DNA of 64,000 nt from the NCBI RefSeq assembly GCF_001693515.2, contig NZ_CP042968.1:7162501-7226500 (forward strand), in the 5' to 3' direction. A program made the translations under genes and the position numbers. Shown here piece by piece: positions 1-64,000 of this stretch (position 1 is the first letter of the stretch; each line of letters starts with the position of its first letter). The notes under the pieces are model-generated. The model did no database searches. It worked only from the letters and a program-made list of their open reading frames with translations, and was not told where the DNA came from. Source of the stretch: Bradyrhizobium paxllaeri. GTDB taxonomy: Bacteria; Pseudomonadota; Alphaproteobacteria; Rhizobiales; Xanthobacteraceae.

Positions 1-699
1 CCTATCGGCTTAAGCTTGCTCGTTAAATTAAGTCGCTGGCCCATAATACAAAAGGTACGACGTCACCCAGAACGTATCTTGGGCTCCGTCTGTTTGTAGG
101 TGTCCGGTTTCAGGTCTATTTCACTCCCCTCGTCGGGGTGCTTTTCACCTTTCCCTCACGGTACTGGTTCACTATCGGTCGCTGAGGAGTACTTAGGCTT
201 GGAGGGTGGTCCCCCCATGTTCAGACAGGATTACACGTGTCCCGCCTTACTCGTGGATACATCATCGCATTACCCGTACGGGGCTATCACCCTCTGAGGC
301 CCTGCTTTCCTGACAGGTTCCGGTTGTCTTTGATGTATCACTGGCCTGGTCCGCGTTCGCTCGCCACTACTAACGGAGTCTCGATTGATGTCCTTTCCTC
401 CAGGTACTTAGATGTTTCAGTTCCCTGGGTTCGCTTAAAACCTCCTATGAATTCAGAGATTTCATACCTTCACTTGATAACTGGAAATCCAAAACCTCGC
501 GGCTTGGTTCTCAAACATTGCTGTCCGAACCCCAAGATCAAGAGATCTTGGAGTTCCAGCTATCGAAGGTGGGTTTCCCCATTCGGAAATCCGTGGATCA
601 AAGCTTCTTCGCAGCTCCCCACGGCTTATCGCAGCGTAGCACGTCCTTCATCGCCTCTCAGCGCCAAGGCATCCACCGAACACCCTTAAGGCACTTGAT
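1..699 (-). rRNA. rrl: 23S ribosomal RNA, 5' part (cut by the window start)
   Basis: Read on the minus strand, the sequence starts near 699 with the alphaproteobacterial 23S 5' end (GTGCCTTAAGGGTG, then GGTGGATGCCTTGGCG) and runs off the window at position 1, so only about the first 700 nt are present. It contains the conserved domain I segments GTAGTGGCGAGCGAACGCGG and GTACCGTGAGGGAAAGG. The exact mature 5' end is estimated from conservation. The gene is interrupted by an extra stem in helix 9 (separate entry). It is the distal member of an rrn operon transcribed from about 3404. Confidence 0.97.
467..570 (-). other. Intervening sequence in helix 9 of 23S rRNA
   Basis: About 130 nt from the 23S 5' end, the short helix-9 hairpin of enteric 23S is replaced by about 100 nt. 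The ends are complementary: on the minus strand CTTCGATAGCTGGAA near 568-554 pairs with TTCCAGTTATCAAGTGAAG near 486-468. Inside lies a second hairpin, CCAAGATC with GATCTTGG (about 551-529). In Bradyrhizobium and related Rhizobiales such sequences are excised by RNase III, leaving a separate 5.8S-like 5' fragment. Processing here is inferred from family knowledge. Confidence 0.8.
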
Positions 700-1096
700 T
701 GCTCTCATTATCAATGTCCACACACTCGGCAGAATGTTGTCCGCACAATTGTCTTGAGATCGAAACCTCAAAACGCGCACCCTCGATGAATGCTATGTTG
801 CGGCCGGACACTGATTAGAAAGACCAGCTTGCTTCGTAAGATCAACCCGATAGCGAGGCGGTCAAGCTTCGCTACAAAGATCATTTACAACCCGATCATC
901 TTGCGATGAGCGAGCGCCGAAATGATCTGGAGATTAGGAATGAGATTCCGCAAATTGCTCTGCAGATCCCAAACTCGGATCGATCTCCTCTTTACGATGT
1001 CAGATATCACGCACGTCGCCGTCCATCCGGACTAGCGCGCGCGAAGTGATGTTTCGCGGACGAATATTCGAGGCACCCTCGATCTTCGATTTCATC
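700..1096 (-). other. tRNA-Ala to 23S internal transcribed spacer
   Basis: This stretch of about 400 bp lies inside the rrn transcript between tRNA-Ala and the 23S 5' end. No protein gene or further tRNA is visible. It should contain the stems that release the 23S precursor, but I did not pair their arms to base resolution. Confidence 0.7.
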
Positions 1097-1172
1097 TGGT
1101 GGAGCCAGACGGGATCGAACCGACGACCTCATGCTTGCAAAGCACGCGCTCTCCCAGCTGAGCTATGGCCCC
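1097..1172 (-). tRNA. tRNA-Ala (anticodon TGC)
   Basis: The minus strand gives a 76-nt cloverleaf with the CCA end encoded. The acceptor begins GGGGCCA, the D arm has AGCTCAGCTGGGAGAGC, the anticodon loop is TTTGCAA (anticodon at 1137-1139) and the T arm contains GGTTCGATCC. It sits in the rrn spacer between tRNA-Ile and 23S, the usual bacterial arrangement. Confidence 0.97.
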
Positions 1173-1207
1173 GTACCAGAAGACGAATGCCTCGCACTCG
1201 ATCAAGG

Positions 1208-1284
1208 TGGTGGGCCTGGGAAGACTTGAACTTCCGACCTCACGCTTATCAAGCGCGCGCTCTAACCAACTGAGCTACAAGCCC
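1208..1284 (-). tRNA. tRNA-Ile (anticodon GAT)
   Basis: The minus strand gives a 77-nt cloverleaf with encoded CCA. The acceptor starts GGGCTTG and pairs with CAGGCCC, the D arm is AGCTCAGTTGGTTAGAGC, the anticodon loop is TTGATAA (anticodon at 1248-1250) and the T arm contains AGTTCAAGT. It lies in the 16S-23S spacer, 35 nt before tRNA-Ala. Confidence 0.97.
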
Positions 1285-1490
1285 CTAACACAAGGGACTT
1301 TAAGCTCGCACGCAATCGGCTCGCGCCGATGCATCGCACAGCGCTTTAGCCCCTGGTGCGTGTTCGTCCGCGAAGAAAGAGAAACGTAGACGGCGAAATC
1401 CCGCCAATGCAGCTCAACAATCCTGACGATTGTTGGCCACTGATGTTTCTAAAACGATCCGATAGTCAGCGTGAGCTGAACTGAAGGATC

Positions 1491-2986
<1,496 letters not shown>

Positions 2987-3404
2987 GGACTTGAAACCTT
3001 GAACCGGCTGATCACAACGTTTGACGAGGTCCCACCATTCTTCGCCGACCGAAGCCGACGAGCTGCCCACGATTCACATCGCTGGCAACGATGGTGTAAC
3101 CTTTAAAACGTGTACCGCCGAAGTCTTTCGTCCACTCCCAGAACTCAAAAACCGAAGCTCCCAAGTATTCCGAGAGACGCAAGGACTCCGCCGTCCACGT
3201 TTCTCTTTCTTCATCTTCACTTGTCAAACAGCCCGGGATCCTTGGGACCCCACCCTTCCACTTCTGGAAGGTTCCCGCACACCCCATCCGACGACAAATA
3301 ACAACCGACTGTTATCGGCTGTTGAGTCACTCATCGCAATGAGGAGCTTACGGGGCGCGAAAAGATGCGTTGGCCTCGGGGGCCAATGCATCGCCGCGCT
3401 CAGT
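2987..3404 (-). other. rrn leader upstream of 16S
   Basis: About 420 nt separate the predicted transcription start from the 16S 5' end. Open frames exist on both strands here but none has a ribosome-binding site or a recognisable product. The region should hold the pre-16S processing stem and an antitermination signal; I did not find a boxA sequence that I would defend. Confidence 0.6.
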
Positions 3405-3410
3405 GGCCGG

Positions 3411-3440
3411 GTTATAGGCCCGCCCGATCGGGGTTGTCAA
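3411..3440 (-). promoter_or_regulatory. rrn operon promoter (-35 TTGACA, -10 TATAAC)
   Basis: On the minus strand a perfect TTGACA (3440-3435) is followed after 18 bp by TATAAC (3416-3411), a near-consensus housekeeping sigma promoter directed at the 16S gene. The predicted start is near 3404. Its closeness to consensus and its orientation fit an rRNA promoter; activity is inferred. Confidence 0.7.
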
Positions 3441-3846
3441 CGCCCCTCGTCAAGAAATTGTCGTATCGCTCGCAAGTTTTTTGGGACGCCAAGAAGTCCC
3501 TATGTTTCGGGCCTTTGGCCGCACTTGAGCCACAATCCTGCGACGTTCTGACTATAAGGTATGCAGTGAATCACCGGGTGCCAGTGGGGGCTGCCGGTCT
3601 TCATCTACCCGGGACAGGCGATCTCGAGGAACCCGTCGCCTTTCCCATGCGGCCAGGAAACTTCGAGAGATCTGCTGACCATTGACGTTCGAGACTGCGG
3701 CCGGTCTTCTTCTGGCTTCTGATTCCCGAATTTCCATGCGTGCGGCAACGCCATGCTCCGGAATCCCTCCCTTAAAAGGGCGGAAACGTAGGTCTGGATC
3801 GGGCGAGGTCTTGTCGGATGTCGATGGAATTTGGGGGGAGACAGGG

Positions 3847-5907
3847 TTGAGCCAGAAGGCGCCACGCGGGAGCGGCTATGGACGTGAGACCGGGATCATC
3901 GATCTCGGTCACGAGCCGCCACTTTCCGTCGATGGCTCCGAGGCTGCGGTGATCGATCGCCGCCGTGTCTCCGTACAATGGTTTAGCGGCACCATCCTGA
4001 CCGGTCTGTGCGGCGCGGCCCTTATCGGCGGCGCCGTTTTTGCCTCGCTCGACGGCGAAATGACTTTTGCCAAGGTGCCGGAGCGCGTCGAGGGCGCGTT
4101 GCGCGGGGCGTTCGGCGCCAATGATCGCACCGCCACCCTGCACAAAAGCGACCGTCTGCCGCCGCCCGGCGAATCCACCGCCTCGCGTAACGTAATGCGG
4201 GTGTCGACCGTTACCCGTGTTGGAAACCGTGACGTGATGCGGGTGCGGCCCTTCGTCCGCATCTCCGGCAACCTGTCGATGACGACGAGCGATCTCAGCT
4301 CGAAGATCCCGCCCTACAATGCCCAGCGCCTGCTGACCGATGTCGGCACCCCGACGCAGGCGGCTGCCGAGGATCCGAACAATCCCGAAGCCGTCGAACC
4401 CGACGCCGAAGTTTCCTTCGTTACCAAGGACCTCGCCACCGTGCTGCCCAAGGCGAAACTCGCCGCCGTGGTCGCGCTCGATGAGGTCCTGATGCGGGTA
4501 CGGGATGCCGCGAACTGGCGCGGCTCGGGCGGTGTCCGCTACACGGCCCTTACCGCCGACGCCAGTGGCGTGCAGTCCGATATCAAGCTCGCCTATGCCA
4601 CCGAAGGCAACGTCTCCGATCCCTATGCTGGCTTTGAAACCCGCATCGTGCCGGAAAACGTCACCCTGCTGCCGAAGACCAAGGACCAGATCACCGGCGG
4701 CAATCCGTCCGGCGAACGCGTTCACGTCGTGAAAAAGGGCGACACCATCGCTTCGATCCTGCGCGACCTGGGCGCGACACCCGATGAAGCCAGGGCGGTT
4801 GCGCTGACCCTTGGCCCCCGCGGCCGCGACGGCGGCCTGAAGGAAGGTCAGAAGATCCGCATCCTGATGGCCCCCTCCGGCCTCGGACCCGCCGCCCGGC
4901 TGCAGCCCTATCGCGTGATCGTCGCCAACGAGACCACCGTCGAAGCCGTCGCCGCGCTGTCGGACGTCGGCAAATATGTCGCCGTCGACGTGCAGAGCAT
5001 GAATACCGTCGCCGAAGCCGCTACCGGCAAGGACGACGATGACGATGATGAAGATGATGGCAGCGGCGTCCGGCTCTACCAGAGCATCTACGAGACCGCG
5101 CTGCGCAACAAGGTGCCGGCTGCCGTGATCGAGGACATGGTCCGCATCTATTCTTACGACGTCGACTTCCAGCGCAAGGTGCAGCCGGGCGATTCATTCG
5201 ATGTGTTCTTCGCCGGCGACGACGAAGCCACACCCAGCACCGAAAAGACCGAGGTGCTGTTCGCCTCGCTGACCGTCGGCGGCGAGACCAAGAAATATTA
5301 CCGCTTCCAGACCCCCGACGACTCCGTGGTCGACTTTTACGATGAGACCGGCAAGAGCGCGAAAAAGTTCCTGGTCCGCAAACCCGTCAACAACGCGATC
5401 ATGCGTTCGGGCTTCGGCGGCCGCCGCCACCCGATCCTCGGCTTCACCAAGATGCACACCGGCGTGGACTGGGCGACGCCCTACGGCACGCCGATTTTCG
5501 CCTCCGGCAATGGCGTGGTCGAAAAGGTCGGCTGGGAAGGCGGTTACGGCAAATACGTTCGCCTGAAGCACAATAACGGCTACGAGACCGCCTACGGCCA
5601 CATGTCGGCGTTCGCCAAGGGCATGGAGCCCGGCAAGCGCGTGCGCCAGGGTCAGGTGATTGGCTTCGTCGGATCGACGGGCATGTCGACCGGCGCCCAT
5701 GTCCACTACGAAATCCTGGTCAACGGCCGCTTCGTCGACCCGATGCGCGTCAAGCTGCCGCGCGGCCGTTCGCTTGAAGGCTCAATGCTGGCGAATTTCG
5801 AAAAAGAGCGCGACCGGCTCGACATCCAGATGAACAATCGCGGCAGCTCGGCGCGGGTTTCGGAGGCCACCGGCACCACGCCGCAGACGCGCCAGGTCAG
5901 CCGCTGA
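3847..5907 (+). CDS. M23 family metallopeptidase with LysM-like domain (envelope protein)
   Basis: This 686-residue envelope protein probably cleaves or regulates cleavage of peptidoglycan peptide bonds. I chose TTG at 3847 because GGGGGGAG ends 6 bp before it and the upstream in-frame residues look non-coding. Residues about 44-66 form one membrane segment. A LysM-like domain lies at about 293-345 (VHVVKKGDTIASIL). An aspartate-rich run follows at about 394-405. The C-terminal M23 domain has the zinc motif HTGVD (His537, Asp541) and HVH at 618-620, so it looks catalytically intact. It stands alone, transcribed away from the divergent rrn promoter. A lytic endopeptidase role is inferred from the family. 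Confidence 0.88.
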   Translation: MSQKAPRGSGYGRETGIIDLGHEPPLSVDGSEAAVIDRRRVSVQWFSGTILTGLCGAALIGGAVFASLDGEMTFAKVPERVEGALRGAFGANDRTATLHKSDRLPPPGESTASRNVMRVSTVTRVGNRDVMRVRPFVRISGNLSMTTSDLSSKIPPYNAQRLLTDVGTPTQAAAEDPNNPEAVEPDAEVSFVTKDLATVLPKAKLAAVVALDEVLMRVRDAANWRGSGGVRYTALTADASGVQSDIKLAYATEGNVSDPYAGFETRIVPENVTLLPKTKDQITGGNPSGERVHVVKKGDTIASILRDLGATPDEARAVALTLGPRGRDGGLKEGQKIRILMAPSGLGPAARLQPYRVIVANETTVEAVAALSDVGKYVAVDVQSMNTVAEAATGKDDDDDDEDDGSGVRLYQSIYETALRNKVPAAVIEDMVRIYSYDVDFQRKVQPGDSFDVFFAGDDEATPSTEKTEVLFASLTVGGETKKYYRFQTPDDSVVDFYDETGKSAKKFLVRKPVNNAIMRSGFGGRRHPILGFTKMHTGVDWATPYGTPIFASGNGVVEKVGWEGGYGKYVRLKHNNGYETAYGHMSAFAKGMEPGKRVRQGQVIGFVGSTGMSTGAHVHYEILVNGRFVDPMRVKLPRGRSLEGSMLANFEKERDRLDIQMNNRGSSARVSEATGTTPQTRQVSR

Positions 5908-6033
5908 GCTTTCGATAACATCCTGAAGATCCGATAAGGATTCTCACGACACGCTGCGTGTCGGATCTGTGGCAGCGGCCGCGCACGCAACCGACAGTTT
6001 TGTTTGCCAAACTGCGCGTCACGACAAATACTG

Positions 6034-6057
6034 CCTCCAACAAAAACAGTTGGGAGG
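6034..6057 (+). promoter_or_regulatory. Hairpin covering the ribosome-binding site of the next gene
   Basis: CCTCCAAC (6034-6041) can pair with GTTGGGAGG (6049-6057) with one bulged G. The right arm contains the Shine-Dalgarno GGGAGGT of the gene starting at 6065, so the stem would hide it. Pairing is read directly from sequence; a regulatory effect is inferred. Confidence 0.35.
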
Positions 6058-6064
6058 TAGCGTC

Positions 6065-7690
6065 ATGATGAGCAGGCTTGCACTCGCAGCAACCGCTGCG
6101 GCAATCGTTCTTGGAAACGCGGCGGGCGCATCGGCGCAGACCTATGAGGTCACCAAGCTGGTTCCGGGCTCGGCGTTTCATGGCGTGCACGGGCTCGGAG
6201 TCGACAAGTCCGGCCGACTGTTCGCCGGCAGCGTCGCCGGTGCCGCGCTCTACGAGGTCGATCGCAATAACGGCACAGCGAAGATTGCGGTCCCCTCCCC
6301 CGAAGGCATGTCCGACGATATTGCGTTCGCGCCCGACGGCACCATGGCCTGGACCGCCTTCCTCACCGGCGATCTCTATTCGCGCAAGGGCGACGGCCCG
6401 GTGAAGAAGCTCGCTTCGGGCCTGCCCGGCATCAACTCGCTGGCGTTCCGCAAGGACGGACGGCTGTACGCGACGCAGGTGTTTTTGGGCGATGCGCTCT
6501 ATGAAATCGACGTCGAGGGCGTGAAACCGCCGCGCAAGATCATGGAGAAAATGGGCGGCCTCAACGGCTTCGAATTCGGTCCCGACGACAGACTGTACGG
6601 CCCGCTCTGGTTCAAGGGCCAGGTCGCGAGGGTCGACGTCGACAAGGGCGAACTTTCCGTGGTCGCCGACGGCTTCAAGATTCCGGCTGCCGTCAATTTC
6701 GATTCCAAGGGCAATCTCTGGGTGGTCGATACCGCGCTCGGCCAATTGATCCGGGTCGATCCGAAGTCCGGCGCGAAAAAGCTGGCCGCCCAGCTCAAGC
6801 CCTCGCTCGACAACCTCGTGATCGACGACAAGGATCGCATCTTCGTCTCCAACATGGCCGACAACGGCATCCAGGAAGTCGATCCGGAGACCGGCACTGC
6901 CAAGCAGGTCATTATCGGCAAGCTGGCGCTGCCCGGCGGCATCGGCGTCGTCTCCGATGGGGCCAAGGACACCATCTACGTCGCCGACGTGTTCGCCTAT
7001 CGTACCGTTGATGGCGCGACCGGCGAAGTCTCAGAACCTGCGCGCATGCATGCCGACGGCGTGACGCTGGAATACCCGATGAGCGCCACCGCGAGGGGCG
7101 ATGACGTGCTGCTGTCGAGCTGGTTCACCGGCACGGTGCAATTGATCGACCGCAAGACCGGCAAGACTAGGGAGATGCTGCACGGCTTCAAGGCGCCGCA
7201 TGACGCGGTCAAGCTCGGCGACGGCTCTATTCTCGTCAACGAGCTCGGCAGCAAATCGCTGGTGCGGGCGAGCGGCGAGCACGGCAAGGACCGCAACGTG
7301 GTGATCGGCAACCTCGAAGGGCCGGTGGGGCTCGCCGCCGGATCGGGCGGCGCGGTCTATCTAACCGAAGCTTTTGCCGGACAGGTCTCGAAGGTGGAAG
7401 CCAATGGCGAGAAGTCGGTGATCGCCAAGGATCTGAAGATGCCGGAGGGCATTGCAGTCGCCCCCGACGGCAAACTGATCGTCGCAGAGGTCGGTGCGAA
7501 GCGCATCGTTCAGATCGATCCAGCCAGCGGGGCCGCCACCGAAATCGCCGCCAATCTCCCAATCGGATTGCCGGCCGCGCCGGGCGGCTTGCCGAGCAAC
7601 ATCCCGACCGGCGTCGGCGTTGGGGCAACGGGGGTGATCTACTTCTCGTCGGATCTGGAAAACGCGATCTACAAGGTCACAAGGAAGTAG
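6065..7690 (+). CDS. Secreted SMP-30/gluconolactonase-like beta-propeller protein
   Basis: A protein of 541 residues. ATG at 6065 follows GGGAGGT by 6 bp and opens a clear Sec signal peptide (MMSRLALAATAAAIVLGNAA, cleavage near ASAQ), so the product is periplasmic. The rest is built of repeats with motifs such as GLGVDKSGRLFAG, DDIAFAPDG and GIAVAPDGKLIVAE, typical of six-bladed propellers of the SMP-30, NHL and strictosidine-synthase type. It could be a lactonase or a ligand-binding propeller; no substrate can be read. The gene stands alone, with its RBS inside a possible hairpin. Confidence 0.75.
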   Translation: MMSRLALAATAAAIVLGNAAGASAQTYEVTKLVPGSAFHGVHGLGVDKSGRLFAGSVAGAALYEVDRNNGTAKIAVPSPEGMSDDIAFAPDGTMAWTAFLTGDLYSRKGDGPVKKLASGLPGINSLAFRKDGRLYATQVFLGDALYEIDVEGVKPPRKIMEKMGGLNGFEFGPDDRLYGPLWFKGQVARVDVDKGELSVVADGFKIPAAVNFDSKGNLWVVDTALGQLIRVDPKSGAKKLAAQLKPSLDNLVIDDKDRIFVSNMADNGIQEVDPETGTAKQVIIGKLALPGGIGVVSDGAKDTIYVADVFAYRTVDGATGEVSEPARMHADGVTLEYPMSATARGDDVLLSSWFTGTVQLIDRKTGKTREMLHGFKAPHDAVKLGDGSILVNELGSKSLVRASGEHGKDRNVVIGNLEGPVGLAAGSGGAVYLTEAFAGQVSKVEANGEKSVIAKDLKMPEGIAVAPDGKLIVAEVGAKRIVQIDPASGAATEIAANLPIGLPAAPGGLPSNIPTGVGVGATGVIYFSSDLENAIYKVTRK

Positions 7691-7937
7691 CGCGAAGACC
7701 GGGCAGCCTGTAATCGGCTCCCCTTCGCCGGCCAGGGTTGCCGCCTATGGAGCCGCGCTTGAGGCGCGGAACACCGATCGCCGTGAGCCCGAACGGTAAC
7801 GGAGACCGGGCGGCAACCGGCGTTCATTGCGGTGCATGCCACGCCGTTTGGCGCCCCAAACGGCGAAGTTCCCAAGCCAAGGGGCAACTGCCTTCCGATC
7901 GCAGGTTTCATTAATTGTCAGGGGGTTGCGCCCCTGT
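7691..7937. other. Intergenic region without a supported gene
   Basis: The gap between the propeller gene and the SPW gene is about 300 bp. Short frames exist but lack ribosome-binding sites and recognisable products. Its right end carries a possible EcfG-type promoter (separate entry). CGTTTGGCGCCCCAAACG near 7846-7863 is an imperfect palindrome. Confidence 0.5.
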
Positions 7938-7963
7938 GGAACCCGGGCTGGCTTTCTCCAGTT
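7938..7963 (+). promoter_or_regulatory. Possible EcfG (general stress) promoter for the SPW gene
   Basis: GGAAC at 7938-7942 is followed after 17 bp by AGTT at 7960-7963. The alphaproteobacterial EcfG consensus is GGAAC, 16-17 bp, CGTT, so one of nine positions differs. It lies 35 bp before the SPW gene start. Confidence 0.4.
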
Positions 7964-7997
7964 AACTTGCAACAGCAGCCTCTCAATGGAGGATGTC

Positions 7998-8375
7998 ATG
8001 GACAACTGGACGAACGCCAAAGAGAATTGGACGAACGCCAAATTGTGCGACGTCGCGAACCTCATCCTCGGCGCGGTTTTATTCGTATCGCCCTGGATGT
8101 TCGGCTTCGACGCCGGAAAGGTCTCTCAGAACGCCATGGTCGCCGGTCTCGTGATCGCGATCCTCGCGATCGCAGCGCTGGCGGCATTCGCAGTCTGGGA
8201 GGAATGGCTTAACCTAATCGTCGGCCTGTGGGCGCTGGTTTCGCCCTGGGTCCTGGGCTTCCAGGGAACCGCGTTGACGGTGCACGTGCTGATCGGCGCT
8301 GCCGTGGCCGTGCTTGCCGCCGTCGAACTCTGGCTCATGTCCCAGAACCCGCCTCGTCTGACGACGGGCCTTTGA
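7998..8375 (+). CDS. SPW-repeat integral membrane protein
   Basis: A small membrane protein of 125 residues. ATG at 7998 follows GGAGGA by 4 bp. Four hydrophobic segments form two pairs, and each pair carries the SPW motif: VSPWMFGF at about 35-42 and VSPWVLGF at about 83-90. This matches the SPW repeat family, whose biochemical role is unknown. The N terminus contains the repeat WTNAKENWTNAK. A possible EcfG promoter upstream suggests stress-related expression, which is inference. Confidence 0.85.
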   Translation: MDNWTNAKENWTNAKLCDVANLILGAVLFVSPWMFGFDAGKVSQNAMVAGLVIAILAIAALAAFAVWEEWLNLIVGLWALVSPWVLGFQGTALTVHVLIGAAVAVLAAVELWLMSQNPPRLTTGL

Positions 8376-8452
8376 CCGGCCTTGCACATCTTGCCGCTCG
8401 CCGCTTCTAGCGGCGGGCGGCTATCAGCGTGACTTGAAGGGGATCAACAGCC

Positions 8453-8716
8453 ATGAGCCGCATTACCCGGGATGACGTCACCAAGGCAGTCAGTGGGGCC
8501 GACGAGGTCACGATCGCCCAGATCATCGGAACTGGCGCCACGGTGGATGAGCTGGCGGAGGCTCAAGCCTGGATAGCCAATGACGAGCCGATGATGAATT
8601 CGGGCAGGCCGCTGGCGACCGGTCGGGTCCGCGAGCTCGTGGACATCCTAACGGAGCTCGAGCCCGAGGACGATGATCCCGGTGAGCCGGGGCCCGCGGT
8701 TAGTCCATCGGACTGA
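8453..8716 (+). CDS. Small acidic protein of unknown function
   Basis: An 87-residue cytosolic-looking protein with no membrane segment. ATG at 8453 follows AAGGGG. The N-terminal two thirds look helical (ITRDDVTKAV, DELAEAQAWI, RVRELVDILTEL), and the tail is acidic and proline-rich (EPEDDDPGEPGPA). I do not recognise the family. It lies 77 bp after the SPW gene on the same strand and may share its transcript. A strong hairpin follows at 8738. Confidence 0.65.
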   Translation: MSRITRDDVTKAVSGADEVTIAQIIGTGATVDELAEAQAWIANDEPMMNSGRPLATGRVRELVDILTELEPEDDDPGEPGPAVSPSD

Positions 8717-8737
8717 AGCGGTCACTGCCACTCAGCT

Positions 8738-8770
8738 AAAGCCCCGAACATGGCGCATGCTCGGGGCTTT
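8738..8770. terminator. Bidirectional intrinsic terminator
   Basis: AAAGCCCCGA at 8738-8747 and TCGGGGCTTT at 8761-8770 are perfect complements around a 13-nt loop. The A run on the left and T run on the right give each strand a U tract. It separates the convergent small acidic gene and clpB. Confidence 0.85.
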
Positions 8771-8787
8771 CGCGTTCGTCCAGCACC

Positions 8788-11427
<2,640 letters not shown>

Positions 11428-11648
11428 ATCGTTTTGCTTCCCTCGGCATGCCGCTCCCACCCCTGAGGCATGATTGCGGCATCTTCATTGGGTATCCGCC
11501 AACCGCGTTGACATTCCTCAACCGGCCGCGGGTCGTCGCCCGCTTTTCAGGCTTGACGCAAATGTGGGCATGGCCGGGCGAAACGGAAGGGCCGCGGCTA
11601 TAAATTCGGAGTTGTGGCGCGAGCCGGAGGAATCTCTTAATAAGCCGC

Positions 11649-12434
11649 ATGGACGCCACCTCCCCTGCCCGGATCACCGGGATTTACCGTTACCCCATCA
11701 AGGGCCTGACCCCGGAGCAGCTTGGCCGCGCCGAACTGAAGCCCGGACAGACGCTTTTGGCCGATCGCCGCTACGCCATCGAGAACGGCCCGTCCGGGTT
11801 CGATCCGGCGGAACCCAAATGGATGCCGAAGCTGCACTTCCTGATGCTGATGCGGGATGAATGGCTCGCCGGCCTGCGCACCCATTTCGACGATGAGAGT
11901 CAGGTCCTCTCGCTTCGCCAAAATGGCGAGATCGCAGCCCAGGGCAACCTGGCGACGGCCGAGGGCCGGCAGGCAATCGAGAATTTTTTCGCCACCGCCT
12001 TTGCCGGCCAGATCAAAGGGCCGCCGAAGGTGCTGGAGAGCCCCGGCCACAGTTTTTCGGACGTCGCCCGCAAGGTGGTCTCCATCATCAACCTCGCCAG
12101 CGTCCGCGCCATCGAGGATATCGTCGGCGCGCCAGTCCATCCGCTTCGTTTCCGCGGCAATCTCTATGTCGAGGGCTGGCCGGCCTGGCACGAATTCGAT
12201 CTGCTTGACCGCACGCTTGCGGTCGGCGACGTCAGGCTCAAGGTGGTGAAGCGCATCGTCCGCTGCGCCGCCATCAATGTCGATCCCGATACCGGCCAGC
12301 GCGACCTCGCCATTCCGCCGGCGTTGCAGCGCCGGCTCGGCCATGCCGATTGCGGGATCTATGCCGAGGTCATCACCGGCGGCACGATCAGCGCAGGCGA
12401 TGCGATCGCGGCGGAACAGGCGGCGTTGTTGTGA
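11649..12434 (+). CDS. MOSC domain-containing protein
   Basis: A protein of 261 residues with an N-terminal MOSC beta-barrel module (ITGIYRYPIKGLTPE) and a MOSC domain ending HADCGIYAEVI. This is the architecture of molybdenum-cofactor-associated sulfur carriers and amidoxime-reducing components. The RCAAINVDP segment at about 203-211 and the Cys of HADCG are typical of the family. The cofactor relation is family knowledge; the substrate is unknown. It is a single gene diverging from clpB, and repeats follow it. Confidence 0.85.
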   Translation: MDATSPARITGIYRYPIKGLTPEQLGRAELKPGQTLLADRRYAIENGPSGFDPAEPKWMPKLHFLMLMRDEWLAGLRTHFDDESQVLSLRQNGEIAAQGNLATAEGRQAIENFFATAFAGQIKGPPKVLESPGHSFSDVARKVVSIINLASVRAIEDIVGAPVHPLRFRGNLYVEGWPAWHEFDLLDRTLAVGDVRLKVVKRIVRCAAINVDPDTGQRDLAIPPALQRRLGHADCGIYAEVITGGTISAGDAIAAEQAALL

Positions 12435-12484
12435 GGTTTCTGCCATCAATGCCGTTGTTGCGAGCGCTGAAACAGCACAACGAC

Positions 12485-12587
12485 CGTCATACCCCGCGCA
12501 TACGGGGTATCCAGTACGCCGCGGCCTAACGGTCCTATCCTCGCTGTCTCTGGTATACTGGGTCACCCGCCTGCGCGGGTGACGACA
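12485..12587. repeat. REP-like palindromic element, family A copy 1
   Basis: The element has a left hairpin (ACCCCGCGCATACGGGGT), the linker AGTACGCCGCGGC and a right hairpin (GTCACCCGCCTGCGCGGGTGAC). The same layout recurs at 36427-36528, with the linker AGTACGCCGCGGC and the segment GTCTCTGG.ATACTGG shared, so this is a dispersed repeat. Both copies lie between convergent genes. Confidence 0.85.
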
Positions 12588-12595
12588 ATTGAGTA

Positions 12596-13200
12596 TGTGT
12601 CAGCGTTCTCGCGACGCACCGCGCCCGAGGCTTGCTTGAACCTTGTCCCCCGAAAGAGGGAGCAGGGAATGCCGGGTGCTCGCCGCACCCGCGGTCTCGT
12701 GTGCAATGGGTGTAGGAAATGCGCACACGAGCATACAGGTACAGCCGAAGCAGTCCGGCATTCCCTGCGCAATGGGTTGACGGCTTATGCCGTGGTCTCC
12801 CCGGAGCCGAATTCCTCTGGCCTCCGTCACTGCCGGCTTGATGGCGCATCGATCCGGTTGGATCGGAGACGCCACCGGCAGCTTGGCACCAGCCACGGGT
12901 GTCAGGACCACACGGTTTTGCCGTACGCAAATGGCGTCGTCATCTTGCGCGCCATCAGCCGCTCACGAGTTTTGACCTCGCCCTGCAGCCACCTTGCGCG
13001 CCGACGCCCTCGCGTCCACCGCATCCCGCCTCGCGTTCGTGACGACCGCGATACGCCCCTCGTGTCGAGGCGGGACGCGCGGAAATTGCCGCTGATTTGG
13101 GGTGAAAGAGAAGCGGATTATTTTTGCGCGGATGACTGGACGACCCAAATCAGTTTGAATCTGCTCCAAAATTTAGATTTTACCCGCAACGGGTTCTTGG
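12596..13200. repeat. Structured intergenic region, probable dispersed repeat, no supported gene
   Basis: This stretch of about 600 bp between convergent genes contains nested inverted repeats: GCAGGGAATGCCGG (12662-12675) with CCGGCATTCCCTGC (12755-12768), and inside it CTCGTGTGC (12696-12704) with GCACACGAG (12723-12731). Open frames cross it, but their translations (for example RDDRDTPL) resemble those often annotated as hypothetical proteins at many Bradyrhizobium loci, which suggests a multicopy non-coding element. Only one copy is in this window, so the repeat status rests on recollection. Confidence 0.45.
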
Positions 13201-13229
13201 TCTGCAGGGATCCGAAAAGTTCGATGGAA

Positions 13230-14555
13230 CTATTCCGCAGGCGCGAGGCGTCCGCTCGCGCCGGTTGCGGTGGTTTCGCGCACGTGGATGCGGGCGCGGC
13301 GCTTGCGCCACCAGATCACGACGCCGGTCACCGATAGCACCGCAACCACCAGTCCCATGATCGAGATCAGGATGCGGCCGGGTAGCCCGACGATCCGGCC
13401 GGAATGCAGCGGGAACTGTGCCTGCACGAAGATATCGGCGGCGGTGCCGACCCACGGCAGTCGCTGGCCGATCGGGCGTCCGTCCTCGCTGTCGTAATAG
13501 AGCTGCGCCGGACCGACGCCACCGGCGCCGTGATCGTCGCCGGGATGGAAGAACGCCGCGGCATAGACGCCATGGGCCGGGCCGTAATTGATCGAACCGA
13601 CAGGCGTGGTCCAGCCGCGGCTCTTGCCGTCGGCCGCCGCACGCGCGGCGATATCGGCAAACGTGACCTTGGGCTCGATCGGATCGTCGAGATGCCGGTA
13701 CGGACGCTGCTCATAGGGCGTCGGGGTGTAGTTCGACACCGTCTTCATCAAGGGCGAGAACACTTCGAAATACAGATTGAGCGAAAACGCCGTGAAGGCG
13801 ATCACGAATAGCAGCGCCCAGGTCCACAGGCTGAAAGCGCGGTGGATGTCGAAATTGATTCGGTAGGCGCTGCCCGAGGTCTTGATCTTCCACGCCGGCG
13901 CCCAGCGCGCCCAGAAACCGCGGCCGAGCTGGCGCTCGACGGCCGGCGCCCGCTCCGCTTTGGCGCGGCGGCGGGACGGCAGGGTCAGATAGAAGCCGAC
14001 GAAGCAGTCGATGGTCCAGATAATCGCGATGACGCCGAGCACGCGCATGCCCCAGCGATCGTTGCCCCAGAACTCCGGAATATGCATGGTGTAATGCAGC
14101 TTGTAGAGAAACGAGACGAAGTTGGCGCGCGTCACCGGCCACACCGCGCCCCAGTAGCGTCGCCCGAGTTCTGCGCCGGTGTTGGGATCGAGGAAGATCT
14201 GATTGTAGTCCAGCGTGAACCGCTTGCCGGTCGCCGGATCGATCCGCGGCAGCACGAAGAACCACAGCGAATGGTCCTTCTCCGGCGTCATGAACATGTG
14301 GACGACGCGCGCACGCGGATCGCGCTGCTCGATCAGCTTGACGAGATCGACGGAGGGAATCGACGGACCGCTGCTCGTCACGTCGAACAGATCCTGATTC
14401 AGCGCATCGTCGATCGCATGATCCCACGAGATGATCGCGCCGGTGATGCCCGAAAAGAACAGAAAGCCGGCGGTGAGAAGTCCGGCCCAGCGATGCAGTC
14501 GCCCGAAGATCGATCTCATGGCCTTCGCCCGTGCGGTTGGGGTTGCCTCAGTCAT
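13230..14555 (-). CDS. PepSY-associated transmembrane protein (PiuB/iron-regulated type)
   Basis: An inner-membrane protein of 441 residues. It starts with a cytosolic tail, then LHRWAGLLTAGFLFFSGITG as the first membrane helix, a long periplasmic PepSY-type region, two central helices (about 195-215 and 245-270) and a last helix near 405-425 followed by a basic tail. This is the architecture of the PepSY TM family, which accompanies TonB siderophore receptors and may reduce or handle iron-siderophore complexes. ATG at 14555 is preferred to the TTG just before it. It lies 66 bp downstream of the receptor gene on the same strand. Confidence 0.88.
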   Translation of the reverse strand: MTEATPTARAKAMRSIFGRLHRWAGLLTAGFLFFSGITGAIISWDHAIDDALNQDLFDVTSSGPSIPSVDLVKLIEQRDPRARVVHMFMTPEKDHSLWFFVLPRIDPATGKRFTLDYNQIFLDPNTGAELGRRYWGAVWPVTRANFVSFLYKLHYTMHIPEFWGNDRWGMRVLGVIAIIWTIDCFVGFYLTLPSRRRAKAERAPAVERQLGRGFWARWAPAWKIKTSGSAYRINFDIHRAFSLWTWALLFVIAFTAFSLNLYFEVFSPLMKTVSNYTPTPYEQRPYRHLDDPIEPKVTFADIAARAAADGKSRGWTTPVGSINYGPAHGVYAAAFFHPGDDHGAGGVGPAQLYYDSEDGRPIGQRLPWVGTAADIFVQAQFPLHSGRIVGLPGRILISIMGLVVAVLSVTGVVIWWRKRRARIHVRETTATGASGRLAPAE

Positions 14556-14563
14556 CAAACGTC

Positions 14564-14593
14564 GTCACCGCCGGTCGGCAGACCGGCGGTGAC
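14564..14593 (-). terminator. Inverted repeat between receptor gene and PepSY gene
   Basis: GTCACCGCCGGTC at 14564-14576 and GACCGGCGGTGAC at 14581-14593 form a perfect 13-bp stem with a 4-nt loop. It has no U tract, so it may attenuate read-through or stabilise the receptor mRNA 3' end rather than stop transcription fully. Confidence 0.5.
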
Positions 14594-14621
14594 GTATCCG
14601 TCGCAATGTTTCGTCTCCGCC

Positions 14622-16913
14622 CTACCATCGATAGGCCACTTTGGCGATCGCCTTGCGCCCTTCTGCGTAGAAGCATCCCGACAGGCTGTAGCAGGCGGCG
14701 ACATAGCGCGTGTCGGCAAGATTGGTGACGTTCAGCGACAGGCGCCAATTGTCCTTGTTGTAGGCCAGCAGTGCATCCAGCACGGTGGATGCTCCGACCT
14801 TGAAGGTGTTGGCGTCGTCGCCCCACGTCGCGCCGACGTGGCGGATGCCGCCGCCGAACTGGACCCCGGCGAGCGGCCCGCTCTGCAGCGTGTAGTCGCT
14901 CCACAGAGAGGTGCGGTTGAGCGGCACCGTGGGGGGCGTCTTGCCGATATTTACCGGATCCTGCGTGATCACGGCGTCGACATAGGCATAGGCGGCGCGC
15001 AGGTTCCAGCCGTCGGCGAGCGACATCGTGCCTTCGAGCTCGATGCCGCGCGACTTCACCTGGCCGGTCTGTTCAGCGATATAGAGCGGTGGCGGGTATG
15101 TCACGACGTTGGAGCGTGTGAGGTCGAACGCCGCGATCGTGAACAGGGCGTTCAGCCCGACCGGTTGGTACTTTACGCCGACCTCATACTGCGTTCCGGT
15201 CTCGGGGTTGAGCAACTGGCCCGCCACGTTGGTCGCCAGCACCGGCAGGAAGGATTCGGAATAGCTGACATATGGCGCGATTCCATTGTCGAAATTGTAC
15301 ATGACGGCTGCGCGGCCGGTGAATGCCGAGGCGTCAGTCGTGGCCGAGGTGTTGAAGAGACCGCTGTCGACCTTCGTGGTGACGAAATCCTGGCGGCCGC
15401 CGAGTTGGAACGAGAGCCGGCCGAGCTTGATCTGGTCCTGCGCGTAGAGCCCGACCTGCGATTGCTTGATGCCGGTGTTGTCGCTCATGGCCCCAATGGT
15501 CCAGTCGTAGCTGTAGACCGGGGCGAACACGTTGATCTCGGGGGCCGAGGTCGTCACGCCATAGGCGGTGTCGCGAAATGAGGTGTTGCGGTAGTCTATA
15601 CCGACCAGCGTGGTGTGGCTGAGGACGCCGGTGGTGAACTTGCCCTGCAGTTGATTGTCCACCGCCAAGGAATTGATGTACGAATTGCTCGTGCTGCCGT
15701 AGCGCGCAAGCAGACCCGCAGCCTCGTTGGTGTAGCCGCCGCCATAGAACACTTTTTCTTCGTTGTGCTGATAGGCGTAGCGCAGATTCTGCCGGAAAGT
15801 GATGGCGTCGTTGAAGTTGTGCGAGAGCTGGTAGCCGGCGGTCGCAATCTCGGTGTTGAACGCGTCGAAACCGGGCACGCCCGCGAAGAACGAGACCGGG
15901 ATGGTGCGACCATTATTGGGCCACACCGTGCCCGAAGCCGGCAGGAACTGCAGTCCCCACCCTGCCCTGTCCCTCTGATAGTTGGCCAGGAAGGTGATGG
16001 TCGTGTCCTCGTTCGGCTTGAAGGTGACGGCGGGCGCGATGAAGACGCGGTTATCCTTGGTGAAGTCGACCTGAGTTTCGCCATCGCGAACGACACCGGT
16101 CAACCGCCACAGCACGGTGCCTTCCTTGTTGGCGGGACCGCCCATGTCGAACTGGCCCTGATAGCGGTTGAAGCTGCCGCCCGAGACCGAGACTTCGCCG
16201 AACTGTTGCGCGGTCGGCAGCTTGGTAACGTAATTGAGGATGCCGCCGGTGCCGCTGCCGCCGTACATCGCCGACGACGGCCCCTTGAGGACCTCCAGGC
16301 GCTCGGCACCATATGGATCGAGACCATTGAAATGCACGTAGTTGCTGGACGGCACCCGCAGACCATCGATGTAGAGTCCCGGCATGGTCATGTCGAAGCC
16401 GCGGATCTGCAGGCCACCGAAGCGCGTATCTGAACCGCCGTTGACATCGCCGCTGACGCCGGCGGTGTAGCGCAACGCCTCACCGATCGACGCCGCGCCC
16501 TGATTTCTGACCTGATCGGTGGTGACGACGGAAATCGACTGCGGCGTCTCGATGATCGGCGTGTCGGTCTTGGTCGCGGTGCCGCTGCGGGTCGCGACGA
16601 AGCCCCGCACCGGACCATTGGCGCGTTCGCCGGCACCAGGGCCTGATGCGGCCGCAGCGGGCGCCGCTTGCGGCGCGCGGGCTGCGCGAGCGGTACGCGC
16701 GCCGCGCGTGGTCGAAGCGCGGCGGGATGGCTGGGTCGCGGCCTGACGAGCGCGCTGCTGCGGCGCGTCCACGGTGACCGGTGGCAGTGAAGACTGCGCC
16801 AGTGCGGTTCCAGTCGGTAAGTAAAGAGCGAGACCGCTGACTGCCCCGAGGCAGATCGTTCGCAAGAGTTGAAGTCGAGTGGTGGAAAGCGAATCGAATC
16901 CTGTTGGTGTCAC
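14622..16913 (-). CDS. TonB-dependent siderophore receptor (FhuA/FhuE/FoxA type)
   Basis: An outer-membrane gated barrel of 763 residues that imports ferric siderophores using TonB energy. A signal peptide ends near ALAQSS. An unusual Ala/Arg-rich linker (about 52-100) precedes the plug domain, which has TPQSISVVTTDQ, GEALRYTAGV and RGFDM. The barrel ends in AYRW with a terminal aromatic residue, and RYVAACYSLSGCFYAEGR near the end is typical of hydroxamate-siderophore receptors. The start is GTG at 16913 with only a weak Shine-Dalgarno. It is followed by the PepSY gene, giving an iron-uptake pair. The true ligand is unknown. Confidence 0.92.
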   Translation of the reverse strand: MTPTGFDSLSTTRLQLLRTICLGAVSGLALYLPTGTALAQSSLPPVTVDAPQQRARQAATQPSRRASTTRGARTARAARAPQAAPAAAASGPGAGERANGPVRGFVATRSGTATKTDTPIIETPQSISVVTTDQVRNQGAASIGEALRYTAGVSGDVNGGSDTRFGGLQIRGFDMTMPGLYIDGLRVPSSNYVHFNGLDPYGAERLEVLKGPSSAMYGGSGTGGILNYVTKLPTAQQFGEVSVSGGSFNRYQGQFDMGGPANKEGTVLWRLTGVVRDGETQVDFTKDNRVFIAPAVTFKPNEDTTITFLANYQRDRAGWGLQFLPASGTVWPNNGRTIPVSFFAGVPGFDAFNTEIATAGYQLSHNFNDAITFRQNLRYAYQHNEEKVFYGGGYTNEAAGLLARYGSTSNSYINSLAVDNQLQGKFTTGVLSHTTLVGIDYRNTSFRDTAYGVTTSAPEINVFAPVYSYDWTIGAMSDNTGIKQSQVGLYAQDQIKLGRLSFQLGGRQDFVTTKVDSGLFNTSATTDASAFTGRAAVMYNFDNGIAPYVSYSESFLPVLATNVAGQLLNPETGTQYEVGVKYQPVGLNALFTIAAFDLTRSNVVTYPPPLYIAEQTGQVKSRGIELEGTMSLADGWNLRAAYAYVDAVITQDPVNIGKTPPTVPLNRTSLWSDYTLQSGPLAGVQFGGGIRHVGATWGDDANTFKVGASTVLDALLAYNKDNWRLSLNVTNLADTRYVAACYSLSGCFYAEGRKAIAKVAYRW

Positions 16914-17853
16914 CCTGTAATTACCCCGAAGTCTGCCGGCTTGGCCGGTACGATTTTTTGGTGCCTCGCTCTAACGCAGGCATCTTCGGAGTTCGATGGG
17001 TGGCTGCTAGAATTGCTCCAGATTGCGCAGCCGTCAGAAATATTTGGAAACAATTCCATCGCAGCGGATGGTGTTGCGGACAGCAACGCGCGTGCGGCGA
17101 TCAAGTGATGGCATCTTCATGCCAGGCACGGCGCAAGGCCGGACATTTCATCGCAGGATCAGCTTGCAAGCGCGACAAGGCCCGTACAAACCACAATCAA
17201 GCTCACGATGATAACGGCAAGAAAACTGGACGAAGCAAAATCTTCGCGCATGACGGCACCTATGACTCAATCAAAAAATCTCCGGTGGGCCAGAACTTCG
17301 ACGCCCAAAGTTTCGAACACACGGCGTTGCCTCAAATAGCCACCCATGGTTTTGGGCTTAAGGCCATTAAACCATCGGTTCGTTTCAGCATGTCTTCGTC
17401 GACCTCCGAAAACGACTTCATCGGCGCGGTTCCATCGTTGCGCGCCACGTTGCGCATGAAGCATCCTCACGAAACCGAGAGGCCAGCGCGCAAGGACCCG
17501 CCTCGACCATCCTCGCTGAAATGAGACAAAAGCTTCCGTGATGTGGCGCACTTCACACGCAGCGACCACGGCTCGGATTACAAATTTGCGATCGGAAGGC
17601 GGAGAAGACGCCATACGGCTCCACCGGATGGCGCCCGGCAATCGTGCGCTATCCGAGGGCACCGTCTTCCGCGCGCATGAGCCACAGGCATGAGCCAACG
17701 GGTCGCGCGAATGCGCGCCCCTCTCGACATGGTCCCCCACGTTTGCTGCGTCGTGTCACATTTGCGCGAAAGCTGTCGTTTCCGAATTCTTGGAGTAAGG
17801 TCCGCTTCTTCAGCCCTCAGACGAGCGGAATGTCTGTTCGAAGGATTGAGCTC
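16914..17853. other. Long intergenic region without a supported gene; possible iron-type operator
   Basis: About 940 bp between divergent genes hold several open frames on both strands, but none shows a ribosome-binding site, domain or signal peptide that I would defend. TGGAA (17045-17049) and TTCCA (17054-17058) form a dyad with a 4-bp centre about 130 bp upstream of the receptor start. It loosely resembles an Irr/ICE-type operator, which would fit an iron receptor, but the match is weak. Confidence 0.4.
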
Positions 17854-18129
17854 ATGCGCAAAACACCTGGATCGTTACTCCTGGCTATCGCTGCTGTCCT
17901 TTTCAGCCCGCAGGTGCGGGCGCAGCAGGCTGCGGCCGAAACGCCGCAGTCAATGCTGTCGGCCCAGATTCGTACGCAGGGGTTCACCTGCGACAAAGCG
18001 CTCGGCGCCACGAGGGACAGAAAGCGCTCACAGCCGGACCGTGCCGTCTGGGTCCTCAAATGCAGCAACGCGACATACCGCGTCACACGCGCCCCCGACA
18101 TGGCGGCGAAGGTCGAACCGCTCCCATGA
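17854..18129 (+). CDS. Small secreted protein of unknown function
   Basis: A protein of 91 residues. ATG at 17854 follows AAGGA and opens a signal peptide (MRKTPGSLLLAIAAVL, cleavage near VRAQ), so the product is periplasmic or secreted. The mature part has two cysteines (FTCDKAL and LKCSNATYRV) that could form a disulfide. An alternative in-frame ATG at 17830 adds eight residues before the signal. I do not recognise the family, though the pattern resembles small exported proteins common in Bradyrhizobium. Confidence 0.65.
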   Translation: MRKTPGSLLLAIAAVLFSPQVRAQQAAAETPQSMLSAQIRTQGFTCDKALGATRDRKRSQPDRAVWVLKCSNATYRVTRAPDMAAKVEPLP

Positions 18130-18151
18130 GCGAATGACCTTCGCTTAAAGC

Positions 18152-18235
18152 CGTAGGGTGGGCAGAGCGAAGCGTGCCCACCACCACGATCCCGGGCGTA
18201 AATGGTGGGCACGCTTCCGCTTTGCCCACCCTACG
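18152..18235. repeat. GTAGGGTGGGC palindromic repeat, copy 1
   Basis: CGTAGGGTGGGC at the left and GCCCACCCTACG at the right are inverted, with AGCGTGCCCACCA and TGGTGGGCACGCT as inner arms. Copies 2 and 3 are at 58704-58792 and 59116-59202. This copy lies between convergent genes and could act as a bidirectional terminator. Confidence 0.9.
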
Positions 18236-18253
18236 AGTCCTTGATGCTGTCGA

Positions 18254-19138
18254 TCAGCTCGTCGGCATGACGTAGGCGTAGATCCGGCCGCGCGAGACCG
18301 GGGCTTCGCGGACGCGGTTGCCGTTGTTGCCGGAGATCATGATCGGATTGCCCTTGGCGTCGACGCCGGTGATGATGCCGACATGACCGCCGCGGCGGCC
18401 GCGCGTCATCACGGCAATGGCGCCGACCTGCGGGCCGGAAACGCGCTGGCCGTATTTCGCGAACGAGCTCGCCATGTCGGAGCCGGTGCCGCGATAGCCG
18501 GAGTGCTGCAGCACCATGTTCATGAAGCGCGCGCACCACAGGCTGCCGCGCCCGGTCGGGTTGCCGCCGAGATATTTTCGCGCCTCAGTGACGACGTTCG
18601 ACGAGGTGTAGCCCGAGGCCATCGCGCCGCCGGTCGGCGTCACCGTTGCATTCGAGGCAACGCCTGCATCGGCTGCGACGTTTGCGTTCGCGGCGACGCT
18701 CGCGTTGGCATCGGCAAGACCGCGCGCATTCATGTGCGCGACGGCGCGATCCCAGCGCGAGGTGCGCTCGACATGCCGCAGCCGGGCGCCACGGCGGCCG
18801 GTGCGGAGGTTGCGCGCTTCCGCGTCAGCGTTGGCGTAGCCGAAGCCGCCGGGCGCGACCATCTGCGGGGTGCTTGCCGTGTAGCTCGGGTTGAAATCCG
18901 AAAAGCCGCCGGCCTGCGTCTGCGCGACTTCGCGCTCAAAGCGCGACATCCTGAGAGCATGGCGATGGTGGCGATAGGCGTGATGATGCTTGGCGTGGTG
19001 GCCGGCGTGATAGGCCCGGGCGTGCCGCCCTGCGCCAGGTTTTGCCGAAGCCGGAGTGACAAATACGACGATAGAAGCCGAACACAATGCCAGCGCGATG
19101 AAACGAAGCGACCGGCGAAACGCAAACAACTGACGCAT
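18254..19138 (-). CDS. Secreted CHAP-like (TIGR02594-type) protein
   Basis: A protein of 294 residues. ATG at 19138 has AGAGGA upstream and opens a signal peptide (FRRSLRFIALALCSASIVVF, then ASAK). A His/Arg-rich segment follows (HHAKHHHAYRHHRH). The C-terminal part looks like a CHAP/NlpC-type cysteine peptidase or amidase: LWCARFMN supplies the candidate nucleophile Cys, GGHVGIITG the His and ISGNNGNRV the polar partner. A peptidoglycan-hydrolase role is inferred from the fold type. An upstream in-frame extension to 19240 is rejected. Confidence 0.78.
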   Translation of the reverse strand: MRQLFAFRRSLRFIALALCSASIVVFVTPASAKPGAGRHARAYHAGHHAKHHHAYRHHRHALRMSRFEREVAQTQAGGFSDFNPSYTASTPQMVAPGGFGYANADAEARNLRTGRRGARLRHVERTSRWDRAVAHMNARGLADANASVAANANVAADAGVASNATVTPTGGAMASGYTSSNVVTEARKYLGGNPTGRGSLWCARFMNMVLQHSGYRGTGSDMASSFAKYGQRVSGPQVGAIAVMTRGRRGGHVGIITGVDAKGNPIMISGNNGNRVREAPVSRGRIYAYVMPTS

Positions 19139-19398
19139 ACTTAGTCCTCTGTACCAACCCCCACTTCCCCTTTGCGTTCGTCTACGAACGAACGCGGGCG
19201 GCGTTTTGCGTTGCGGGATGTGGCGAGAGGAAGACTTCATGTGACCGTGGGATAACGATTCCGGGGTAATTCCGCGCCGATTCGATGGCGAAAATGGAAC
19301 GACTCCGCCGCATTGCAGCCCCGAAAATTAATTGCAATTTTGTGCGCACATCGCGCAAGGAAGTGTCGCAAAATCAAGAAAATCGAGAGGAATCCGAA

Positions 19399-20271
19399 AT
19401 GCCCTATGCCGTCACCAAGGATAGCGTTCGTCTGCACTATGAAGAGGCGGGAAGCGGGACGCCGATCATCTTCCTGCACGAGTTCGCGGCCGACCACACC
19501 AACTGGGAGCCGCAGATGCGCTACTTCTCGCGCGGCCACCGCTGCATCGCCTATTCGGCGCGCGGCTATACGCCCTCCGACGTGCCGCCATCGGCCGATG
19601 TCTACACCTACGAGCATTTCTACACCGATGCGCTGGCCGTGCTCGACCATCTCGACATCGCAAGAGCGCATTTCGTCGGCCTGTCCATGGGCTCCTATTC
19701 CTCGCTGCAGGTCGGCCTTCATGCGCCCGAGCGGGCGCTATCAATGACGCTAGCCGCCGTGGGCGCCGGCTCGGGTTTGGAAAACCTCGACGCCTTCCGC
19801 GCACAATGCATCGCCAATGCCGAGCAGTATGAGATGATCGGTTCGGCTGAAGTCGCCAAGGAGACGCGGGAGGCGCCGAGCCGGATTCCGTTCTTGCTGA
19901 AGGATCCGCGCGGCCACGCCGATCTCTACGCTGCGCTGGCGCGGCACGACGCCAGGGGCTCGGCCAACACCATGCGCAGCTTTCAAGGCAAGCGGCCGTC
20001 GATCTACACCATGACGGATGCGATCCGGCGCGTGCCGACGCCGGCGCTCATTCTCTGCGGCGACGAGGACGACAATTGCATCGGGCCGAGCCTGTTTTTG
20101 AAACAGCATCTGCCGGCGGCGGGGCTTTCGTTCTTCCCGAAGTCAGGCCACGTGCTCAATCTCGAGGAGCCGGCGCTGTTCAACGAGATGGTGGAGCGGT
20201 TCATCGCGCTGGTGGAGGGCGGCCGATGGCCGGTGCGGGATGCGAGGTCACTGGTAGCGGTTCACGTTTGA
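19399..20271 (+). CDS. Alpha/beta hydrolase
   Basis: A cytosolic hydrolase of 290 residues with the alpha/beta fold. ATG at 19399 follows GAGAGGAA. It has the oxyanion segment IIFLHEF (Glu where many have Gly), the nucleophile elbow GLSMGS at about 98-103, an acid near CGDEDDN and the final His in KSGHVLNLEEP. It resembles 3-oxoadipate enol-lactonase-like and epoxide-hydrolase-like enzymes; no substrate can be assigned. Upstream in-frame residues from 19285 lack gene character and are excluded. Confidence 0.85.
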   Translation: MPYAVTKDSVRLHYEEAGSGTPIIFLHEFAADHTNWEPQMRYFSRGHRCIAYSARGYTPSDVPPSADVYTYEHFYTDALAVLDHLDIARAHFVGLSMGSYSSLQVGLHAPERALSMTLAAVGAGSGLENLDAFRAQCIANAEQYEMIGSAEVAKETREAPSRIPFLLKDPRGHADLYAALARHDARGSANTMRSFQGKRPSIYTMTDAIRRVPTPALILCGDEDDNCIGPSLFLKQHLPAAGLSFFPKSGHVLNLEEPALFNEMVERFIALVEGGRWPVRDARSLVAVHV

Positions 20272-20276
20272 CGGCG

Positions 20277-20355
20277 TCATTCCGGGATGGTCCGAAGGAC
20301 CAGACCCGGAATCTCGAGATTCCGGGCTCGCGTCTTCGACGCGCCCCGGAATGAC
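20277..20355. repeat. REP-like palindrome (CATTCCGGG type)
   Basis: TCATTCCGGG on the left and CCCCGGAATGA on the right are inverted, with the inner pair CCCGGAATCTC and GAGATTCCGGG. This is a common Bradyrhizobium-type element as I remember it. It fills the gap between the convergent hydrolase and metW genes. Confidence 0.75.
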
Positions 20356-20365
20356 GCTGAAAGCG

Positions 20366-21031
20366 TCACTTCCCCGTCCCCCTGCTCAGCAGAAACACAC
20401 CCTGCTCGCCGAACATGTTCCAGACCCACCAAGGCAGGTTCAGCGGCACCGGGCGGCCGTAGAGATCGAGGGCGACGGCGCGCTCCATCTTGACGTTGAT
20501 CTCGTCGCAGAGCTGGACGAAATCCTTGATGGTGCAGAAATGGATGTTCGGCGTGTCGTACCAGGTGGCGGGCAGATGTTCGGTGCGCGGCATGTGGCCG
20601 CCGACGAGCAGTTGCAGCCGCATCTTCCAGAAGCCGAAATTCGGGAACGACACGATCGCTCGCCGGCCGATTCGCAGCAGATTCTCCAGCACGACCTTCG
20701 GCTGCCGCGTCGCCTGCAGTGTCTGCGACAGGATCACGTAGTCGAAAGCATCATCGGGATAGTTGACGAGATCGGTATCGGCGTCGCCCTGCACCACGGC
20801 CAGCCCCCTGGCGACGCAGCGGTTGACGCCCTCGCGCGACAGCTCGATGCCGCGGCCGTCGATGCCGCGGCTCTCCAGCAGTTGCAAGAGTTCGCCGTCG
20901 CCGCAGCCGACGTCGAGCACTTTTGAGCCGGCCGCAATCATTTCGGCAACGAGCAGATGATCGGTGCGATATTTTCCGGTGCGATCGGGCGCGACGCCGC
21001 CGAGCGGCAGGCTCTGTTCCTGAAGGGCCAT
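20366..21031 (-). CDS. metW: Methionine biosynthesis protein MetW
   Basis: A SAM-dependent methyltransferase-fold protein of 221 residues that works with MetX in homoserine acylation and methionine synthesis. The SAM motif VLDVGCGDGELLQLL lies near residues 38-52, with DAFDYVILSQTLQA as the motif II/III region. ATG at 21031 has AGGTGG 5 bp upstream and lies 1 bp from the metX stop; an alternative ATG at 21049 would overlap metX by 17 bp. The genes are cotranscribed behind the SAM-II riboswitch. Confidence 0.93.
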   Translation of the reverse strand: MALQEQSLPLGGVAPDRTGKYRTDHLLVAEMIAAGSKVLDVGCGDGELLQLLESRGIDGRGIELSREGVNRCVARGLAVVQGDADTDLVNYPDDAFDYVILSQTLQATRQPKVVLENLLRIGRRAIVSFPNFGFWKMRLQLLVGGHMPRTEHLPATWYDTPNIHFCTIKDFVQLCDEINVKMERAVALDLYGRPVPLNLPWWVWNMFGEQGVFLLSRGTGK

Positions 21032-21032
21032 A

Positions 21033-22235
21033 TCAGCCACCTGTACCATCGAGGCCGCGCGCCTTGCCTGCGGATTCCAGGAAGGCACGGGAAATATCGA
21101 AGAACTCGGGCACGTCGAGCAGGAAAGCGTCGTGGCCGCGGTCGGTCTCGATCTCGGCAAACGACACCCGCGCGCTCGATGCATTCAGCGCATGCACCAG
21201 CGCCCGCGATTCCGAGGTCGGAAACAGCCAGTCCGACGTGAACGACACCACGCAGAAGCGCGTCTTGATGCCGCGAAACGCCTGCGCCAGCACGCCGTTG
21301 TGGTCGGCGGCGATATCGAAATAGTCCATCGCGCGCGTCAGATAGAGGTAGCTGTTGGCATCGAAGCGCTCGACAAAGGACGAGCCCTGATAGCGCAGAT
21401 AGCTCTCGACCTGGAAATCCGCGTCGAACGAAAACGTCGGCAGCTCGCGATCCTGCATCCGCCGTCCGAACTTGCGATGCAGCGCGGCGTCGGAGAGATA
21501 GGTGATGTGGCCCGCCATCCGCGCCACCGCCAGCCCGCGATGCGGATGGGTGTTGCGTTCGAAATAGCGCCCATGGTGCCAATCCGGATCGGCCATCACG
21601 GCCTGCCGGCCGAGTTCGTGAAACGCGATGTTCTGCGCCGAATGGCGCGTCGAGCACGCCACCGGCAGTGCCGAAAACACCCGCTCCGGATAGGCGGCGG
21701 TCCATTGCAGCACCTGCATGCCGCCCATGGAGCCGCCGATCACGCAGAGCAGTGTCTCGATGCCCAGCCGATCCAGCAGCATGGCCTGCGCGCGGACCAT
21801 GTCGGGGATGGTGATGATCGGGAAATCCAGCCCCCAGGCCTTGCCGGTCGCCGGATTGGTCGAGGCCGGACCGGTCGATCCCATGCAGCCGCCGATCACG
21901 TTCGAACAGATGATGAAGTATTTGTCGGTATCGAGCGGTCGGCCGGGGCCGACCATGATTTCCCACCAGCCGGCCTTGCCGGTCAGGGGATGCACGTTGG
22001 CGACATGCTGATCCAGCGTCAGCGCGTGGCAGATCAGGATGGCGTTGGAGCGGTCGGCGTTCAGTTCGCCATAGGTCTGATACGCGATCTGGAACGGCGC
22101 GAGATCAATGCCGCAATCGAGCTTCAACGGCTGCTCGACGTCGAACTTCGCCACCGTCGAGGTCGGATGATCGGCCTCGTGGGCGCGGTCCTCGCTGTGA
22201 ATCGACGGACTGGATACCGACTGCAAATTTGTCAT
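21033..22235 (-). CDS. metX: Homoserine O-acyltransferase MetX
   Basis: A cytosolic acyltransferase of 400 residues with the alpha/beta-hydrolase fold, which activates homoserine for sulfhydrylation in methionine synthesis. Visible motifs are [11 protein letters not shown], the nucleophile elbow [16 protein letters not shown] (Asp) and DRGHDAFL (His). Whether it uses acetyl- or succinyl-CoA cannot be read safely. AGGAGG precedes ATG at 22235 and is itself in a small hairpin. The leader holds a SAM-II aptamer and an intrinsic terminator, so high SAM should lower expression of metXW. Confidence 0.95.
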
Positions 22236-22245
22236 CGACGACCAA

Positions 22246-22259
22246 CCTCCTTGTGGAGG
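22246..22259 (-). promoter_or_regulatory. Hairpin over the metX Shine-Dalgarno
   Basis: On the minus strand CCTCC (22259-22255), ACAA, GGAGG (22250-22246) form a 5-bp stem with a 4-nt loop. The right arm is the metX Shine-Dalgarno, so the stem would reduce initiation. It lies downstream of the riboswitch terminator. Confidence 0.5.
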
Positions 22260-22281
22260 CTCCAGACAGAAGTCAGGCCAT

Positions 22282-22315
22282 AAAAAACCCGGCCTGAACG
22301 AAAGGTTCGGCCGGG
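22282..22315 (-). terminator. Intrinsic terminator in the metX leader
   Basis: On the minus strand CCCGGCCGAAC (22315-22305) pairs with GTTCAGGCCGGG (22299-22288) with one extra A, followed at once by TTTTTT (22287-22282). It stands between the SAM-II aptamer and metX. An outer inverted repeat, ACAGAAGT near 22325 and ACTTCTGT near 22268, encloses it and may form a larger stem. Confidence 0.85.
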
Positions 22316-22332
22316 ATCACTTCTGTCCCCGG

Positions 22333-22388
22333 CCTGTTTAGCGAGTTGTTTAACGTGGCTGCAAGCCGGCCGGCTCAAATGACCACGG
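22333..22388 (-). promoter_or_regulatory. SAM-II riboswitch aptamer controlling metX
   Basis: On the minus strand the aptamer reads CCGTGGTCATTTGAGCC, then GGCTTGCAGCCACG, then TTAAACAA and GCTAAACAGG. P1 is CGTGG with CCACG, and the A-rich strand and GCTAAA segment match the SAM-II consensus as I know it, including the GCTTGCAGCCACG block. SAM-II elements of alphaproteobacteria lie upstream of metA and metX, which fits. A terminator and an SD hairpin follow. Confidence 0.92.
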
Positions 22389-22397
22389 AATGGAACA

Positions 22398-22426
22398 AAG
22401 CTAGTCCGAAGCAGGTCCCCCGTCAA
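22398..22426 (-). promoter_or_regulatory. Probable metX promoter
   Basis: On the minus strand TTGACG (22426-22421) is followed after 17 bp by TAGCTT (22403-22398). The start would fall just upstream of the SAM-II aptamer, which is where it should be. The -10 matches only partly. Confidence 0.5.
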
Positions 22427-22561
22427 GGCAGGCCCCATGGCTAACCGGGTAGCTGCCATGCCAGCGCCGCCGTTTCTCTTTGCTTTCAGCGGCCGTCTTT
22501 TCTAATCAATAGCCATGATTGCCGGTGATTTCGGATCGATCCGGCGCTGAAGGTTCTCAAG

Positions 22562-23410
22562 ATGTCCAAAGCCCCCCCGGCCCCGCCCTCGCTGCAGGAA
22601 TTGCGCAAGGAGATCGACGCGATCGACGAGCAGGTCCATCGCCTCCTGATGGCGCGCGGCGACATCATCGACCGGCTGATCCAGGTGAAACAGACCCAGG
22701 AAGTCGGCTCGGCGTTCCGCCCGGCGCGCGAGGCCAGCATGATGCGCGAGCTCGTCCGGCGCCATCGCGGCATCCTGCCGCTCGACACCATCGAGAGCAT
22801 CTGGCGCGTCATCATCTCGACCTTCACCTACGTCCAGGCGCCGTTTTCGGTGCATGCGGACGTCTCGGTCGGCGAACCCGCGATGCGGGATTCGGCGCGG
22901 TTTCATTTCGGCTTTGTCGTGCCCTATGTCGGCCATTTCAGCGCGCAGGCGGCGGTCGAAGCGGTGGCGAAATCGAAGGGCGATCTGGCGCTGGTCTCGG
23001 CGGTGTCGAGCCGTACACCGTGGTGGAATGCGCTGGAAGCCGACGGCGCACCGAAGATCATCGCCCGGCTGCCATTCCTTGAGCGCGCCGATCATCCGGC
23101 GGCGCTGCCGGTATTCGTGATCTCGCGCGTCGCCGACGATGCGATGGTGACGGAGGTGCAGATGTGGAGCGTCCGCGTCTCGGGGTGGAACGCCGATATC
23201 GCCCGCGCGCTGGCGCCGCTCGCCGAAATCGTCGCCGTGCCCGACACCGCCTTCGACGGCGCGGCGCTCTTGGTGTCAGATGCCGGCACCGGCTTCGAGA
23301 AGATCAAGGCTGCCCTGATCCAGGCCGGCGCCTCGGTGCGCTCTTCGGCCCTCGTCGGCAGCCACGCAACGCGCTATACGGTGCCCCCGAACGGATCGGC
23401 GAAGCCTTGA
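22562..23410 (+). CDS. Chorismate mutase with a C-terminal prephenate-dehydratase-like region
   Basis: A protein of 282 residues and first gene of an aromatic amino-acid operon. Residues about 10-95 are an AroQ chorismate mutase (LRKEIDAIDEQVHRLLMAR, then PAREASMMRELVRRH), which converts chorismate to prephenate. The remaining 185 residues resemble a prephenate dehydratase fold (GHFSAQAAVEAV, GDLALVSA), but the catalytic TRF motif seems replaced by LPV in ALPVFVISR, so dehydratase activity is doubtful. GAAGG precedes ATG at 22562. The gene diverges from metXW and is followed by hisC after 27 bp. Confidence 0.85.
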   Translation: MSKAPPAPPSLQELRKEIDAIDEQVHRLLMARGDIIDRLIQVKQTQEVGSAFRPAREASMMRELVRRHRGILPLDTIESIWRVIISTFTYVQAPFSVHADVSVGEPAMRDSARFHFGFVVPYVGHFSAQAAVEAVAKSKGDLALVSAVSSRTPWWNALEADGAPKIIARLPFLERADHPAALPVFVISRVADDAMVTEVQMWSVRVSGWNADIARALAPLAEIVAVPDTAFDGAALLVSDAGTGFEKIKAALIQAGASVRSSALVGSHATRYTVPPNGSAKP

Positions 23411-23437
23411 CCGCCGCCTGAAATTCCGGAGTTGAAG

Positions 23438-24535
23438 ATGAACCGCCCCGTGCCGAATCCCGGCATTCTCGATATTGCGCCCTACACGCCCGGCAAGACG
23501 CCGGTGCCGGAGCCGGGCCGCAAGGTGTTCAAGCTGTCGGCCAACGAGACCCCGTTCGGGCCATCGCCGAAGGCCATGGCCGTCTACAAGGATGCCGCCG
23601 GACATCTGGAAGACTATCCGGAAGGAACCTCAAGGGTGTTGCGGGAAGCGATCGGCCGCGCCTACGGCCTCGATCCCAACCGCATCATCTGCGGCGCCGG
23701 CTCGGACGAAATCCTCAATCTGCTCGCGCACACCTATCTCAGCCAAGGCGACGAGGCGATCTCCACCGCCCATGGCTTCCTGGTGTACCCGATCGCCACG
23801 ATGGCGAACGGCGCGAAAAACGTCGTCGCGCCCGAGACCAACTTTACTGCCGACGTCGACGCCATTCTCGCGCGCGTCACGCCGCGCACAAAATTGGTGT
23901 GGCTCGCCAACCCGAACAACCCGACCGGGACCTACGTGCCGTTCGACGAGGTCAAGCGGCTGCGCGCCGGTCTGTCGCCGCATGTGCTGCTGGTGCTCGA
24001 TGCTGCGTACGCCGATTACGTGTCGCGCAACGATTACGAGCTCGGCCTGGAGCTGGTGGCGACCACCGAAAACACTGTGATGACGCACACCTTCTCCAAG
24101 ATCCACGGGCTGGCGGCGTTGCGTATCGGCTGGATGTTCGGCCCGGCCAACATCGTCGATGCCGTCAACCGGATCCGCGGGCCCTTCAACGTCTCGACGC
24201 CGGCGATGCTGGCGGCGGTGGCCGCGATCGAGGACACCGCGCACGTCCAGATGTCGAAGGCCTTCACTGAGCAATGGCGCAACTGGCTGACGGAAGAGAT
24301 CGGCAAGCTCGGGCTCAAGGTAACGCCGAGCGTGGCGAACTTTGTGCTGATCCACTTCCCGCTCGACAAGGGCAAGACGTCGGCTGAGGCGGATGCGTTC
24401 CTCACCAAGCGCGGCCTGGTGCTGCGGGCACTGAACAATTACGGCCTGCCGCATTCGCTGCGCATGACCATCGGCACCGAGGAGGCCAACCGCCTCGTCG
24501 TCGAGGCCTTGCGCGACTTCATGGCGGCGAAATGA
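23438..24535 (+). CDS. hisC: Histidinol-phosphate/aromatic aminotransferase
   Basis: A PLP-dependent fold-type I aminotransferase of 365 residues. ATG at 23438 follows CCGGAG by 7 bp and is preferred to a TTG 6 bp upstream. Motifs are [12 protein letters not shown] at the N terminus, [12 protein letters not shown], and the PLP lysine in [15 protein letters not shown] (Lys221). HisC enzymes act on histidinol phosphate and often on aromatic keto acids. Its place between chorismate mutase and cyclohexadienyl dehydrogenase suggests use in tyrosine and phenylalanine synthesis. Its stop overlaps the next ATG by 4 bp. Confidence 0.93.
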
Positions 24536-25473
24536 GCGCGGCACCGATCTTCCGACGCGTCGCGCTGATCGGCTTCGGCCTGATCGGCGGCTCGATCGCG
24601 CGCGCCGTGCGGGCCCAGGGGCTCGCCAGCGAAATCGTCACCACCGCGCGCTCGGAGAAGACCCGCGCGCGGGTTATCGAACTCGGCATCGTCGATCGCG
24701 TGCTGGAGACCAACGCGGAGGCTGTCAGGGACGCCGACCTCGTGATCCTCTGCATTCCCGTTGGCGCCTGCGGCCCGGTCGCGCAGGAGATCGCGCCACA
24801 CCTGAAAGCTGGCGCGATCGTTTCCGACGTCGGCTCGGTCAAGGGCGCCATCATCAGAGAAATGGCGCCGCATTTGCCGGGCAACGTGCATTTCGTGCCG
24901 GCGCATCCGGTCGCCGGCACCGAACATTCGGGGCCCGACTCCGGCTTCGCCGAGCTCTTCATCAACCGCTGGTGCATTCTGACCCCGCCCGACGGCGCCG
25001 ATCCGATGGCGGTCGAAACGCTGCGCGCGTTCTGGGCCGGCATGGGCGCCAGGGTCGAGATCATGACGCCTGATCATCACGACCTGGTGCTCGCGATCAC
25101 CAGCCATCTGCCGCATCTGATCGCCTACACCATCGTCGGTACCGCGGACGAATTGGCGCAAGTGACGTCGTCGGAAGTGATCAAGTTTTCCGCCGGCGGT
25201 TTTCGCGATTTCACCCGCATCGCGGCGTCCGACCCGACGATGTGGCGCGACGTGTTCCTCAACAACAAGGAAGCCGTGCTGGAAATGCTCGGTACCTTCA
25301 ACGAAGACCTGTCGAAGCTCACCCGCGCGATCCGCCGCAATGACGGCGAAGCGCTGTTCGAGCACTTCACCCGCACCCGCGCCATCCGCCGCGGCATCGT
25401 CGAGATCGGCCAGGACTCGGCGGCGCCGGACTTCGGCCGCCCGCATCCGCCGCTGGAGAAGAAGGGCGAGTGA
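24532..25473 (+). CDS. tyrC: Prephenate/arogenate dehydrogenase (cyclohexadienyl dehydrogenase)
   Basis: A cytosolic NAD(P)-dependent enzyme of 313 residues that oxidatively decarboxylates prephenate or arogenate on the way to tyrosine. The Rossmann motif GFGLIGGS is near residues 12-19. The catalytic region has [15 protein letters not shown] and [12 protein letters not shown]. No ACT domain is attached. It is translationally coupled to hisC through an ATGA overlap and ends the three-gene operon. The symbol is by analogy; the choice between prephenate and arogenate cannot be made by eye. Confidence 0.92.
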
Positions 25474-25482
25474 AATTGCGTC

Positions 25483-25615
25483 GTCGTCCCTGCGAACGCA
25501 GGGACCCATAACCACAGGGCTTTGCGATTACGGCAAGCTGGAGCCCCAGCTTCGCTCAACGATCAGCATCGGTGGATATGGGTCCCGGCTCGCGCTTGGC
25601 TTGGCCGGGACGACA
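25483..25615. repeat. REP-like element between convergent genes
   Basis: GTCGTCCCTGCG and CGCAGGGAC form the left hairpin, and CCGGCTCGCG with TTGGCCGGGACGAC closes the right end. CCCATA near 25503 and TATGGGTCCCGG near 25577 are inverted. This is a further dispersed-repeat type, placed between the 3' ends of the dehydrogenase and DUF2125 genes. Confidence 0.7.
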
Positions 25616-25620
25616 GAGAG

Positions 25621-26808
25621 CTAAAACAGCGGCGGCACCTGCCCTACCTTGAACGGGCCGAGAAACACCGCGCCGTCGGCGAAGCGCAGCGGGAAGGCGC
25701 GCGCCTTCTTACCCTCCAGCTCCGTCTCCTTGCCGAGCGCGTTGATGCCGGCGGCGACGCCTGCGTTGGCGTTCTGCTTGACGACCTTGCCAAGGCCAGG
25801 GATCGCCCTGTCGAGCGCACCGAATAGATTATTGAGGTCCTGCGTCTTGACGCCAGGTGCGACGCGATCGAGGGTTGCCTGCGGCACGCCCTCTTCCAGC
25901 ATCTTCTCGATGCCGAGCGCCGGGATCACGCGCTCCATCCCCGTCACCGTCATCTGCAGTTCGCCGTCGATCCGCCCCTGGGCATTGAGGCTCAACGTCC
26001 CCGCGGCGACCGAAATCAGATCGCCCTGCTGAATCCGCGAGCGCACAATTTCGACATGGCCGCCCGCCGCCTGCAATTCCCTGAACCGTTCGGGCCACGG
26101 CTTTGGCGTAAAATCATTCAAGCCAGCGAGCTTGGTCTGGATGTCGGCGTCGAACGGCGCCGCGAGTATCGGGTGCACTTCCTGCACGTTGCCGCCGGAT
26201 ATCTGCAGCACCGCTTCGATTACGGGCTTGTCCCTGGTCGAGCCATCGGCAAGGCGGCCATGCAGCTCGACATGACCGGCGCGCGCAAGCGGCGTTCGCA
26301 CCGGTCCATTGACGCGTTCGATCGACGCATTGTCGAACGCGATGGATGCGCGCTGCGGGATATCAGGCAGTCCCGACACGCTGCTGCGACCGGTGGTCCA
26401 GTTCACCTGCATCGACGGCGGCTGGCCGCGATCGGCCAGCGTCGCCGGCGACTTGAACTCGGCAATCAGGAGTTTCGGCTGATAGATCTGCGCGATCACC
26501 AGGATTTCACCGAGCCGCGCGGTGAACGGCACCTGCGCGCCGGCGGTCTGCGAGACCAGCGAAACGCTGGCGTCCTCACAGCGGACTTCGAAACGGAACG
26601 GGAAGCCGGCCACCGAACGCTTGCCGCAGGCATAGACCCGTCCGGCCTTTGCCTCCTGCGCGGCCCACGCATCGGCGCGCACGCCGACCTCGGAAGCAGC
26701 ATAGAACCAGAACGCGCTCCACGCCGCGGCAACGACAAGGAGCAGTGCAGGAGCGATGAACAGGCGCCACAGCGGGCGCCGGCGCGGCGCGGGGGTCATG
26801 TCAGGCAT
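25621..26808 (-). CDS. DUF2125 domain-containing membrane-anchored protein
   Basis: A protein of 395 residues. ATG at 26808 has AAAGGACG upstream. A basic N terminus (RRRPLWR) and one hydrophobic helix (LFIAPALLLVVAAAWSAFWFY, about 17-37) anchor a periplasmic domain with the conserved CGKRSVAGFPFRFEVRCEDA block. This matches the DUF2125 family of alphaproteobacteria, whose function is unknown. Two cysteines in that block could form a disulfide. It diverges from the ChaC-like gene. Confidence 0.8.
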   Translation of the reverse strand: MPDMTPAPRRRPLWRLFIAPALLLVVAAAWSAFWFYAASEVGVRADAWAAQEAKAGRVYACGKRSVAGFPFRFEVRCEDASVSLVSQTAGAQVPFTARLGEILVIAQIYQPKLLIAEFKSPATLADRGQPPSMQVNWTTGRSSVSGLPDIPQRASIAFDNASIERVNGPVRTPLARAGHVELHGRLADGSTRDKPVIEAVLQISGGNVQEVHPILAAPFDADIQTKLAGLNDFTPKPWPERFRELQAAGGHVEIVRSRIQQGDLISVAAGTLSLNAQGRIDGELQMTVTGMERVIPALGIEKMLEEGVPQATLDRVAPGVKTQDLNNLFGALDRAIPGLGKVVKQNANAGVAAGINALGKETELEGKKARAFPLRFADGAVFLGPFKVGQVPPLF

Positions 26809-26918
26809 GCGGCGTCCTTTGGCTAGCGATTGGGGCGAATGTAAGCATCCGCTTCCCACAACAAAAGGCATTGAAATCACTTCGCTTTGCCGGTCCGTTC
26901 TGGTAGCGGTGCGAGGGC

Positions 26919-27566
26919 ATGTCCGCGATTACACTCAACGATACGGAATTTTCGACAGGCGACCTCTGGGTGTTCGGTTACGGCTCCCTGATGTGGCGCC
27001 CGGGCTTCGACTTCATCGAACGGGTGCCGGCGCGGCTGATCGGGGAACACCGCGCGCTCTGCGTCTATTCCTTCGTCCATCGCGGCACGCCGGAGAAGCC
27101 GGGCCTCGTGCTCGGGCTCGACCGCGGCGGCGCCTGCCGCGGCATCGCGTTCCGCATTGCGGAAAAGCACAGCGCCGCGACCATCGCCTATTTGCGCGAA
27201 CGCGAGCAGGTCACCTCGGTGTATCGCGAGGTGAAACGATCGGTCTGGCTGGAGAACGAGGCGCGCGAACGCGTCAGCGCGCTGGTCTACGTGGTCGATC
27301 GCGGCCACACGCAATATGCCGGGCGACTGTCGCTCACCGAGCAGTTGCGCCACGTGCTGCAGGGGCACGGCCAGTCCGGCGTCAATCGCGACTATGTTCT
27401 GGCCACCGTGAAGGCGATCGAGGCGGAAGGCTTTCGCGATTCCCAGCTGCACCGGCTCGCGGCGATGCTGCACAACCAGCATCCAATCCATCCTTCAAGC
27501 GCAGAAGACGCGGCCTCGCCCGGCGCGCACGGTTCCGCGATTGGTCATCCCCCGCGCCGTCTCTGA
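26919..27566 (+). CDS. ChaC-like gamma-glutamylcyclotransferase
   Basis: A protein of 215 residues of the ChaC family, which releases 5-oxoproline from glutathione (glutathione turnover, cytosolic). The signature VFGYGSLMWRPGFDF is near residues 18-32, with RGTPEKPGLVLGL and GACRGIAFRI in the core. The C terminus from about residue 188 is low-complexity and probably disordered. ATG at 26919 has only a weak Shine-Dalgarno (GCGAGG). Whether it acts on glutathione or on another gamma-glutamyl peptide is not certain. Confidence 0.87.
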   Translation: MSAITLNDTEFSTGDLWVFGYGSLMWRPGFDFIERVPARLIGEHRALCVYSFVHRGTPEKPGLVLGLDRGGACRGIAFRIAEKHSAATIAYLREREQVTSVYREVKRSVWLENEARERVSALVYVVDRGHTQYAGRLSLTEQLRHVLQGHGQSGVNRDYVLATVKAIEAEGFRDSQLHRLAAMLHNQHPIHPSSAEDAASPGAHGSAIGHPPRRL

Positions 27567-27667
27567 AATTGCTAACTGTTTCGCTTCTTGGTAGAATTTC
27601 ACACTTCCGTTACAATCAGTAAGATCCCTGATTCCTTGTCGAACCCGTCTGCCAAAGGCCCGCCGGA

Positions 27668-27910
27668 ATGACCGCAAGCCCGAAGAACGTCGCCTGGACA
27701 GCCCTGCTTGGCAGCACGTTCTATTTGATTTCGATCGGCCCGAGCTTCGCCTATCTGGATCCGGGTTCCGGCAGCATGCTCCTGACCGCCATCCTCGGCG
27801 TGCTGGCTGCGACGACCTACACGCTGAAGGGCTACTTCCACAAGGCGACCACCCTGTTCCGCAGGAACCGACCCGAAGTCGGCGATGCTGCCGCGCGGAC
27901 CAAGGACTGA
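27668..27910 (+). CDS. Small membrane protein of the YLDPGSGS type
   Basis: A protein of 80 residues. A hydrophobic N-terminal segment (WTALLGSTFYLISIGPSFA, signal-like) is followed by the motif AYLDPGSGSMLL and a second hydrophobic segment (AILGVLAATTYTLKGYF), then a basic tail. Small membrane proteins with this YLDPG.GS motif occur, as I recall, next to sulfatase-like and methyltransferase genes in many bacteria; their function is unknown. It lies 97 bp before the NoeA-like gene on the same strand and probably belongs to the same operon. Confidence 0.75.
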   Translation: MTASPKNVAWTALLGSTFYLISIGPSFAYLDPGSGSMLLTAILGVLAATTYTLKGYFHKATTLFRRNRPEVGDAAARTKD

Positions 27911-28007
27911 TCGCGTCATCCGCGAGACTTTCTGAAACGAGACCTGAAGAGGTCGCCCTCGAACCGATGCAATGACCCGCCGCCGCGACCAATAGAATCC
28001 GAAGGAC

Positions 28008-29441
28008 ATGACCCCCGAGCACGGCTCATTTCGCGACGCGAGCAATCGAATTTTCTATCACGACGGCCAAGTGTTGCGGAGCTTGAGTGCGGAAGCAACC
28101 GCCAACTGGCATCAGCTCCGGCAAACGGCGTTCTTTCAGCGGCTCGTGGAAAGCGGCGCGGTCGTCACCACCGAGACGGAAGACCGCCCGGAGATCATGG
28201 CGCAGCTCTCCGGCCGCTGGGCCGGCGTCGTGCGGCACGAGCGGCTGGCGTTCATCTCGTATCCCTATGAGTGGCCGTTCTGGATGTTGAAGGATGCGGC
28301 GCTGCTGCATCTCGACGTACTCTCGCAAGCGCTGGAGAACGGCTGGACGCTGAAGGATGGCTCCGCCTACAACATGCAATGGCGCGGGCAGCGGCCTGTC
28401 TTCATCGACGTCTCGTCATTCGAGCCCTACCGCGACGGCGACTCCTGGGCAGGGTATCGCCAGTTCTGCATGATGTTCATCATTCCCCTGCTGCTCAAGG
28501 CGCATCGCGACATCCAGATTGCGCAGCTCTTGCGGAGCAATCTCGAAGGCGTCGATCCCGAGGAGGCGCTGAAATTCATTTCACCGCGCGACATTTTCCG
28601 GCGCGGCGTCTTCACCCATCTCTACCTGCATGCCCGCCTGCAGGCTCGCGCCAAGCGGGCCGAAGCGCGGACGCCGGCACCGAACACCGCGCCGGCAAAA
28701 TGGTCGGTCCGGCAGACGCGCGAGATGACGCTGCGCATGGTCCAATCCATCAGGCGGATGGTGGCGAAGCTCAACCGCGGCAGCGGCGAGACCACGTGGT
28801 CGGCCTACGAGACGACCCATTCCTACGATGACGCATCGTTGGCCGAAAAGCAGGGCTTCGTCGAACGGCATGTCCGCGGCAAGCGATGGCGTATGGTCTA
28901 CGACCTCGGCAGCAACACGGGAACGTTCGCACGGCTGTGCAGCAGCCACGCCGACCACGTCGTCGCCGTCGATGAGGACGAGCTTGCCATCGACACGCTC
29001 TACCGCCGCCTGAAGGCGGAACAGCCGGGCAATATCACGCCGCTGGTGATGCCGCTGAGCAACGTATCACCGGACCAGGGCTGGCGCGGCCGGGAAAGGA
29101 AATCGTTCGACAGCCGCGGCAAGCCCGACCTGATCCTGTGCCTGGCGCTGATCCATCACATGGTGATCTCGGCGAATATTCCAATGCAGGATTTTCTGCA
29201 GTGGCTCCGCAGTTTCGACGCCACGGTCGTGCTGGAGTTCGTGGGACCTGAGGACGAGATGACGTTGCGCCTGACGAAGAACAAGAAAGACGCGCATCCC
29301 GACTATACGCAGGCCCAGTTCGAATCCATCGCCGCGTCGATGTTCGATATCGCCGATGCGGCACTGCTCAAGGAAGGCCGCAGGCAGATTTATCTGCTGC
29401 AACCAAAACCGGCACCGGTTCCATCCCCGAGCGCGGCATGA
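28008..29441 (+). CDS. SAM-dependent methyltransferase, NoeA-like
   Basis: A protein of 477 residues. The first 290 are a conserved-looking domain without membrane segments (SGRWAGVVRHERL, YPYEWPFWMLKDAALLHLD, QGQ-like WRGQRPVFIDVSSFEPY). A class I methyltransferase domain follows, with YDLGSNTGTFARL at about 298-310 and VVAVDEDELAID as motif II. This arrangement resembles the rhizobial nodulation protein NoeA and relatives. The substrate is unknown; a surface sugar is plausible given the next gene. Its stop overlaps the following ATG by 4 bp. Confidence 0.75.
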   Translation: MTPEHGSFRDASNRIFYHDGQVLRSLSAEATANWHQLRQTAFFQRLVESGAVVTTETEDRPEIMAQLSGRWAGVVRHERLAFISYPYEWPFWMLKDAALLHLDVLSQALENGWTLKDGSAYNMQWRGQRPVFIDVSSFEPYRDGDSWAGYRQFCMMFIIPLLLKAHRDIQIAQLLRSNLEGVDPEEALKFISPRDIFRRGVFTHLYLHARLQARAKRAEARTPAPNTAPAKWSVRQTREMTLRMVQSIRRMVAKLNRGSGETTWSAYETTHSYDDASLAEKQGFVERHVRGKRWRMVYDLGSNTGTFARLCSSHADHVVAVDEDELAIDTLYRRLKAEQPGNITPLVMPLSNVSPDQGWRGRERKSFDSRGKPDLILCLALIHHMVISANIPMQDFLQWLRSFDATVVLEFVGPEDEMTLRLTKNKKDAHPDYTQAQFESIAASMFDIADAALLKEGRRQIYLLQPKPAPVPSPSAA

Positions 29442-32413
29442 ACGTGATGGCAACCGAAAGCGCGGTCCCTGCGCGCGCACAAAACGCGTTCCTGCTGCAT
29501 CTTGCGCTGTCAGCCATTGCCATCGCGCAGCCGTTCTATTCCGTGACCGGGAAGACGCTGAATTTTTTCGTCGCCTGGAGGATGAGCAGCGTCGAGTTTA
29601 CGTTCTGCATATTGCTCATCTACATCGTACCGCCGGTCGTCACCTGGCTGCTGGTCGAGCTCGGCAACCGTTTGCACCGGAACCTCGGCAGCGCACTGTT
29701 GTTCGTGGTCCTCTGCTTCTACATCTCGCTGACTTTGCTGATGGCGGCGCGCCAGTTGGTGCATAGCCTGCCGTTCGCGACGCGCCCCGAGGTGCCGCTC
29801 TGGATGTTCGCCCTGCTGCTGATCCTATCGGCCGGTCTCGCGGCACTGTTGTTCGCGAAGCCGAAAGTTCAAGGATTTGTCAGGTTCTTTGCCGTGGCGA
29901 CGGTGATCTTCCCTGTCACCGTGCTGCTCCATGCCCGCGACTTGGGCGTGATCCAGTTTTCCGAAGTGCCGCCGGCCGAAAAAATCGAAACCGCCGACCG
30001 GCCCAACGTCATCCTGATCATCTACGACGAACTGCCGCTAACCACGATCCTCGACGCAAACGGCCTGATCGATCGAAACAAATTTCCGAACTTTTACCAA
30101 TTCGCGCAAGGCGCAACCTGGTTGCCAAACGCGCGTTCCACGTCCGGACATACCGAGGCCGCCGTGCCATCCATTCTCGCGGGACAAGTACGGGAGAACG
30201 GGGTGCCCGCGACCTACAAGAGCTATCCGGAGAATATCTTCCATCGACTTGGTCCGAGCTATAACGTTCTCGACCTGCAATCCGCGACCGACTTGAACCC
30301 GGTCAAGCAGCTAGGGGAAACGACGGATTCGCGCGATGACAACAACCGGCACCGCAAGATCGCCCGCGACGTAGCGATCATCCTTGCGCATGTGTTGGCG
30401 CCCCGACAGCTCACCGCAAGGCTACCGTCGGTCGGCACGCGGCATAATCGCTTTGGCGAAGATGCTTTCAAGTCATGGCGCGGCGCTCGGCATCATGACG
30501 CATTCGTCGCGGCTTTGGCACATGTCGAAAAGCCGTTTCTCGCCATCTACCACAACATCTATCCGCACAATGGCTGGAACAACTATCCGTCGGGACGTCC
30601 TTATCCCTCGTCCCGATGGGGTGAATACCTTTCGTTAGCCGACCACGAAGACACGAGACTTGGCCAAGACAATGCCAGGCTCCTGCACGACTATAAAGCC
30701 CATTTGCTTCAATCGATGCATGCGGACAAGCTGTTCGGCGAGCTGTTGGCACAGTTGAAGAAGAACGGGCAGTACGATCATTCGATCATCGCTTTTGTCG
30801 CCGATCATGGCCTCTCGCTATGGCCGGGGGAACGACCGCGCAATCCCAGCGAAGCTCACCAATCGGACGTCTTCGCGATCCCGATGATCGTCAAACTTCC
30901 GGGACAGACGGACGGAAGAGTAACGCTCGAGCCGGTATACACGACAGACATTTATCCAACCATCCTCGACTATCTCGGCGTTTCGATTCCGGAACGCCTG
31001 CAAGGCAAATCATTCGTCAAATCCATTCGTGATGCAGCGACGGCCGACACGGTAAAGTCAACGCAGCACCGCGACGATCCTACCCTGAAACGCCGGCTGG
31101 AGTGGTTTGGAGCGGGAACGTCGATGGCCGACCTATATGGGCTCGGCAAATTCCGCGGCTATATGGGGCGCAACATTAACGAATTCGAACTTATTGCCAT
31201 GCCCGAAGCTCGTGTTCACCTCATCGGGACCAGCATTGACATCGCAGGCCCCCGACTTTCGGCCCGCATTGATGCGCGGATCCAGGGCGGGGCGCAGGAC
31301 GGCAAACCCTGGGACATCCTGATCGCGTTGGGCGGTCGTATTTGCGGCGCGACCCAGACGACCGACCTGGCGGTAAGCGGCAAGGCGAATTCGTTTACGC
31401 TGGTCGTTGCCGAGGAATGCCTTGGCCTACTGAGGAAGGGTGTAAGGGTCTTCGCGATCGGCTCCGATGAGCGTCTCGCAGAAATATCCGTCCACAGCGA
31501 GCAGCCGACCACCCCTCCTCCGACGATTGATCAGATTCTCGAAAAGCTGGCCGAGTTGATCGACACCTTGCAGAGGACTGCAGAGGATGTTCAAGGGCAG
31601 GCGGATCTGCAGGCGCTGAGCCAAGGCAAGATCGCCGTGCCGGGCCTGTTTGTGCGGGAACAGCAGCTCGCGACGCCCTGGGGCGAAGTCGTGCTCACGC
31701 GCGATGGACGCAGATGGCTGATCGACCTGTATTCCGTTCCAAGGGAAATGTGCAAGGCCATTCATCTCCATGCCGACAAGGTCCCAGGCGTCATCCGCAT
31801 TGCGGCGTCGGGTGCAGCGCGGGACGAGACCGATATTCCCGTGACAGCTGAAGGCGCCGAGTTCGCATGTTCGAATCCAGATTCGGAAATGATCCGGATC
31901 ATCGCGTCCGATGCACCGGCCCGTGGCGCTGCATCCGCCCCCCCTCCCGCAACCGGCCGGTTACTCGCTCAGCTAGCCGAATTGATCGACGGTCTGGACA
32001 AGGTTACCGAGAACTCACAGGGGCAGGTGACCCTGGAGGCGCTGCGCAAGCTTGGCGTCGCCGTGCCAGCTATTTTCATCAGGGATCGACAACTGGCATG
32101 GCCGTGGGGGGAGGCCGCGGTCACGCGGGGCAAACGCGAATGGATCCTCGACCTGCATTCTGCGCCTGCGGACGTGTGCAGGGCTATACACTTGGGCGCC
32201 GATGAAATTCCGGGTGCTGCCCGCATCGCGACATCGGGCTTCGCAAACGATGAGGCAACGATCCCGGTCACCGCCGCACAGGCTGACGCGGCGTGCTCAA
32301 GCATAAAATCGAACGTCCGCCTCATCGTGAACGACAAGTCGATTGCCAATCTTGCGCGGGAGACAGTCGCAGCGCCCTGGCGAAGACTGAAGAGAGCCGT
32401 CAGCGGGCAATAA
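29438..32413 (+). CDS. Membrane AlkP-superfamily transferase/hydrolase with two pilin-like C-terminal repeats
   Basis: A protein of 991 residues. Four or five membrane helices (about 20-180) precede an alkaline-phosphatase-superfamily domain: NVILIIYDE at 190-198, a GHTEAAVPSILAG motif with candidate Thr239 nucleophile, and VADHG with Asp456/His457. There is no C.P.R sulfatase motif, so it is more like EptA/LtaS phosphotransferases than a type I sulfatase. From about 699 and 841 two homologous units follow, each with AELID, a TPWGE or WPWGE block, a P..(M/V)C.AIH Cys and a second Cys in an FACSNP or DAACSS block. These resemble PilS-type pilin C-terminal domains. It is coupled to the methyltransferase gene. 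Confidence 0.8.
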   Translation: MNVMATESAVPARAQNAFLLHLALSAIAIAQPFYSVTGKTLNFFVAWRMSSVEFTFCILLIYIVPPVVTWLLVELGNRLHRNLGSALLFVVLCFYISLTLLMAARQLVHSLPFATRPEVPLWMFALLLILSAGLAALLFAKPKVQGFVRFFAVATVIFPVTVLLHARDLGVIQFSEVPPAEKIETADRPNVILIIYDELPLTTILDANGLIDRNKFPNFYQFAQGATWLPNARSTSGHTEAAVPSILAGQVRENGVPATYKSYPENIFHRLGPSYNVLDLQSATDLNPVKQLGETTDSRDDNNRHRKIARDVAIILAHVLAPRQLTARLPSVGTRHNRFGEDAFKSWRGARHHDAFVAALAHVEKPFLAIYHNIYPHNGWNNYPSGRPYPSSRWGEYLSLADHEDTRLGQDNARLLHDYKAHLLQSMHADKLFGELLAQLKKNGQYDHSIIAFVADHGLSLWPGERPRNPSEAHQSDVFAIPMIVKLPGQTDGRVTLEPVYTTDIYPTILDYLGVSIPERLQGKSFVKSIRDAATADTVKSTQHRDDPTLKRRLEWFGAGTSMADLYGLGKFRGYMGRNINEFELIAMPEARVHLIGTSIDIAGPRLSARIDARIQGGAQDGKPWDILIALGGRICGATQTTDLAVSGKANSFTLVVAEECLGLLRKGVRVFAIGSDERLAEISVHSEQPTTPPPTIDQILEKLAELIDTLQRTAEDVQGQADLQALSQGKIAVPGLFVREQQLATPWGEVVLTRDGRRWLIDLYSVPREMCKAIHLHADKVPGVIRIAASGAARDETDIPVTAEGAEFACSNPDSEMIRIIASDAPARGAASAPPPATGRLLAQLAELIDGLDKVTENSQGQVTLEALRKLGVAVPAIFIRDRQLAWPWGEAAVTRGKREWILDLHSAPADVCRAIHLGADEIPGAARIATSGFANDEATIPVTAAQADAACSSIKSNVRLIVNDKSIANLARETVAAPWRRLKRAVSGQ

Positions 32414-32414
32414 C

Positions 32415-32430
32415 CCGCCGGCGCCGGCGG
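32415..32430. terminator. GC-rich palindrome between convergent genes
   Basis: CCGCCGGCGCCGGCGG is a perfect 16-bp palindrome placed between the stop of the AlkP-superfamily gene and the end of the YdcF gene. It may terminate both transcripts, but there is no U tract and no proper loop. Confidence 0.4.
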
Positions 32431-32449
32431 ACCCAAATCGAACGGCCGC

Positions 32450-33157
32450 TCAGTTGGCTTGCGCCGTCGCCGGCCGGCGCGGCGCCGGCGCAGGCTGATC
32501 GGAGGGGTCGGACGTCAGTTCGACACCCACATCGGCCAGCCGCACGCGCACCTCGGCGGCGACGTATTTCGCATATTCCGACAGCAACAGACGCAGCGTC
32601 GCGCCGCTGGTCCACCACGGCTCGTCGCGCCATCTGTCGCCGATCACTGCAAATGGAATCAGCGTCACGTCCGGCATCGCGTGCGACAGTTCCAGGATGG
32701 CTCGCGGCATGTGGTAGTTCGACGTCACCACGATCAGCGACTTGAAGCCGCGCTCGCGGGCCCAGCGCCGCGTCTCCGCGGCATTGCTGCGCGTGTTGAC
32801 GGCGGAGCGGTCGAGATCGACGCAGCAGCCGAGCAGCGACTGATTGTCGGGTAGCGAGCGTGAAATGTCCCTGACGGCGTTGGTCGGATGCACGCCCGAA
32901 ATCAACAGCCGCTTGCCGTAGCCCGCGGCCAGCAATTCCATCGCATCCGACACCCGCGACGAACCGCCGGTGAACACCACGATGCCGTCGGCGGTGCGCG
33001 CCGGCTTGATCTCGACGCCGCGCAATTGCGAGAGAAAGGCGATGAAGCCCACCGCCGCGCCGACGAACAGGATCGCCATGGAGCCAACGATGATCGCGCG
33101 CAGCAACCCGCGCGGTCGCGCGGCTCTCGGCGTGCTATCGGCGTGCTGCAAATCCAT
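32450..33157 (-). CDS. YdcF/ElyC family protein (DUF218)
   Basis: A protein of 235 residues with one N-terminal membrane helix (LLRAIIVGSMAILFVGAAVGFIAF, quoted in part; about 18-42) and a DUF218 domain: GIVVFTGGSSRVSDAMELL, RLLISGVHP, SNAAETRRWARERG, IVVTSNYHMPRA. Members (SanA, ElyC, YdcF) act at the envelope, some in peptidoglycan or lipid-carrier homeostasis; the reaction is not established. The tail is Pro/Ala-rich. It lies downstream of ftsEX on the same strand with a 113-bp gap. Confidence 0.85.
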   Translation of the reverse strand: MDLQHADSTPRAARPRGLLRAIIVGSMAILFVGAAVGFIAFLSQLRGVEIKPARTADGIVVFTGGSSRVSDAMELLAAGYGKRLLISGVHPTNAVRDISRSLPDNQSLLGCCVDLDRSAVNTRSNAAETRRWARERGFKSLIVVTSNYHMPRAILELSHAMPDVTLIPFAVIGDRWRDEPWWTSGATLRLLLSEYAKYVAAEVRVRLADVGVELTSDPSDQPAPAPRRPATAQAN

Positions 33158-33270
33158 GTAGTCCGACGGTCCTCTTCCCCTGTAATTCTAGAACGTTTTC
33201 ACGCGAAGTGGAGTCCCGCCGCCAGCGACAAGTCCGTGACCTGCTTCACTCCAAACCGCCATTGGCCACA

Positions 33271-34242
33271 TCAATCGATATCATCCAGCGTGGCAAACAG
33301 CGTTCGCCGCGAGGCCCAGGCGGTGATGGCCGCAATCGCCACGGCCTGCACCGCGAGCGCCAGATAACCCGAGGGCGGCAGCGAAAACGTCCCCAGCAGC
33401 GCTGCGAACTGATCGCCTACGGGGGTACCCGAAAACCAGCTCGCGATCGATTCGGAGAAGCCGAAACCCAGCATCGCGGCGCCGCCGCCGATCACCCCGC
33501 CCTCCAGCCCGAGCCTGAGGAAATGCCGCAGGAAGTGGTTGGCAATGTAGCGGTCGCCGGCGCCGACGAAGTGCAGCACTTCGACGATCGGGCGGTTAGC
33601 CGCCATCGCGCCGCGGGTCGCGAACGAAACCGAGATGATCGTCGCCACAATCACCAGCGCAAGGATTCCGATGCCGGCAAACACCGTCGCCCCGGTCATC
33701 GAGCGCATGCGCTCGATCCAGGCGCGGTGGTCGTCGACACTCGCCGATGGCGCCACCTGCATCACCGCCTTGCGCAGGCCTGCGAGGTCGAGCGTGGTGC
33801 CGGGCTGCACGCGCGCGACGACGACGCGCGGCACCGGCAACTGCTCGATCGACAGCCCGCTGCCGAGCCAGGGCTCGAGCAATTTCGCCGATTCGTCCTT
33901 GCTGAATGGCTTGACCTGGACGATGCCGGGTTGCGTCCGCATCGCCTCCGCCGCCGCGGTTACGTCGCGATCGAGATCGCGGCCGGCCGACGGGCGCACC
34001 TGAACGGTGATTTCGCTGGCGACTTCCGACTGCCATTCCGCCGCCGATGCGCTGATCAGAAACACCGTGCCTGTGGTGATGGACGCGAGGAACGTCATGA
34101 TGGCGACGACGGCGACCAGCGCGCGGCCGGAGATCGAGGCTCGCGGCACGATCGGCGACATGTTGCGCGCCTGCGCTGGCACCTGCGGGCGCTCGTTGCC
34201 GAGGTCCACCAGCGGTCCATGCTCGTCGCCAACCCTACTCAT
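33271..34242 (-). CDS. ftsX: Cell division protein FtsX
   Basis: A protein of 323 residues, the membrane partner of FtsE. After a cytosolic N terminus a first helix (about 41-63) leads to a periplasmic loop with RPSAGRDLDRDVTAAAEAMRT (quoted for position, about 88-108), followed by three more helices near 170, 225 and 285, the last block containing the conserved VEVLHFVGAGDRYIA. FtsEX couples ATP hydrolysis to activation of septal peptidoglycan hydrolases. The start overlaps the ftsE end by 8 bp. It is divergent in sequence, as FtsX proteins usually are. Confidence 0.92.
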   Translation of the reverse strand: MSRVGDEHGPLVDLGNERPQVPAQARNMSPIVPRASISGRALVAVVAIMTFLASITTGTVFLISASAAEWQSEVASEITVQVRPSAGRDLDRDVTAAAEAMRTQPGIVQVKPFSKDESAKLLEPWLGSGLSIEQLPVPRVVVARVQPGTTLDLAGLRKAVMQVAPSASVDDHRAWIERMRSMTGATVFAGIGILALVIVATIISVSFATRGAMAANRPIVEVLHFVGAGDRYIANHFLRHFLRLGLEGGVIGGGAAMLGFGFSESIASWFSGTPVGDQFAALLGTFSLPPSGYLALAVQAVAIAAITAWASRRTLFATLDDID

Positions 34243-34894
34243 AGATGTGCAGCCGTCCCTGATGCAGCACCAGCCGCCGCGCCTCGTACTGGTCCATCAG
34301 CGTGATGTCGTGGGTCGCGATGATGACAGCGGTGCCCAGCCGGTTCAATTCGATGAACAGCCGCAACAGGCGCCGGCCGAGCGTCGGGTCGACGCTGCCG
34401 GTCGGCTCGTCCGCCAGCAGCAATTGCGGCCGCGAGATCACCGCGCGCGCGATCGCGGCGCGCTGCTTCTCGCCGCCCGACAGGATCGGCGGCAGCGCAT
34501 CCATACGCTCGCCGAGGCCGACCCATCGCAACAGGTCGATCACCTCGCGGCGATAGCTGGATTCGTCGCGGCCCATCACGCGGAACGGCAGCGCCACGTT
34601 TTCATAGGTCGTCATGTGGTCGAGCAGGCGAAAATCCTGCAACACGATGCCGATCTTCTGGCGCATGTTCGCAACCTGATCCTTGCCGAGCAGCGAGACG
34701 TCCTCGCCGAACAGGTTGACGAGGCCGCGCGTCGGCCGCAGCGACAGGAACAACAGCCGCAGCAGCGACGTCTTGCCGGCGCCGGAGGGGCCGGTGAGAA
34801 ACTGGAAGGAATGGGCCGGAATCATGAAGGAGAGGTCGCGCAAAATCTCCGGGCCGAGCCCGTAGCGCAAACCGACATTTTCGAACCGAACCAA
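34235..34894 (-). CDS. ftsE: Cell division ATP-binding protein FtsE
   Basis: An ABC ATPase of 219 residues that drives FtsX at the division site. Walker A GPSGAGKTS lies near 36-44, the Q loop is in VLQDFRLLDHMTTYENVALP, the signature is LSGGEKQR, Walker B is LLLADEPTGSVD and the switch is ATHD. It opens the ftsEX pair and diverges from the zinc-ribbon gene. Start ATG at 34894 fits the family N terminus (MVRFENVGLRYG). Confidence 0.96.
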   Translation of the reverse strand: MVRFENVGLRYGLGPEILRDLSFMIPAHSFQFLTGPSGAGKTSLLRLLFLSLRPTRGLVNLFGEDVSLLGKDQVANMRQKIGIVLQDFRLLDHMTTYENVALPFRVMGRDESSYRREVIDLLRWVGLGERMDALPPILSGGEKQRAAIARAVISRPQLLLADEPTGSVDPTLGRRLLRLFIELNRLGTAVIIATHDITLMDQYEARRLVLHQGRLHIYE

Positions 34895-35092
34895 GCTCAG
34901 CTCCGCTCGATATGGACCGTGCCCGGAAACCCCGGACGTGAACCTGAACCTGGGCCCGAACCTGAATTTCGGGCTCGTAGCCCGCTGGTTTGGGTACTAA
35001 CCGGACAAAACGGTTGTGCGACCGTTATGGTTTCCGATTCGTTAACAGTCGCTATGTAGCATCCGGGCAAAGACACTGGTGAGATGGGCTCC

Positions 35093-35974
35093 ATGCATAT
35101 CGTTTGCCCCCATTGTACAACATCTTACGCGATCAATCCGGCTACCCTGGGGGCCGGGGGACGCACCGTCCGCTGCTCCCGCTGCAAGGAAACCTGGCTG
35201 GCGCGGCCCGAGGACGCGATCGAACTGGCGGAAGCCGCGCCGGCGGCCATGCCAAGTCCTCCGCCCGGCCCGGCGCAATCGAGCCATTCGGCCGCGGACG
35301 AATGGGAGGCTATGGCTCGCGAGGACGAGGCGCAGGACACCCCGGTAGTGGACAGCCCCTCGATTTCGGCCGGCTGGCCGGCCGAGGGCGAGGGCGCGTC
35401 GCAGGGCGGCAGCGACTGGACATCGGCCGTCCGGCAGGATGCCGAGGACCATGAGGAAATTCCGGTCACCACGCACCGCGCGCGGCTGGCCCGTCTGTTC
35501 CGGCTGCCCTCCCTGCCCCGGATTCCGTTCCTGCCGGTCGTCGGCCTGCCGACCGCCTGCGCCGCGATGGGCGCACTGGTGCTGGCGCTGATGATCTGGC
35601 GCAGCGATGTCGTGCGGCTGCTGCCGCAGACCGCGACGTTCTACAAGATGGTCGGGCTGGAGGTGAACCTGCGCGGGCTGGCCTTCAAGGACATCAAGGT
35701 CAGCAACGAGACCGTGGACGGCAAGCCGGTGCTGGTCATCGAGGGCGTGATCGTCGGCGAGACCAAAAAGCCGGTCGAATTGCCGCGGCTGCGCTTCTCC
35801 GTCCGTGACGCGCAGGGCACCGAGATCTACGCCTGGAACGCGGTGCTGGAGCAGCCGGTGCTCAAGCCCGGCGAGCGCGCCTATTTCAAGTCGCGGCTGG
35901 CCTCGCCGCCGCCCGAAGGCCGCAATATTGACGTACGCTTTTTCAACAAGCGGGATCTGGCCGGCCACGCCTGA
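35093..35974 (+). CDS. MJ0042-type zinc-ribbon membrane protein
   Basis: A protein of 293 residues. ATG at 35093 gives the typical N terminus MHIVCPHC; GGTGAG lies 9 bp upstream, and an ATG at 35084 is possible. A four-Cys zinc ribbon (CPHC at about 5-8, CSRC at about 29-32) is followed by an acidic disordered region, one membrane helix (TACAAMGALVLALMIW near 160) and a C-terminal DUF3426-like beta domain (LAFKDIKVSNETVDGKPVLV). The family occurs beside ftsEX and cpdR in Rhizobiales as I recall; its function is unknown. Confidence 0.82.
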   Translation: MHIVCPHCTTSYAINPATLGAGGRTVRCSRCKETWLARPEDAIELAEAAPAAMPSPPPGPAQSSHSAADEWEAMAREDEAQDTPVVDSPSISAGWPAEGEGASQGGSDWTSAVRQDAEDHEEIPVTTHRARLARLFRLPSLPRIPFLPVVGLPTACAAMGALVLALMIWRSDVVRLLPQTATFYKMVGLEVNLRGLAFKDIKVSNETVDGKPVLVIEGVIVGETKKPVELPRLRFSVRDAQGTEIYAWNAVLEQPVLKPGERAYFKSRLASPPPEGRNIDVRFFNKRDLAGHA

Positions 35975-36011
35975 ACGCGGCCGGCTGTTCCGCTGAGGCG
36001 AGAGATACGAC

Positions 36012-36389
36012 ATGTCCCGCGTGCTGATTGCCGACGACGAAGATTCCATGCGCTCGCTGGTGGCGCGCGCCATCGCCATGGACGGCCACGACACCGTCAC
36101 TGCCGAGGACGGCGCCGAAGCGCTCGATATCCTGACCCGCGAAGGGGGCCTGTTCGATCTGCTCCTGACCGACATCCAGATGCCGGTCATGGACGGCATC
36201 GCGCTGGCGCTGACCGCGGCGCGCGATTTCCCCGACCTGAAGATCCTGTTGATGACCGGCTTTGCCGACCAGCGCGAGCGCGCCTCCGGCCTCAACGCCA
36301 TCGTGCAGGACGTGGTGACGAAGCCGTTTTCGGTGCACGACATCCGCACGGCTGTGGCCGATGCGCTGGCGGCGAAGAAGAACGTATAG
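36012..36389 (+). CDS. Single-domain response regulator, CpdR-like
   Basis: A receiver protein of 125 residues without an output domain. The acidic pocket is ADDED, the phosphoacceptor is Asp54 in LLTDIQMP, followed by MTGF and the TKPF lysine. It resembles CpdR, the receiver that in Caulobacter and Rhizobiales controls ClpXP-mediated proteolysis during the cell cycle, including the TDIxMPxMDGI and TKPF blocks. Its closeness to ftsEX fits a cell-cycle role. The CpdR assignment rests on resemblance only. Confidence 0.85.
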   Translation: MSRVLIADDEDSMRSLVARAIAMDGHDTVTAEDGAEALDILTREGGLFDLLLTDIQMPVMDGIALALTAARDFPDLKILLMTGFADQRERASGLNAIVQDVVTKPFSVHDIRTAVADALAAKKNV

Positions 36390-36426
36390 TCGAGGAAGTG
36401 GTCGGCGGTTTCGCCATACCCCCGCT

Positions 36427-36528
36427 CGTCATCCCCGCGAATGCGGGGATCTAGTACGCCGCGGCTTCTCGATTCAATCGTTAACGTCTCTGGAATACTG
36501 GATCACCCGCTTTCGCGGGTGACGACAG
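36427..36528. repeat. REP-like palindromic element, family A copy 2
   Basis: It has the layout of the element at 12485-12587: a left hairpin ATCCCCGCGAATGCGGGGAT, the linker AGTACGCCGCGGC, the segment GTCTCTGGAATACTGG and a right hairpin GTCACCCGC/GCGGGTGAC (here starting ATCACCCGC). It lies between the convergent receiver and TIGR02302 genes. Confidence 0.88.
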
Positions 36529-36549
36529 CGGCGTGCTCCGCAAAAGCGC

Positions 36550-39195
36550 TCAATAATCCTTCAAGAGCCGCTCGATGTAGTCGAGCTCAATCTGCGGACG
36601 GGACGGATCGCCGAGGCGGCGGCGCAATTCTTCCAGAATCCGGCGCACCCGCTGCACGTCGATCTCGCCGGGGATCTTCACCGTATAGTCGTCGGTGAAT
36701 TCGTTGTTGCGCATCGGCCGGCCGAGCGGATCGGTGGAGTTTTGCGCGCCCTGCTGGCGGCCCCGGGGGTTGCCCGGACCATCGCCCGGCTGGTCGCCGT
36801 CGCCCTGCTGCATCGCCTCGGCAAGGCTCTGGGCGCCCTTGCGCAGCGCATCCAGCGCGCGTCCCTGCGAGTCCACCGCGCCATCCGCATTGCCCTCGCC
36901 GAGCCGGCCCGTGGCATCGCCCATGGCCGAATCGGCTTGATCCAGCCCGTCCTCACCGTCGCCCTGCTCGCCGCCTTGACCCTGCTGGCCTTGACCCTGC
37001 TGGTCGCCGCGCTGGCCCTGTTGGCCGCGCTGGCCCGGGCCCATGCCGCGCTTGGCGAGCTCTTCCTGCAGTTTCTTCAGCCGGTCGCGCAGGCCCTGCT
37101 GGTCCTGCTGCAGGTCGCCCATGCTCTGGTCGCCCTGCTTGCCGCGCATGCGGTCACGCCTGGAATCCTGACCCTGCTTGTAGGTCTTGTCGCGCAGTTG
37201 CTGCTGCTTGCGGATCATGTCGCCGAGTTCGTTCAGCGCCTGCTCCATCTCGTTGTCGCCGCCCTGGCCGGGCTGCGCCATCTGCAGGTTTTCCAGCATC
37301 TGCTGCAGCTGTTCGAGCAATTGCTTGGCGGCCTCCTTGTCGCCGGAACGCGACATCCGCTCCAGCCGGTCGAGCATGCTCTTGAGATCCTGCTGGCTCA
37401 GCATCTTGGTGTTGGGATCGAGCGGGCGCGCCAGTTGCTGCGGATTGTTGCGGAACTGCTCGGCCAGCTGGCGCAGGAAATTATCCAGCGCGGCGCGCAG
37501 ATTGTCCGTGAGCTTCTTGATCTCCTCGTCGGTGGCGCCGCGCTCCAGCGCCTGCTTGAGCGCCTCCTGGGCGGCGCGCAACGCCTTGTCGACATCGGTG
37601 ATGTTGCCGTCTTCGATGGTCACCGCCAGCGCCCACAGGCTGGCAACGACCTCGCGCAGCGCGTCGTCGGTGCGCGCCGCCTCGAGCTGGTGCTTGACGC
37701 TGAAGAGACCGAGATAATGACCGGATTCGGGCGTGAACAGTTCCGGCGCGATCATCAGCGCGTCGAGCGCGGTATAGACCTGCGCGTTCTGGTTGGCGTC
37801 GAGCGCCAGGATGCGGCGCTGCTCGATCAGGGCGCGCGCCAAGGGCTTTGTGAACAGCCGCTCCGGCAGCCGCATGTTGTGCGGCTCGCTCTTGCCCTCA
37901 TTGCCGGCCTCGTCCTTGGCCGTGAGCGTCAGCGTCACATCGGCGCCGGCGTAAGGGTCCTCGCTGAGATCCTTCACCGTCTGGCCGACACCGTTGCGGG
38001 TGCGCGCATTCGGCAGCACCAGCGCAAACTGCGGCGCATCGAACAGCGGCCGCGGCGCGGCCTTGCCGTCCTTATCCTTGGCCGCATCATCCTTGGCTGA
38101 ATCGGACTTGGCTGAATCGGACTTGGCTGAATCGGGCTTGGCCGCATCGGGCTTGCGGGCGGTAAATTGCGCGCGGGCTTCGGTGACGCCGTAATCGTCC
38201 TCGAGCTTGTAGGACATCTGCAGCGAGCCGCGGGCCTGGCGTTCGGGATCTTTGGCCAGCGAAATGCTCGGCGCCCGGTCGGGCGTGGCCGCAAACCGCC
38301 ACAGCGGCTGGCCGGACGGCGCACGAACATGCGCGCTGCCATCGGCCGTGATCTTGAAATGCCGTTCGTTGGTGCCCTTCGGCGCCTGCTCGCTCGGCGC
38401 GACCTCGGTCACGCCCCCGCCAACCACGACGTCGATCGTGCCGCCGCTGGAGCGCACCAGGAGCGTGCTGCCGGCAGGCACCGGCAACGGCGCTCCGCTA
38501 TCGGGCGAGGCCGCATCCCGGTTGGCGGCGGACAGAATGACCGGCGGCTTGCCGGTATAGAGCGGCGGGGTCACCCAGGCATCGACCCGGACGTTGGCCG
38601 GCGCCAGCACGCCGTTCCAGTCGAACGCGGCGGCAATGCGCATCCTGCGCTCGTCGCCGGCGGCGAAATAGGCGGCCACCAGCATCACCATGACCAGCGC
38701 GCGCAGCGCCCAGGGGTCGTGGATCGGCAATCGCGGCGAAGGCAGCCCGGCGCGGATCCGCTTGATCGAGGCCAGCGTGCGCTCGCGCTGTTCGCGCCAC
38801 AGCGCCTGCGCGATCGGATCCCTGGACTGAAGCGTATCGGTCAGCGCGGTCGCCGGGCGGTGGCGGATGCCGGTACCGCGGTCGAGCCGGCTCAAGCCCT
38901 CTTCGCGGCTCGGCCAGCGAAACCGCACCAGCGGGAACAGCGCGGCCAAGCCTGCGAGGGCGAACAGGCCGATGCCGATCGCGCGTGCCAGGAACGGCAG
39001 CGCCAGCCACAGCCCGGCCCAGGACGCCACCAGAAACAGTCCGACGACGCACAAGAGCCGGGCAATACCCGGCCATGCACGCTCCCACGCAATCGCATAC
39101 TGAGCCCGTTGCAGGGCCTGCGTCAGTTGCAGCCGCGCGAACGCATCCGGCTCGCGCGCGGATTTGGTGGGGTCGGGGGAAGCGCCGCTCAACAA
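36550..39195 (-). CDS. TIGR02302/DUF4175 family membrane protein
   Basis: A large protein of 881 residues. Two or three hydrophobic segments near 47-90 and one near 165 anchor it. A beta-rich periplasmic region follows (VDAWVTPPLYTGKPPVIL), then a helical region and a long Gln/Gly/Asp-rich disordered stretch (about 660-800) before a conserved end (GEIDVQRVRRILEELRRRL). This matches the alphaproteobacterial TIGR02302 family of unknown function. The start is TTG at 39195, with a second TTG directly after, and GGAG just upstream. A short Lys/Ala/Asp/Ser tandem repeat lies near 350-375. Confidence 0.85.
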   Translation of the reverse strand: MLSGASPDPTKSAREPDAFARLQLTQALQRAQYAIAWERAWPGIARLLCVVGLFLVASWAGLWLALPFLARAIGIGLFALAGLAALFPLVRFRWPSREEGLSRLDRGTGIRHRPATALTDTLQSRDPIAQALWREQRERTLASIKRIRAGLPSPRLPIHDPWALRALVMVMLVAAYFAAGDERRMRIAAAFDWNGVLAPANVRVDAWVTPPLYTGKPPVILSAANRDAASPDSGAPLPVPAGSTLLVRSSGGTIDVVVGGGVTEVAPSEQAPKGTNERHFKITADGSAHVRAPSGQPLWRFAATPDRAPSISLAKDPERQARGSLQMSYKLEDDYGVTEARAQFTARKPDAAKPDSAKSDSAKSDSAKDDAAKDKDGKAAPRPLFDAPQFALVLPNARTRNGVGQTVKDLSEDPYAGADVTLTLTAKDEAGNEGKSEPHNMRLPERLFTKPLARALIEQRRILALDANQNAQVYTALDALMIAPELFTPESGHYLGLFSVKHQLEAARTDDALREVVASLWALAVTIEDGNITDVDKALRAAQEALKQALERGATDEEIKKLTDNLRAALDNFLRQLAEQFRNNPQQLARPLDPNTKMLSQQDLKSMLDRLERMSRSGDKEAAKQLLEQLQQMLENLQMAQPGQGGDNEMEQALNELGDMIRKQQQLRDKTYKQGQDSRRDRMRGKQGDQSMGDLQQDQQGLRDRLKKLQEELAKRGMGPGQRGQQGQRGDQQGQGQQGQGGEQGDGEDGLDQADSAMGDATGRLGEGNADGAVDSQGRALDALRKGAQSLAEAMQQGDGDQPGDGPGNPRGRQQGAQNSTDPLGRPMRNNEFTDDYTVKIPGEIDVQRVRRILEELRRRLGDPSRPQIELDYIERLLKDY
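38077..38151 (-). repeat. Five 15-bp tandem repeats inside the TIGR02302 gene
   Basis: Five consecutive 15-bp units of the form CTTGGCTGAATCGGA (plus strand) start at 38077, 38092, 38107, 38122 and 38137; the outer units read CTTGGCCGCATC plus three variable bases. On the coding strand they encode a five-residue unit of the type SAKSD/DAAKP. Frame is preserved, so copy number could vary without breaking the gene. Confidence 0.9.
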
Positions 39196-39357
39196 TCTCT
39201 CCGGGTTACCGACACGTCAGCCTAGCACAACGGCGGCAATGAGGCACCCGTTCCGGGGGGTAACCCACACCCGGAAATACGCATAACACGAAGGCGTGAC
39301 TGCGGGCGCCTCGCCCCCTAACGTGCGTGCCGAACCGTAAAAATACGAGGAAACGAC

Positions 39358-39738
39358 ATGGACCAGAAGACACACGACAAGGGGCTGGAAATTCGTAAAG
39401 CCGTGCTCGGCGAGGCCTATGTCAACAACGCCCTGAAGAATGCCGACAGCTTCAACAAGCCGTTTCAGGAACTCGTCACCGAATATTGCTGGGGCGCGGT
39501 GTGGGGACGCGACGAACTGCCGCGCAAGACCCGCAGCATGCTCAACCTCGCCATGATCTCGATCCTGAACCGGCCGCACGAATTGAAGGCGCATATCAAG
39601 GGCGCGCTGACCAACGGCGTCAGCCGCGAGGAGATCCGCGAGATATTCATGCAGGTTTCGATCTATGCCGGCATTCCGGCCGGCGTCGACAGCTTTCGCA
39701 TCGCGCGTGAAGTGTTCGCGGAACTGGACAAGGCGTAA
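39358..39738 (+). CDS. Carboxymuconolactone decarboxylase family protein
   Basis: A protein of 126 residues with the AhpD/CMD-like helical fold: FQELVTEYCWGAVWGRDELPRK is followed by LAMISILNRPHELKAHIKGAL and a GVSREEIREIFMQ block. The length and the E..WG..W motif fit 4-carboxymuconolactone decarboxylase (PcaC), but no protocatechuate-pathway gene is nearby, and there is no CxxC of the AhpD type. ATG at 39358 follows GAGGAAAC. A relation to the oxidoreductase at 39926 is possible but not shown. Confidence 0.85.
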   Translation: MDQKTHDKGLEIRKAVLGEAYVNNALKNADSFNKPFQELVTEYCWGAVWGRDELPRKTRSMLNLAMISILNRPHELKAHIKGALTNGVSREEIREIFMQVSIYAGIPAGVDSFRIAREVFAELDKA

Positions 39739-39770
39739 GAGCGATCGAATAACAACAAACAGTTTCAACC

Positions 39771-39908
39771 GTCATTGCGAGCGAAGCAATCCATGGTCCC
39801 GCAAGCCGAAGGGTGGATTGCTCCCGCCTTCGCGCAAGCGCTTCGGCGGACTTGAGCCCTGCGAAGCTTGCGCAGCAAGCGTAGAAGGGTCGCTGCGCTC
39901 GCAATGAC
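39771..39908. repeat. GTCATTGCGAGCGAAGC palindromic repeat
   Basis: CGTCATTGCGAGCG at the left end is inverted to CGCTCGCAATGACG at the right end, with CAATCCA and TGGATTG as inner arms. This is a common element type in Bradyrhizobium as I recall. It lies between two genes in the same direction and may weaken read-through. Confidence 0.8.
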
Positions 39909-39925
39909 GAATTCGGGGAGAGACC

Positions 39926-40834
39926 ATGGAAATCGGATTCATCGGCCTCGGGAAAATGGGCTTCCCGATGGCGCGGCGCCTGATCGAGGCCAAGCACCAG
40001 CTCACCGTGTTCGATACGCGCAAGGAGGCCGTCGACAAGCTGGTCGCGCTCGGCGCGCAGGCGGCTTCGTCACCCAAGGATCTCGCCGACCGCTGCGAGA
40101 CGGTGCTGGCGAGCCTGCCCTCGCTGCAGGCCTCGCTCGAGGTCGCGACCAGCGCGGGCGGCGTGATCGAGGGCCAGCGCGTCAAGCGATTCGTCGATCT
40201 CTCCACCGTCGGCTCGCAGATGGCGGCGAAAATTCAGGGATTGTTGGCCAAGCGAAATATCGTGCAGATCGACAGCCCCGTCAGCGGCGGCGTCGGCGGC
40301 GCCGAAAAGGGCACGCTTGCCGTGATGGTCTCCGGCCCGCGTGCCGATTGCGAGACGGTAAAGCCGGCGCTCGAGGTGATCGGAAAAGTGTTCTTCATCG
40401 GCGAAAAGCCCGGCTCGGCACAGACCATGAAGCTCGCCAACAATTTTCTGTCGGCGACCGCGATGGTGGCGACGTCGGAAGCGGTAGTGATGGGCGTCAA
40501 GGCGGGGCTCGATCCGGCCGTGATGATCGACGTCATAAACGCCGGTTCCGGCCTCAACACCGCGAGCCGCGACAAGTTTCCGCGCTCGGTCTTGCCACGC
40601 AGCTTCGATTTCGGCTTCGCCACCGGCTTGATGGTCAAGGACGTGCGGCTTGCGCTGGAAGAGATGAAAGCGCTGGGGCTGTCAATGGAAGTCGCCGACG
40701 CGGTCGGCCGGCTCTGGGAGGTCATCATCCGCGACGAGGGCGCGGAGTCGGACTTTACCGCCGCGATCAAGCCGATCGAAAAAGCGGCAGGCGTCGTGGT
40801 CGGCAGCGGAAAGAGCGGCCACGGGGCGAAGTAA
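39926..40834 (+). CDS. 3-hydroxyisobutyrate dehydrogenase-like NAD(P) oxidoreductase
   Basis: A protein of 302 residues of the beta-hydroxyacid dehydrogenase family. The dinucleotide motif GFIGLGKMGFPMA starts the protein, substrate-binding DSPVSGGVGGAEKGTL is near 115-130, and the catalytic Lys is in MKLANNF at about 171. Family members act on 3-hydroxyisobutyrate, tartronate semialdehyde, glyoxylate/succinic semialdehyde and similar acids, and the substrate here cannot be fixed. ATG at 39926 has GGGGAGAG upstream. Confidence 0.9.
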   Translation: MEIGFIGLGKMGFPMARRLIEAKHQLTVFDTRKEAVDKLVALGAQAASSPKDLADRCETVLASLPSLQASLEVATSAGGVIEGQRVKRFVDLSTVGSQMAAKIQGLLAKRNIVQIDSPVSGGVGGAEKGTLAVMVSGPRADCETVKPALEVIGKVFFIGEKPGSAQTMKLANNFLSATAMVATSEAVVMGVKAGLDPAVMIDVINAGSGLNTASRDKFPRSVLPRSFDFGFATGLMVKDVRLALEEMKALGLSMEVADAVGRLWEVIIRDEGAESDFTAAIKPIEKAAGVVVGSGKSGHGAK

Positions 40835-40920
40835 CGAGGACGGCCGGTCCATGTGCCGGCGCGTGCCGGACAGCGGTGCGGTTCCATGTTGGCAAGTCCT
40901 GCCGATTGGCGTTACGTTCC

Positions 40921-40940
40921 GTCTGTACTTCAGTACAGAC
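40921..40940. promoter_or_regulatory. Near-perfect 20-bp operator-like dyad
   Basis: GTCTGTACT and AGTACAGAC are perfect 9-bp inverted arms around TC. The dyad ends 32 bp before the ATG of the L,D-transpeptidase gene, a position typical of a repressor site. I cannot assign a regulator. Confidence 0.55.
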
Positions 40941-40972
40941 TGGCGTTGACCCGATTGATCAGTTGGGGCGGC

Positions 40973-42484
40973 ATGACGTCTCGTTGCGTAAGCCCGGAGT
41001 GCAAGCGGAGGCGGCTGCGGCCTGCATGTCTTGCCGTTGCGGCTCTGGCCGTGCTGATCGCCGCGGGAGACGATGCGTCCGCCAAAAGTGGACGGCGCGA
41101 ACGACCGATCGAGTCCGTTCAGTCACGCAACGCCGGCGAGCCGGTCATGGCGATCGTTTCACTCCGCACCCAGCGGATCACCGTCTACGATTCCAAGGGC
41201 TGGATCCTGCGGGCGCCGGTATCGAGCGGCACCAAGGGACGCGAAACACCTGCAGGCATCTTCAGCGTCATCCAGAAAGTCGAGGAGCATTACTCGAACC
41301 TGTATGACGACGCCTTCATGCCGCACATGCAGCGCATCACCTGGTCAGGCATCGCACTCCATGGCGGCGTCCTGCCGGGGCGTCCGGCGTCCCATGGCTG
41401 TATCCGGCTGCCTTTCGACTTCGCCGAACGCCTGTTCGGCGAGACTATGATGGGCATGCGGGTGATCGTGGCCCCAACCGATGTGGCGCCGATTGAACTC
41501 GCCCACCCGCTTCTGTTCCAACCCAAGCCGGATGCCGCCGCCCTGGTCGCCGCCCGCACCACAGAGGCGCAGGAGGCCACGCGGAAAGCGGCCGAGGCGC
41601 GCACAACCGCCGCGACGGCCTTGCGGGAGGCTACGCAGGCCAGGGCACCGGTTCGCACGGCGGAACATCTGAAGCGCATCGCCGAGGCGCAATTGACAGC
41701 AGCCGAAACCAAACTTGGCTCCGGCATCTCAGCGGAGGCAAAGGAGCTGGCTGAGGAAGCCAAGGCGCAGGCGGTTGCCAAGATCGCGGAGCTGCAACTG
41801 CAATGGGACGTCGCCAACGTGAATCTGCAACTGCGGCTCGATGCCGTCACGTCCGCGCGGGAGGCCGTCGCCGCAGCGGAGACTGTGCGCGTCGCTGCCG
41901 CCGAGGCGGCGCGTGAGGTCGCACGCGAACTCCAGCCGGTATCGGTGCTGATCAGCCGCAAGACCCAGCGGCTTTATGTCCGTCAGGCATTCAAGCCCAT
42001 CCTGGAAAGTCCGGTCACGATCGCAGATCCGGATCGCCCGATCGGCACGCATGTCTTCACCGCTACCGAGCGCACGACCAGCGACACCGGCTTGCGATGG
42101 AACGTCGTCTCGCTGGGCGGCGGACGTTCGCTCGGTGCCACGGCTGAGCTACACAACCGGGCGCCCGGGAGTATTGGTCGCGACGTTGAACCGGAGCCTG
42201 CGAATCCGGACAACGCAAAGACTGCGCTCGATCGCATCGCCATTCCGCAGGACGTATTGGATCGCATCGGCAACATCACGCCGCGATCTTCGCTGATCGT
42301 TACGGACGAGGCGTTAAGCCCGGAAACCGGCAAGGGAACGGAATTCGTGGTCGTGCTGAGCGGCGAACCGCAAGGAGGCATCAAGAAGCGGCGACGCAGT
42401 CCGGGGAACAACTTCCGCTATTCGCACCCACGGAGCTTTCAATTCTGGCACACACCTTTCGGAGGTCCATTTTCTAGCTGGTGA
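40973..42484 (+). CDS. L,D-transpeptidase (YkuD) with coiled coil and degenerate second domain
   Basis: A protein of 503 residues. ATG at 40973 lies after GGGGCGG and opens a basic, then hydrophobic N terminus (ACLAVAALAVLIAAG), probably a signal. The YkuD domain (about 55-165) has the catalytic SHGCIR with Cys143, so it should crosslink peptidoglycan or attach proteins to it in the periplasm. An Ala/Glu-rich coiled-coil region (about 185-315) follows. A second unit (VSVLISRKTQRLYVRQ, PIGTHVFTATE) resembles the first half of YkuD without Cys. The paralogue at 47958-49556 has the same layout. Confidence 0.88.
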   Translation: MTSRCVSPECKRRRLRPACLAVAALAVLIAAGDDASAKSGRRERPIESVQSRNAGEPVMAIVSLRTQRITVYDSKGWILRAPVSSGTKGRETPAGIFSVIQKVEEHYSNLYDDAFMPHMQRITWSGIALHGGVLPGRPASHGCIRLPFDFAERLFGETMMGMRVIVAPTDVAPIELAHPLLFQPKPDAAALVAARTTEAQEATRKAAEARTTAATALREATQARAPVRTAEHLKRIAEAQLTAAETKLGSGISAEAKELAEEAKAQAVAKIAELQLQWDVANVNLQLRLDAVTSAREAVAAAETVRVAAAEAAREVARELQPVSVLISRKTQRLYVRQAFKPILESPVTIADPDRPIGTHVFTATERTTSDTGLRWNVVSLGGGRSLGATAELHNRAPGSIGRDVEPEPANPDNAKTALDRIAIPQDVLDRIGNITPRSSLIVTDEALSPETGKGTEFVVVLSGEPQGGIKKRRRSPGNNFRYSHPRSFQFWHTPFGGPFSSW

Positions 42485-42520
42485 GCCGGTTCCTCGCGCG
42501 GCAGCTCCGCCCGACTGGTC

Positions 42521-42874
42521 TTAATATCCCTCCGGCAGTCCGATGTCCCGGAAGAGCCCGCGCGGGCCTCGAACGCTGCGCGCTGCGGGTTGTACGCGCC
42601 AGCTTGTCCAACGCTTCTCGTCCGATGTGCAATACAAGAGATATTCGCCGGGATTGCGCGACGATTCCCGCCCCGCAGCCTGACTGCAGGCCGAGACTTT
42701 GTTCAGCGTGAGGATGTCCCTGACCTCTTGCGTGACTTCCAGCCAGGGACCGGGAAATTGCTCCGACGGCGACAGCATCGGACGAGCGTCTGCCGTGCCG
42801 ACCAAACACGTCAGAAGGACCGCCAAACTGCAATGACAGGCCGCTCGGAGTGGCGCACGCGGAACTGATTCCAT
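42521..42874 (-). CDS. Small secreted protein of unknown function
   Basis: A protein of 117 residues. ATG at 42874 follows GAGGAG. A signal peptide (CHCSLAVLLTCLVGTADA) precedes a mature part with PGPWLEVTQEVRDILTLN and two cysteines (VSACSQAAG, LLYCTSDEKRW). No family is recognised. It lies 30 bp after the secreted-protein gene on the same strand, so the two probably form an operon, and it converges with the L,D-transpeptidase gene. Confidence 0.68.
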   Translation of the reverse strand: MESVPRAPLRAACHCSLAVLLTCLVGTADARPMLSPSEQFPGPWLEVTQEVRDILTLNKVSACSQAAGRESSRNPGEYLLYCTSDEKRWTSWRVQPAARSVRGPRGLFRDIGLPEGY

Positions 42875-42904
42875 GATCGCTGCTCCTCGTTCTGCTTCAG
42901 AAAC

Positions 42905-43663
42905 TCAGCGACGGCCGAGACTTGCGGCCTCGTCACCCCCGCGGACCGCCTTCGCCAATGCGGCTTCGTTCGACCGCACGAACAGGAAGCGGGACGCTAC
43001 GGGTATTTCTGCATCGGCGCTGCCATCCTGGCCGATCAGGACCAATCCCGCTCCACCATTGGCCACGGCCAAAATGACGGGGTCTCCCTTCCACGTTTTG
43101 ATCGGCTCCATTGCGATGAGAAATTCACCCATCGGCTGGTCGAAGTATTGCAGCCTCAGCTGCGGACCAACCTCTGCTGCCGCAAGTCCGAAACCCAGTT
43201 GTCGAGCCCGCGCATAAACCTCCGCCAGCCGCACCGTACCGGTCTGAAAGCCAAGCTCGGCGGCCGACACCGCAAACAGCTCCACGCTTGTTTTCGTCGT
43301 GCCGACGTTAAAGGCCGGTCGCGCGAGAATTTCCTCAGCCAGGCTTCCGATGCCACAGCCTGCTGCATCCAGCGCGCTAAGCAGGGCAAAGGAATTTGCA
43401 AACGTTCCGACTGTAATTGTCCGCCACACCGGAACCGCGAAGGCGGATGTGACTGGAGCCGGCGGCGCATTGGAGGGAGCTGCCTTGAGCGTCAGGTGGT
43501 TTTGCAGGGCGGCTCGCGCCGAACATCGAGCACTGGCTTCGCTCGTGAGGAGGACGATACATGCGATGGAGAGCATCGCAATGAGAGCGCCGCCCCTTCG
43601 TCTTCGCATCGAACGACGCGGTATGACGTGGTAACCGCTTTCCTTGACGGCAGTCCGGTCCAT
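42905..43663 (-). CDS. Secreted/membrane-anchored protein of unknown function
   Basis: A protein of about 252 residues. ATG at 43663 is a choice among several in-frame starts (TTG 43699, ATG 43609) and is supported only by AGCGGG. RRRRGGALIAMLSIACIVLLT forms a signal or anchor. The mature part has WRTITVGTFANSFALLSALD, GIGSLAEEILARPAF, AELGF.TG and GPQLRLQYFDQPMGEFLIAMEPI. I think I have seen this block in other bacterial hypothetical proteins but cannot name a function. It is first of a probable two-gene operon. Confidence 0.62.
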   Translation of the reverse strand: MDRTAVKESGYHVIPRRSMRRRRGGALIAMLSIACIVLLTSEASARCSARAALQNHLTLKAAPSNAPPAPVTSAFAVPVWRTITVGTFANSFALLSALDAAGCGIGSLAEEILARPAFNVGTTKTSVELFAVSAAELGFQTGTVRLAEVYARARQLGFGLAAAEVGPQLRLQYFDQPMGEFLIAMEPIKTWKGDPVILAVANGGAGLVLIGQDGSADAEIPVASRFLFVRSNEAALAKAVRGGDEAASLGRR

Positions 43664-44198
43664 AGCGACCCGCTTTGCGCATGTTGTTGCGCGCGCCAAT
43701 GCAATCCAACAATTGCTTCAGTATGATCCGCCCGCCGGTTCACAGCAGGGCAAGTCTGCCATTCAAAATGGGCGTCTGGCCTCTCACTGCAGCCCAGGTT
43801 CTCGAACGACCAGGTTGAGAACAGCGCAGCTTTCAAAGCCGCTGCGGGACCGACGCTAAATCGGATCGAAGGATACTGCGGTGGCGATGCGCAATATGTG
43901 AATTGGCTTACATCCGCTGAAAGCGTTTCCGTGCCGGTATTCGCTTGCTGGCAGTTTTCGTACCTCAAGCGATAGCGGCAAATTTCCGTTGTTGAGGAGA
44001 ACGAACCCGTCATCTCCGAGTCTGACCCGAAGCGGAAGTCACCGACTGTAGCCGGCGGCCCTGCGGTTGTGCCACCGATCTGATATCCTGCGCCGAGAGC
44101 TCGTCCATACTCTCATTCAGATGCGGGTTGGCGCATTAATGTGTTGCGCGCGCAGCATTTGAATCGCACGATTATCGTTCGTTATCGCGGGAGCGATC
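43664..44198. other. Intergenic region without a supported gene
   Basis: About 535 bp between divergent genes. Open frames cross it on both strands but lack ribosome-binding sites and recognisable products. Base composition is less GC-rich than the flanking genes. It should contain promoters for both neighbours; I did not find one that I would defend. Confidence 0.5.
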
Positions 44199-45692
44199 AT
44201 GAATAGATGTCTTCTGATGACGATTCTTGCGGCTCTCACCGGCACGGCGGTGGCTCCGCAGGCTCTGGCCAACGACGCGCTCATCGCGCGGGCGAAATCA
44301 TTCGAACTCGATACGCCCTATGTGCCGCCGCCAGGCGATCCCCTGGCACATCATGCCGCCGGATATGCGAAGGTCATGTGTTCCGCTGTATTCATGACCG
44401 GCCTGGCGCCCGACTTCGCGGCCGCAAATGTTGGGTTCTTCACGGCGCCCTACGGACTGCGCGCGAGGCTCGGCAAGCCCGTCATCGATCGCGCCAACAA
44501 GGCGGTCCATGTCACGCTTCCTAACGGCGTGACCCGTACCGCCAAATATCTCGGGAGCCAGGGGTGCGTCACGTTCCCGATCGGCGAGAACGCCGTGAAT
44601 TTCAAGCCGGTCGCCGTCAAGAGCCGATTGCCCGATCCCGCAACCGAGCTGTGGCCCATCGGCGACATGCTGCCGCGGGAGCCGTTGCCGACAGAGATCG
44701 ACGCCGAGAAACTCAATGCTGCCGTGGATGCCGCATTCCAGCCGGCCGAAGGATTGACCGCGGCATTCGTCGTGACGTGGAAAGGCCGCCTCATTGCCGA
44801 GCGCTACGCGGAAGGTATTACGGCGCAGACGCCGCTCGAAAGCTGGTCCATGGGCAAGAGCGTCACGGCAGCGCTCTTTGGCATTCTGGTCAAAGACGGC
44901 GTCTATGATTTGGACCAGCCGGCACCGATTCCTGAATGGCAAACGCCCGGCGACCCGCGCGCCCGAATACGCATCGCGGATCTCCTTCACATGTCGAGCG
45001 GGCTTCGGATCAGGGCGCCCCAAGACCCGGATTACGACCCAACGGGGCCTTACCCGGATCACGTTTATCTTTATACCGGCGGCATCAATTCCTTTCACTA
45101 CGCGGCGACACGGCCATTGCAATGGCCTCCCAACACGGTCGGACGCTATCGCAACACCGATCCGGTCCTTATCAACTATCTGATCCGGCTCGGTGTCGAA
45201 AAACGCGGCGACGAATATCTCTCATTTCCTCAGCGGGTGCTGTTCGACAAGCTCGGCATTCGTACCATGGTGATCGAAACTGATCCGTTCGGAAATTTTC
45301 TGGGGCAAGGTTATGAGGTCGCTTCCGGGCGCGACTGGGCGCGGCTTGGCAATCTCTTTCTTCAGGGGGGCGTTTGGAACGGCGAGCGCATTCTCCCGGA
45401 GGGCTACACGACATTCGTCAGCACGCTTGCGCCCGCCTGGGCCGCGGACAATCGGCCGATCTATGGCGCTTTTTTCTGGCTCAACGGCGACGGGCAATAT
45501 CCAGTCCCACGCGATGCCTATTACATGGCGGGCGCTGGCGGGCAGACCACGCTGATCATTCCCTCGCACGACCTCGTCGTCGCGCGTCTCGGGCACTATC
45601 GGGGCGCATCTTATGCCACTTCAGGCTTCAGCAAGGCGCTCGCGCTCCTGCTCGAGGCGGTGCCAAAAGCACAAAAGGCAGGGGCCCAATAA
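44199..45692 (+). CDS. Secreted serine hydrolase (beta-lactamase/EstB type)
   Basis: A protein of 497 residues. A signal peptide (MNRCLLMTILAALTGTAVAP, then ALAN) sends it to the periplasm. After an N-terminal extension of about 165 residues comes a class C beta-lactamase-like domain with SMGK (Ser217, Lys220) and YRN (Tyr317, Asn319), the first two catalytic motifs; GAGGQTT near 445 is at the place of the KTG motif. Such proteins include esterases, D-aminopeptidases and 6-aminohexanoate-dimer hydrolases, and the substrate is unknown. ATG at 44199 follows GGGAGCGATC. Confidence 0.87.
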   Translation: MNRCLLMTILAALTGTAVAPQALANDALIARAKSFELDTPYVPPPGDPLAHHAAGYAKVMCSAVFMTGLAPDFAAANVGFFTAPYGLRARLGKPVIDRANKAVHVTLPNGVTRTAKYLGSQGCVTFPIGENAVNFKPVAVKSRLPDPATELWPIGDMLPREPLPTEIDAEKLNAAVDAAFQPAEGLTAAFVVTWKGRLIAERYAEGITAQTPLESWSMGKSVTAALFGILVKDGVYDLDQPAPIPEWQTPGDPRARIRIADLLHMSSGLRIRAPQDPDYDPTGPYPDHVYLYTGGINSFHYAATRPLQWPPNTVGRYRNTDPVLINYLIRLGVEKRGDEYLSFPQRVLFDKLGIRTMVIETDPFGNFLGQGYEVASGRDWARLGNLFLQGGVWNGERILPEGYTTFVSTLAPAWAADNRPIYGAFFWLNGDGQYPVPRDAYYMAGAGGQTTLIIPSHDLVVARLGHYRGASYATSGFSKALALLLEAVPKAQKAGAQ

Positions 45693-45741
45693 TTGACGAC
45701 GGAGCAGGACCTGGAAAAGTGACACAATCAAGAGCCAAGGG

Positions 45742-46560
45742 TTAACCTATGTCATCCGTGGCTGCAGTCTGCCGCGCGACTTTCGCCTCTGCGATAATTC
45801 CTTCCAGCCGTGAGATGTTTTCGAGCAGACGCTGGCTGGTCAGAACGAGGAAGTAATAGCCGAATTGCGGATTTTGAAAGTAGATCTCGAGCAGCTTTTC
45901 ATAAGTTATGGTCAGCACTTGCCCGTCCTCTATGCATTCGACCGTCGCGGTCCTCCGTTTATTTGGGGTAAGGAAGCCAAGTTCGCCCATGAGACGTCCC
46001 GGCGGAAGTTCGACGCCGATTTCCGTGACCAGAAACTTTCCCGTGATCGTCAGGAACATTTCGTTAGCAGCATCATCCTTCTTGAACAATTGGTCGCCCC
46101 GGCGGTATCTGCGCTCGGTCATGAACGGTTTGAGCCATTCCATCGAGGTATCGCCCTCCGTCGCGATACGTGCCTTCTTGATCATATTGAGCATTTGACG
46201 GAGGCGAACGGCATTGATCGGCAGCAACAGCAGGTACAGGAGAAAAGTCGCCACGTTTCCGGAGAGCGCGCCAAAGGCGACGAAGAATGTACAGCCGGTC
46301 ATATTCGCGACGCGCAGCGGCACCATCGTCTGCATCAGCAAGGTAGCCACGAAGAAGACGGCGCCAACCAGGGCGAACATGTTGGCTAGCGTGATGTTGG
46401 CCAACACGATTTCCAGCAGCCGGTTGAATAGTGCGTCGTAGGTGATGTTGTTGGGATCGAGACCCATTTGAACCAGGATCTTTGCGACCCTGAGATTGTC
46501 CGCCGCCGTATCGAGAATGCGGTCTAGTATCGCCGAAAAATCTGCACTGCTGGACTTCAT
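45742..46560 (-). CDS. Membrane protein with cyclic-nucleotide-binding domain
   Basis: A protein of 272 residues. ATG at 46560 follows GGGGGATG and is preferred to a longer frame up to 46701. Three hydrophobic segments (about 55-75, 82-100 and 105-125) precede a cNMP-binding domain: RRYRRGDQLFKKDDAANEMFLTITG is the first half, LMGELGFLTPNKRRTATVECIEDG the phosphate-binding cassette, with Glu in GELGF and Arg in RRTATV. There is no HTH, so it is not a Crp-type activator. The TM-plus-cNMP layout resembles Popeye-type proteins. cAMP binding is inferred. Confidence 0.82.
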   Translation of the reverse strand: MKSSSADFSAILDRILDTAADNLRVAKILVQMGLDPNNITYDALFNRLLEIVLANITLANMFALVGAVFFVATLLMQTMVPLRVANMTGCTFFVAFGALSGNVATFLLYLLLLPINAVRLRQMLNMIKKARIATEGDTSMEWLKPFMTERRYRRGDQLFKKDDAANEMFLTITGKFLVTEIGVELPPGRLMGELGFLTPNKRRTATVECIEDGQVLTITYEKLLEIYFQNPQFGYYFLVLTSQRLLENISRLEGIIAEAKVARQTAATDDIG

Positions 46561-46877
46561 CGGATCATCCCCCGCGCAAAGCCGTCGGTACTCGTCGGAT
46601 ATCTCGGATACTGATAATCGAAGTCGGACAACAACCGTTTGAGCATTGCTGGCGCTCTCGATGCAATCGATCAATTTTATCCGGAGCGGTGGTTTCGGCA
46701 ATTGCCCCTGTGGCAGAGCGGCGGACTAAGGCATTTGCGATCTGGCACCTCCGAGTCCGCCCCCCTTGCGAACAGCGGGCTGTCGCTCAACCGCTGGTAA
46801 ATGAGGTCACCCCAGATCCTTCCAGTGTGCTAATTTGAACCGGCACGACCATTGTCTTCCGCCCGGAAACATGCCCC

Positions 46878-47834
46878 GTGACCCATTATCATCACCCGAT
46901 ATGGATCGAGGAAAGCCGCTTCCGCGGTGCCCTCGACGATGTGGTTATCATCCCACTTGTTTTCATCACGCTTGCCGCCAACAAAATCCTTCATTTCATC
47001 CTTTCGATCTTGATGCGGCTGCTCGACTACGCCTTCCCTTTAGCAATGCAGATTGTCTGGCTTCCGCTCTTCGCGGCCAAGGTTCTTGGCAATGTCACCG
47101 TTACTGTCATAAACGGCGTGCTGCGCTTTCTTCCCGTTTCCGAAGCGAAACGTCGACAGTGGAGTAGATCGATCCGCCGGAACTGGTCGTGGCTCCGGCG
47201 GAAGATCAGCTACCGGGCGTTCGAACAAGCCGTGCATAGTGGCTTTGAAAGCGGCATGGCTTGGGTGTTCCGAAAATGCCGGCATCTCACGCCGAACACC
47301 GCATTGCTCGTGCTCCTGGGCGCGGTCCTTTGGCTCCCGATCTCTTTCGGGGCTGCAATGGCGATGCACGCAGTATTGTTCGCCAAGGTCACATCCTGGC
47401 CAGCTTGGACGCAACTGTTGCATCCGCTCGCAACGGTCATCGCCAAGAGCAAGCTTTTGGTGCTCCCTGTTTACCCGGCGGCCTGGCCGCAGGCAAAAAA
47501 ACATCCATTCGTTCAGCTCGTATTCAAGGGCTTTGAAGCCATCAAACGCGTGTATGTCATCAGGAAAGTCGGTTTTCGCTATCGGCAGGCAGAGATCGTC
47601 GGCATCGCGGCGGTTGAGAGGCTCGAACGCACCACTGGCCTCGCAACGGCGGTGAGATGGCTGCGCAAGGCGCATGTCGCCGAACGTTTCGGCGTCGAAA
47701 AGTCCACCACGCAATTGCGCTCGTTCTTCGCACGATGGTCAATCAAGTTTTCAGCCGAATACTACGAAGCGAAGGAACGGCAAGCCTCAGGTGCCCCATC
47801 ACTACATAGCGGCAAGCTACGACCGCAGAGATGA
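46878..47834 (+). CDS. Membrane protein of unknown function
   Basis: A protein of 318 residues starting at GTG 46878 with a weak Shine-Dalgarno (CGGAAA). Hydrophobic segments occur near 22-45, 48-75 and 142-170 (LLVLLGAVLWLPISFGAAMA), plus one near 190-205. A basic stretch (SEAKRRQWSRSIRRNWSWLRRK) separates them. The C-terminal 100 residues are basic and probably cytosolic. I do not recognise a family. It diverges from the cNMP-binding gene with a gap of about 317 bp. Confidence 0.7.
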   Translation: MTHYHHPIWIEESRFRGALDDVVIIPLVFITLAANKILHFILSILMRLLDYAFPLAMQIVWLPLFAAKVLGNVTVTVINGVLRFLPVSEAKRRQWSRSIRRNWSWLRRKISYRAFEQAVHSGFESGMAWVFRKCRHLTPNTALLVLLGAVLWLPISFGAAMAMHAVLFAKVTSWPAWTQLLHPLATVIAKSKLLVLPVYPAAWPQAKKHPFVQLVFKGFEAIKRVYVIRKVGFRYRQAEIVGIAAVERLERTTGLATAVRWLRKAHVAERFGVEKSTTQLRSFFARWSIKFSAEYYEAKERQASGAPSLHSGKLRPQR

Positions 47835-47957
47835 TCGTCAATTTTTCAAATCCGCCACATGCTCGGCTTCATCATGCCGCGCCCGCTGCTCGGCCGCGCC
47901 GACGGGGGTCGCATCGCCCCTGAGCTGCCATGCGGCCTGCGCTCGGCGTACCGCGTC

Positions 47958-49556
47958 TCACCATCGGCCCGGTTGCATCGGATAGCCCGGTTGCATCGGA
48001 TAGTCTTGTTGCGCCGGATAGCCCCGTTGCGCCGGATAATAGGGTTGCCCCCCGCGCTGACGCGCATAGCCGGTTTGGGGTTGGGGATTCCAGGGCTGAA
48101 AAAAGAAGCCGGAGCTTTCGCCGCCCCAGGTGCTGCTGTCCGCCATGTCGACGGCGGGCGTAGGCCGGCGCGTAATGAAGCCGCCCTGGGGCTGGTCGCT
48201 CAGCACCACGACGAACTCGGTGCGATAGTTGGTCTCGCGGCTCAGCGGCTCGTCCGAGACGACGATCGAGGACCGAGGCAATGCGGTCGGCCCGATGCGA
48301 TCGAGCACATCCTGCGGGATGGTGATGCGGTCGAGCGCGCTCCTGGCGTCGTCCCCGTTGTCGATCGTGACCGCGCTCCAGCGCAGGCCCGAATCGTTGC
48401 GCGCCATCGCCGTGAACACATGCGTGCCGATCTTCCTGCCGGGATCGCGGATCGCGACCGGAACCTCGATGGACGTATCGAACACCTCGCCGCCCCCGTC
48501 CGGCGCCGGCTTGTGCGTGTTGCGCCGCACGTACAGCTTCTGCGTCGCGCGGCTGATGTAGATCGAGACGGGCTCGAGCGCGAGCTTCGCCTCGCTCGCC
48601 GCCTTGGCCAGCTCGGCCTTCCGCTTTTCGGCCGCCTTGGCGGCGTCCTTCGCAGCCGCCGCGGCGTCGAGCTTCGACTTCGCGTCAGGCCTGGCCGTGT
48701 CGAGATCAGTCGCAGCCTGGGCGGCCTTTGGGGCGGCCTTCTGCTTCCGATCTTCGGCCTGCGCCCTGGCCTGGTCGGTTTTTGCGGCGGCGACCGCCTT
48801 GTCGGCGAGCGCAAGCTCGGCGTCGGCGTTCCTTTTGAGCCCTTCCAGCCTGCGCAGCGACGCCGCGAGCGAAGCTGTCTCGCGCGCCGCTGTAGCGGCG
48901 GCCTTCTTCGCCTCGTCGGCCGTCTTGACGGCCTCTGCGGCCTCGCGGGCCAGCGTTTCGGCCCGCGACGGAGCGACTGCTACGGCCTCCGCTTTCGGCA
49001 TCAACAGCGCCGGGTGGGAAATCTCGACCGGAGCCGCGTCGTTCGGCGAGATGATCACACGCATGCCGATCCGCGTCTTGTCGAACTGCTTCTCCGCAAA
49101 GCCAAAAGGCATCCGAATGCAGCCGTGTGAGGCCGCATACCCGGGCAGCGGCCCGCCGTGCAGCGCGATACCGTTCCAGGTGATGCGCTGCATGTTCGGC
49201 ATCTCGGCATCGTCGTAAAGGGACGAGCGGTGGTCCTTGTTCTTCTCGACGATGGCGAAGATGCCGGCTGGCGTCTCGCGTCCCGTGGTGCCGGTCGACA
49301 CCGGTGCGCGCGCGATCCAGCCGTCGGCGTCGTAGAAAGTGACATGCTGGGTCTTGATCGACACGATCGCCATGATCGGCTCGCCTGCCTCGCGCGGCGC
49401 CGTCGCCTCGACAGGTGACGCGGGACGCGCCCGTTGCGCCACGGCGGGGCCGGGCAGCGTCGCAAGCAGGGCCATCGCCGCGAGCGTCGCTATGGTAGGA
49501 GTGCCCCGACGCCACATCGCCACGGTGGATTGCGCCGTCGCCAATCGACTTGCCAT
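47958..49556 (-). CDS. L,D-transpeptidase (YkuD), paralogue of the 40973 gene
   Basis: A protein of 532 residues. A signal-like N terminus (IATLAAMALLATLPGPAVAQ) precedes a YkuD domain at about 58-170 with ASHGCIRMPF and catalytic Cys146. A long Ala/Lys/Glu-rich coiled coil (about 190-330) follows, then a second incomplete YkuD-like unit (VSIYISRATQKLYVRR, KIGTHVFTAM) and a tail of repeated Q/G/Y/P units ending MQPGRW. Its order of domains equals that of the 40973 gene, so the two arose by duplication. It should act on periplasmic peptidoglycan. Confidence 0.88.
   Translation of the reverse strand: MASRLATAQSTVAMWRRGTPTIATLAAMALLATLPGPAVAQRARPASPVEATAPREAGEPIMAIVSIKTQHVTFYDADGWIARAPVSTGTTGRETPAGIFAIVEKNKDHRSSLYDDAEMPNMQRITWNGIALHGGPLPGYAASHGCIRMPFGFAEKQFDKTRIGMRVIISPNDAAPVEISHPALLMPKAEAVAVAPSRAETLAREAAEAVKTADEAKKAAATAARETASLAASLRRLEGLKRNADAELALADKAVAAAKTDQARAQAEDRKQKAAPKAAQAATDLDTARPDAKSKLDAAAAAKDAAKAAEKRKAELAKAASEAKLALEPVSIYISRATQKLYVRRNTHKPAPDGGGEVFDTSIEVPVAIRDPGRKIGTHVFTAMARNDSGLRWSAVTIDNGDDARSALDRITIPQDVLDRIGPTALPRSSIVVSDEPLSRETNYRTEFVVVLSDQPQGGFITRRPTPAVDMADSSTWGGESSGFFFQPWNPQPQTGYARQRGGQPYYPAQRGYPAQQDYPMQPGYPMQPGRW
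47968..48045 (-). repeat. Short direct repeats encoding the Tyr/Pro/Gln-rich tail
   Basis: On the plus strand the unit GGTTGCATCGGATA occurs at about 47973 and 47991, with two diverged versions (GTTGCGCCGGATA) near 48009 and 48027, spaced 18 bp. On the coding strand each encodes a six-residue unit of the form YPMQPG or YPAQRG at the C terminus of the L,D-transpeptidase. Confidence 0.75.
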
Positions 49557-49911
49557 GCCATACCCCGGTTGAAATGCCTGTCCGCGCTCGAGTCGAATAA
49601 AGTATCAGACCATGATTCCTGAACCTACCAATCGCCGCCGGCACCACTCACTCCGCCAATCGTCGCAGGGAACTAGCGGTGCGCCCCGGGTGGGAAATCT
49701 TTGCCGAGCAGGAAGAAAGGGCGGCTCACGGCTGGAATTGCCACAAACCTGACATGACGATGGGGAGCATTTGCGTCGGTTATTGGGAATGAAGCGGACG
49801 CGCGCCAAAGACAAAAACAGACAAGTGTTCCGTACTGACCCGGAATGGACATCACCGCCCCTCTTCCGGCATTGCGACTTCTGATGCTATGATGCCTGCA
49901 GGGGAGCGAGC
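49557..49911. other. Intergenic region between divergent cell-wall genes
   Basis: About 355 bp between the L,D-transpeptidase (minus) and amidase (plus) start sites. No gene with a ribosome-binding site or known product is visible. It presumably carries both promoters. I saw no clear operator. Confidence 0.5.
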
Positions 49912-50955
49912 ATGACACGCCGCGAGTTCATTTGTGATCTCGGCAGTATCGCTTGGGGATTTTGGCCCGGCCGCCGCACGGTCATCGCGGCAATGGCGGC
50001 AGTGGTGCTGCTGCCGATCGACGCCGGCAACGCCGGCTGGCTGTCGGATCTCTTCAAAGGCTCTCCAAAGCAAGGCAAATCGTCAAGACAAGCCAAGCCG
50101 CCAAAGCACGTCGCTTCGCCCAAGTCAGCCGCCAAGTCGGCCGCCAAGTCAGCCGCTTTGGCGAAGCGTACAACCTCGCCTAAGCGCCATACCGTAAAGC
50201 TTGCCGCGCTGGGTCCGGTCCAATTGCCCGCGGCCGCTTTGAAACCGGTCGCGACGCGTTGCGAGCCCTCGAAGTTCCGGATCGTTCTGGATGTGGGACA
50301 TACCGCCGAATCGGAAGGCGCGATCAGCGCCCGCAATGTCTCCGAGTTTGTCTTCAATCTGCGCCTTGCGAAGCAGATCGAGCAGAAACTGAAGGCCGAA
50401 GGCTTTGCCGAGACCAGATTGCTTCTGACCGAGGGCAAGGCCAGGCGCAGCCTCTTCAAACGCGTCGCCACCGCCAACGATCTGCGTGCGGACCTCCTCC
50501 TGTCGATCCACCATGACTCCGTGCCCAACAAATTCCTCGAGGATTGGGAATTCGAGGGGAAGAAAAGCCGTTTCAGCGACCGCTTCAGCGGATACTCCGT
50601 CTTTGTCTCGCGCGAGAACCCGGACTTCAAGACAAGCCTCATGTTCGCCGAACTGATCGGCAAGGAAATGAAGGCCCAGGGCCTCGAGTATGCCAGGCAA
50701 TATTCGCAAGCGATCATGGGCCGGCACCAGCGTCCGCTGCTGAACCGGGAAACCGGCGTGTATCGCTACGATGAGCTGATCGTGCTGAGAAAGACCCGGA
50801 TGGCTGCCGCGCTGCTGGAGGCGGGATCGATCATCAACCGGGACGAGGAACTCATGATGAGTTCACCTGAACGCCGGGACATCATCAGCAGCGGCGTCGC
50901 GGCGGCGGTCAAGGAATTCTGTGAGCCGCGATGGGGTATCCTCGGTCCGCTCTGA
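49912..50955 (+). CDS. N-acetylmuramoyl-L-alanine amidase (Amidase_3)
   Basis: A protein of 347 residues. ATG at 49912 follows GGGGAGCG. The N terminus has an RR and hydrophobic segment (WPGRRTVIAAMAAVVLLPIDA), so it is exported or anchored. A Lys/Ala/Ser-rich linker (about 50-95, with SAAKSAAKSAA) follows. The zinc amidase domain has VLDVGHTAES (His), a Glu in NVSEFVFN, SIHHDS (His) and LLEAGSIINRDEE (catalytic Glu). It cleaves the bond between muramic acid and the stem peptide. It lies head to head with an L,D-transpeptidase gene. Confidence 0.9.
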   Translation: MTRREFICDLGSIAWGFWPGRRTVIAAMAAVVLLPIDAGNAGWLSDLFKGSPKQGKSSRQAKPPKHVASPKSAAKSAAKSAALAKRTTSPKRHTVKLAALGPVQLPAAALKPVATRCEPSKFRIVLDVGHTAESEGAISARNVSEFVFNLRLAKQIEQKLKAEGFAETRLLLTEGKARRSLFKRVATANDLRADLLLSIHHDSVPNKFLEDWEFEGKKSRFSDRFSGYSVFVSRENPDFKTSLMFAELIGKEMKAQGLEYARQYSQAIMGRHQRPLLNRETGVYRYDELIVLRKTRMAAALLEAGSIINRDEELMMSSPERRDIISSGVAAAVKEFCEPRWGILGPL

Positions 50956-51037
50956 TGGCGCGGCGGCGGCCTTCCATTCCCTTCCAGGGCGATCGCATAT
51001 GACGGCGCCCAACTCGCGAACGCATAAGTTTCCGCAT

Positions 51038-51123
51038 CGTCATGGCCGGGCTTGTCCCGGCCATCTACGTCTTTTTGAGCGGAGGCCAAGACGTGGATGC
51101 CCGGGACAAGCCCGGGCATGACG
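51038..51123. repeat. REP-like palindrome (GTCATGGCCGGGC type)
   Basis: CGTCATGGCCGGGCTTGTCC on the left is the inverse, with few mismatches, of GGACAAGCCCGGGCATGACG on the right, with ACGTCTT and AAGACGT as inner arms. The ends form a long stem. It lies between the convergent amidase gene and the next minus-strand gene. Confidence 0.85.
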
Positions 51124-51197
51124 AGTTTGTGGACACACAGAACCACTACAATGACCGCATAAGCGATAGCCCTACATCCCCTTCCTGCCTGTCGCCT

Positions 51198-52334
51198 TCA
51201 ACTCTTTGACTGCTTCTTGATCTCGTCGAATTTGGAAAGCGCTCGTTCAAATTTTTCGTTGAAGAGCCACATCGCATCCAGAATCTCGCGGAAGGTTGCA
51301 GATGTTTTCGCCCTGTCGGCCTGTCCAAAGGTGAACATGCTGTTGTTCCGCAGATATCCCATGATCCTCGGGTCGGAGATTCGGTAGTCGAGCAGGTTGC
51401 GGGAAGCGAGTGCTGATTTGGTCGGGCTCGGAATGATCTGGATCAGTTCAAACAGCTTCATCTGATCGATCGGGTCCGGCAGCGTTTTCACGATCGCCGG
51501 CACTTGCGGAAAAATATCCGCGTGTGCGTTCATGAGGGCATCGCGCACGGCGGTCCAGTGGTTGTACCGACGATCCAGATTCCCGGCGCGGACCTCTTCC
51601 TTGTCGTCGCGCACATTCAATGCGGGATCAAAGGCGGCTATCGACTTCTTCATCGCCGCCCATTTCCTTTGCCCGTTTTGATCTTCTGATACGCCTGATT
51701 GCAGACTGCCCTTGTATTTGTTCGAGCGCGCATTCCCGATGTTCTGGTTACCGTTTGTCTCGGCATAAAACAGCCCCAGGCTGATGCGGCCCGCGGCTTC
51801 GGCATTGGCCGCATCAAGACCCCTGGCGCGCGCAATGGCTGTTCCCAGATCGACAACGTCCTTGAATGGCGTATCCGAGTTTTGTGCGCTGGCGGGCGGC
51901 GCCTGCATGATGTCGAAGAGTTTTCTGTACTCATCGAGGAGCGGTTCATTGTCGGCGCTGAAATACGCCGGAGGGATTCCGTATTTGTTGGGCTTTCCTA
52001 TTCTGGATGGAAGCGCGTCGGTGAGGTCCTTGTACGCGCTCATCATGCTGTTGCGCGCAAGATAGAGGGCCTGTCCCGGCAAGTTCGGTAGTTGCTTCGA
52101 ACTGATCTGCGCGCGCCGCTGGGCCAGGATCGCTTCAAATTGGCTGCGTGCACTATTGTATGCACTGAGCGCATCTGATTGTTTCTTCGTGAGTGCAGCC
52201 AGGTCACCCATGGCTGGCGATATGAAGCCGAGGTTGCCGACGGCGGCCGCGGCGAGCGACGCGACGGTGAGAGTGAGAGCAAGAGCCGCCGCGGGCGCGG
52301 TTTTACGGTTTCTTATCCCCATGCGAATTCCCAT
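51198..52334 (-). CDS. Secreted protein with a lysozyme-like motif, function unknown
   Basis: A protein of 378 residues. A signal peptide (AAALALTLTVASLAAAAVG) opens it, with ATG at 52334 and a second in-frame ATG four codons later. The mature part is helical with low cysteine content. One block, LFYAETNGNQNIGNARSN followed by KYKGSLQSG (near 190-215), resembles the catalytic Glu region of lytic transglycosylases (E, then S or N, then G..Q). That similarity is by eye only. No named family is recognised. It is monocistronic and converges with the amidase. Confidence 0.68.
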   Translation of the reverse strand: MGIRMGIRNRKTAPAAALALTLTVASLAAAAVGNLGFISPAMGDLAALTKKQSDALSAYNSARSQFEAILAQRRAQISSKQLPNLPGQALYLARNSMMSAYKDLTDALPSRIGKPNKYGIPPAYFSADNEPLLDEYRKLFDIMQAPPASAQNSDTPFKDVVDLGTAIARARGLDAANAEAAGRISLGLFYAETNGNQNIGNARSNKYKGSLQSGVSEDQNGQRKWAAMKKSIAAFDPALNVRDDKEEVRAGNLDRRYNHWTAVRDALMNAHADIFPQVPAIVKTLPDPIDQMKLFELIQIIPSPTKSALASRNLLDYRISDPRIMGYLRNNSMFTFGQADRAKTSATFREILDAMWLFNEKFERALSKFDEIKKQSKS

Positions 52335-52428
52335 GCCCAGGTTTCACCGGATCCGATTCACTGCAACGAATTCGGCCGTACGACGTAATCGAAAATAGAT
52401 TTTCGCGCACAGGACCGATGCAAGGCTT

Positions 52429-54069
52429 TCACTTGGCCTGAACTACCGGGGGCAACTCCTTGACGAGCACGCGCATGTTCTCACTGTAGTCGACGGGCAC
52501 TACGACGAGATGCACGCCGCCTTCCTCGAAAGCAGCCTCCAGCATGGTCGATAGTTCCGAGGCCTTGCCGACGCGGGAGCCGTTGGCTCCGTATGACCTC
52601 GCATAGGCGACGAAATCAGGATTGCCGAACTCGAGGCCGAAGTCCGGAAACGCATCGACTTCCTGTTTCCAGCGGATCATGCCGTAGGCGCGATCCTCGA
52701 GCACGAGCACGACGAGATTCAGTTTGAGCCGCACGGCCGTTTCCAGCTCCTGCGAATTCATCATGAAGCCGCCGTCGCCACAGACGGCGAGCACGCGCCT
52801 GTCCGGATGAATCAGCGCGGCTGCGATCGCCGAAGGAAGGCCCGCACCCATGGTCGCCAGCGCATTGTCGAGCAGCAGCGTGTTGGCGACGCTGGTGCGA
52901 TAGTTGCGGGCGAACCAGATCTTGTACATGCCGTTGTCGAGGGCAACGATGCCGTCCGGCGGGATGACCTGGCGGACGTCGTGCACGATGCGCTGCGGCG
53001 TCAGAGGAAACCGATCCTCCGTCGCCCGTTCGGCGAGGTGGCCAAGAATCCCTTCCCGCAAGCCCAGCAATGCCTGACCATTGGGGAGATTGCCTTCGAG
53101 GCGATCGGCGAGCGCGGCAAGGCCCGCACCAACATCTCCGACAATCTCCGCCTGCGGAAAATATACCTGCTCCACCGTCGCGGGCGTGGCGCCGACATGG
53201 ATGACCTGCGGTCCATCATGGCCCATCAGGAAAGGCGGCTTCTCGACGGTGTCGTGGCCGATCGAAATAATCAGATCGGCCTGGTCGATGGCCTCGTGAA
53301 CCCAATCCCGCTCCGACAGCGCGGCCGTGCCCATATAGAGATTGGAGCCGGCATTGACCGCGCCCTTCCCCATCTGGGTGTTGAAGAAGGGAATCCCGCA
53401 TCGTCGCACGAACGCCGACAGCGGCTCGGCCAGACGCGGGCGGCTCGCCGCGGCGCCCAGCATGACGAGCGGCCTGCGGGCAGCCACGATCATGGCTGCG
53501 GCGCGCTCGATGGCCGCTGCAGGCGCGACCGCAAGCTCGACGAGATGCGGGGGAATGATCTCGGCCGCGGCTTCGTCGGCCGCGATATCCTCGGGCAGTT
53601 CGAGATGCACGGGGCCCGGCCGCTCCTGCTGCGCGACCCGGAAGGCGTCGCGAACCAGCGTCGGAATACTCTGCGCGGAGACGATCTGCGTCGCCATCTT
53701 GGTGAGTGGCCGCATGGTCGCGACGATGTCGACGATCTGGAAGCGCGCCTGGCGGCTGCTGCGGATCGCCTTCTGCCCTGTGATCATGACCATCGGCATC
53801 GCACCCAGATGCGCGTAGGCCGCAGCCGTCGTCAGATTGAGCGCACCGGGACCCAGTGTCGTCAGGCAGACGCCCGCGCGCCCGGTGAGCCGCCCGTAGG
53901 TAGCCGCCATGAAGCCGGCCGCCTGTTCGTGCCGCGTCAGCACCAGCTTGATCTTCGAGCGCCGCAGCGACTCCAGCACGTCGAGATTCTCCTCGCCGGG
54001 AATGGCGAAGATGTATTCGACGCCCTCGTTCTCGAGGGCGGCCACCAGCAGATCGGAGGCTTTTGTCAT
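52429..54069 (-). CDS. TPP-dependent acetolactate synthase-like enzyme
   Basis: A protein of 546 residues of the ThDP-enzyme family. The N domain has [15 protein letters not shown] and the catalytic Glu in [10 protein letters not shown]; the PYR, central and PP domains follow, the last with [15 protein letters not shown], the metal-TPP motif. It resembles the large subunit of acetolactate synthase (IlvB/AlsS), but no small-subunit gene is nearby, so catabolic AlsS or another decarboxylase is possible. ATG at 54069 overlaps the end of msrA by 4 bp, so the two are coupled. Confidence 0.82.
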
Positions 54070-54611
54070 GCGACTGAGGCTCCGCTCGCATCTGTTGCAG
54101 CTTTCTCCGCCCGGTGCGGCAGCGTCCATTCCGGCCGAATGAAGTGACAAGTGTAGCCGTCAGGATATTTTTCCAGATAATCCTGATGTTCGGGCTCGGC
54201 TTCCCAGAACGGTCCGGCAGGCGCCACTTCGGTGACAACCTTGCCCGGCCATAGGCCGGAAGCATCGACATCGGCGATGGTGTCTTCCGCCACCCGCTTC
54301 TGCGCGTCGCTGGTGTAGAAGATGGCCGACCGGTAGCTCGCGCCGCGGTCGTTGCCCTGGCGGTTCAGCGTCGAGGGATCATGGATCTGGAAAAAGAACT
54401 CCAGCAGCTTGCGATAGCTGATGGTCTGCGGATCGAAGCTGATCTCAATGGCTTCCGCGTGATTGCCGTGGTTGCGATAGGTCGCGTTTGGCACTTCGCC
54501 GCCGGTGTAGCCTACCTTAGTTGAAATCACGCCGGGATAGCGGCGCAGCAGATCCTGCACACCCCAGAAGCAGCCGCCGGCAAGGACTGCCCGTTCCGCT
54601 GAAACTGTCAT
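54066..54611 (-). CDS. msrA: Peptide-methionine (S)-S-oxide reductase MsrA
   Basis: A cytosolic enzyme of 181 residues that reduces methionine-S-sulfoxide in proteins. The catalytic GGCFWG motif starts at residue 12 (Cys14). The blocks [21 protein letters not shown] and [17 protein letters not shown] (quoted in part) are typical. ATG at 54611 follows GGGAGAAC; an extension to 54659 is rejected. It is followed by the TPP enzyme with an ATGA overlap. Confidence 0.96.
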
Positions 54612-54793
54612 GTCTGTTCTCCCTGGTTCGCTGCGATCGTCGATCCGGAGTTCTATCAAGGACGCATAATGAGGCCGAACGATGCAAAAGCTGACACCGT
54701 CGCCATCGTCAAAATCGCCAAGGCCAGAATGCGCTTCGGAACCTCCTTCGAAATCGGCGCAATGTCAGCACACGACGACAGACCGCTTATCGA

Positions 54794-56059
54794 TCACAGC
54801 CAGGGCGCCGGCTTGTCCATCGCGATCAGATCCTCGACCTCGATGCGCGGGCGGACGATCGCGTACTGATCGTCCTTGACCAGGACTTCCGGCACCAGCG
54901 CGCGCGTATTGTAGAAGCCGGACTGCACCGCGCCGTAGGCACCGGCGGTCATGATCGCCAGCAGGTCGCCGGCTTTGGGCTCGGGCAGATTGCGGTCGAG
55001 CGCGAGATAGTCGCCGGTCTCGCAGACCGGCCCGACCACGTCGGCCGTAATCGTTCGCGCTTCCCTGGCCGGCTCGCGAACCGGCAGGATATCGTGATGG
55101 GCTTCATAGAGCGTGGGGCGGATCAAATCGTTCATCGCGGCGTCGATGATGACGAAATTCTTGGCCTCGCCCGGCTTCACATAGATCACGCGCGAGACCA
55201 GGATGCCGGCGTTGCCGACGATCATGCGTCCCGGCTCGAACATCAGCGTGCAGCCAAGATTATGCGTCACCCGCTTGACCATCGCGGCATAGGCGGACGG
55301 CAGCGGCGGCGCTTCGCGGTCGGCGTGGTAGGGAATACCGAGCCCACCGCCGAAATCGATATGCTCGATCTTGTGACCGTCGGAGCGCAGCGCGTGAACG
55401 AAATCGGACAGAATCCGGAACGCGGTTTCCATCTTGGAGAGATCGGTGATCTGGCTGCCGATATGCATGTCGGTGCCGGTCACCACGATCCCCGGCAGCT
55501 TCGCCGCGCGGGCATAGACCTCGCGGGCGCGTTCGATCGGAATGCCGAACTTGTTCTCGGACTTGCCGGTGGCGATCTTGGCGTGGGTGCCGGCATCGAC
55601 GTCAGGATTGACGCGCAGCGAAATCCGCGCGGTCTTTCCGGCCTCGACCGCGAGCCTCGACAGCAATTCCAGTTCGGGCTCGGACTCGACGTTGATGCAG
55701 AGAATGTCGGCCGCAAGCGCCGCGCGCAGCTCGGCCTCTGTCTTGCCAACACCGGAGAACAGAATCTTGTTGGGCGGAATCCCCGCCGCCAGCGCACGCT
55801 TCAACTCACCGCCGGAGACGACGTCGGCGCCGGCGCCAAGCTTCGCCAGCGTGCGCAGCACCGACTGGTTGGAGTTCGCCTTCATGGCGTAGCAGACCAG
55901 CGTCTTCTCGCCGGCAAAGGCCTCGGTGAAGACCCGGTAATGGCGCTCCAGCGTCGCGGTCGAATAGCAATAGAACGGCGTGCCGACGGCATCAGCCAGT
56001 TCGGACAGGTTGACGGCCTCGGCGTGCAGCACGCCGTTGCGATAGTCAAAATGGTTCAT
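54794..56059 (-). CDS. lysA: Diaminopimelate decarboxylase LysA
   Basis: A PLP enzyme of 421 residues that makes lysine from meso-diaminopimelate in the cytosol. The PLP lysine is Lys60 in CYAMKANSN. HIGSQI, GGGLGIPY, FEPGR and the second-subunit cysteine in GPVCETGD are all present. ATG at 56059 matches the family N terminus. It follows the LptM-like lipoprotein gene and argH on the same strand, an order seen in other Rhizobiales. Confidence 0.96.
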   Translation of the reverse strand: MNHFDYRNGVLHAEAVNLSELADAVGTPFYCYSTATLERHYRVFTEAFAGEKTLVCYAMKANSNQSVLRTLAKLGAGADVVSGGELKRALAAGIPPNKILFSGVGKTEAELRAALAADILCINVESEPELELLSRLAVEAGKTARISLRVNPDVDAGTHAKIATGKSENKFGIPIERAREVYARAAKLPGIVVTGTDMHIGSQITDLSKMETAFRILSDFVHALRSDGHKIEHIDFGGGLGIPYHADREAPPLPSAYAAMVKRVTHNLGCTLMFEPGRMIVGNAGILVSRVIYVKPGEAKNFVIIDAAMNDLIRPTLYEAHHDILPVREPAREARTITADVVGPVCETGDYLALDRNLPEPKAGDLLAIMTAGAYGAVQSGFYNTRALVPEVLVKDDQYAIVRPRIEVEDLIAMDKPAPWL

Positions 56060-56065
56060 GGCGCG

Positions 56066-56118
56066 CTCATAGCGTTTTCGAGCGAAGTGGATACCGGTTC
56101 GCGTCAAGAAAACGCGTC
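56066..56118. repeat. Dispersed repeat (GCGTTTTCGAGCGAAGTGGA type)
   Basis: GCGTTTTCGAGCGAAGTGGA is followed by ACCGGTTCGCGTCAAGAAAACGC; GCGTTTTC and GAAAACGC are inverted. Related partial sequences occur at about 33193-33215 (CGTTTTCACGCGAAGTGGAGTCC) and 60216-60235. This is a very common Bradyrhizobium element as I recall. Confidence 0.65.
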
Positions 56119-56130
56119 AAAAGCAAGACT

Positions 56131-56397
56131 CTAGTCCAGCAGCGGATCGAGAACGAATTTCTTCTTGCCGCCTTTGGGGGCGCTGGGGCCGGCGTCGGCT
56201 CCGTAGGTCGAATTGAACACGCCGGGCTGCGCCGCGCGCTCGGCTTCGGTATCGGACGTCGCCTGCGCCTGCGGCGCGGCCGCGGTCGGCGGCAGGTCGA
56301 GCCCGCCCTTGCGGCCGCAGCCTCCGAGCGCGAGCGCGGTCACGCTCAACAGGATGATGGCCCATCCCGACGATGACGGGCGGTAGTTACTGATCAC
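56131..56397 (-). CDS. lptM: LptM-like small lipoprotein
   Basis: A lipoprotein of 88 residues. GTG at 56397 follows GGAT and is the most likely start. The signal has a lipobox LGGC, followed by GRKGGLDLPP, the hallmark of LptM (YifL), which assists folding of the LptD LPS translocon in the outer membrane. The rest is disordered and ends in a basic KGGKKKF segment. Placement between argH and lysA matches other alphaproteobacteria. The function is by analogy to the enteric protein. Confidence 0.8.
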   Translation of the reverse strand: MISNYRPSSSGWAIILLSVTALALGGCGRKGGLDLPPTAAAPQAQATSDTEAERAAQPGVFNSTYGADAGPSAPKGGKKKFVLDPLLD

Positions 56398-56505
56398 GAC
56401 GAAATCCCCAATGCGCGCCGCACCATACAAAGATTGCCGTGGTCTGGCGAGTGCCGATCGGCCACTGACAACCATGAAATTGCAGCGAAATTTTTCTCTT
56501 CAGGC

Positions 56506-57897
56506 CTATTTTCGCTCTTTTTCCAGCCGTTTCAGCCAGGCCTTGGCCTGCGAAGCCACGTTCTTCGGCGCGGTGCCGCCATAGCTGGTCCGGCTCTTCA
56601 CGGACGCCTCCACCGACAGCACGCGCAAGGCGTCGGCGGTAATTTTCGGCTCGATCTCCTGCATCGCCTTCAGCGGCAGTTCGTGCAGCGCCACGCCCTG
56701 TTTCGACGCCAGGCCGACGATTCGTCCGGTGACATGGTGGGCGTCGCGGAACGGCATTTTCAGCGTCCGCACCAGCCAATCGGCCAGGTCGGTGGCGGTG
56801 GCGTAGCCCTCGCCGGCGGCGGCCTTCATCCGCGCCTCATCGGGCACGAGGTCGAGGACCATGCCGGTCATGGCGCGAATCGCGAGCGAGAGCGCGGAAA
56901 ACGCCTCCATCGCGCCCTGCTTGTCCTCCTGCATGTCCTTTTGATAGGCGAGCGGCAGGCCCTTCATCACGATCAGGAGAGCGTTAAGCGCGCCGATTAC
57001 CCGGCCGGTCTTGGCGCGCACCAGTTCGGCCGCATCCGGATTGCGCTTCTGCGGCATGATCGAGGAGCCGGTGGTGAACTTGTCCGAGAGCCGCACCAGG
57101 CCGACCAGCGGCGAGGTCCAGATCACGATTTCCTCGGCAAAGCGTGACATGTGCACGGCCGTGATCGACGCTGCAGAGAGCGTTTCGAGCACGAAATCGC
57201 GGTCCGAGACGGCATCAAGCGAATTGGCCATCGGGCGGTCGAAGCCGAGCGCCTCGGCGGTGGCGGCCCGATCGATCGGGAACGAGGTTCCGGCGAGCGC
57301 GGCGGCACCGAGCGGCGATTCGTTCAGCCGCTTGCGCGCATCGGCAAAGCGCCCGCGGTCGCGCGCGGCCATCTCGACATAGGCCAGCAGATGATGCCCG
57401 AAGGTGACGGGCTGGGCGGTCTGCAGATGGGTAAAGCCCGGCATCACGGTCGCGGCATGTTCCACGGCCCGCTCGGCCAGCGCCTGCTGGAAGGCGGCCA
57501 GCGCCGCGTCGGTCTCGTCGATCGTGTCGCGGACGTAGAGACGGAAATCGGTCGCGACCTGGTCGTTGCGCGAACGCGCAGTGTGGAGCCGGCCCGCGGC
57601 GGGCCCGATCAGTTCGGAGAGCCGGCTCTCGACGTTCATATGGATGTCTTCGAGCGCGCGCTTGAAGTCGAAGGCGCCTTTGCCGATTTCTGACAAAATC
57701 GTGTCTAGACCCTTGCCGATATTTTTCGCATCACCCGCGGTGATAATGCCTTGCGCCGCCAGCATCGCGGCGTGGGCCTTGGACGCGGCGATGTCCTGGG
57801 CATAGAGGTGACGGTCGACGTCGATCGAGACGTTGATTTCCTCCATGATCGCGTCGGGACGCTCGGTGAACCGGCCGCCCCACATCTTGTTGCTCAT
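56506..57897 (-). CDS. argH: Argininosuccinate lyase ArgH
   Basis: A cytosolic enzyme of 463 residues that splits argininosuccinate to arginine and fumarate. The fumarase-family signature [12 protein letters not shown] is present, as are [16 protein letters not shown] and [20 protein letters not shown] at 57897 gives the typical [11 protein letters not shown] terminus. It leads the argH, lptM, lysA set and diverges from tlpA. Confidence 0.97.
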
Positions 57898-58009
57898 GAC
57901 TTCCCGTGCCTTGCCATCTATATCGTCGAGAATTCGGCGAAACGCCGGGCCGGTTTCAGCCGTAACTCGACCGTAATCTTGCGCCCTGCATAGCCGTAAC
58001 TGATACAGG

Positions 58010-58696
58010 ATGACAAACGATATGCCCGAAATGCCCCCGCCCCGCCCGGCCAAGACACGCCGGATTCCGATCGCCATCGGCGCGGTGGTGGCTGCGGGTG
58101 TGATTGGAATAGGCCTGTTTTACGGGTTGGGGGGCTTCAAGCGCGCCAGCGGCGATCCTACCTGCGCGGGAGCGGTCGAACTGGCTCGCAAGATCGGGCC
58201 GCTGGCGCATGGCGAGGTGGCGGCGCTGACCATGGCAACGACCCCGCTGCGGCTCCCCGACCTCGCTTTCGATGACGCCGAGGGCAAGCCGAGGAAGCTG
58301 TCGGAATGGCGTGGCAAGACAGTGCTGGTAAATCTGTGGGCTACCTGGTGCGTGCCTTGCCGGAAAGAAATGCCGGCGCTGGAGAGCCTGCAGACCAAGC
58401 TCGGGGGCAAGGATTTCGAGGTGGTCGCCATCAACATCGACACCCGCGACGCCGAGAAACCGAAAAACTTCCTGAAAGAGGCCAATCTGACCCGGCTCGG
58501 CTATTTCGCCGACCAAAAAGCCAAGGTTTTTCAGGATCTTAAGAATGTAGGCAAGGCGCTGGGCATGCCGACTTCGGTGCTCATAGACGCCCAAGGCTGC
58601 GAGATCGCAACCCTTGCCGGCCCCGCCGAATGGGCCAGCGAGGACGCCATCAAGCTGATCAAGGCCGCCATGCAGCCGGTCAAGGCGGGGTCTTGA
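58010..58696 (+). CDS. tlpA: Membrane-anchored thioredoxin TlpA
   Basis: A protein of 228 residues, anchored by one N-terminal helix ([20 protein letters not shown], about 20-40), with a periplasmic thioredoxin domain holding the active site [18 protein letters not shown]. The downstream blocks AINIDTRD and [21 protein letters not shown] nearly match B. japonicum TlpA, which reduces ScoI and CoxB and is needed for cytochrome aa3 assembly. ATG at 58010 is in the divergent gap with argH. Confidence 0.95.
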
Positions 58697-58703
58697 GAGA
58701 TCG

Positions 58704-58792
58704 GTAGGGTGGGCAAAGCGCAGCGTGCCCACCGGTCGGCCTGACCACATGCGATGGTGGGCACGGCGCGAGGGCGCCTTTGCCCACCCTAC
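58704..58792. repeat. GTAGGGTGGGC palindromic repeat, copy 2
   Basis: GGTAGGGTGGGCAAAGCG at the left and TTTGCCCACCCTAC at the right are inverted, with CGTGCCCACC and GGTGGGCACG inside. It lies between the convergent tlpA and YjfB-like genes. Confidence 0.9.
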
Positions 58793-58802
58793 AGATTAAT
58801 TC

Positions 58803-58991
58803 TCAGGCCGTAATATTGAGGTTGCCGCCGACGCCGGGGGCGAGATTGGCCGTCGAGGGCGTGCCCAGCAGCGTCTGCACCGCCATTTTCTCGGCATCCG
58901 CGTTCTGCTTGATGATCGAGGTCTGGATCTGCTGCTGCGTGCCCGCCGCCTGCATGCTCAGCATGCTCGAAACCATAGCCATCATATCCAT
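58803..58991 (-). CDS. YjfB-like small putative motility protein
   Basis: A protein of 62 residues starting at ATG 58991 with GAGGAG upstream. It is Met/Gln-rich and helical at the start (MDMMAMVSSMLSMQ) with IIKQNADAEKMAVQTLLG in the middle, matching the YjfB family (putative motility protein). The function is unknown. It is a single short gene flanked by two copies of the GTAGGGTGGGC repeat. Confidence 0.8.
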   Translation of the reverse strand: MDMMAMVSSMLSMQAAGTQQQIQTSIIKQNADAEKMAVQTLLGTPSTANLAPGVGGNLNITA

Positions 58992-59115
58992 AACGCAGCA
59001 CTCCTCAAACCTGAGGGCACCCTACCCCGGCACCGGTTAACGAAGTCTGGAGATGGGAGAAAAGTTAGCATGCGCGCGAATGCACGTCTGACGACACGCT
59101 GCGCGTGTTCCAAAA

Positions 59116-59202
59116 GTCGGGTGGGCAAAGCGAAGCGTGCCCACCATTTCAAGCGATATGTGTGGAGGCATGGTGGGCACGCTGCGCTTTGCCCACCCTA
59201 CG
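59116..59202. repeat. GTAGGGTGGGC palindromic repeat, copy 3
   Basis: GTCGGGTGGGCAAAGCGAAG at the left and GCGCTTTGCCCACCCTACG at the right are inverted, with AGCGTGCCCACCA and TGGTGGGCACGCT inside. It is about 320 bp from copy 2, in the gap between the 3-hydroxybutyryl-CoA dehydrogenase stop and the YjfB-like start. Confidence 0.9.
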
Positions 59203-59220
59203 GCACCGAAATCGCGGCTA

Positions 59221-60102
59221 TCAGCGCGTCGGAACCGGCTTGTCGCCGCGGTAATCGTAGAATCCGCGCTGCGTCTTGCGGCCGAGCCATCCGGCCTCGA
59301 CATATTTCACCAGCAGCGGGCACGGCCGGTATTTCGAATCCGCCAGCCCCTCGTGCAGCACCTGCATGATCGACAGGCAGGTATCGAGGCCGATGAAATC
59401 GGCCAGTTCCAGCGGACCCATCGGGTGATGCGCGCCGAGTTTCATGGCCGCATCGATCGCCTCGACGTTTCCGACGCCCTCATAGAGCGTGTAGATCGCC
59501 TCGTTGATCATCGGCAGCAGGATGCGATTGACGATGAAGGCCGGAAAATCCTCCGACACCGCGACCTGTTTGCCGACCTTGGCGACAAATTCCTTCGCGG
59601 TGTCGAAGGTGTTGTCGTCGGTGGCAATGCCGCGAATCAGCTCGACCAGCTCCATCTGCGGCACCGGATTCATGAAGTGAATGCCGATGAAGCGCTCAGG
59701 GCGATCGGTCGAGGCGGCGAGCCGGGTGATCGAGATCGACGAGGAGTTGGTGGCGACGATCGCCTCCGGCTTCAACACCGCGCAGAGCTCGTGAAATATC
59801 TTGCGCTTGACCTCTTCCTTCTCGACCGCGGTCTCGATCACGAGGTCGCAATCCGACAATCCGTCAAGCGTCTCGCTGGAGCTGATCCGCTCCAGCGCCT
59901 TTTTGCGCGCATCTTCGGTGATGGCCTGCTTGGCGATCTGGCGCGACAAATGGCCGTTGATGGTCGCCATCGCCGATTTCAGCCGTTCGTCGGAGACGTC
60001 GTTGAGCACCACGTCAAAACCAGCGAGTGCCGCCACCTGCGCGATCCCGTTGCCCATCTGGCCCGAACCGATCACGCCGACCTTCTTGATTGTCACCGCC
60101 AT
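59221..60102 (-). CDS. 3-hydroxybutyryl-CoA dehydrogenase
   Basis: An enzyme of 293 residues that oxidises 3-hydroxyacyl-CoA with NAD. GVIGSGQMGNGIA is the dinucleotide motif (about 8-20). ATNSSSIS and the catalytic region IHFMNPVPQMELVE (His, Glu) follow, and VNRILLPMINEA is in the C-terminal domain. ATG at 60102 follows GGTGGA; an extension to 60144 is less likely. It lies downstream of etfBA, which could accept electrons from the same beta-oxidation pathway. Confidence 0.92.
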   Translation of the reverse strand: MAVTIKKVGVIGSGQMGNGIAQVAALAGFDVVLNDVSDERLKSAMATINGHLSRQIAKQAITEDARKKALERISSSETLDGLSDCDLVIETAVEKEEVKRKIFHELCAVLKPEAIVATNSSSISITRLAASTDRPERFIGIHFMNPVPQMELVELIRGIATDDNTFDTAKEFVAKVGKQVAVSEDFPAFIVNRILLPMINEAIYTLYEGVGNVEAIDAAMKLGAHHPMGPLELADFIGLDTCLSIMQVLHEGLADSKYRPCPLLVKYVEAGWLGRKTQRGFYDYRGDKPVPTR

Positions 60103-60256
60103 CTTGTCATCCACCGGAACGGCGCGCATACCGCGCCTGTTCATCTCTAAACCTCAGTTACGATATCATCAGGCGCGAGGTTTCAGTCCCACCATTGGCA
60201 CGTATTCGTCACGCGAAGCTTAATCCACTTCGCCCGCAACCGCTTAAGGTAAATAT

Positions 60257-60317
60257 CGGCCGGACGTTGCGCGTCCGGCCGATTGGGATGACGTTTCCTT
60301 GAACCGTCATCCCAATC
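60257..60317. repeat. Two adjacent hairpins between etfA and the dehydrogenase gene
   Basis: CGGCCGGACG (60257-60266) pairs with CGTCCGGCCG (60272-60281), and GATTGGGATGACG (60281-60293) pairs with CGTCATCCCAATC (60305-60317). Both stems are perfect and lie back to back. They may end the etfBA transcript or form a repeat element. Confidence 0.75.
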
Positions 60318-60330
60318 TATCTTTCTGTTT

Positions 60331-60379
60331 GAGCATGATCTTTTCGGAAAACCGGTTTCCACTTTTCCGGATCATGCTC
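60331..60379. repeat. GAGCATGATC palindromic repeat downstream of etfA
   Basis: GAGCATGATC on the left and GATCATGCTC on the right are perfectly inverted, and TTTTCGGAAAACCGG with CCACTTTTCCGG lies inside. It sits 12 bp after the etfA stop and could act as its terminator. It looks like a multicopy Bradyrhizobium element, though only one copy is in the window. Confidence 0.75.
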
Positions 60380-60391
60380 TGGCCGTTTTTC

Positions 60392-61336
60392 TTACTTTCC
60401 GAGCTTGCCGAGCGCCTCGGTCAGCTCAGGAACCGCCTGATAGAGGTCCGCGACCAGGCCATAATCGGCAACCTGGAAGATCGGCGCATCTTCATCCTTG
60501 TTGATCGCAACGATCACCTTGGAATCCTTCATACCGGCGAGATGCTGAATCGCGCCGGAAATGCCGATCGCGACATAGAGTTCCGGGGCGACCACCTTGC
60601 CGGTCTGGCCGACCTGCCAGTCGTTCGGGGCATAACCGGCATCGACCGCGGCGCGCGAGGCGCCGACGCCGGCGCCGAGCTTGTCGGCGAGCGGCTCGAT
60701 ATATTTGGCAAAGTTCTCGCGGCTCTGCATCGCGCGGCCGCCCGAGACGATGATCTTGGCCGAGGTCAGTTCGGGACGATCGCTCTTGGCGACCTCCTCG
60801 CCGACGAAGCTGGAAAGGCCCGGATCGGCCGCGGCGGCGGCGTTCTCGACCGGTGCGCTGCCGCCGTCACCGGCCGCGGCAAAGGTCGAGGTCCGCACCG
60901 TGATGACCTTCTTGGCGTCCTTGGACTTCACCGTCTGGATCGCGTTGCCGGCATAGATCGGCCGCTCGAAAGTATCAGGCGAAACCACCTTGATGATCTC
61001 CGATACCTGCATCACGTCGAGCAGGGCCGCGACGCGCGGCATCACGTTCTTGAAGCGCGAGGTCGCGGGCGCGACGAAGGCGTCGTAGGACGGCGCCAGC
61101 GATACGATCAGCGCGGCCAGCGGTTCGGCGAGGTCATGGGCGTAGGCAGCGTTATCCGCCAGCAGCACCTTCTTGACGCCGGCGAGCTTGGAGGCGGCAT
61201 CGGCCGCGGCCTTGGCGTTTTCGCCAGCGACCAGCACATGCACGTCGGCGCCGAGGGCTGCGGCAGCCGTCAGCGTCTTGTTGGTCGCGTCCTTGATCGA
61301 CGCATTGTCGTGTTCGGCAATCAGCAGCGTCGTCAT
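60392..61336 (-). CDS. etfA: Electron transfer flavoprotein alpha subunit
   Basis: A protein of 314 residues, the FAD-binding subunit of the ETF heterodimer that carries electrons from acyl-CoA dehydrogenases to ETF-ubiquinone oxidoreductase. The C-terminal FAD domain has VSGGRAMQSRENF, QVGQTGKVVAPELYVAIGISG and AINKDEDAPIFQVADYG. The start ATG overlaps the etfB stop by 1 bp, so the two are coupled. Confidence 0.96.
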   Translation of the reverse strand: MTTLLIAEHDNASIKDATNKTLTAAAALGADVHVLVAGENAKAAADAASKLAGVKKVLLADNAAYAHDLAEPLAALIVSLAPSYDAFVAPATSRFKNVMPRVAALLDVMQVSEIIKVVSPDTFERPIYAGNAIQTVKSKDAKKVITVRTSTFAAAGDGGSAPVENAAAAADPGLSSFVGEEVAKSDRPELTSAKIIVSGGRAMQSRENFAKYIEPLADKLGAGVGASRAAVDAGYAPNDWQVGQTGKVVAPELYVAIGISGAIQHLAGMKDSKVIVAINKDEDAPIFQVADYGLVADLYQAVPELTEALGKLGK

Positions 61337-62085
61337 CAGAGAACCCCGGCTTCGGTCTTGAGTTTGGATACGAGCTCAGCGACGTCCTTGACCTTGACGC
61401 CTCCCTTGCGGCCGGGCGGCTCCGCCGTCTTCAGCACTTCGAGATGCGGCGTGAGATCGACGCCGTAATCGGACGCGTTCTTGTCGTCGATCGGCTTCTT
61501 CTTCGCCTTCATGATGTTGGGCAGGGACGCATAGCGCGGCTCGTTCAGGCGAAGGTCGGTGGTGACGATCGCCGGTCCCTTCAGCTGCACGGTCTGCAGG
61601 CCGCCGTCGACTTCGCGCGTCACCTTGAAGTCAGAACCTTCGACTTCGAGCTTGGAGGCGAACGTTGCCTGCGACCAGCCGAGCAGCGCGGCCAGCATCT
61701 GGCCGGTCTGGTTGCTGTCGTCGTCGATCGCCTGCTTGCCGAGAATGATGAGGCCGGGCTTCTCCGCGTCGGCCACGGCTTTCAGAATCTTCGCGACCGC
61801 GAGCGGCTCGACGTTGCCTTCGGCCTTGACCAGAATGCCGCGGTCGGCGCCCATCGCAAGCCCGGTCCGGATCGTCTCCGAGGCCTGCGCCGGGCCGATC
61901 GACACCACCACCACTTCGGTCGCCTTGCCGGCTTCCTTCAGGCGCAACGCTTCCTCGACGGCGATTTCGTCGAACGGATTCATCGACATCTTGACGTTGG
62001 CCAGTTCCACGCCCGTTCCGTCGCTCTTGACGCGGACCTTGACGTTGTAATCGACCACCCGCTTTACCGGCACAAGAACCTTCAT
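61336..62085 (-). CDS. etfB: Electron transfer flavoprotein beta subunit
   Basis: A protein of 249 residues, the AMP-binding beta subunit of ETF. It starts [19 protein letters not shown] and has [49 protein letters not shown] (quoted in part) and a C-terminal helix that wraps the alpha subunit. It precedes etfA with a 1-bp stop/start overlap. Upstream are the cobalamin adenosyltransferase and a small membrane protein on the same strand. Confidence 0.97.
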
Positions 62086-62221
62086 CGATCCTCTTTCGCT
62101 TCAATTCTGGGGTTTATTGGCTCGCTATTAGCTAGCTATCGGCTTGGGCGCGGAACCTAAAGGTCCCGCTATCGGCGGTCAACGCGCGAAAGGCAAAAAT
62201 CGGCCCCGGATCAGGCCTACC

Positions 62222-62794
62222 TTAACGGTTCTGACCCGGCACCCACAACACGTCTCCAGCACCATTATCGTTCATGGCACGGCTGGCGACGAACAAAAAA
62301 TCCGACAGTCGGTTCATATACTGAATGGCGGCCGCGCTGACCGGCTCCTCGGGGTTGGCGGCGAGTTCCACCATGATCCGTTCCGCCCTGCGGCATATGG
62401 TGCGGGCGAGATGCAGGTATGCGGCCGCGGGGGTGCCGCCGGGCAGCACGAACGAGGTCAGGGGCGCGAGATGCTCGTTGAGCGCATCGATGTCGCGCTC
62501 GAGCCGTTCAACCTGGCTTGCCAGCATCCTCAGGCGCTCGGCCTTACCCTCGCGCGCGGGCACCGCGAGGTCGGCCCCGAGATCGAACAGGTCGTTCTGG
62601 ATCCGGCCCAGCATCGCATCGAGTTCGCTGAAATTGCCGAGATGCAGCCGCACCACGCCGATGGCGGCATTGGTTTCGTCCACGGTGCCGTAAGCACTGA
62701 TGCGCAGATCGTATTTCGGGCGGCGTTCACCGGTGCCGAGCGCGGTGGTGCCGTCGTCGCCGGTCTTGGTATAGATGCGGTTGAGCACGACCAT
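62222..62794 (-). CDS. PduO-type cob(I)yrinic acid a,c-diamide adenosyltransferase
   Basis: A cytosolic enzyme of 190 residues that adenosylates cob(I)alamin from ATP. The ATP-binding N terminus TKTGDDGTTALGTGERRPK and the helical core LGADLAV, FVLPGG, HLARTICRRAER and LNRLSD-like MNRLSDFLFV are family marks. Adenosylcobalamin would serve B12-dependent mutases. It lies 24 bp after the small twin-TM gene and upstream of etfBA. Confidence 0.94.
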   Translation of the reverse strand: MVVLNRIYTKTGDDGTTALGTGERRPKYDLRISAYGTVDETNAAIGVVRLHLGNFSELDAMLGRIQNDLFDLGADLAVPAREGKAERLRMLASQVERLERDIDALNEHLAPLTSFVLPGGTPAAAYLHLARTICRRAERIMVELAANPEEPVSAAAIQYMNRLSDFLFVASRAMNDNGAGDVLWVPGQNR

Positions 62795-62818
62795 CGGCCT
62801 GTCTCCCTTATCTCGCCT

Positions 62819-63013
62819 TTATCTGCCTATCGCCCAGACCACGACCATGGTGATGACGATGGCGACGAACTGCAGCAACACACGAAGCCGCATCAGATGC
62901 TGCGAACGGCTCGGCGGGCCGCCCCGCATCATGTTGATGAGGCCGAGCAGCAGCACGATAGCCACGGCCGCAACCGCGATGGGAAGGACGATCGAACTCA
63001 GAAAGGATGTCAT
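62819..63013 (-). CDS. Twin transmembrane helix small protein
   Basis: A protein of 64 residues. ATG at 63013 is the best start although no clear Shine-Dalgarno is seen. It has two hydrophobic helices (IVLPIAVAAVAIVLLLGLI and LLQFVAIVITMVVVWAIG) joined by a basic loop with MMRGGPPSRSQHLMR. This matches the conserved alphaproteobacterial twin-TM family, which is often next to the cobalamin adenosyltransferase gene. The function is unknown; a respiratory-chain-associated role is only a guess. Confidence 0.8.
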   Translation of the reverse strand: MTSFLSSIVLPIAVAAVAIVLLLGLINMMRGGPPSRSQHLMRLRVLLQFVAIVITMVVVWAIGR

Positions 63014-63170
63014 CGGCGCTACATAACACCGCGAACCGCCGACTTCCACACGTTGACAGCCCTCGCACAGCCCTCCTACAGCCGCTCGACGGTCTGGCCT
63101 TTAGTCCAGTAATATCAGATGCTAGCCCAAGTTTTGGGACCGCGTCGCCGCATCCTGATCGAGGTGAGAT

Positions 63171-64000
63171 GTGAGGTTCATTCGCTACGTCTACCTCGTC
63201 GTGATGGAGGCGTTTTATACGTTCCTCGCCGATGACGGCTGGGCGATCGCGAGCCATATCGCGTTGTCGATGTTGATGGCGCTGTTTCCGTTCCTGATCG
63301 TGCTGACGGCGCTGGCCGGCTTTTTCGGCTCCAAGGAACTCGCGGACGGCGCTATCGGACTGTTGCTGCAGACCTGGCCGCAGCAGGTCGCGGACGCGCT
63401 GTCGGGCGAAATCCACGACGTGCTGACCACCGCACGCGGCGACATCCTGACCGTCGGCGCGGTGCTGGCGGTCTATTTCGCCTCCAACGGCGTCGAGGCC
63501 CTGCGGGTTGCGCTGAACCGCGCCTATTCGGTGGTCGAGCCGCGGGCGTGGTACTGGCTGCGGCTGGAATCGATCGGCTATACGCTGCTCGCCGCCATCA
63601 CGTCGCTGTTGATGGCGTTCCTGATCGTGCTCGGTCCGCTGATCCTGGAGACGGCACGCCGCCACATTCCGTTCTTCATCGAGAGCAACGAAAGGATCCT
63701 GTTTTTCGCCCGCTACGGCATCACGATCGCGGCGATGATAGTGGCGCTGTTCGTGCTGCATGCCTGGTTGCCCTGCGGTCGGCGGCGCTTTCTGCAGATC
63801 CTTCCCGGCATCGTGTTTACGATGGTGGCCTCGCTGATCTCAGGCATCGTGTTCGGCCAGTATCTGGCGCGCTTCGCCAGCAACTACGTGACGATGTATG
63901 CGGGGCTCGCGTCGGTCATCATCGCGCTGGTGTTTCTGTATTTCATTTCAGCGATTTTCGTCTTTGGCGGCGAACTGAATGCGGCGATCATGAAGTCGCA
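63171..64000 (+). CDS. YihY/virulence factor BrkB family membrane protein (3' end cut off)
   Basis: The frame is open from GTG 63171 to the window end, giving 276 residues of a longer protein. GAGGTGAG is upstream. It has at least five hydrophobic segments, the first with the conserved DDGWAIASHIALSMLMALFPF (quoted in part), and later LLAAITSLLMAFLIVLGPLI and GIVFTMVASLISGIVFG, ending in FGGELNAAIM. This is the BrkB/YihY family of inner-membrane proteins; the transport or efflux role is not established. It diverges from the small twin-TM gene. Confidence 0.9.
   Translation, partial: MRFIRYVYLVVMEAFYTFLADDGWAIASHIALSMLMALFPFLIVLTALAGFFGSKELADGAIGLLLQTWPQQVADALSGEIHDVLTTARGDILTVGAVLAVYFASNGVEALRVALNRAYSVVEPRAWYWLRLESIGYTLLAAITSLLMAFLIVLGPLILETARRHIPFFIESNERILFFARYGITIAAMIVALFVLHAWLPCGRRRFLQILPGIVFTMVASLISGIVFGQYLARFASNYVTMYAGLASVIIALVFLYFISAIFVFGGELNAAIMKS

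Follow-up and report, generated by a model that had tools for sequence, protein, structure and literature searches.

The locus lies in Bradyrhizobium paxllaeri, in a stretch of 64,000 nucleotides (the window; 7162501-7226500 on one 8.38-Mb contig), and comprises three genes at about 7.19 Mb. An earlier note on this DNA had proposed three open reading frames in one direction, the last two overlapping by 4 bp (ATGA); all three frames, their common strand and the overlap were confirmed, and 97 bp separate genes 1 and 2. Pfam recognises a methyltransferase in gene 2 and a Sulfatase/AlkP domain in gene 3, and finds no match in gene 1. The genes, their predicted domains and their flanks are as follows.

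26919-27566: ChaC gene, upstream flank (PF04752, 6.5e-43)
27668..27910, plus strand: gene 1, YLDPG small protein of 80 aa (open reading frame)
27752..27775, plus strand: YLDPGSGS motif, residues 29-36 of gene 1, with Y29, D31 and P32 invariant
28008..29441, plus strand: gene 2, NoeA-type kinase-methyltransferase of 477 aa (open reading frame and NoeA homology)
28008..28769, plus strand: predicted kinase-fold domain, residues 1-254, with R24, D117, N122 and D134 (AF2, Foldseek, VIA)
28875..29402, plus strand: predicted class I SAM methyltransferase domain, residues 290-465 approximately, with D299-x-G301-x-N303-x-G305
29438..29441, plus strand: ATGA overlap of the gene 2 stop and the gene 3 start, read in the sequence
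29438..32413, plus strand: gene 3, AlkP-superfamily membrane enzyme of 991 aa (PF00884, 7.9e-19)
29564..29929, plus strand: five hydrophobic segments, residues 43-164 of gene 3 (hydropathy scan)
29999..31072, plus strand: AlkP catalytic region, residues 188-545 approximately, with D197, T239, H372, H377, D456 and H457
31526..31942, plus strand: first pilin-head repeat, residues 697-835 of gene 3 approximately
31952..32362, plus strand: second pilin-head repeat, residues 839-975 of gene 3 approximately
32450-33157: DUF218 gene, downstream flank, convergent (PF02698, 1.7e-14)

The GC contents of genes 1, 2 and 3 are 0.630, 0.626 and 0.595, whereas six neighbours range from 0.64 to 0.68 and the window as a whole has 0.626; gene 3 alone is below the window mean, and genes 1 and 2 are below the six neighbours but not below the window. 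The ChaC frame extends (window 27489-27566) about 18-25 residues beyond the last residue aligned in close relatives.

Read by eye, the gene 1 product displays a signal-peptide-like start, the YLDPGSGS motif, a hydrophobic stretch and a basic tail. The earlier note had called it a membrane peptide with this motif. The motif is there, but the membrane nature is a judgement by eye, and a hydropathy scan (19 residues, threshold 1.6) flagged zero segments. The three invariant residues are kept in 40 of 40 aligned peptides. No family in Pfam or NCBIfam matches the protein (an NCBIfam beta-lactamase match of one of the 40 peptides, E 0.00037, was discarded as a chance match of the signal peptide), and the database names among the best 120 of 4111 homologues are 'hypothetical protein', one flagellar name excepted. 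Literature searches by motif (YLDPGSGS, YLDPGTGS, YLDPG) found no mention of it. Many other YLDPG peptides have a signal-peptide-like start ending in A-x-A ahead of the motif; others, such as L098, L103 and L121 (some of them actinobacterial), start a few residues before YLDPG and leave no room for a signal peptide.

A degenerate DNA pattern for YLDPG[ST]G[ST] was run on the 8.38-Mb genome, which it matched once, and on 142 genomes of the class, seven of which match. Gene 2 is found in nine of these 142 genomes and coincides with the pattern in six, the match being located 171-256 bp upstream of the gene 2 homologue. The association of the motif with gene 2 exceeds chance. At the seventh match (G106), the YLDPG segment forms the N-terminus of a CDP-glycerol glycerophosphotransferase (PF04464, 6.4e-13).

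L037:4586-8931, minus strand: YLDPG-PF04464 fusion and adjacent 1003-aa YidC (PF02096)-Sulfatase protein

For this YidC/sulfatase/CDP-glycerol combination, no literature match was found. The pattern also matched in G236, G317 and G480; these matches were put down to chance, because L154, L160 and L161 contain no match to the peptide HMM described below at an i-E below 0.05.

Gene 2 had been presented as a NoeA-like methyltransferase. Its relation to NoeA stands (31% identity to the Sinorhizobium meliloti protein over 461 of 477 aa, E 7e-83), but it is not a methyltransferase alone, since a kinase-like domain is present too. The AF2 model of residues 1-254 has a pLDDT of 92.9, and both Foldseek and VIA point to a kinase fold. 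R24, D117, N122 and D134 are invariant in 58 of 58 sequences, with an Arg at the Lys72 position and the Asp, Asn and Asp catalytic residues in place. The methyltransferase part is matched by three Pfam families, all below their cut-offs.

The AlkP-superfamily identity proposed for gene 3 is borne out by its PF00884 match. In the aligned AlkP sequences, the metal ligands are conserved at D197 (76/76), H372 (73/74), H377 (75/75), D456 (73/73) and H457 (65/73). The putative nucleophile position 239 is a threonine in 69 and a serine in 6 of 75 sequences and a cysteine in none; around T239, gene 3 reads SGHTEAAVP and lacks C/S-x-P-x-R, the nucleophile motif of formylglycine sulfatases. As none of these 75 departs from Thr or Ser, the addition or removal of a sulfo-group, which the earlier note had offered as one option, is unlikely. 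Used as a query on the class sample, gene 3 found a full-length match only in the window's own gene, and 47 other genomes matched in the generic AlkP region, over about 90-210 residues; gene 3 was therefore tracked by position and profile.

The C-terminal region of gene 3 contains the head-domain fold of type IVb pilins in tandem, an assignment based on VIA Z, Pfam and conserved residues; Foldseek with this region gave no pilin match below E 0.001. The heads have neither an N-terminal leader nor a hydrophobic alpha-1 helix of their own, the hydrophobic segments of the protein being near its N-terminus. They are absent from the AlkP proteins of the other lineages looked at, and within the genus two further polytopic membrane proteins also end in a C-terminal pilin head.

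L219:5094-7946, minus strand: first such protein
L220:3986-5848: second such protein

One of the two adjoins GtrA, near GT2 genes. The absence of the heads from the AlkP proteins of other lineages and their presence on other membrane proteins suggest a general ectodomain. No paper on a pilin-sulfatase fusion was found, judged by titles.

Joint conservation of the three genes, which the earlier note had proposed to look for, is observed: they recur together in many lineages. A literature search for the neighbourhood found just an unrelated paper on Actinoplanes. A pattern search of a genome collection gave at least 590 stretches, of which 574 could be confirmed and the best 80 were retained; together with seven loci of the class sample and the window they form a set of 88 loci (G141, a partial gene 2 match at a contig end, was left out). 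The record titles of the homologues include Alpha- and Gammaproteobacteria, Planctomycetota, Acidobacteria, Actinomycetota, Chloroflexi, Binatia, Elusimicrobia, Ignavibacteria, Bacteroidota, Armatimonadetes and Nitrospira; the records are mostly metagenome bins, so single taxon labels may be wrong. A peptide HMM built from 59 adjacent motif-bearing frames was run on all frames of the 88 loci, 20,914 in 1.37 Mb of sequence. Its matches adjoin gene 2 in 85 of the 88 loci, all with an i-E below 1e-6, and elsewhere in these frames there is a single other match below i-E 0.1, in L126. The loci lacking a match beside gene 2 are L126, L137 (contig edge) and L038. As 59 of the loci built the HMM, independent support comes from the other 26.

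An AlkP HMM, seeded with P0003, homologues and up to 20 of the 88 loci, matches within 6 kb of gene 2 in 72 of the 88; the 16 loci with no match were counted against the reading given below. By a layout rule, the AlkP gene is immediately downstream on the same strand in only 43 loci, which also counted against that reading, convergent in 10, further downstream in 3 and upstream in 14, and is lacking in 18, three of these at contig ends. A YidC-like gene (PF02096) is located directly downstream of gene 2, replacing the AlkP gene or besides it, at L113:10015-10671 and L159:8093-8755 (minus strand), and likewise in L072 and L073. Within the class sample, a YLDPG frame with a variant motif precedes gene 2 in G005, and G095 has the peptide and no AlkP gene downstream.

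The neighbourhood is also conserved in other Rhizobiales, where its absence would have counted against the earlier proposal, although the module is sparse. Six of the 150 genomes sampled from the order have a full-length gene 2, and all six have an adjacent peptide frame and a nearby match to the AlkP profile; some of these matches are weak, as in G253 and G254 (i-E about 1e-4), and that of G249 is on the other side and strand. In 35 of the 41 order-sample genomes with a match, it covered about 40-65 methyltransferase residues alone and was not counted as gene 2. Two of the four members of the genus in this sample are without gene 2, and in a sample of 80 genomes of the genus, five carry it, in six copies in total. 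Each of the five copies outside the window has an adjacent DHG-bearing AlkP-type frame and a nearby YLDPG-type frame, which is on the opposite strand in L199 and L200.

The three genes were gained or lost together at this site. Among 12 relatives compared there, 10 have both the ChaC and the DUF218 flank and two have ChaC alone. In G608, G630 and G626 (ChaC 92-98% identical), only 45, 36 and 21 bp separate the last aligned ChaC residue from the DUF218 end; in the window this distance is about 4.9 kb. The three genes are present at the same site in G629 (ChaC 86%). The other seven of the 10 relatives with both flanks have gaps of about 0.8-1.0 kb, in which tblastn finds no match to the three genes. 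A second gene 2 copy of G629 is found near a long frame that is relaxase-like by eye (L202:3003-6056, minus strand), which hints at a mobile setting.

We read the locus as a chromosomal envelope-glycan module of the NoeA/NoeB type that works as set out below, and give this reading a probability of about 0.5. The three-gene set would probably modify a sugar of the cell surface with phosphate and methyl groups. On the cytoplasmic side, the kinase would phosphorylate a lipid-linked or nascent glycan, and the methyltransferase would methylate either this phosphate or a hydroxyl close to it, in the manner of WbdD on the O9a chain; fold, residues and the WbdD precedent are the grounds for this step. 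The AlkP enzyme may transfer or trim a phosphoester on the same glycan from the outer side of the membrane, a step suggested by its nucleophile. The YLDPG peptide could tie the two enzymes or the glycan carrier together, its motif-bearing end lying outside and its basic tail inside the cell, in the cytoplasm. This coupling rests on conservation and on a topology judged by eye, and the scaffold role that the earlier note had suggested for the peptide is plausible. In the Bradyrhizobium lineage, the two pilin-head ectodomains of the AlkP enzyme probably bind the glycan or a surface partner.

In line with the proposed decoration of a surface glycan, polysaccharide-type neighbours are present in some genomes. 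A glycan context around gene 2 was seen by reading in L153 and L032, and group 1 glycosyltransferases account for 8 of 135 neighbouring frames at 27 loci, a modest enrichment obtained with crude frame picking. The fusion of the peptide with a CDP-glycerol glycerophosphotransferase in G106 and the pilin head on a polytopic protein beside GtrA were counted in favour of the glycan reading. The neighbours within the window are housekeeping genes, with no polysaccharide cluster, which was counted against it, as were the weak similarity of NoeB to gene 3 and the lack of a flagged membrane segment in the peptide.

A teichoic-acid-like system is an unlikely alternative, in which an envelope lipid or glycan would receive phosphoglycerol or some other phospho-polyol, transferred or polymerised by the AlkP enzyme, with the kinase-methyltransferase priming or capping the chain. 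Gene 3 weakly matches the LTA primase 4uop and LTA synthase, and the G106 fusion beside the YidC-Sulfatase protein points the same way; however, that fusion was found in one genome only, and a CDP-polyol gene is absent among the window neighbours in the stretch listed.

It is improbable that the module decorates Nod factors, as hypothesised for S. meliloti NoeA and NoeB in the portion consulted of a 2022 paper (PMC9048898). NoeA homology, the matching gene order in the nodL operon and the presence of nodA in the genome favour such a role, as does a truncated noeA in a strain that, according to an excerpt of PMC4053727, does not nodulate 17 of 27 Medicago truncatula genotypes. However, nodA, found at 5.17 and 5.49 Mb, is some 1.7-2 Mb away from the three genes, and the record titles of homologues include Planctomycetota, Acidobacteria, Actinomycetota and others not known to nodulate; on location and distribution, a reading confined to Nod factors was judged unlikely.

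G000:C1:5173109-5173693: full NodA match
G000:C1:5486530-5487114: full NodA match
G000:C1:5475989-5476352: broken NodA match

Equally improbable is a phospho-decoration of pilins or surface proteins, with the AlkP enzyme adding a phospho-form to a pilus-like partner that its own heads dock to or mimic. The neisserial enzyme PptA belongs to the AlkP superfamily and decorates pilin, and gene 3 carries tandem pilin heads; yet the heads are lacking in the AlkP proteins of the other lineages looked at and occur on other membrane proteins of the genus, and the kinase-methyltransferase would be left without explanation. Finally, that gene 3 is a sulfatase removing sulfate from a glycan is very improbable and was rejected on the nucleophile evidence, even though Pfam names the domain Sulfatase and there are partial arylsulfatase matches in NCBIfam, which fall far short of their cut-offs.

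The envelope-glycan module remains our preferred reading, and we tentatively extend it, at less than even odds, to an unrecognised three-part machine marked by the YLDPG peptide across many phyla. In such a machine, a membrane peptide would couple a cytoplasmic kinase-methyltransferase to an outer-face AlkP phosphotransferase, and it would have been overlooked even inside nodL-noeA-noeB. In Bradyrhizobium, the tandem type IVb pilin heads would have been acquired as an ectodomain that targets a glycan or the surface, and this domain would also have moved onto large polytopic, probably glycosyltransferase-type, membrane proteins. If true, a glycan phospho-methyl modification common to bacteria this diverse would join the widespread types of envelope chemistry, and the pilin fold would have a new use, as an enzyme ectodomain. 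Besides, if the unlabelled frame between nodL and noeA is a required part, noeA/noeB function becomes directly testable in a laboratory symbiont.

Among the closest known systems is nodL-noeA-noeB of S. meliloti, whose noeA and noeB were reportedly named as host-range genes in a 1995 paper by Ardourel. A tblastn search with gene 2 returned 65 plasmid records, 57 of them from Sinorhizobium. On pSymA of S. meliloti ml47, nodL is followed in turn by a 71-aa 'hypothetical protein', noeA and noeB. The 71-aa frame contains AHAYLDPGTGSMLVQ, is 48% identical to the window peptide over 42 aa (E 2e-13) and was left out of the operon's name. NoeB is an AlkP-type protein (PF00884, 2e-10) that shows only weak similarity to gene 3 (23% over 128 aa, E 0.006) and holds the equivalent position in the gene set. 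The two systems share the peptide frame, the kinase-methyltransferase, the AlkP-type gene, their order and their strand. They differ in that the S. meliloti genes follow nodL on a symbiotic plasmid, whereas the window module is chromosomal, with ChaC and DUF218 adjoining it and no nodL beside it, unlike the nod-box operon; NoeB has 553 aa and no pilin heads.

The AlkP-superfamily enzymes LTA synthase, YejM and phosphonate monoester hydrolase resemble gene 3 in the catalytic region, as partial matches far below the family cut-offs, and differ in C-terminal architecture. The type IVb pilins PilS, CofA and TcpA have their own leader and polymerising helix, whereas the heads of gene 3 are C-terminal ectodomains of a polytopic enzyme. 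WbdD, the chain terminator of Escherichia coli O9a, also joins a kinase and a methyltransferase in one glycan-acting protein, in the order methyltransferase, kinase and coiled coil according to the portion of PMC3482155 consulted, whereas the kinase of gene 2 is N-terminal and its methyltransferase C-terminal. By sequence, the methyltransferase part matches WbdD weakly (E 0.44-0.54) and the kinase part does not match; the WbdD kinase is absent among the 50 VIA matches listed for the gene 2 kinase domain, which excludes nothing.

The Lani_1194/NoeA family is described, in the extracts of PMC9758233 that we consulted, as a kinase plus methyltransferase with Arg for Lys72 and Asp/Asn/Asp catalytic residues, with about two thousand homologues, 94% of them with the methyltransferase. 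Of 816 neighbourhoods, 65% include Lani_1193 and 38% include Lani_1195; an alkaline phosphatase fold is predicted for Lani_1195 and for NoeB. This family shares with the window module the two domains of gene 2, the Arg at Lys72, the Asp/Asn/Asp catalytic residues and the AlkP-fold neighbour. That paper already contains the pairing of kinase-methyltransferase and AlkP with its conserved neighbours, so the 'undescribed system' of the earlier note is not supported. The same extracts do not give the identity of Lani_1193 and leave the YLDPG peptide and the pilin heads unmentioned; what seems to have escaped notice so far is the YLDPG peptide together with the pilus-like tail of gene 3.
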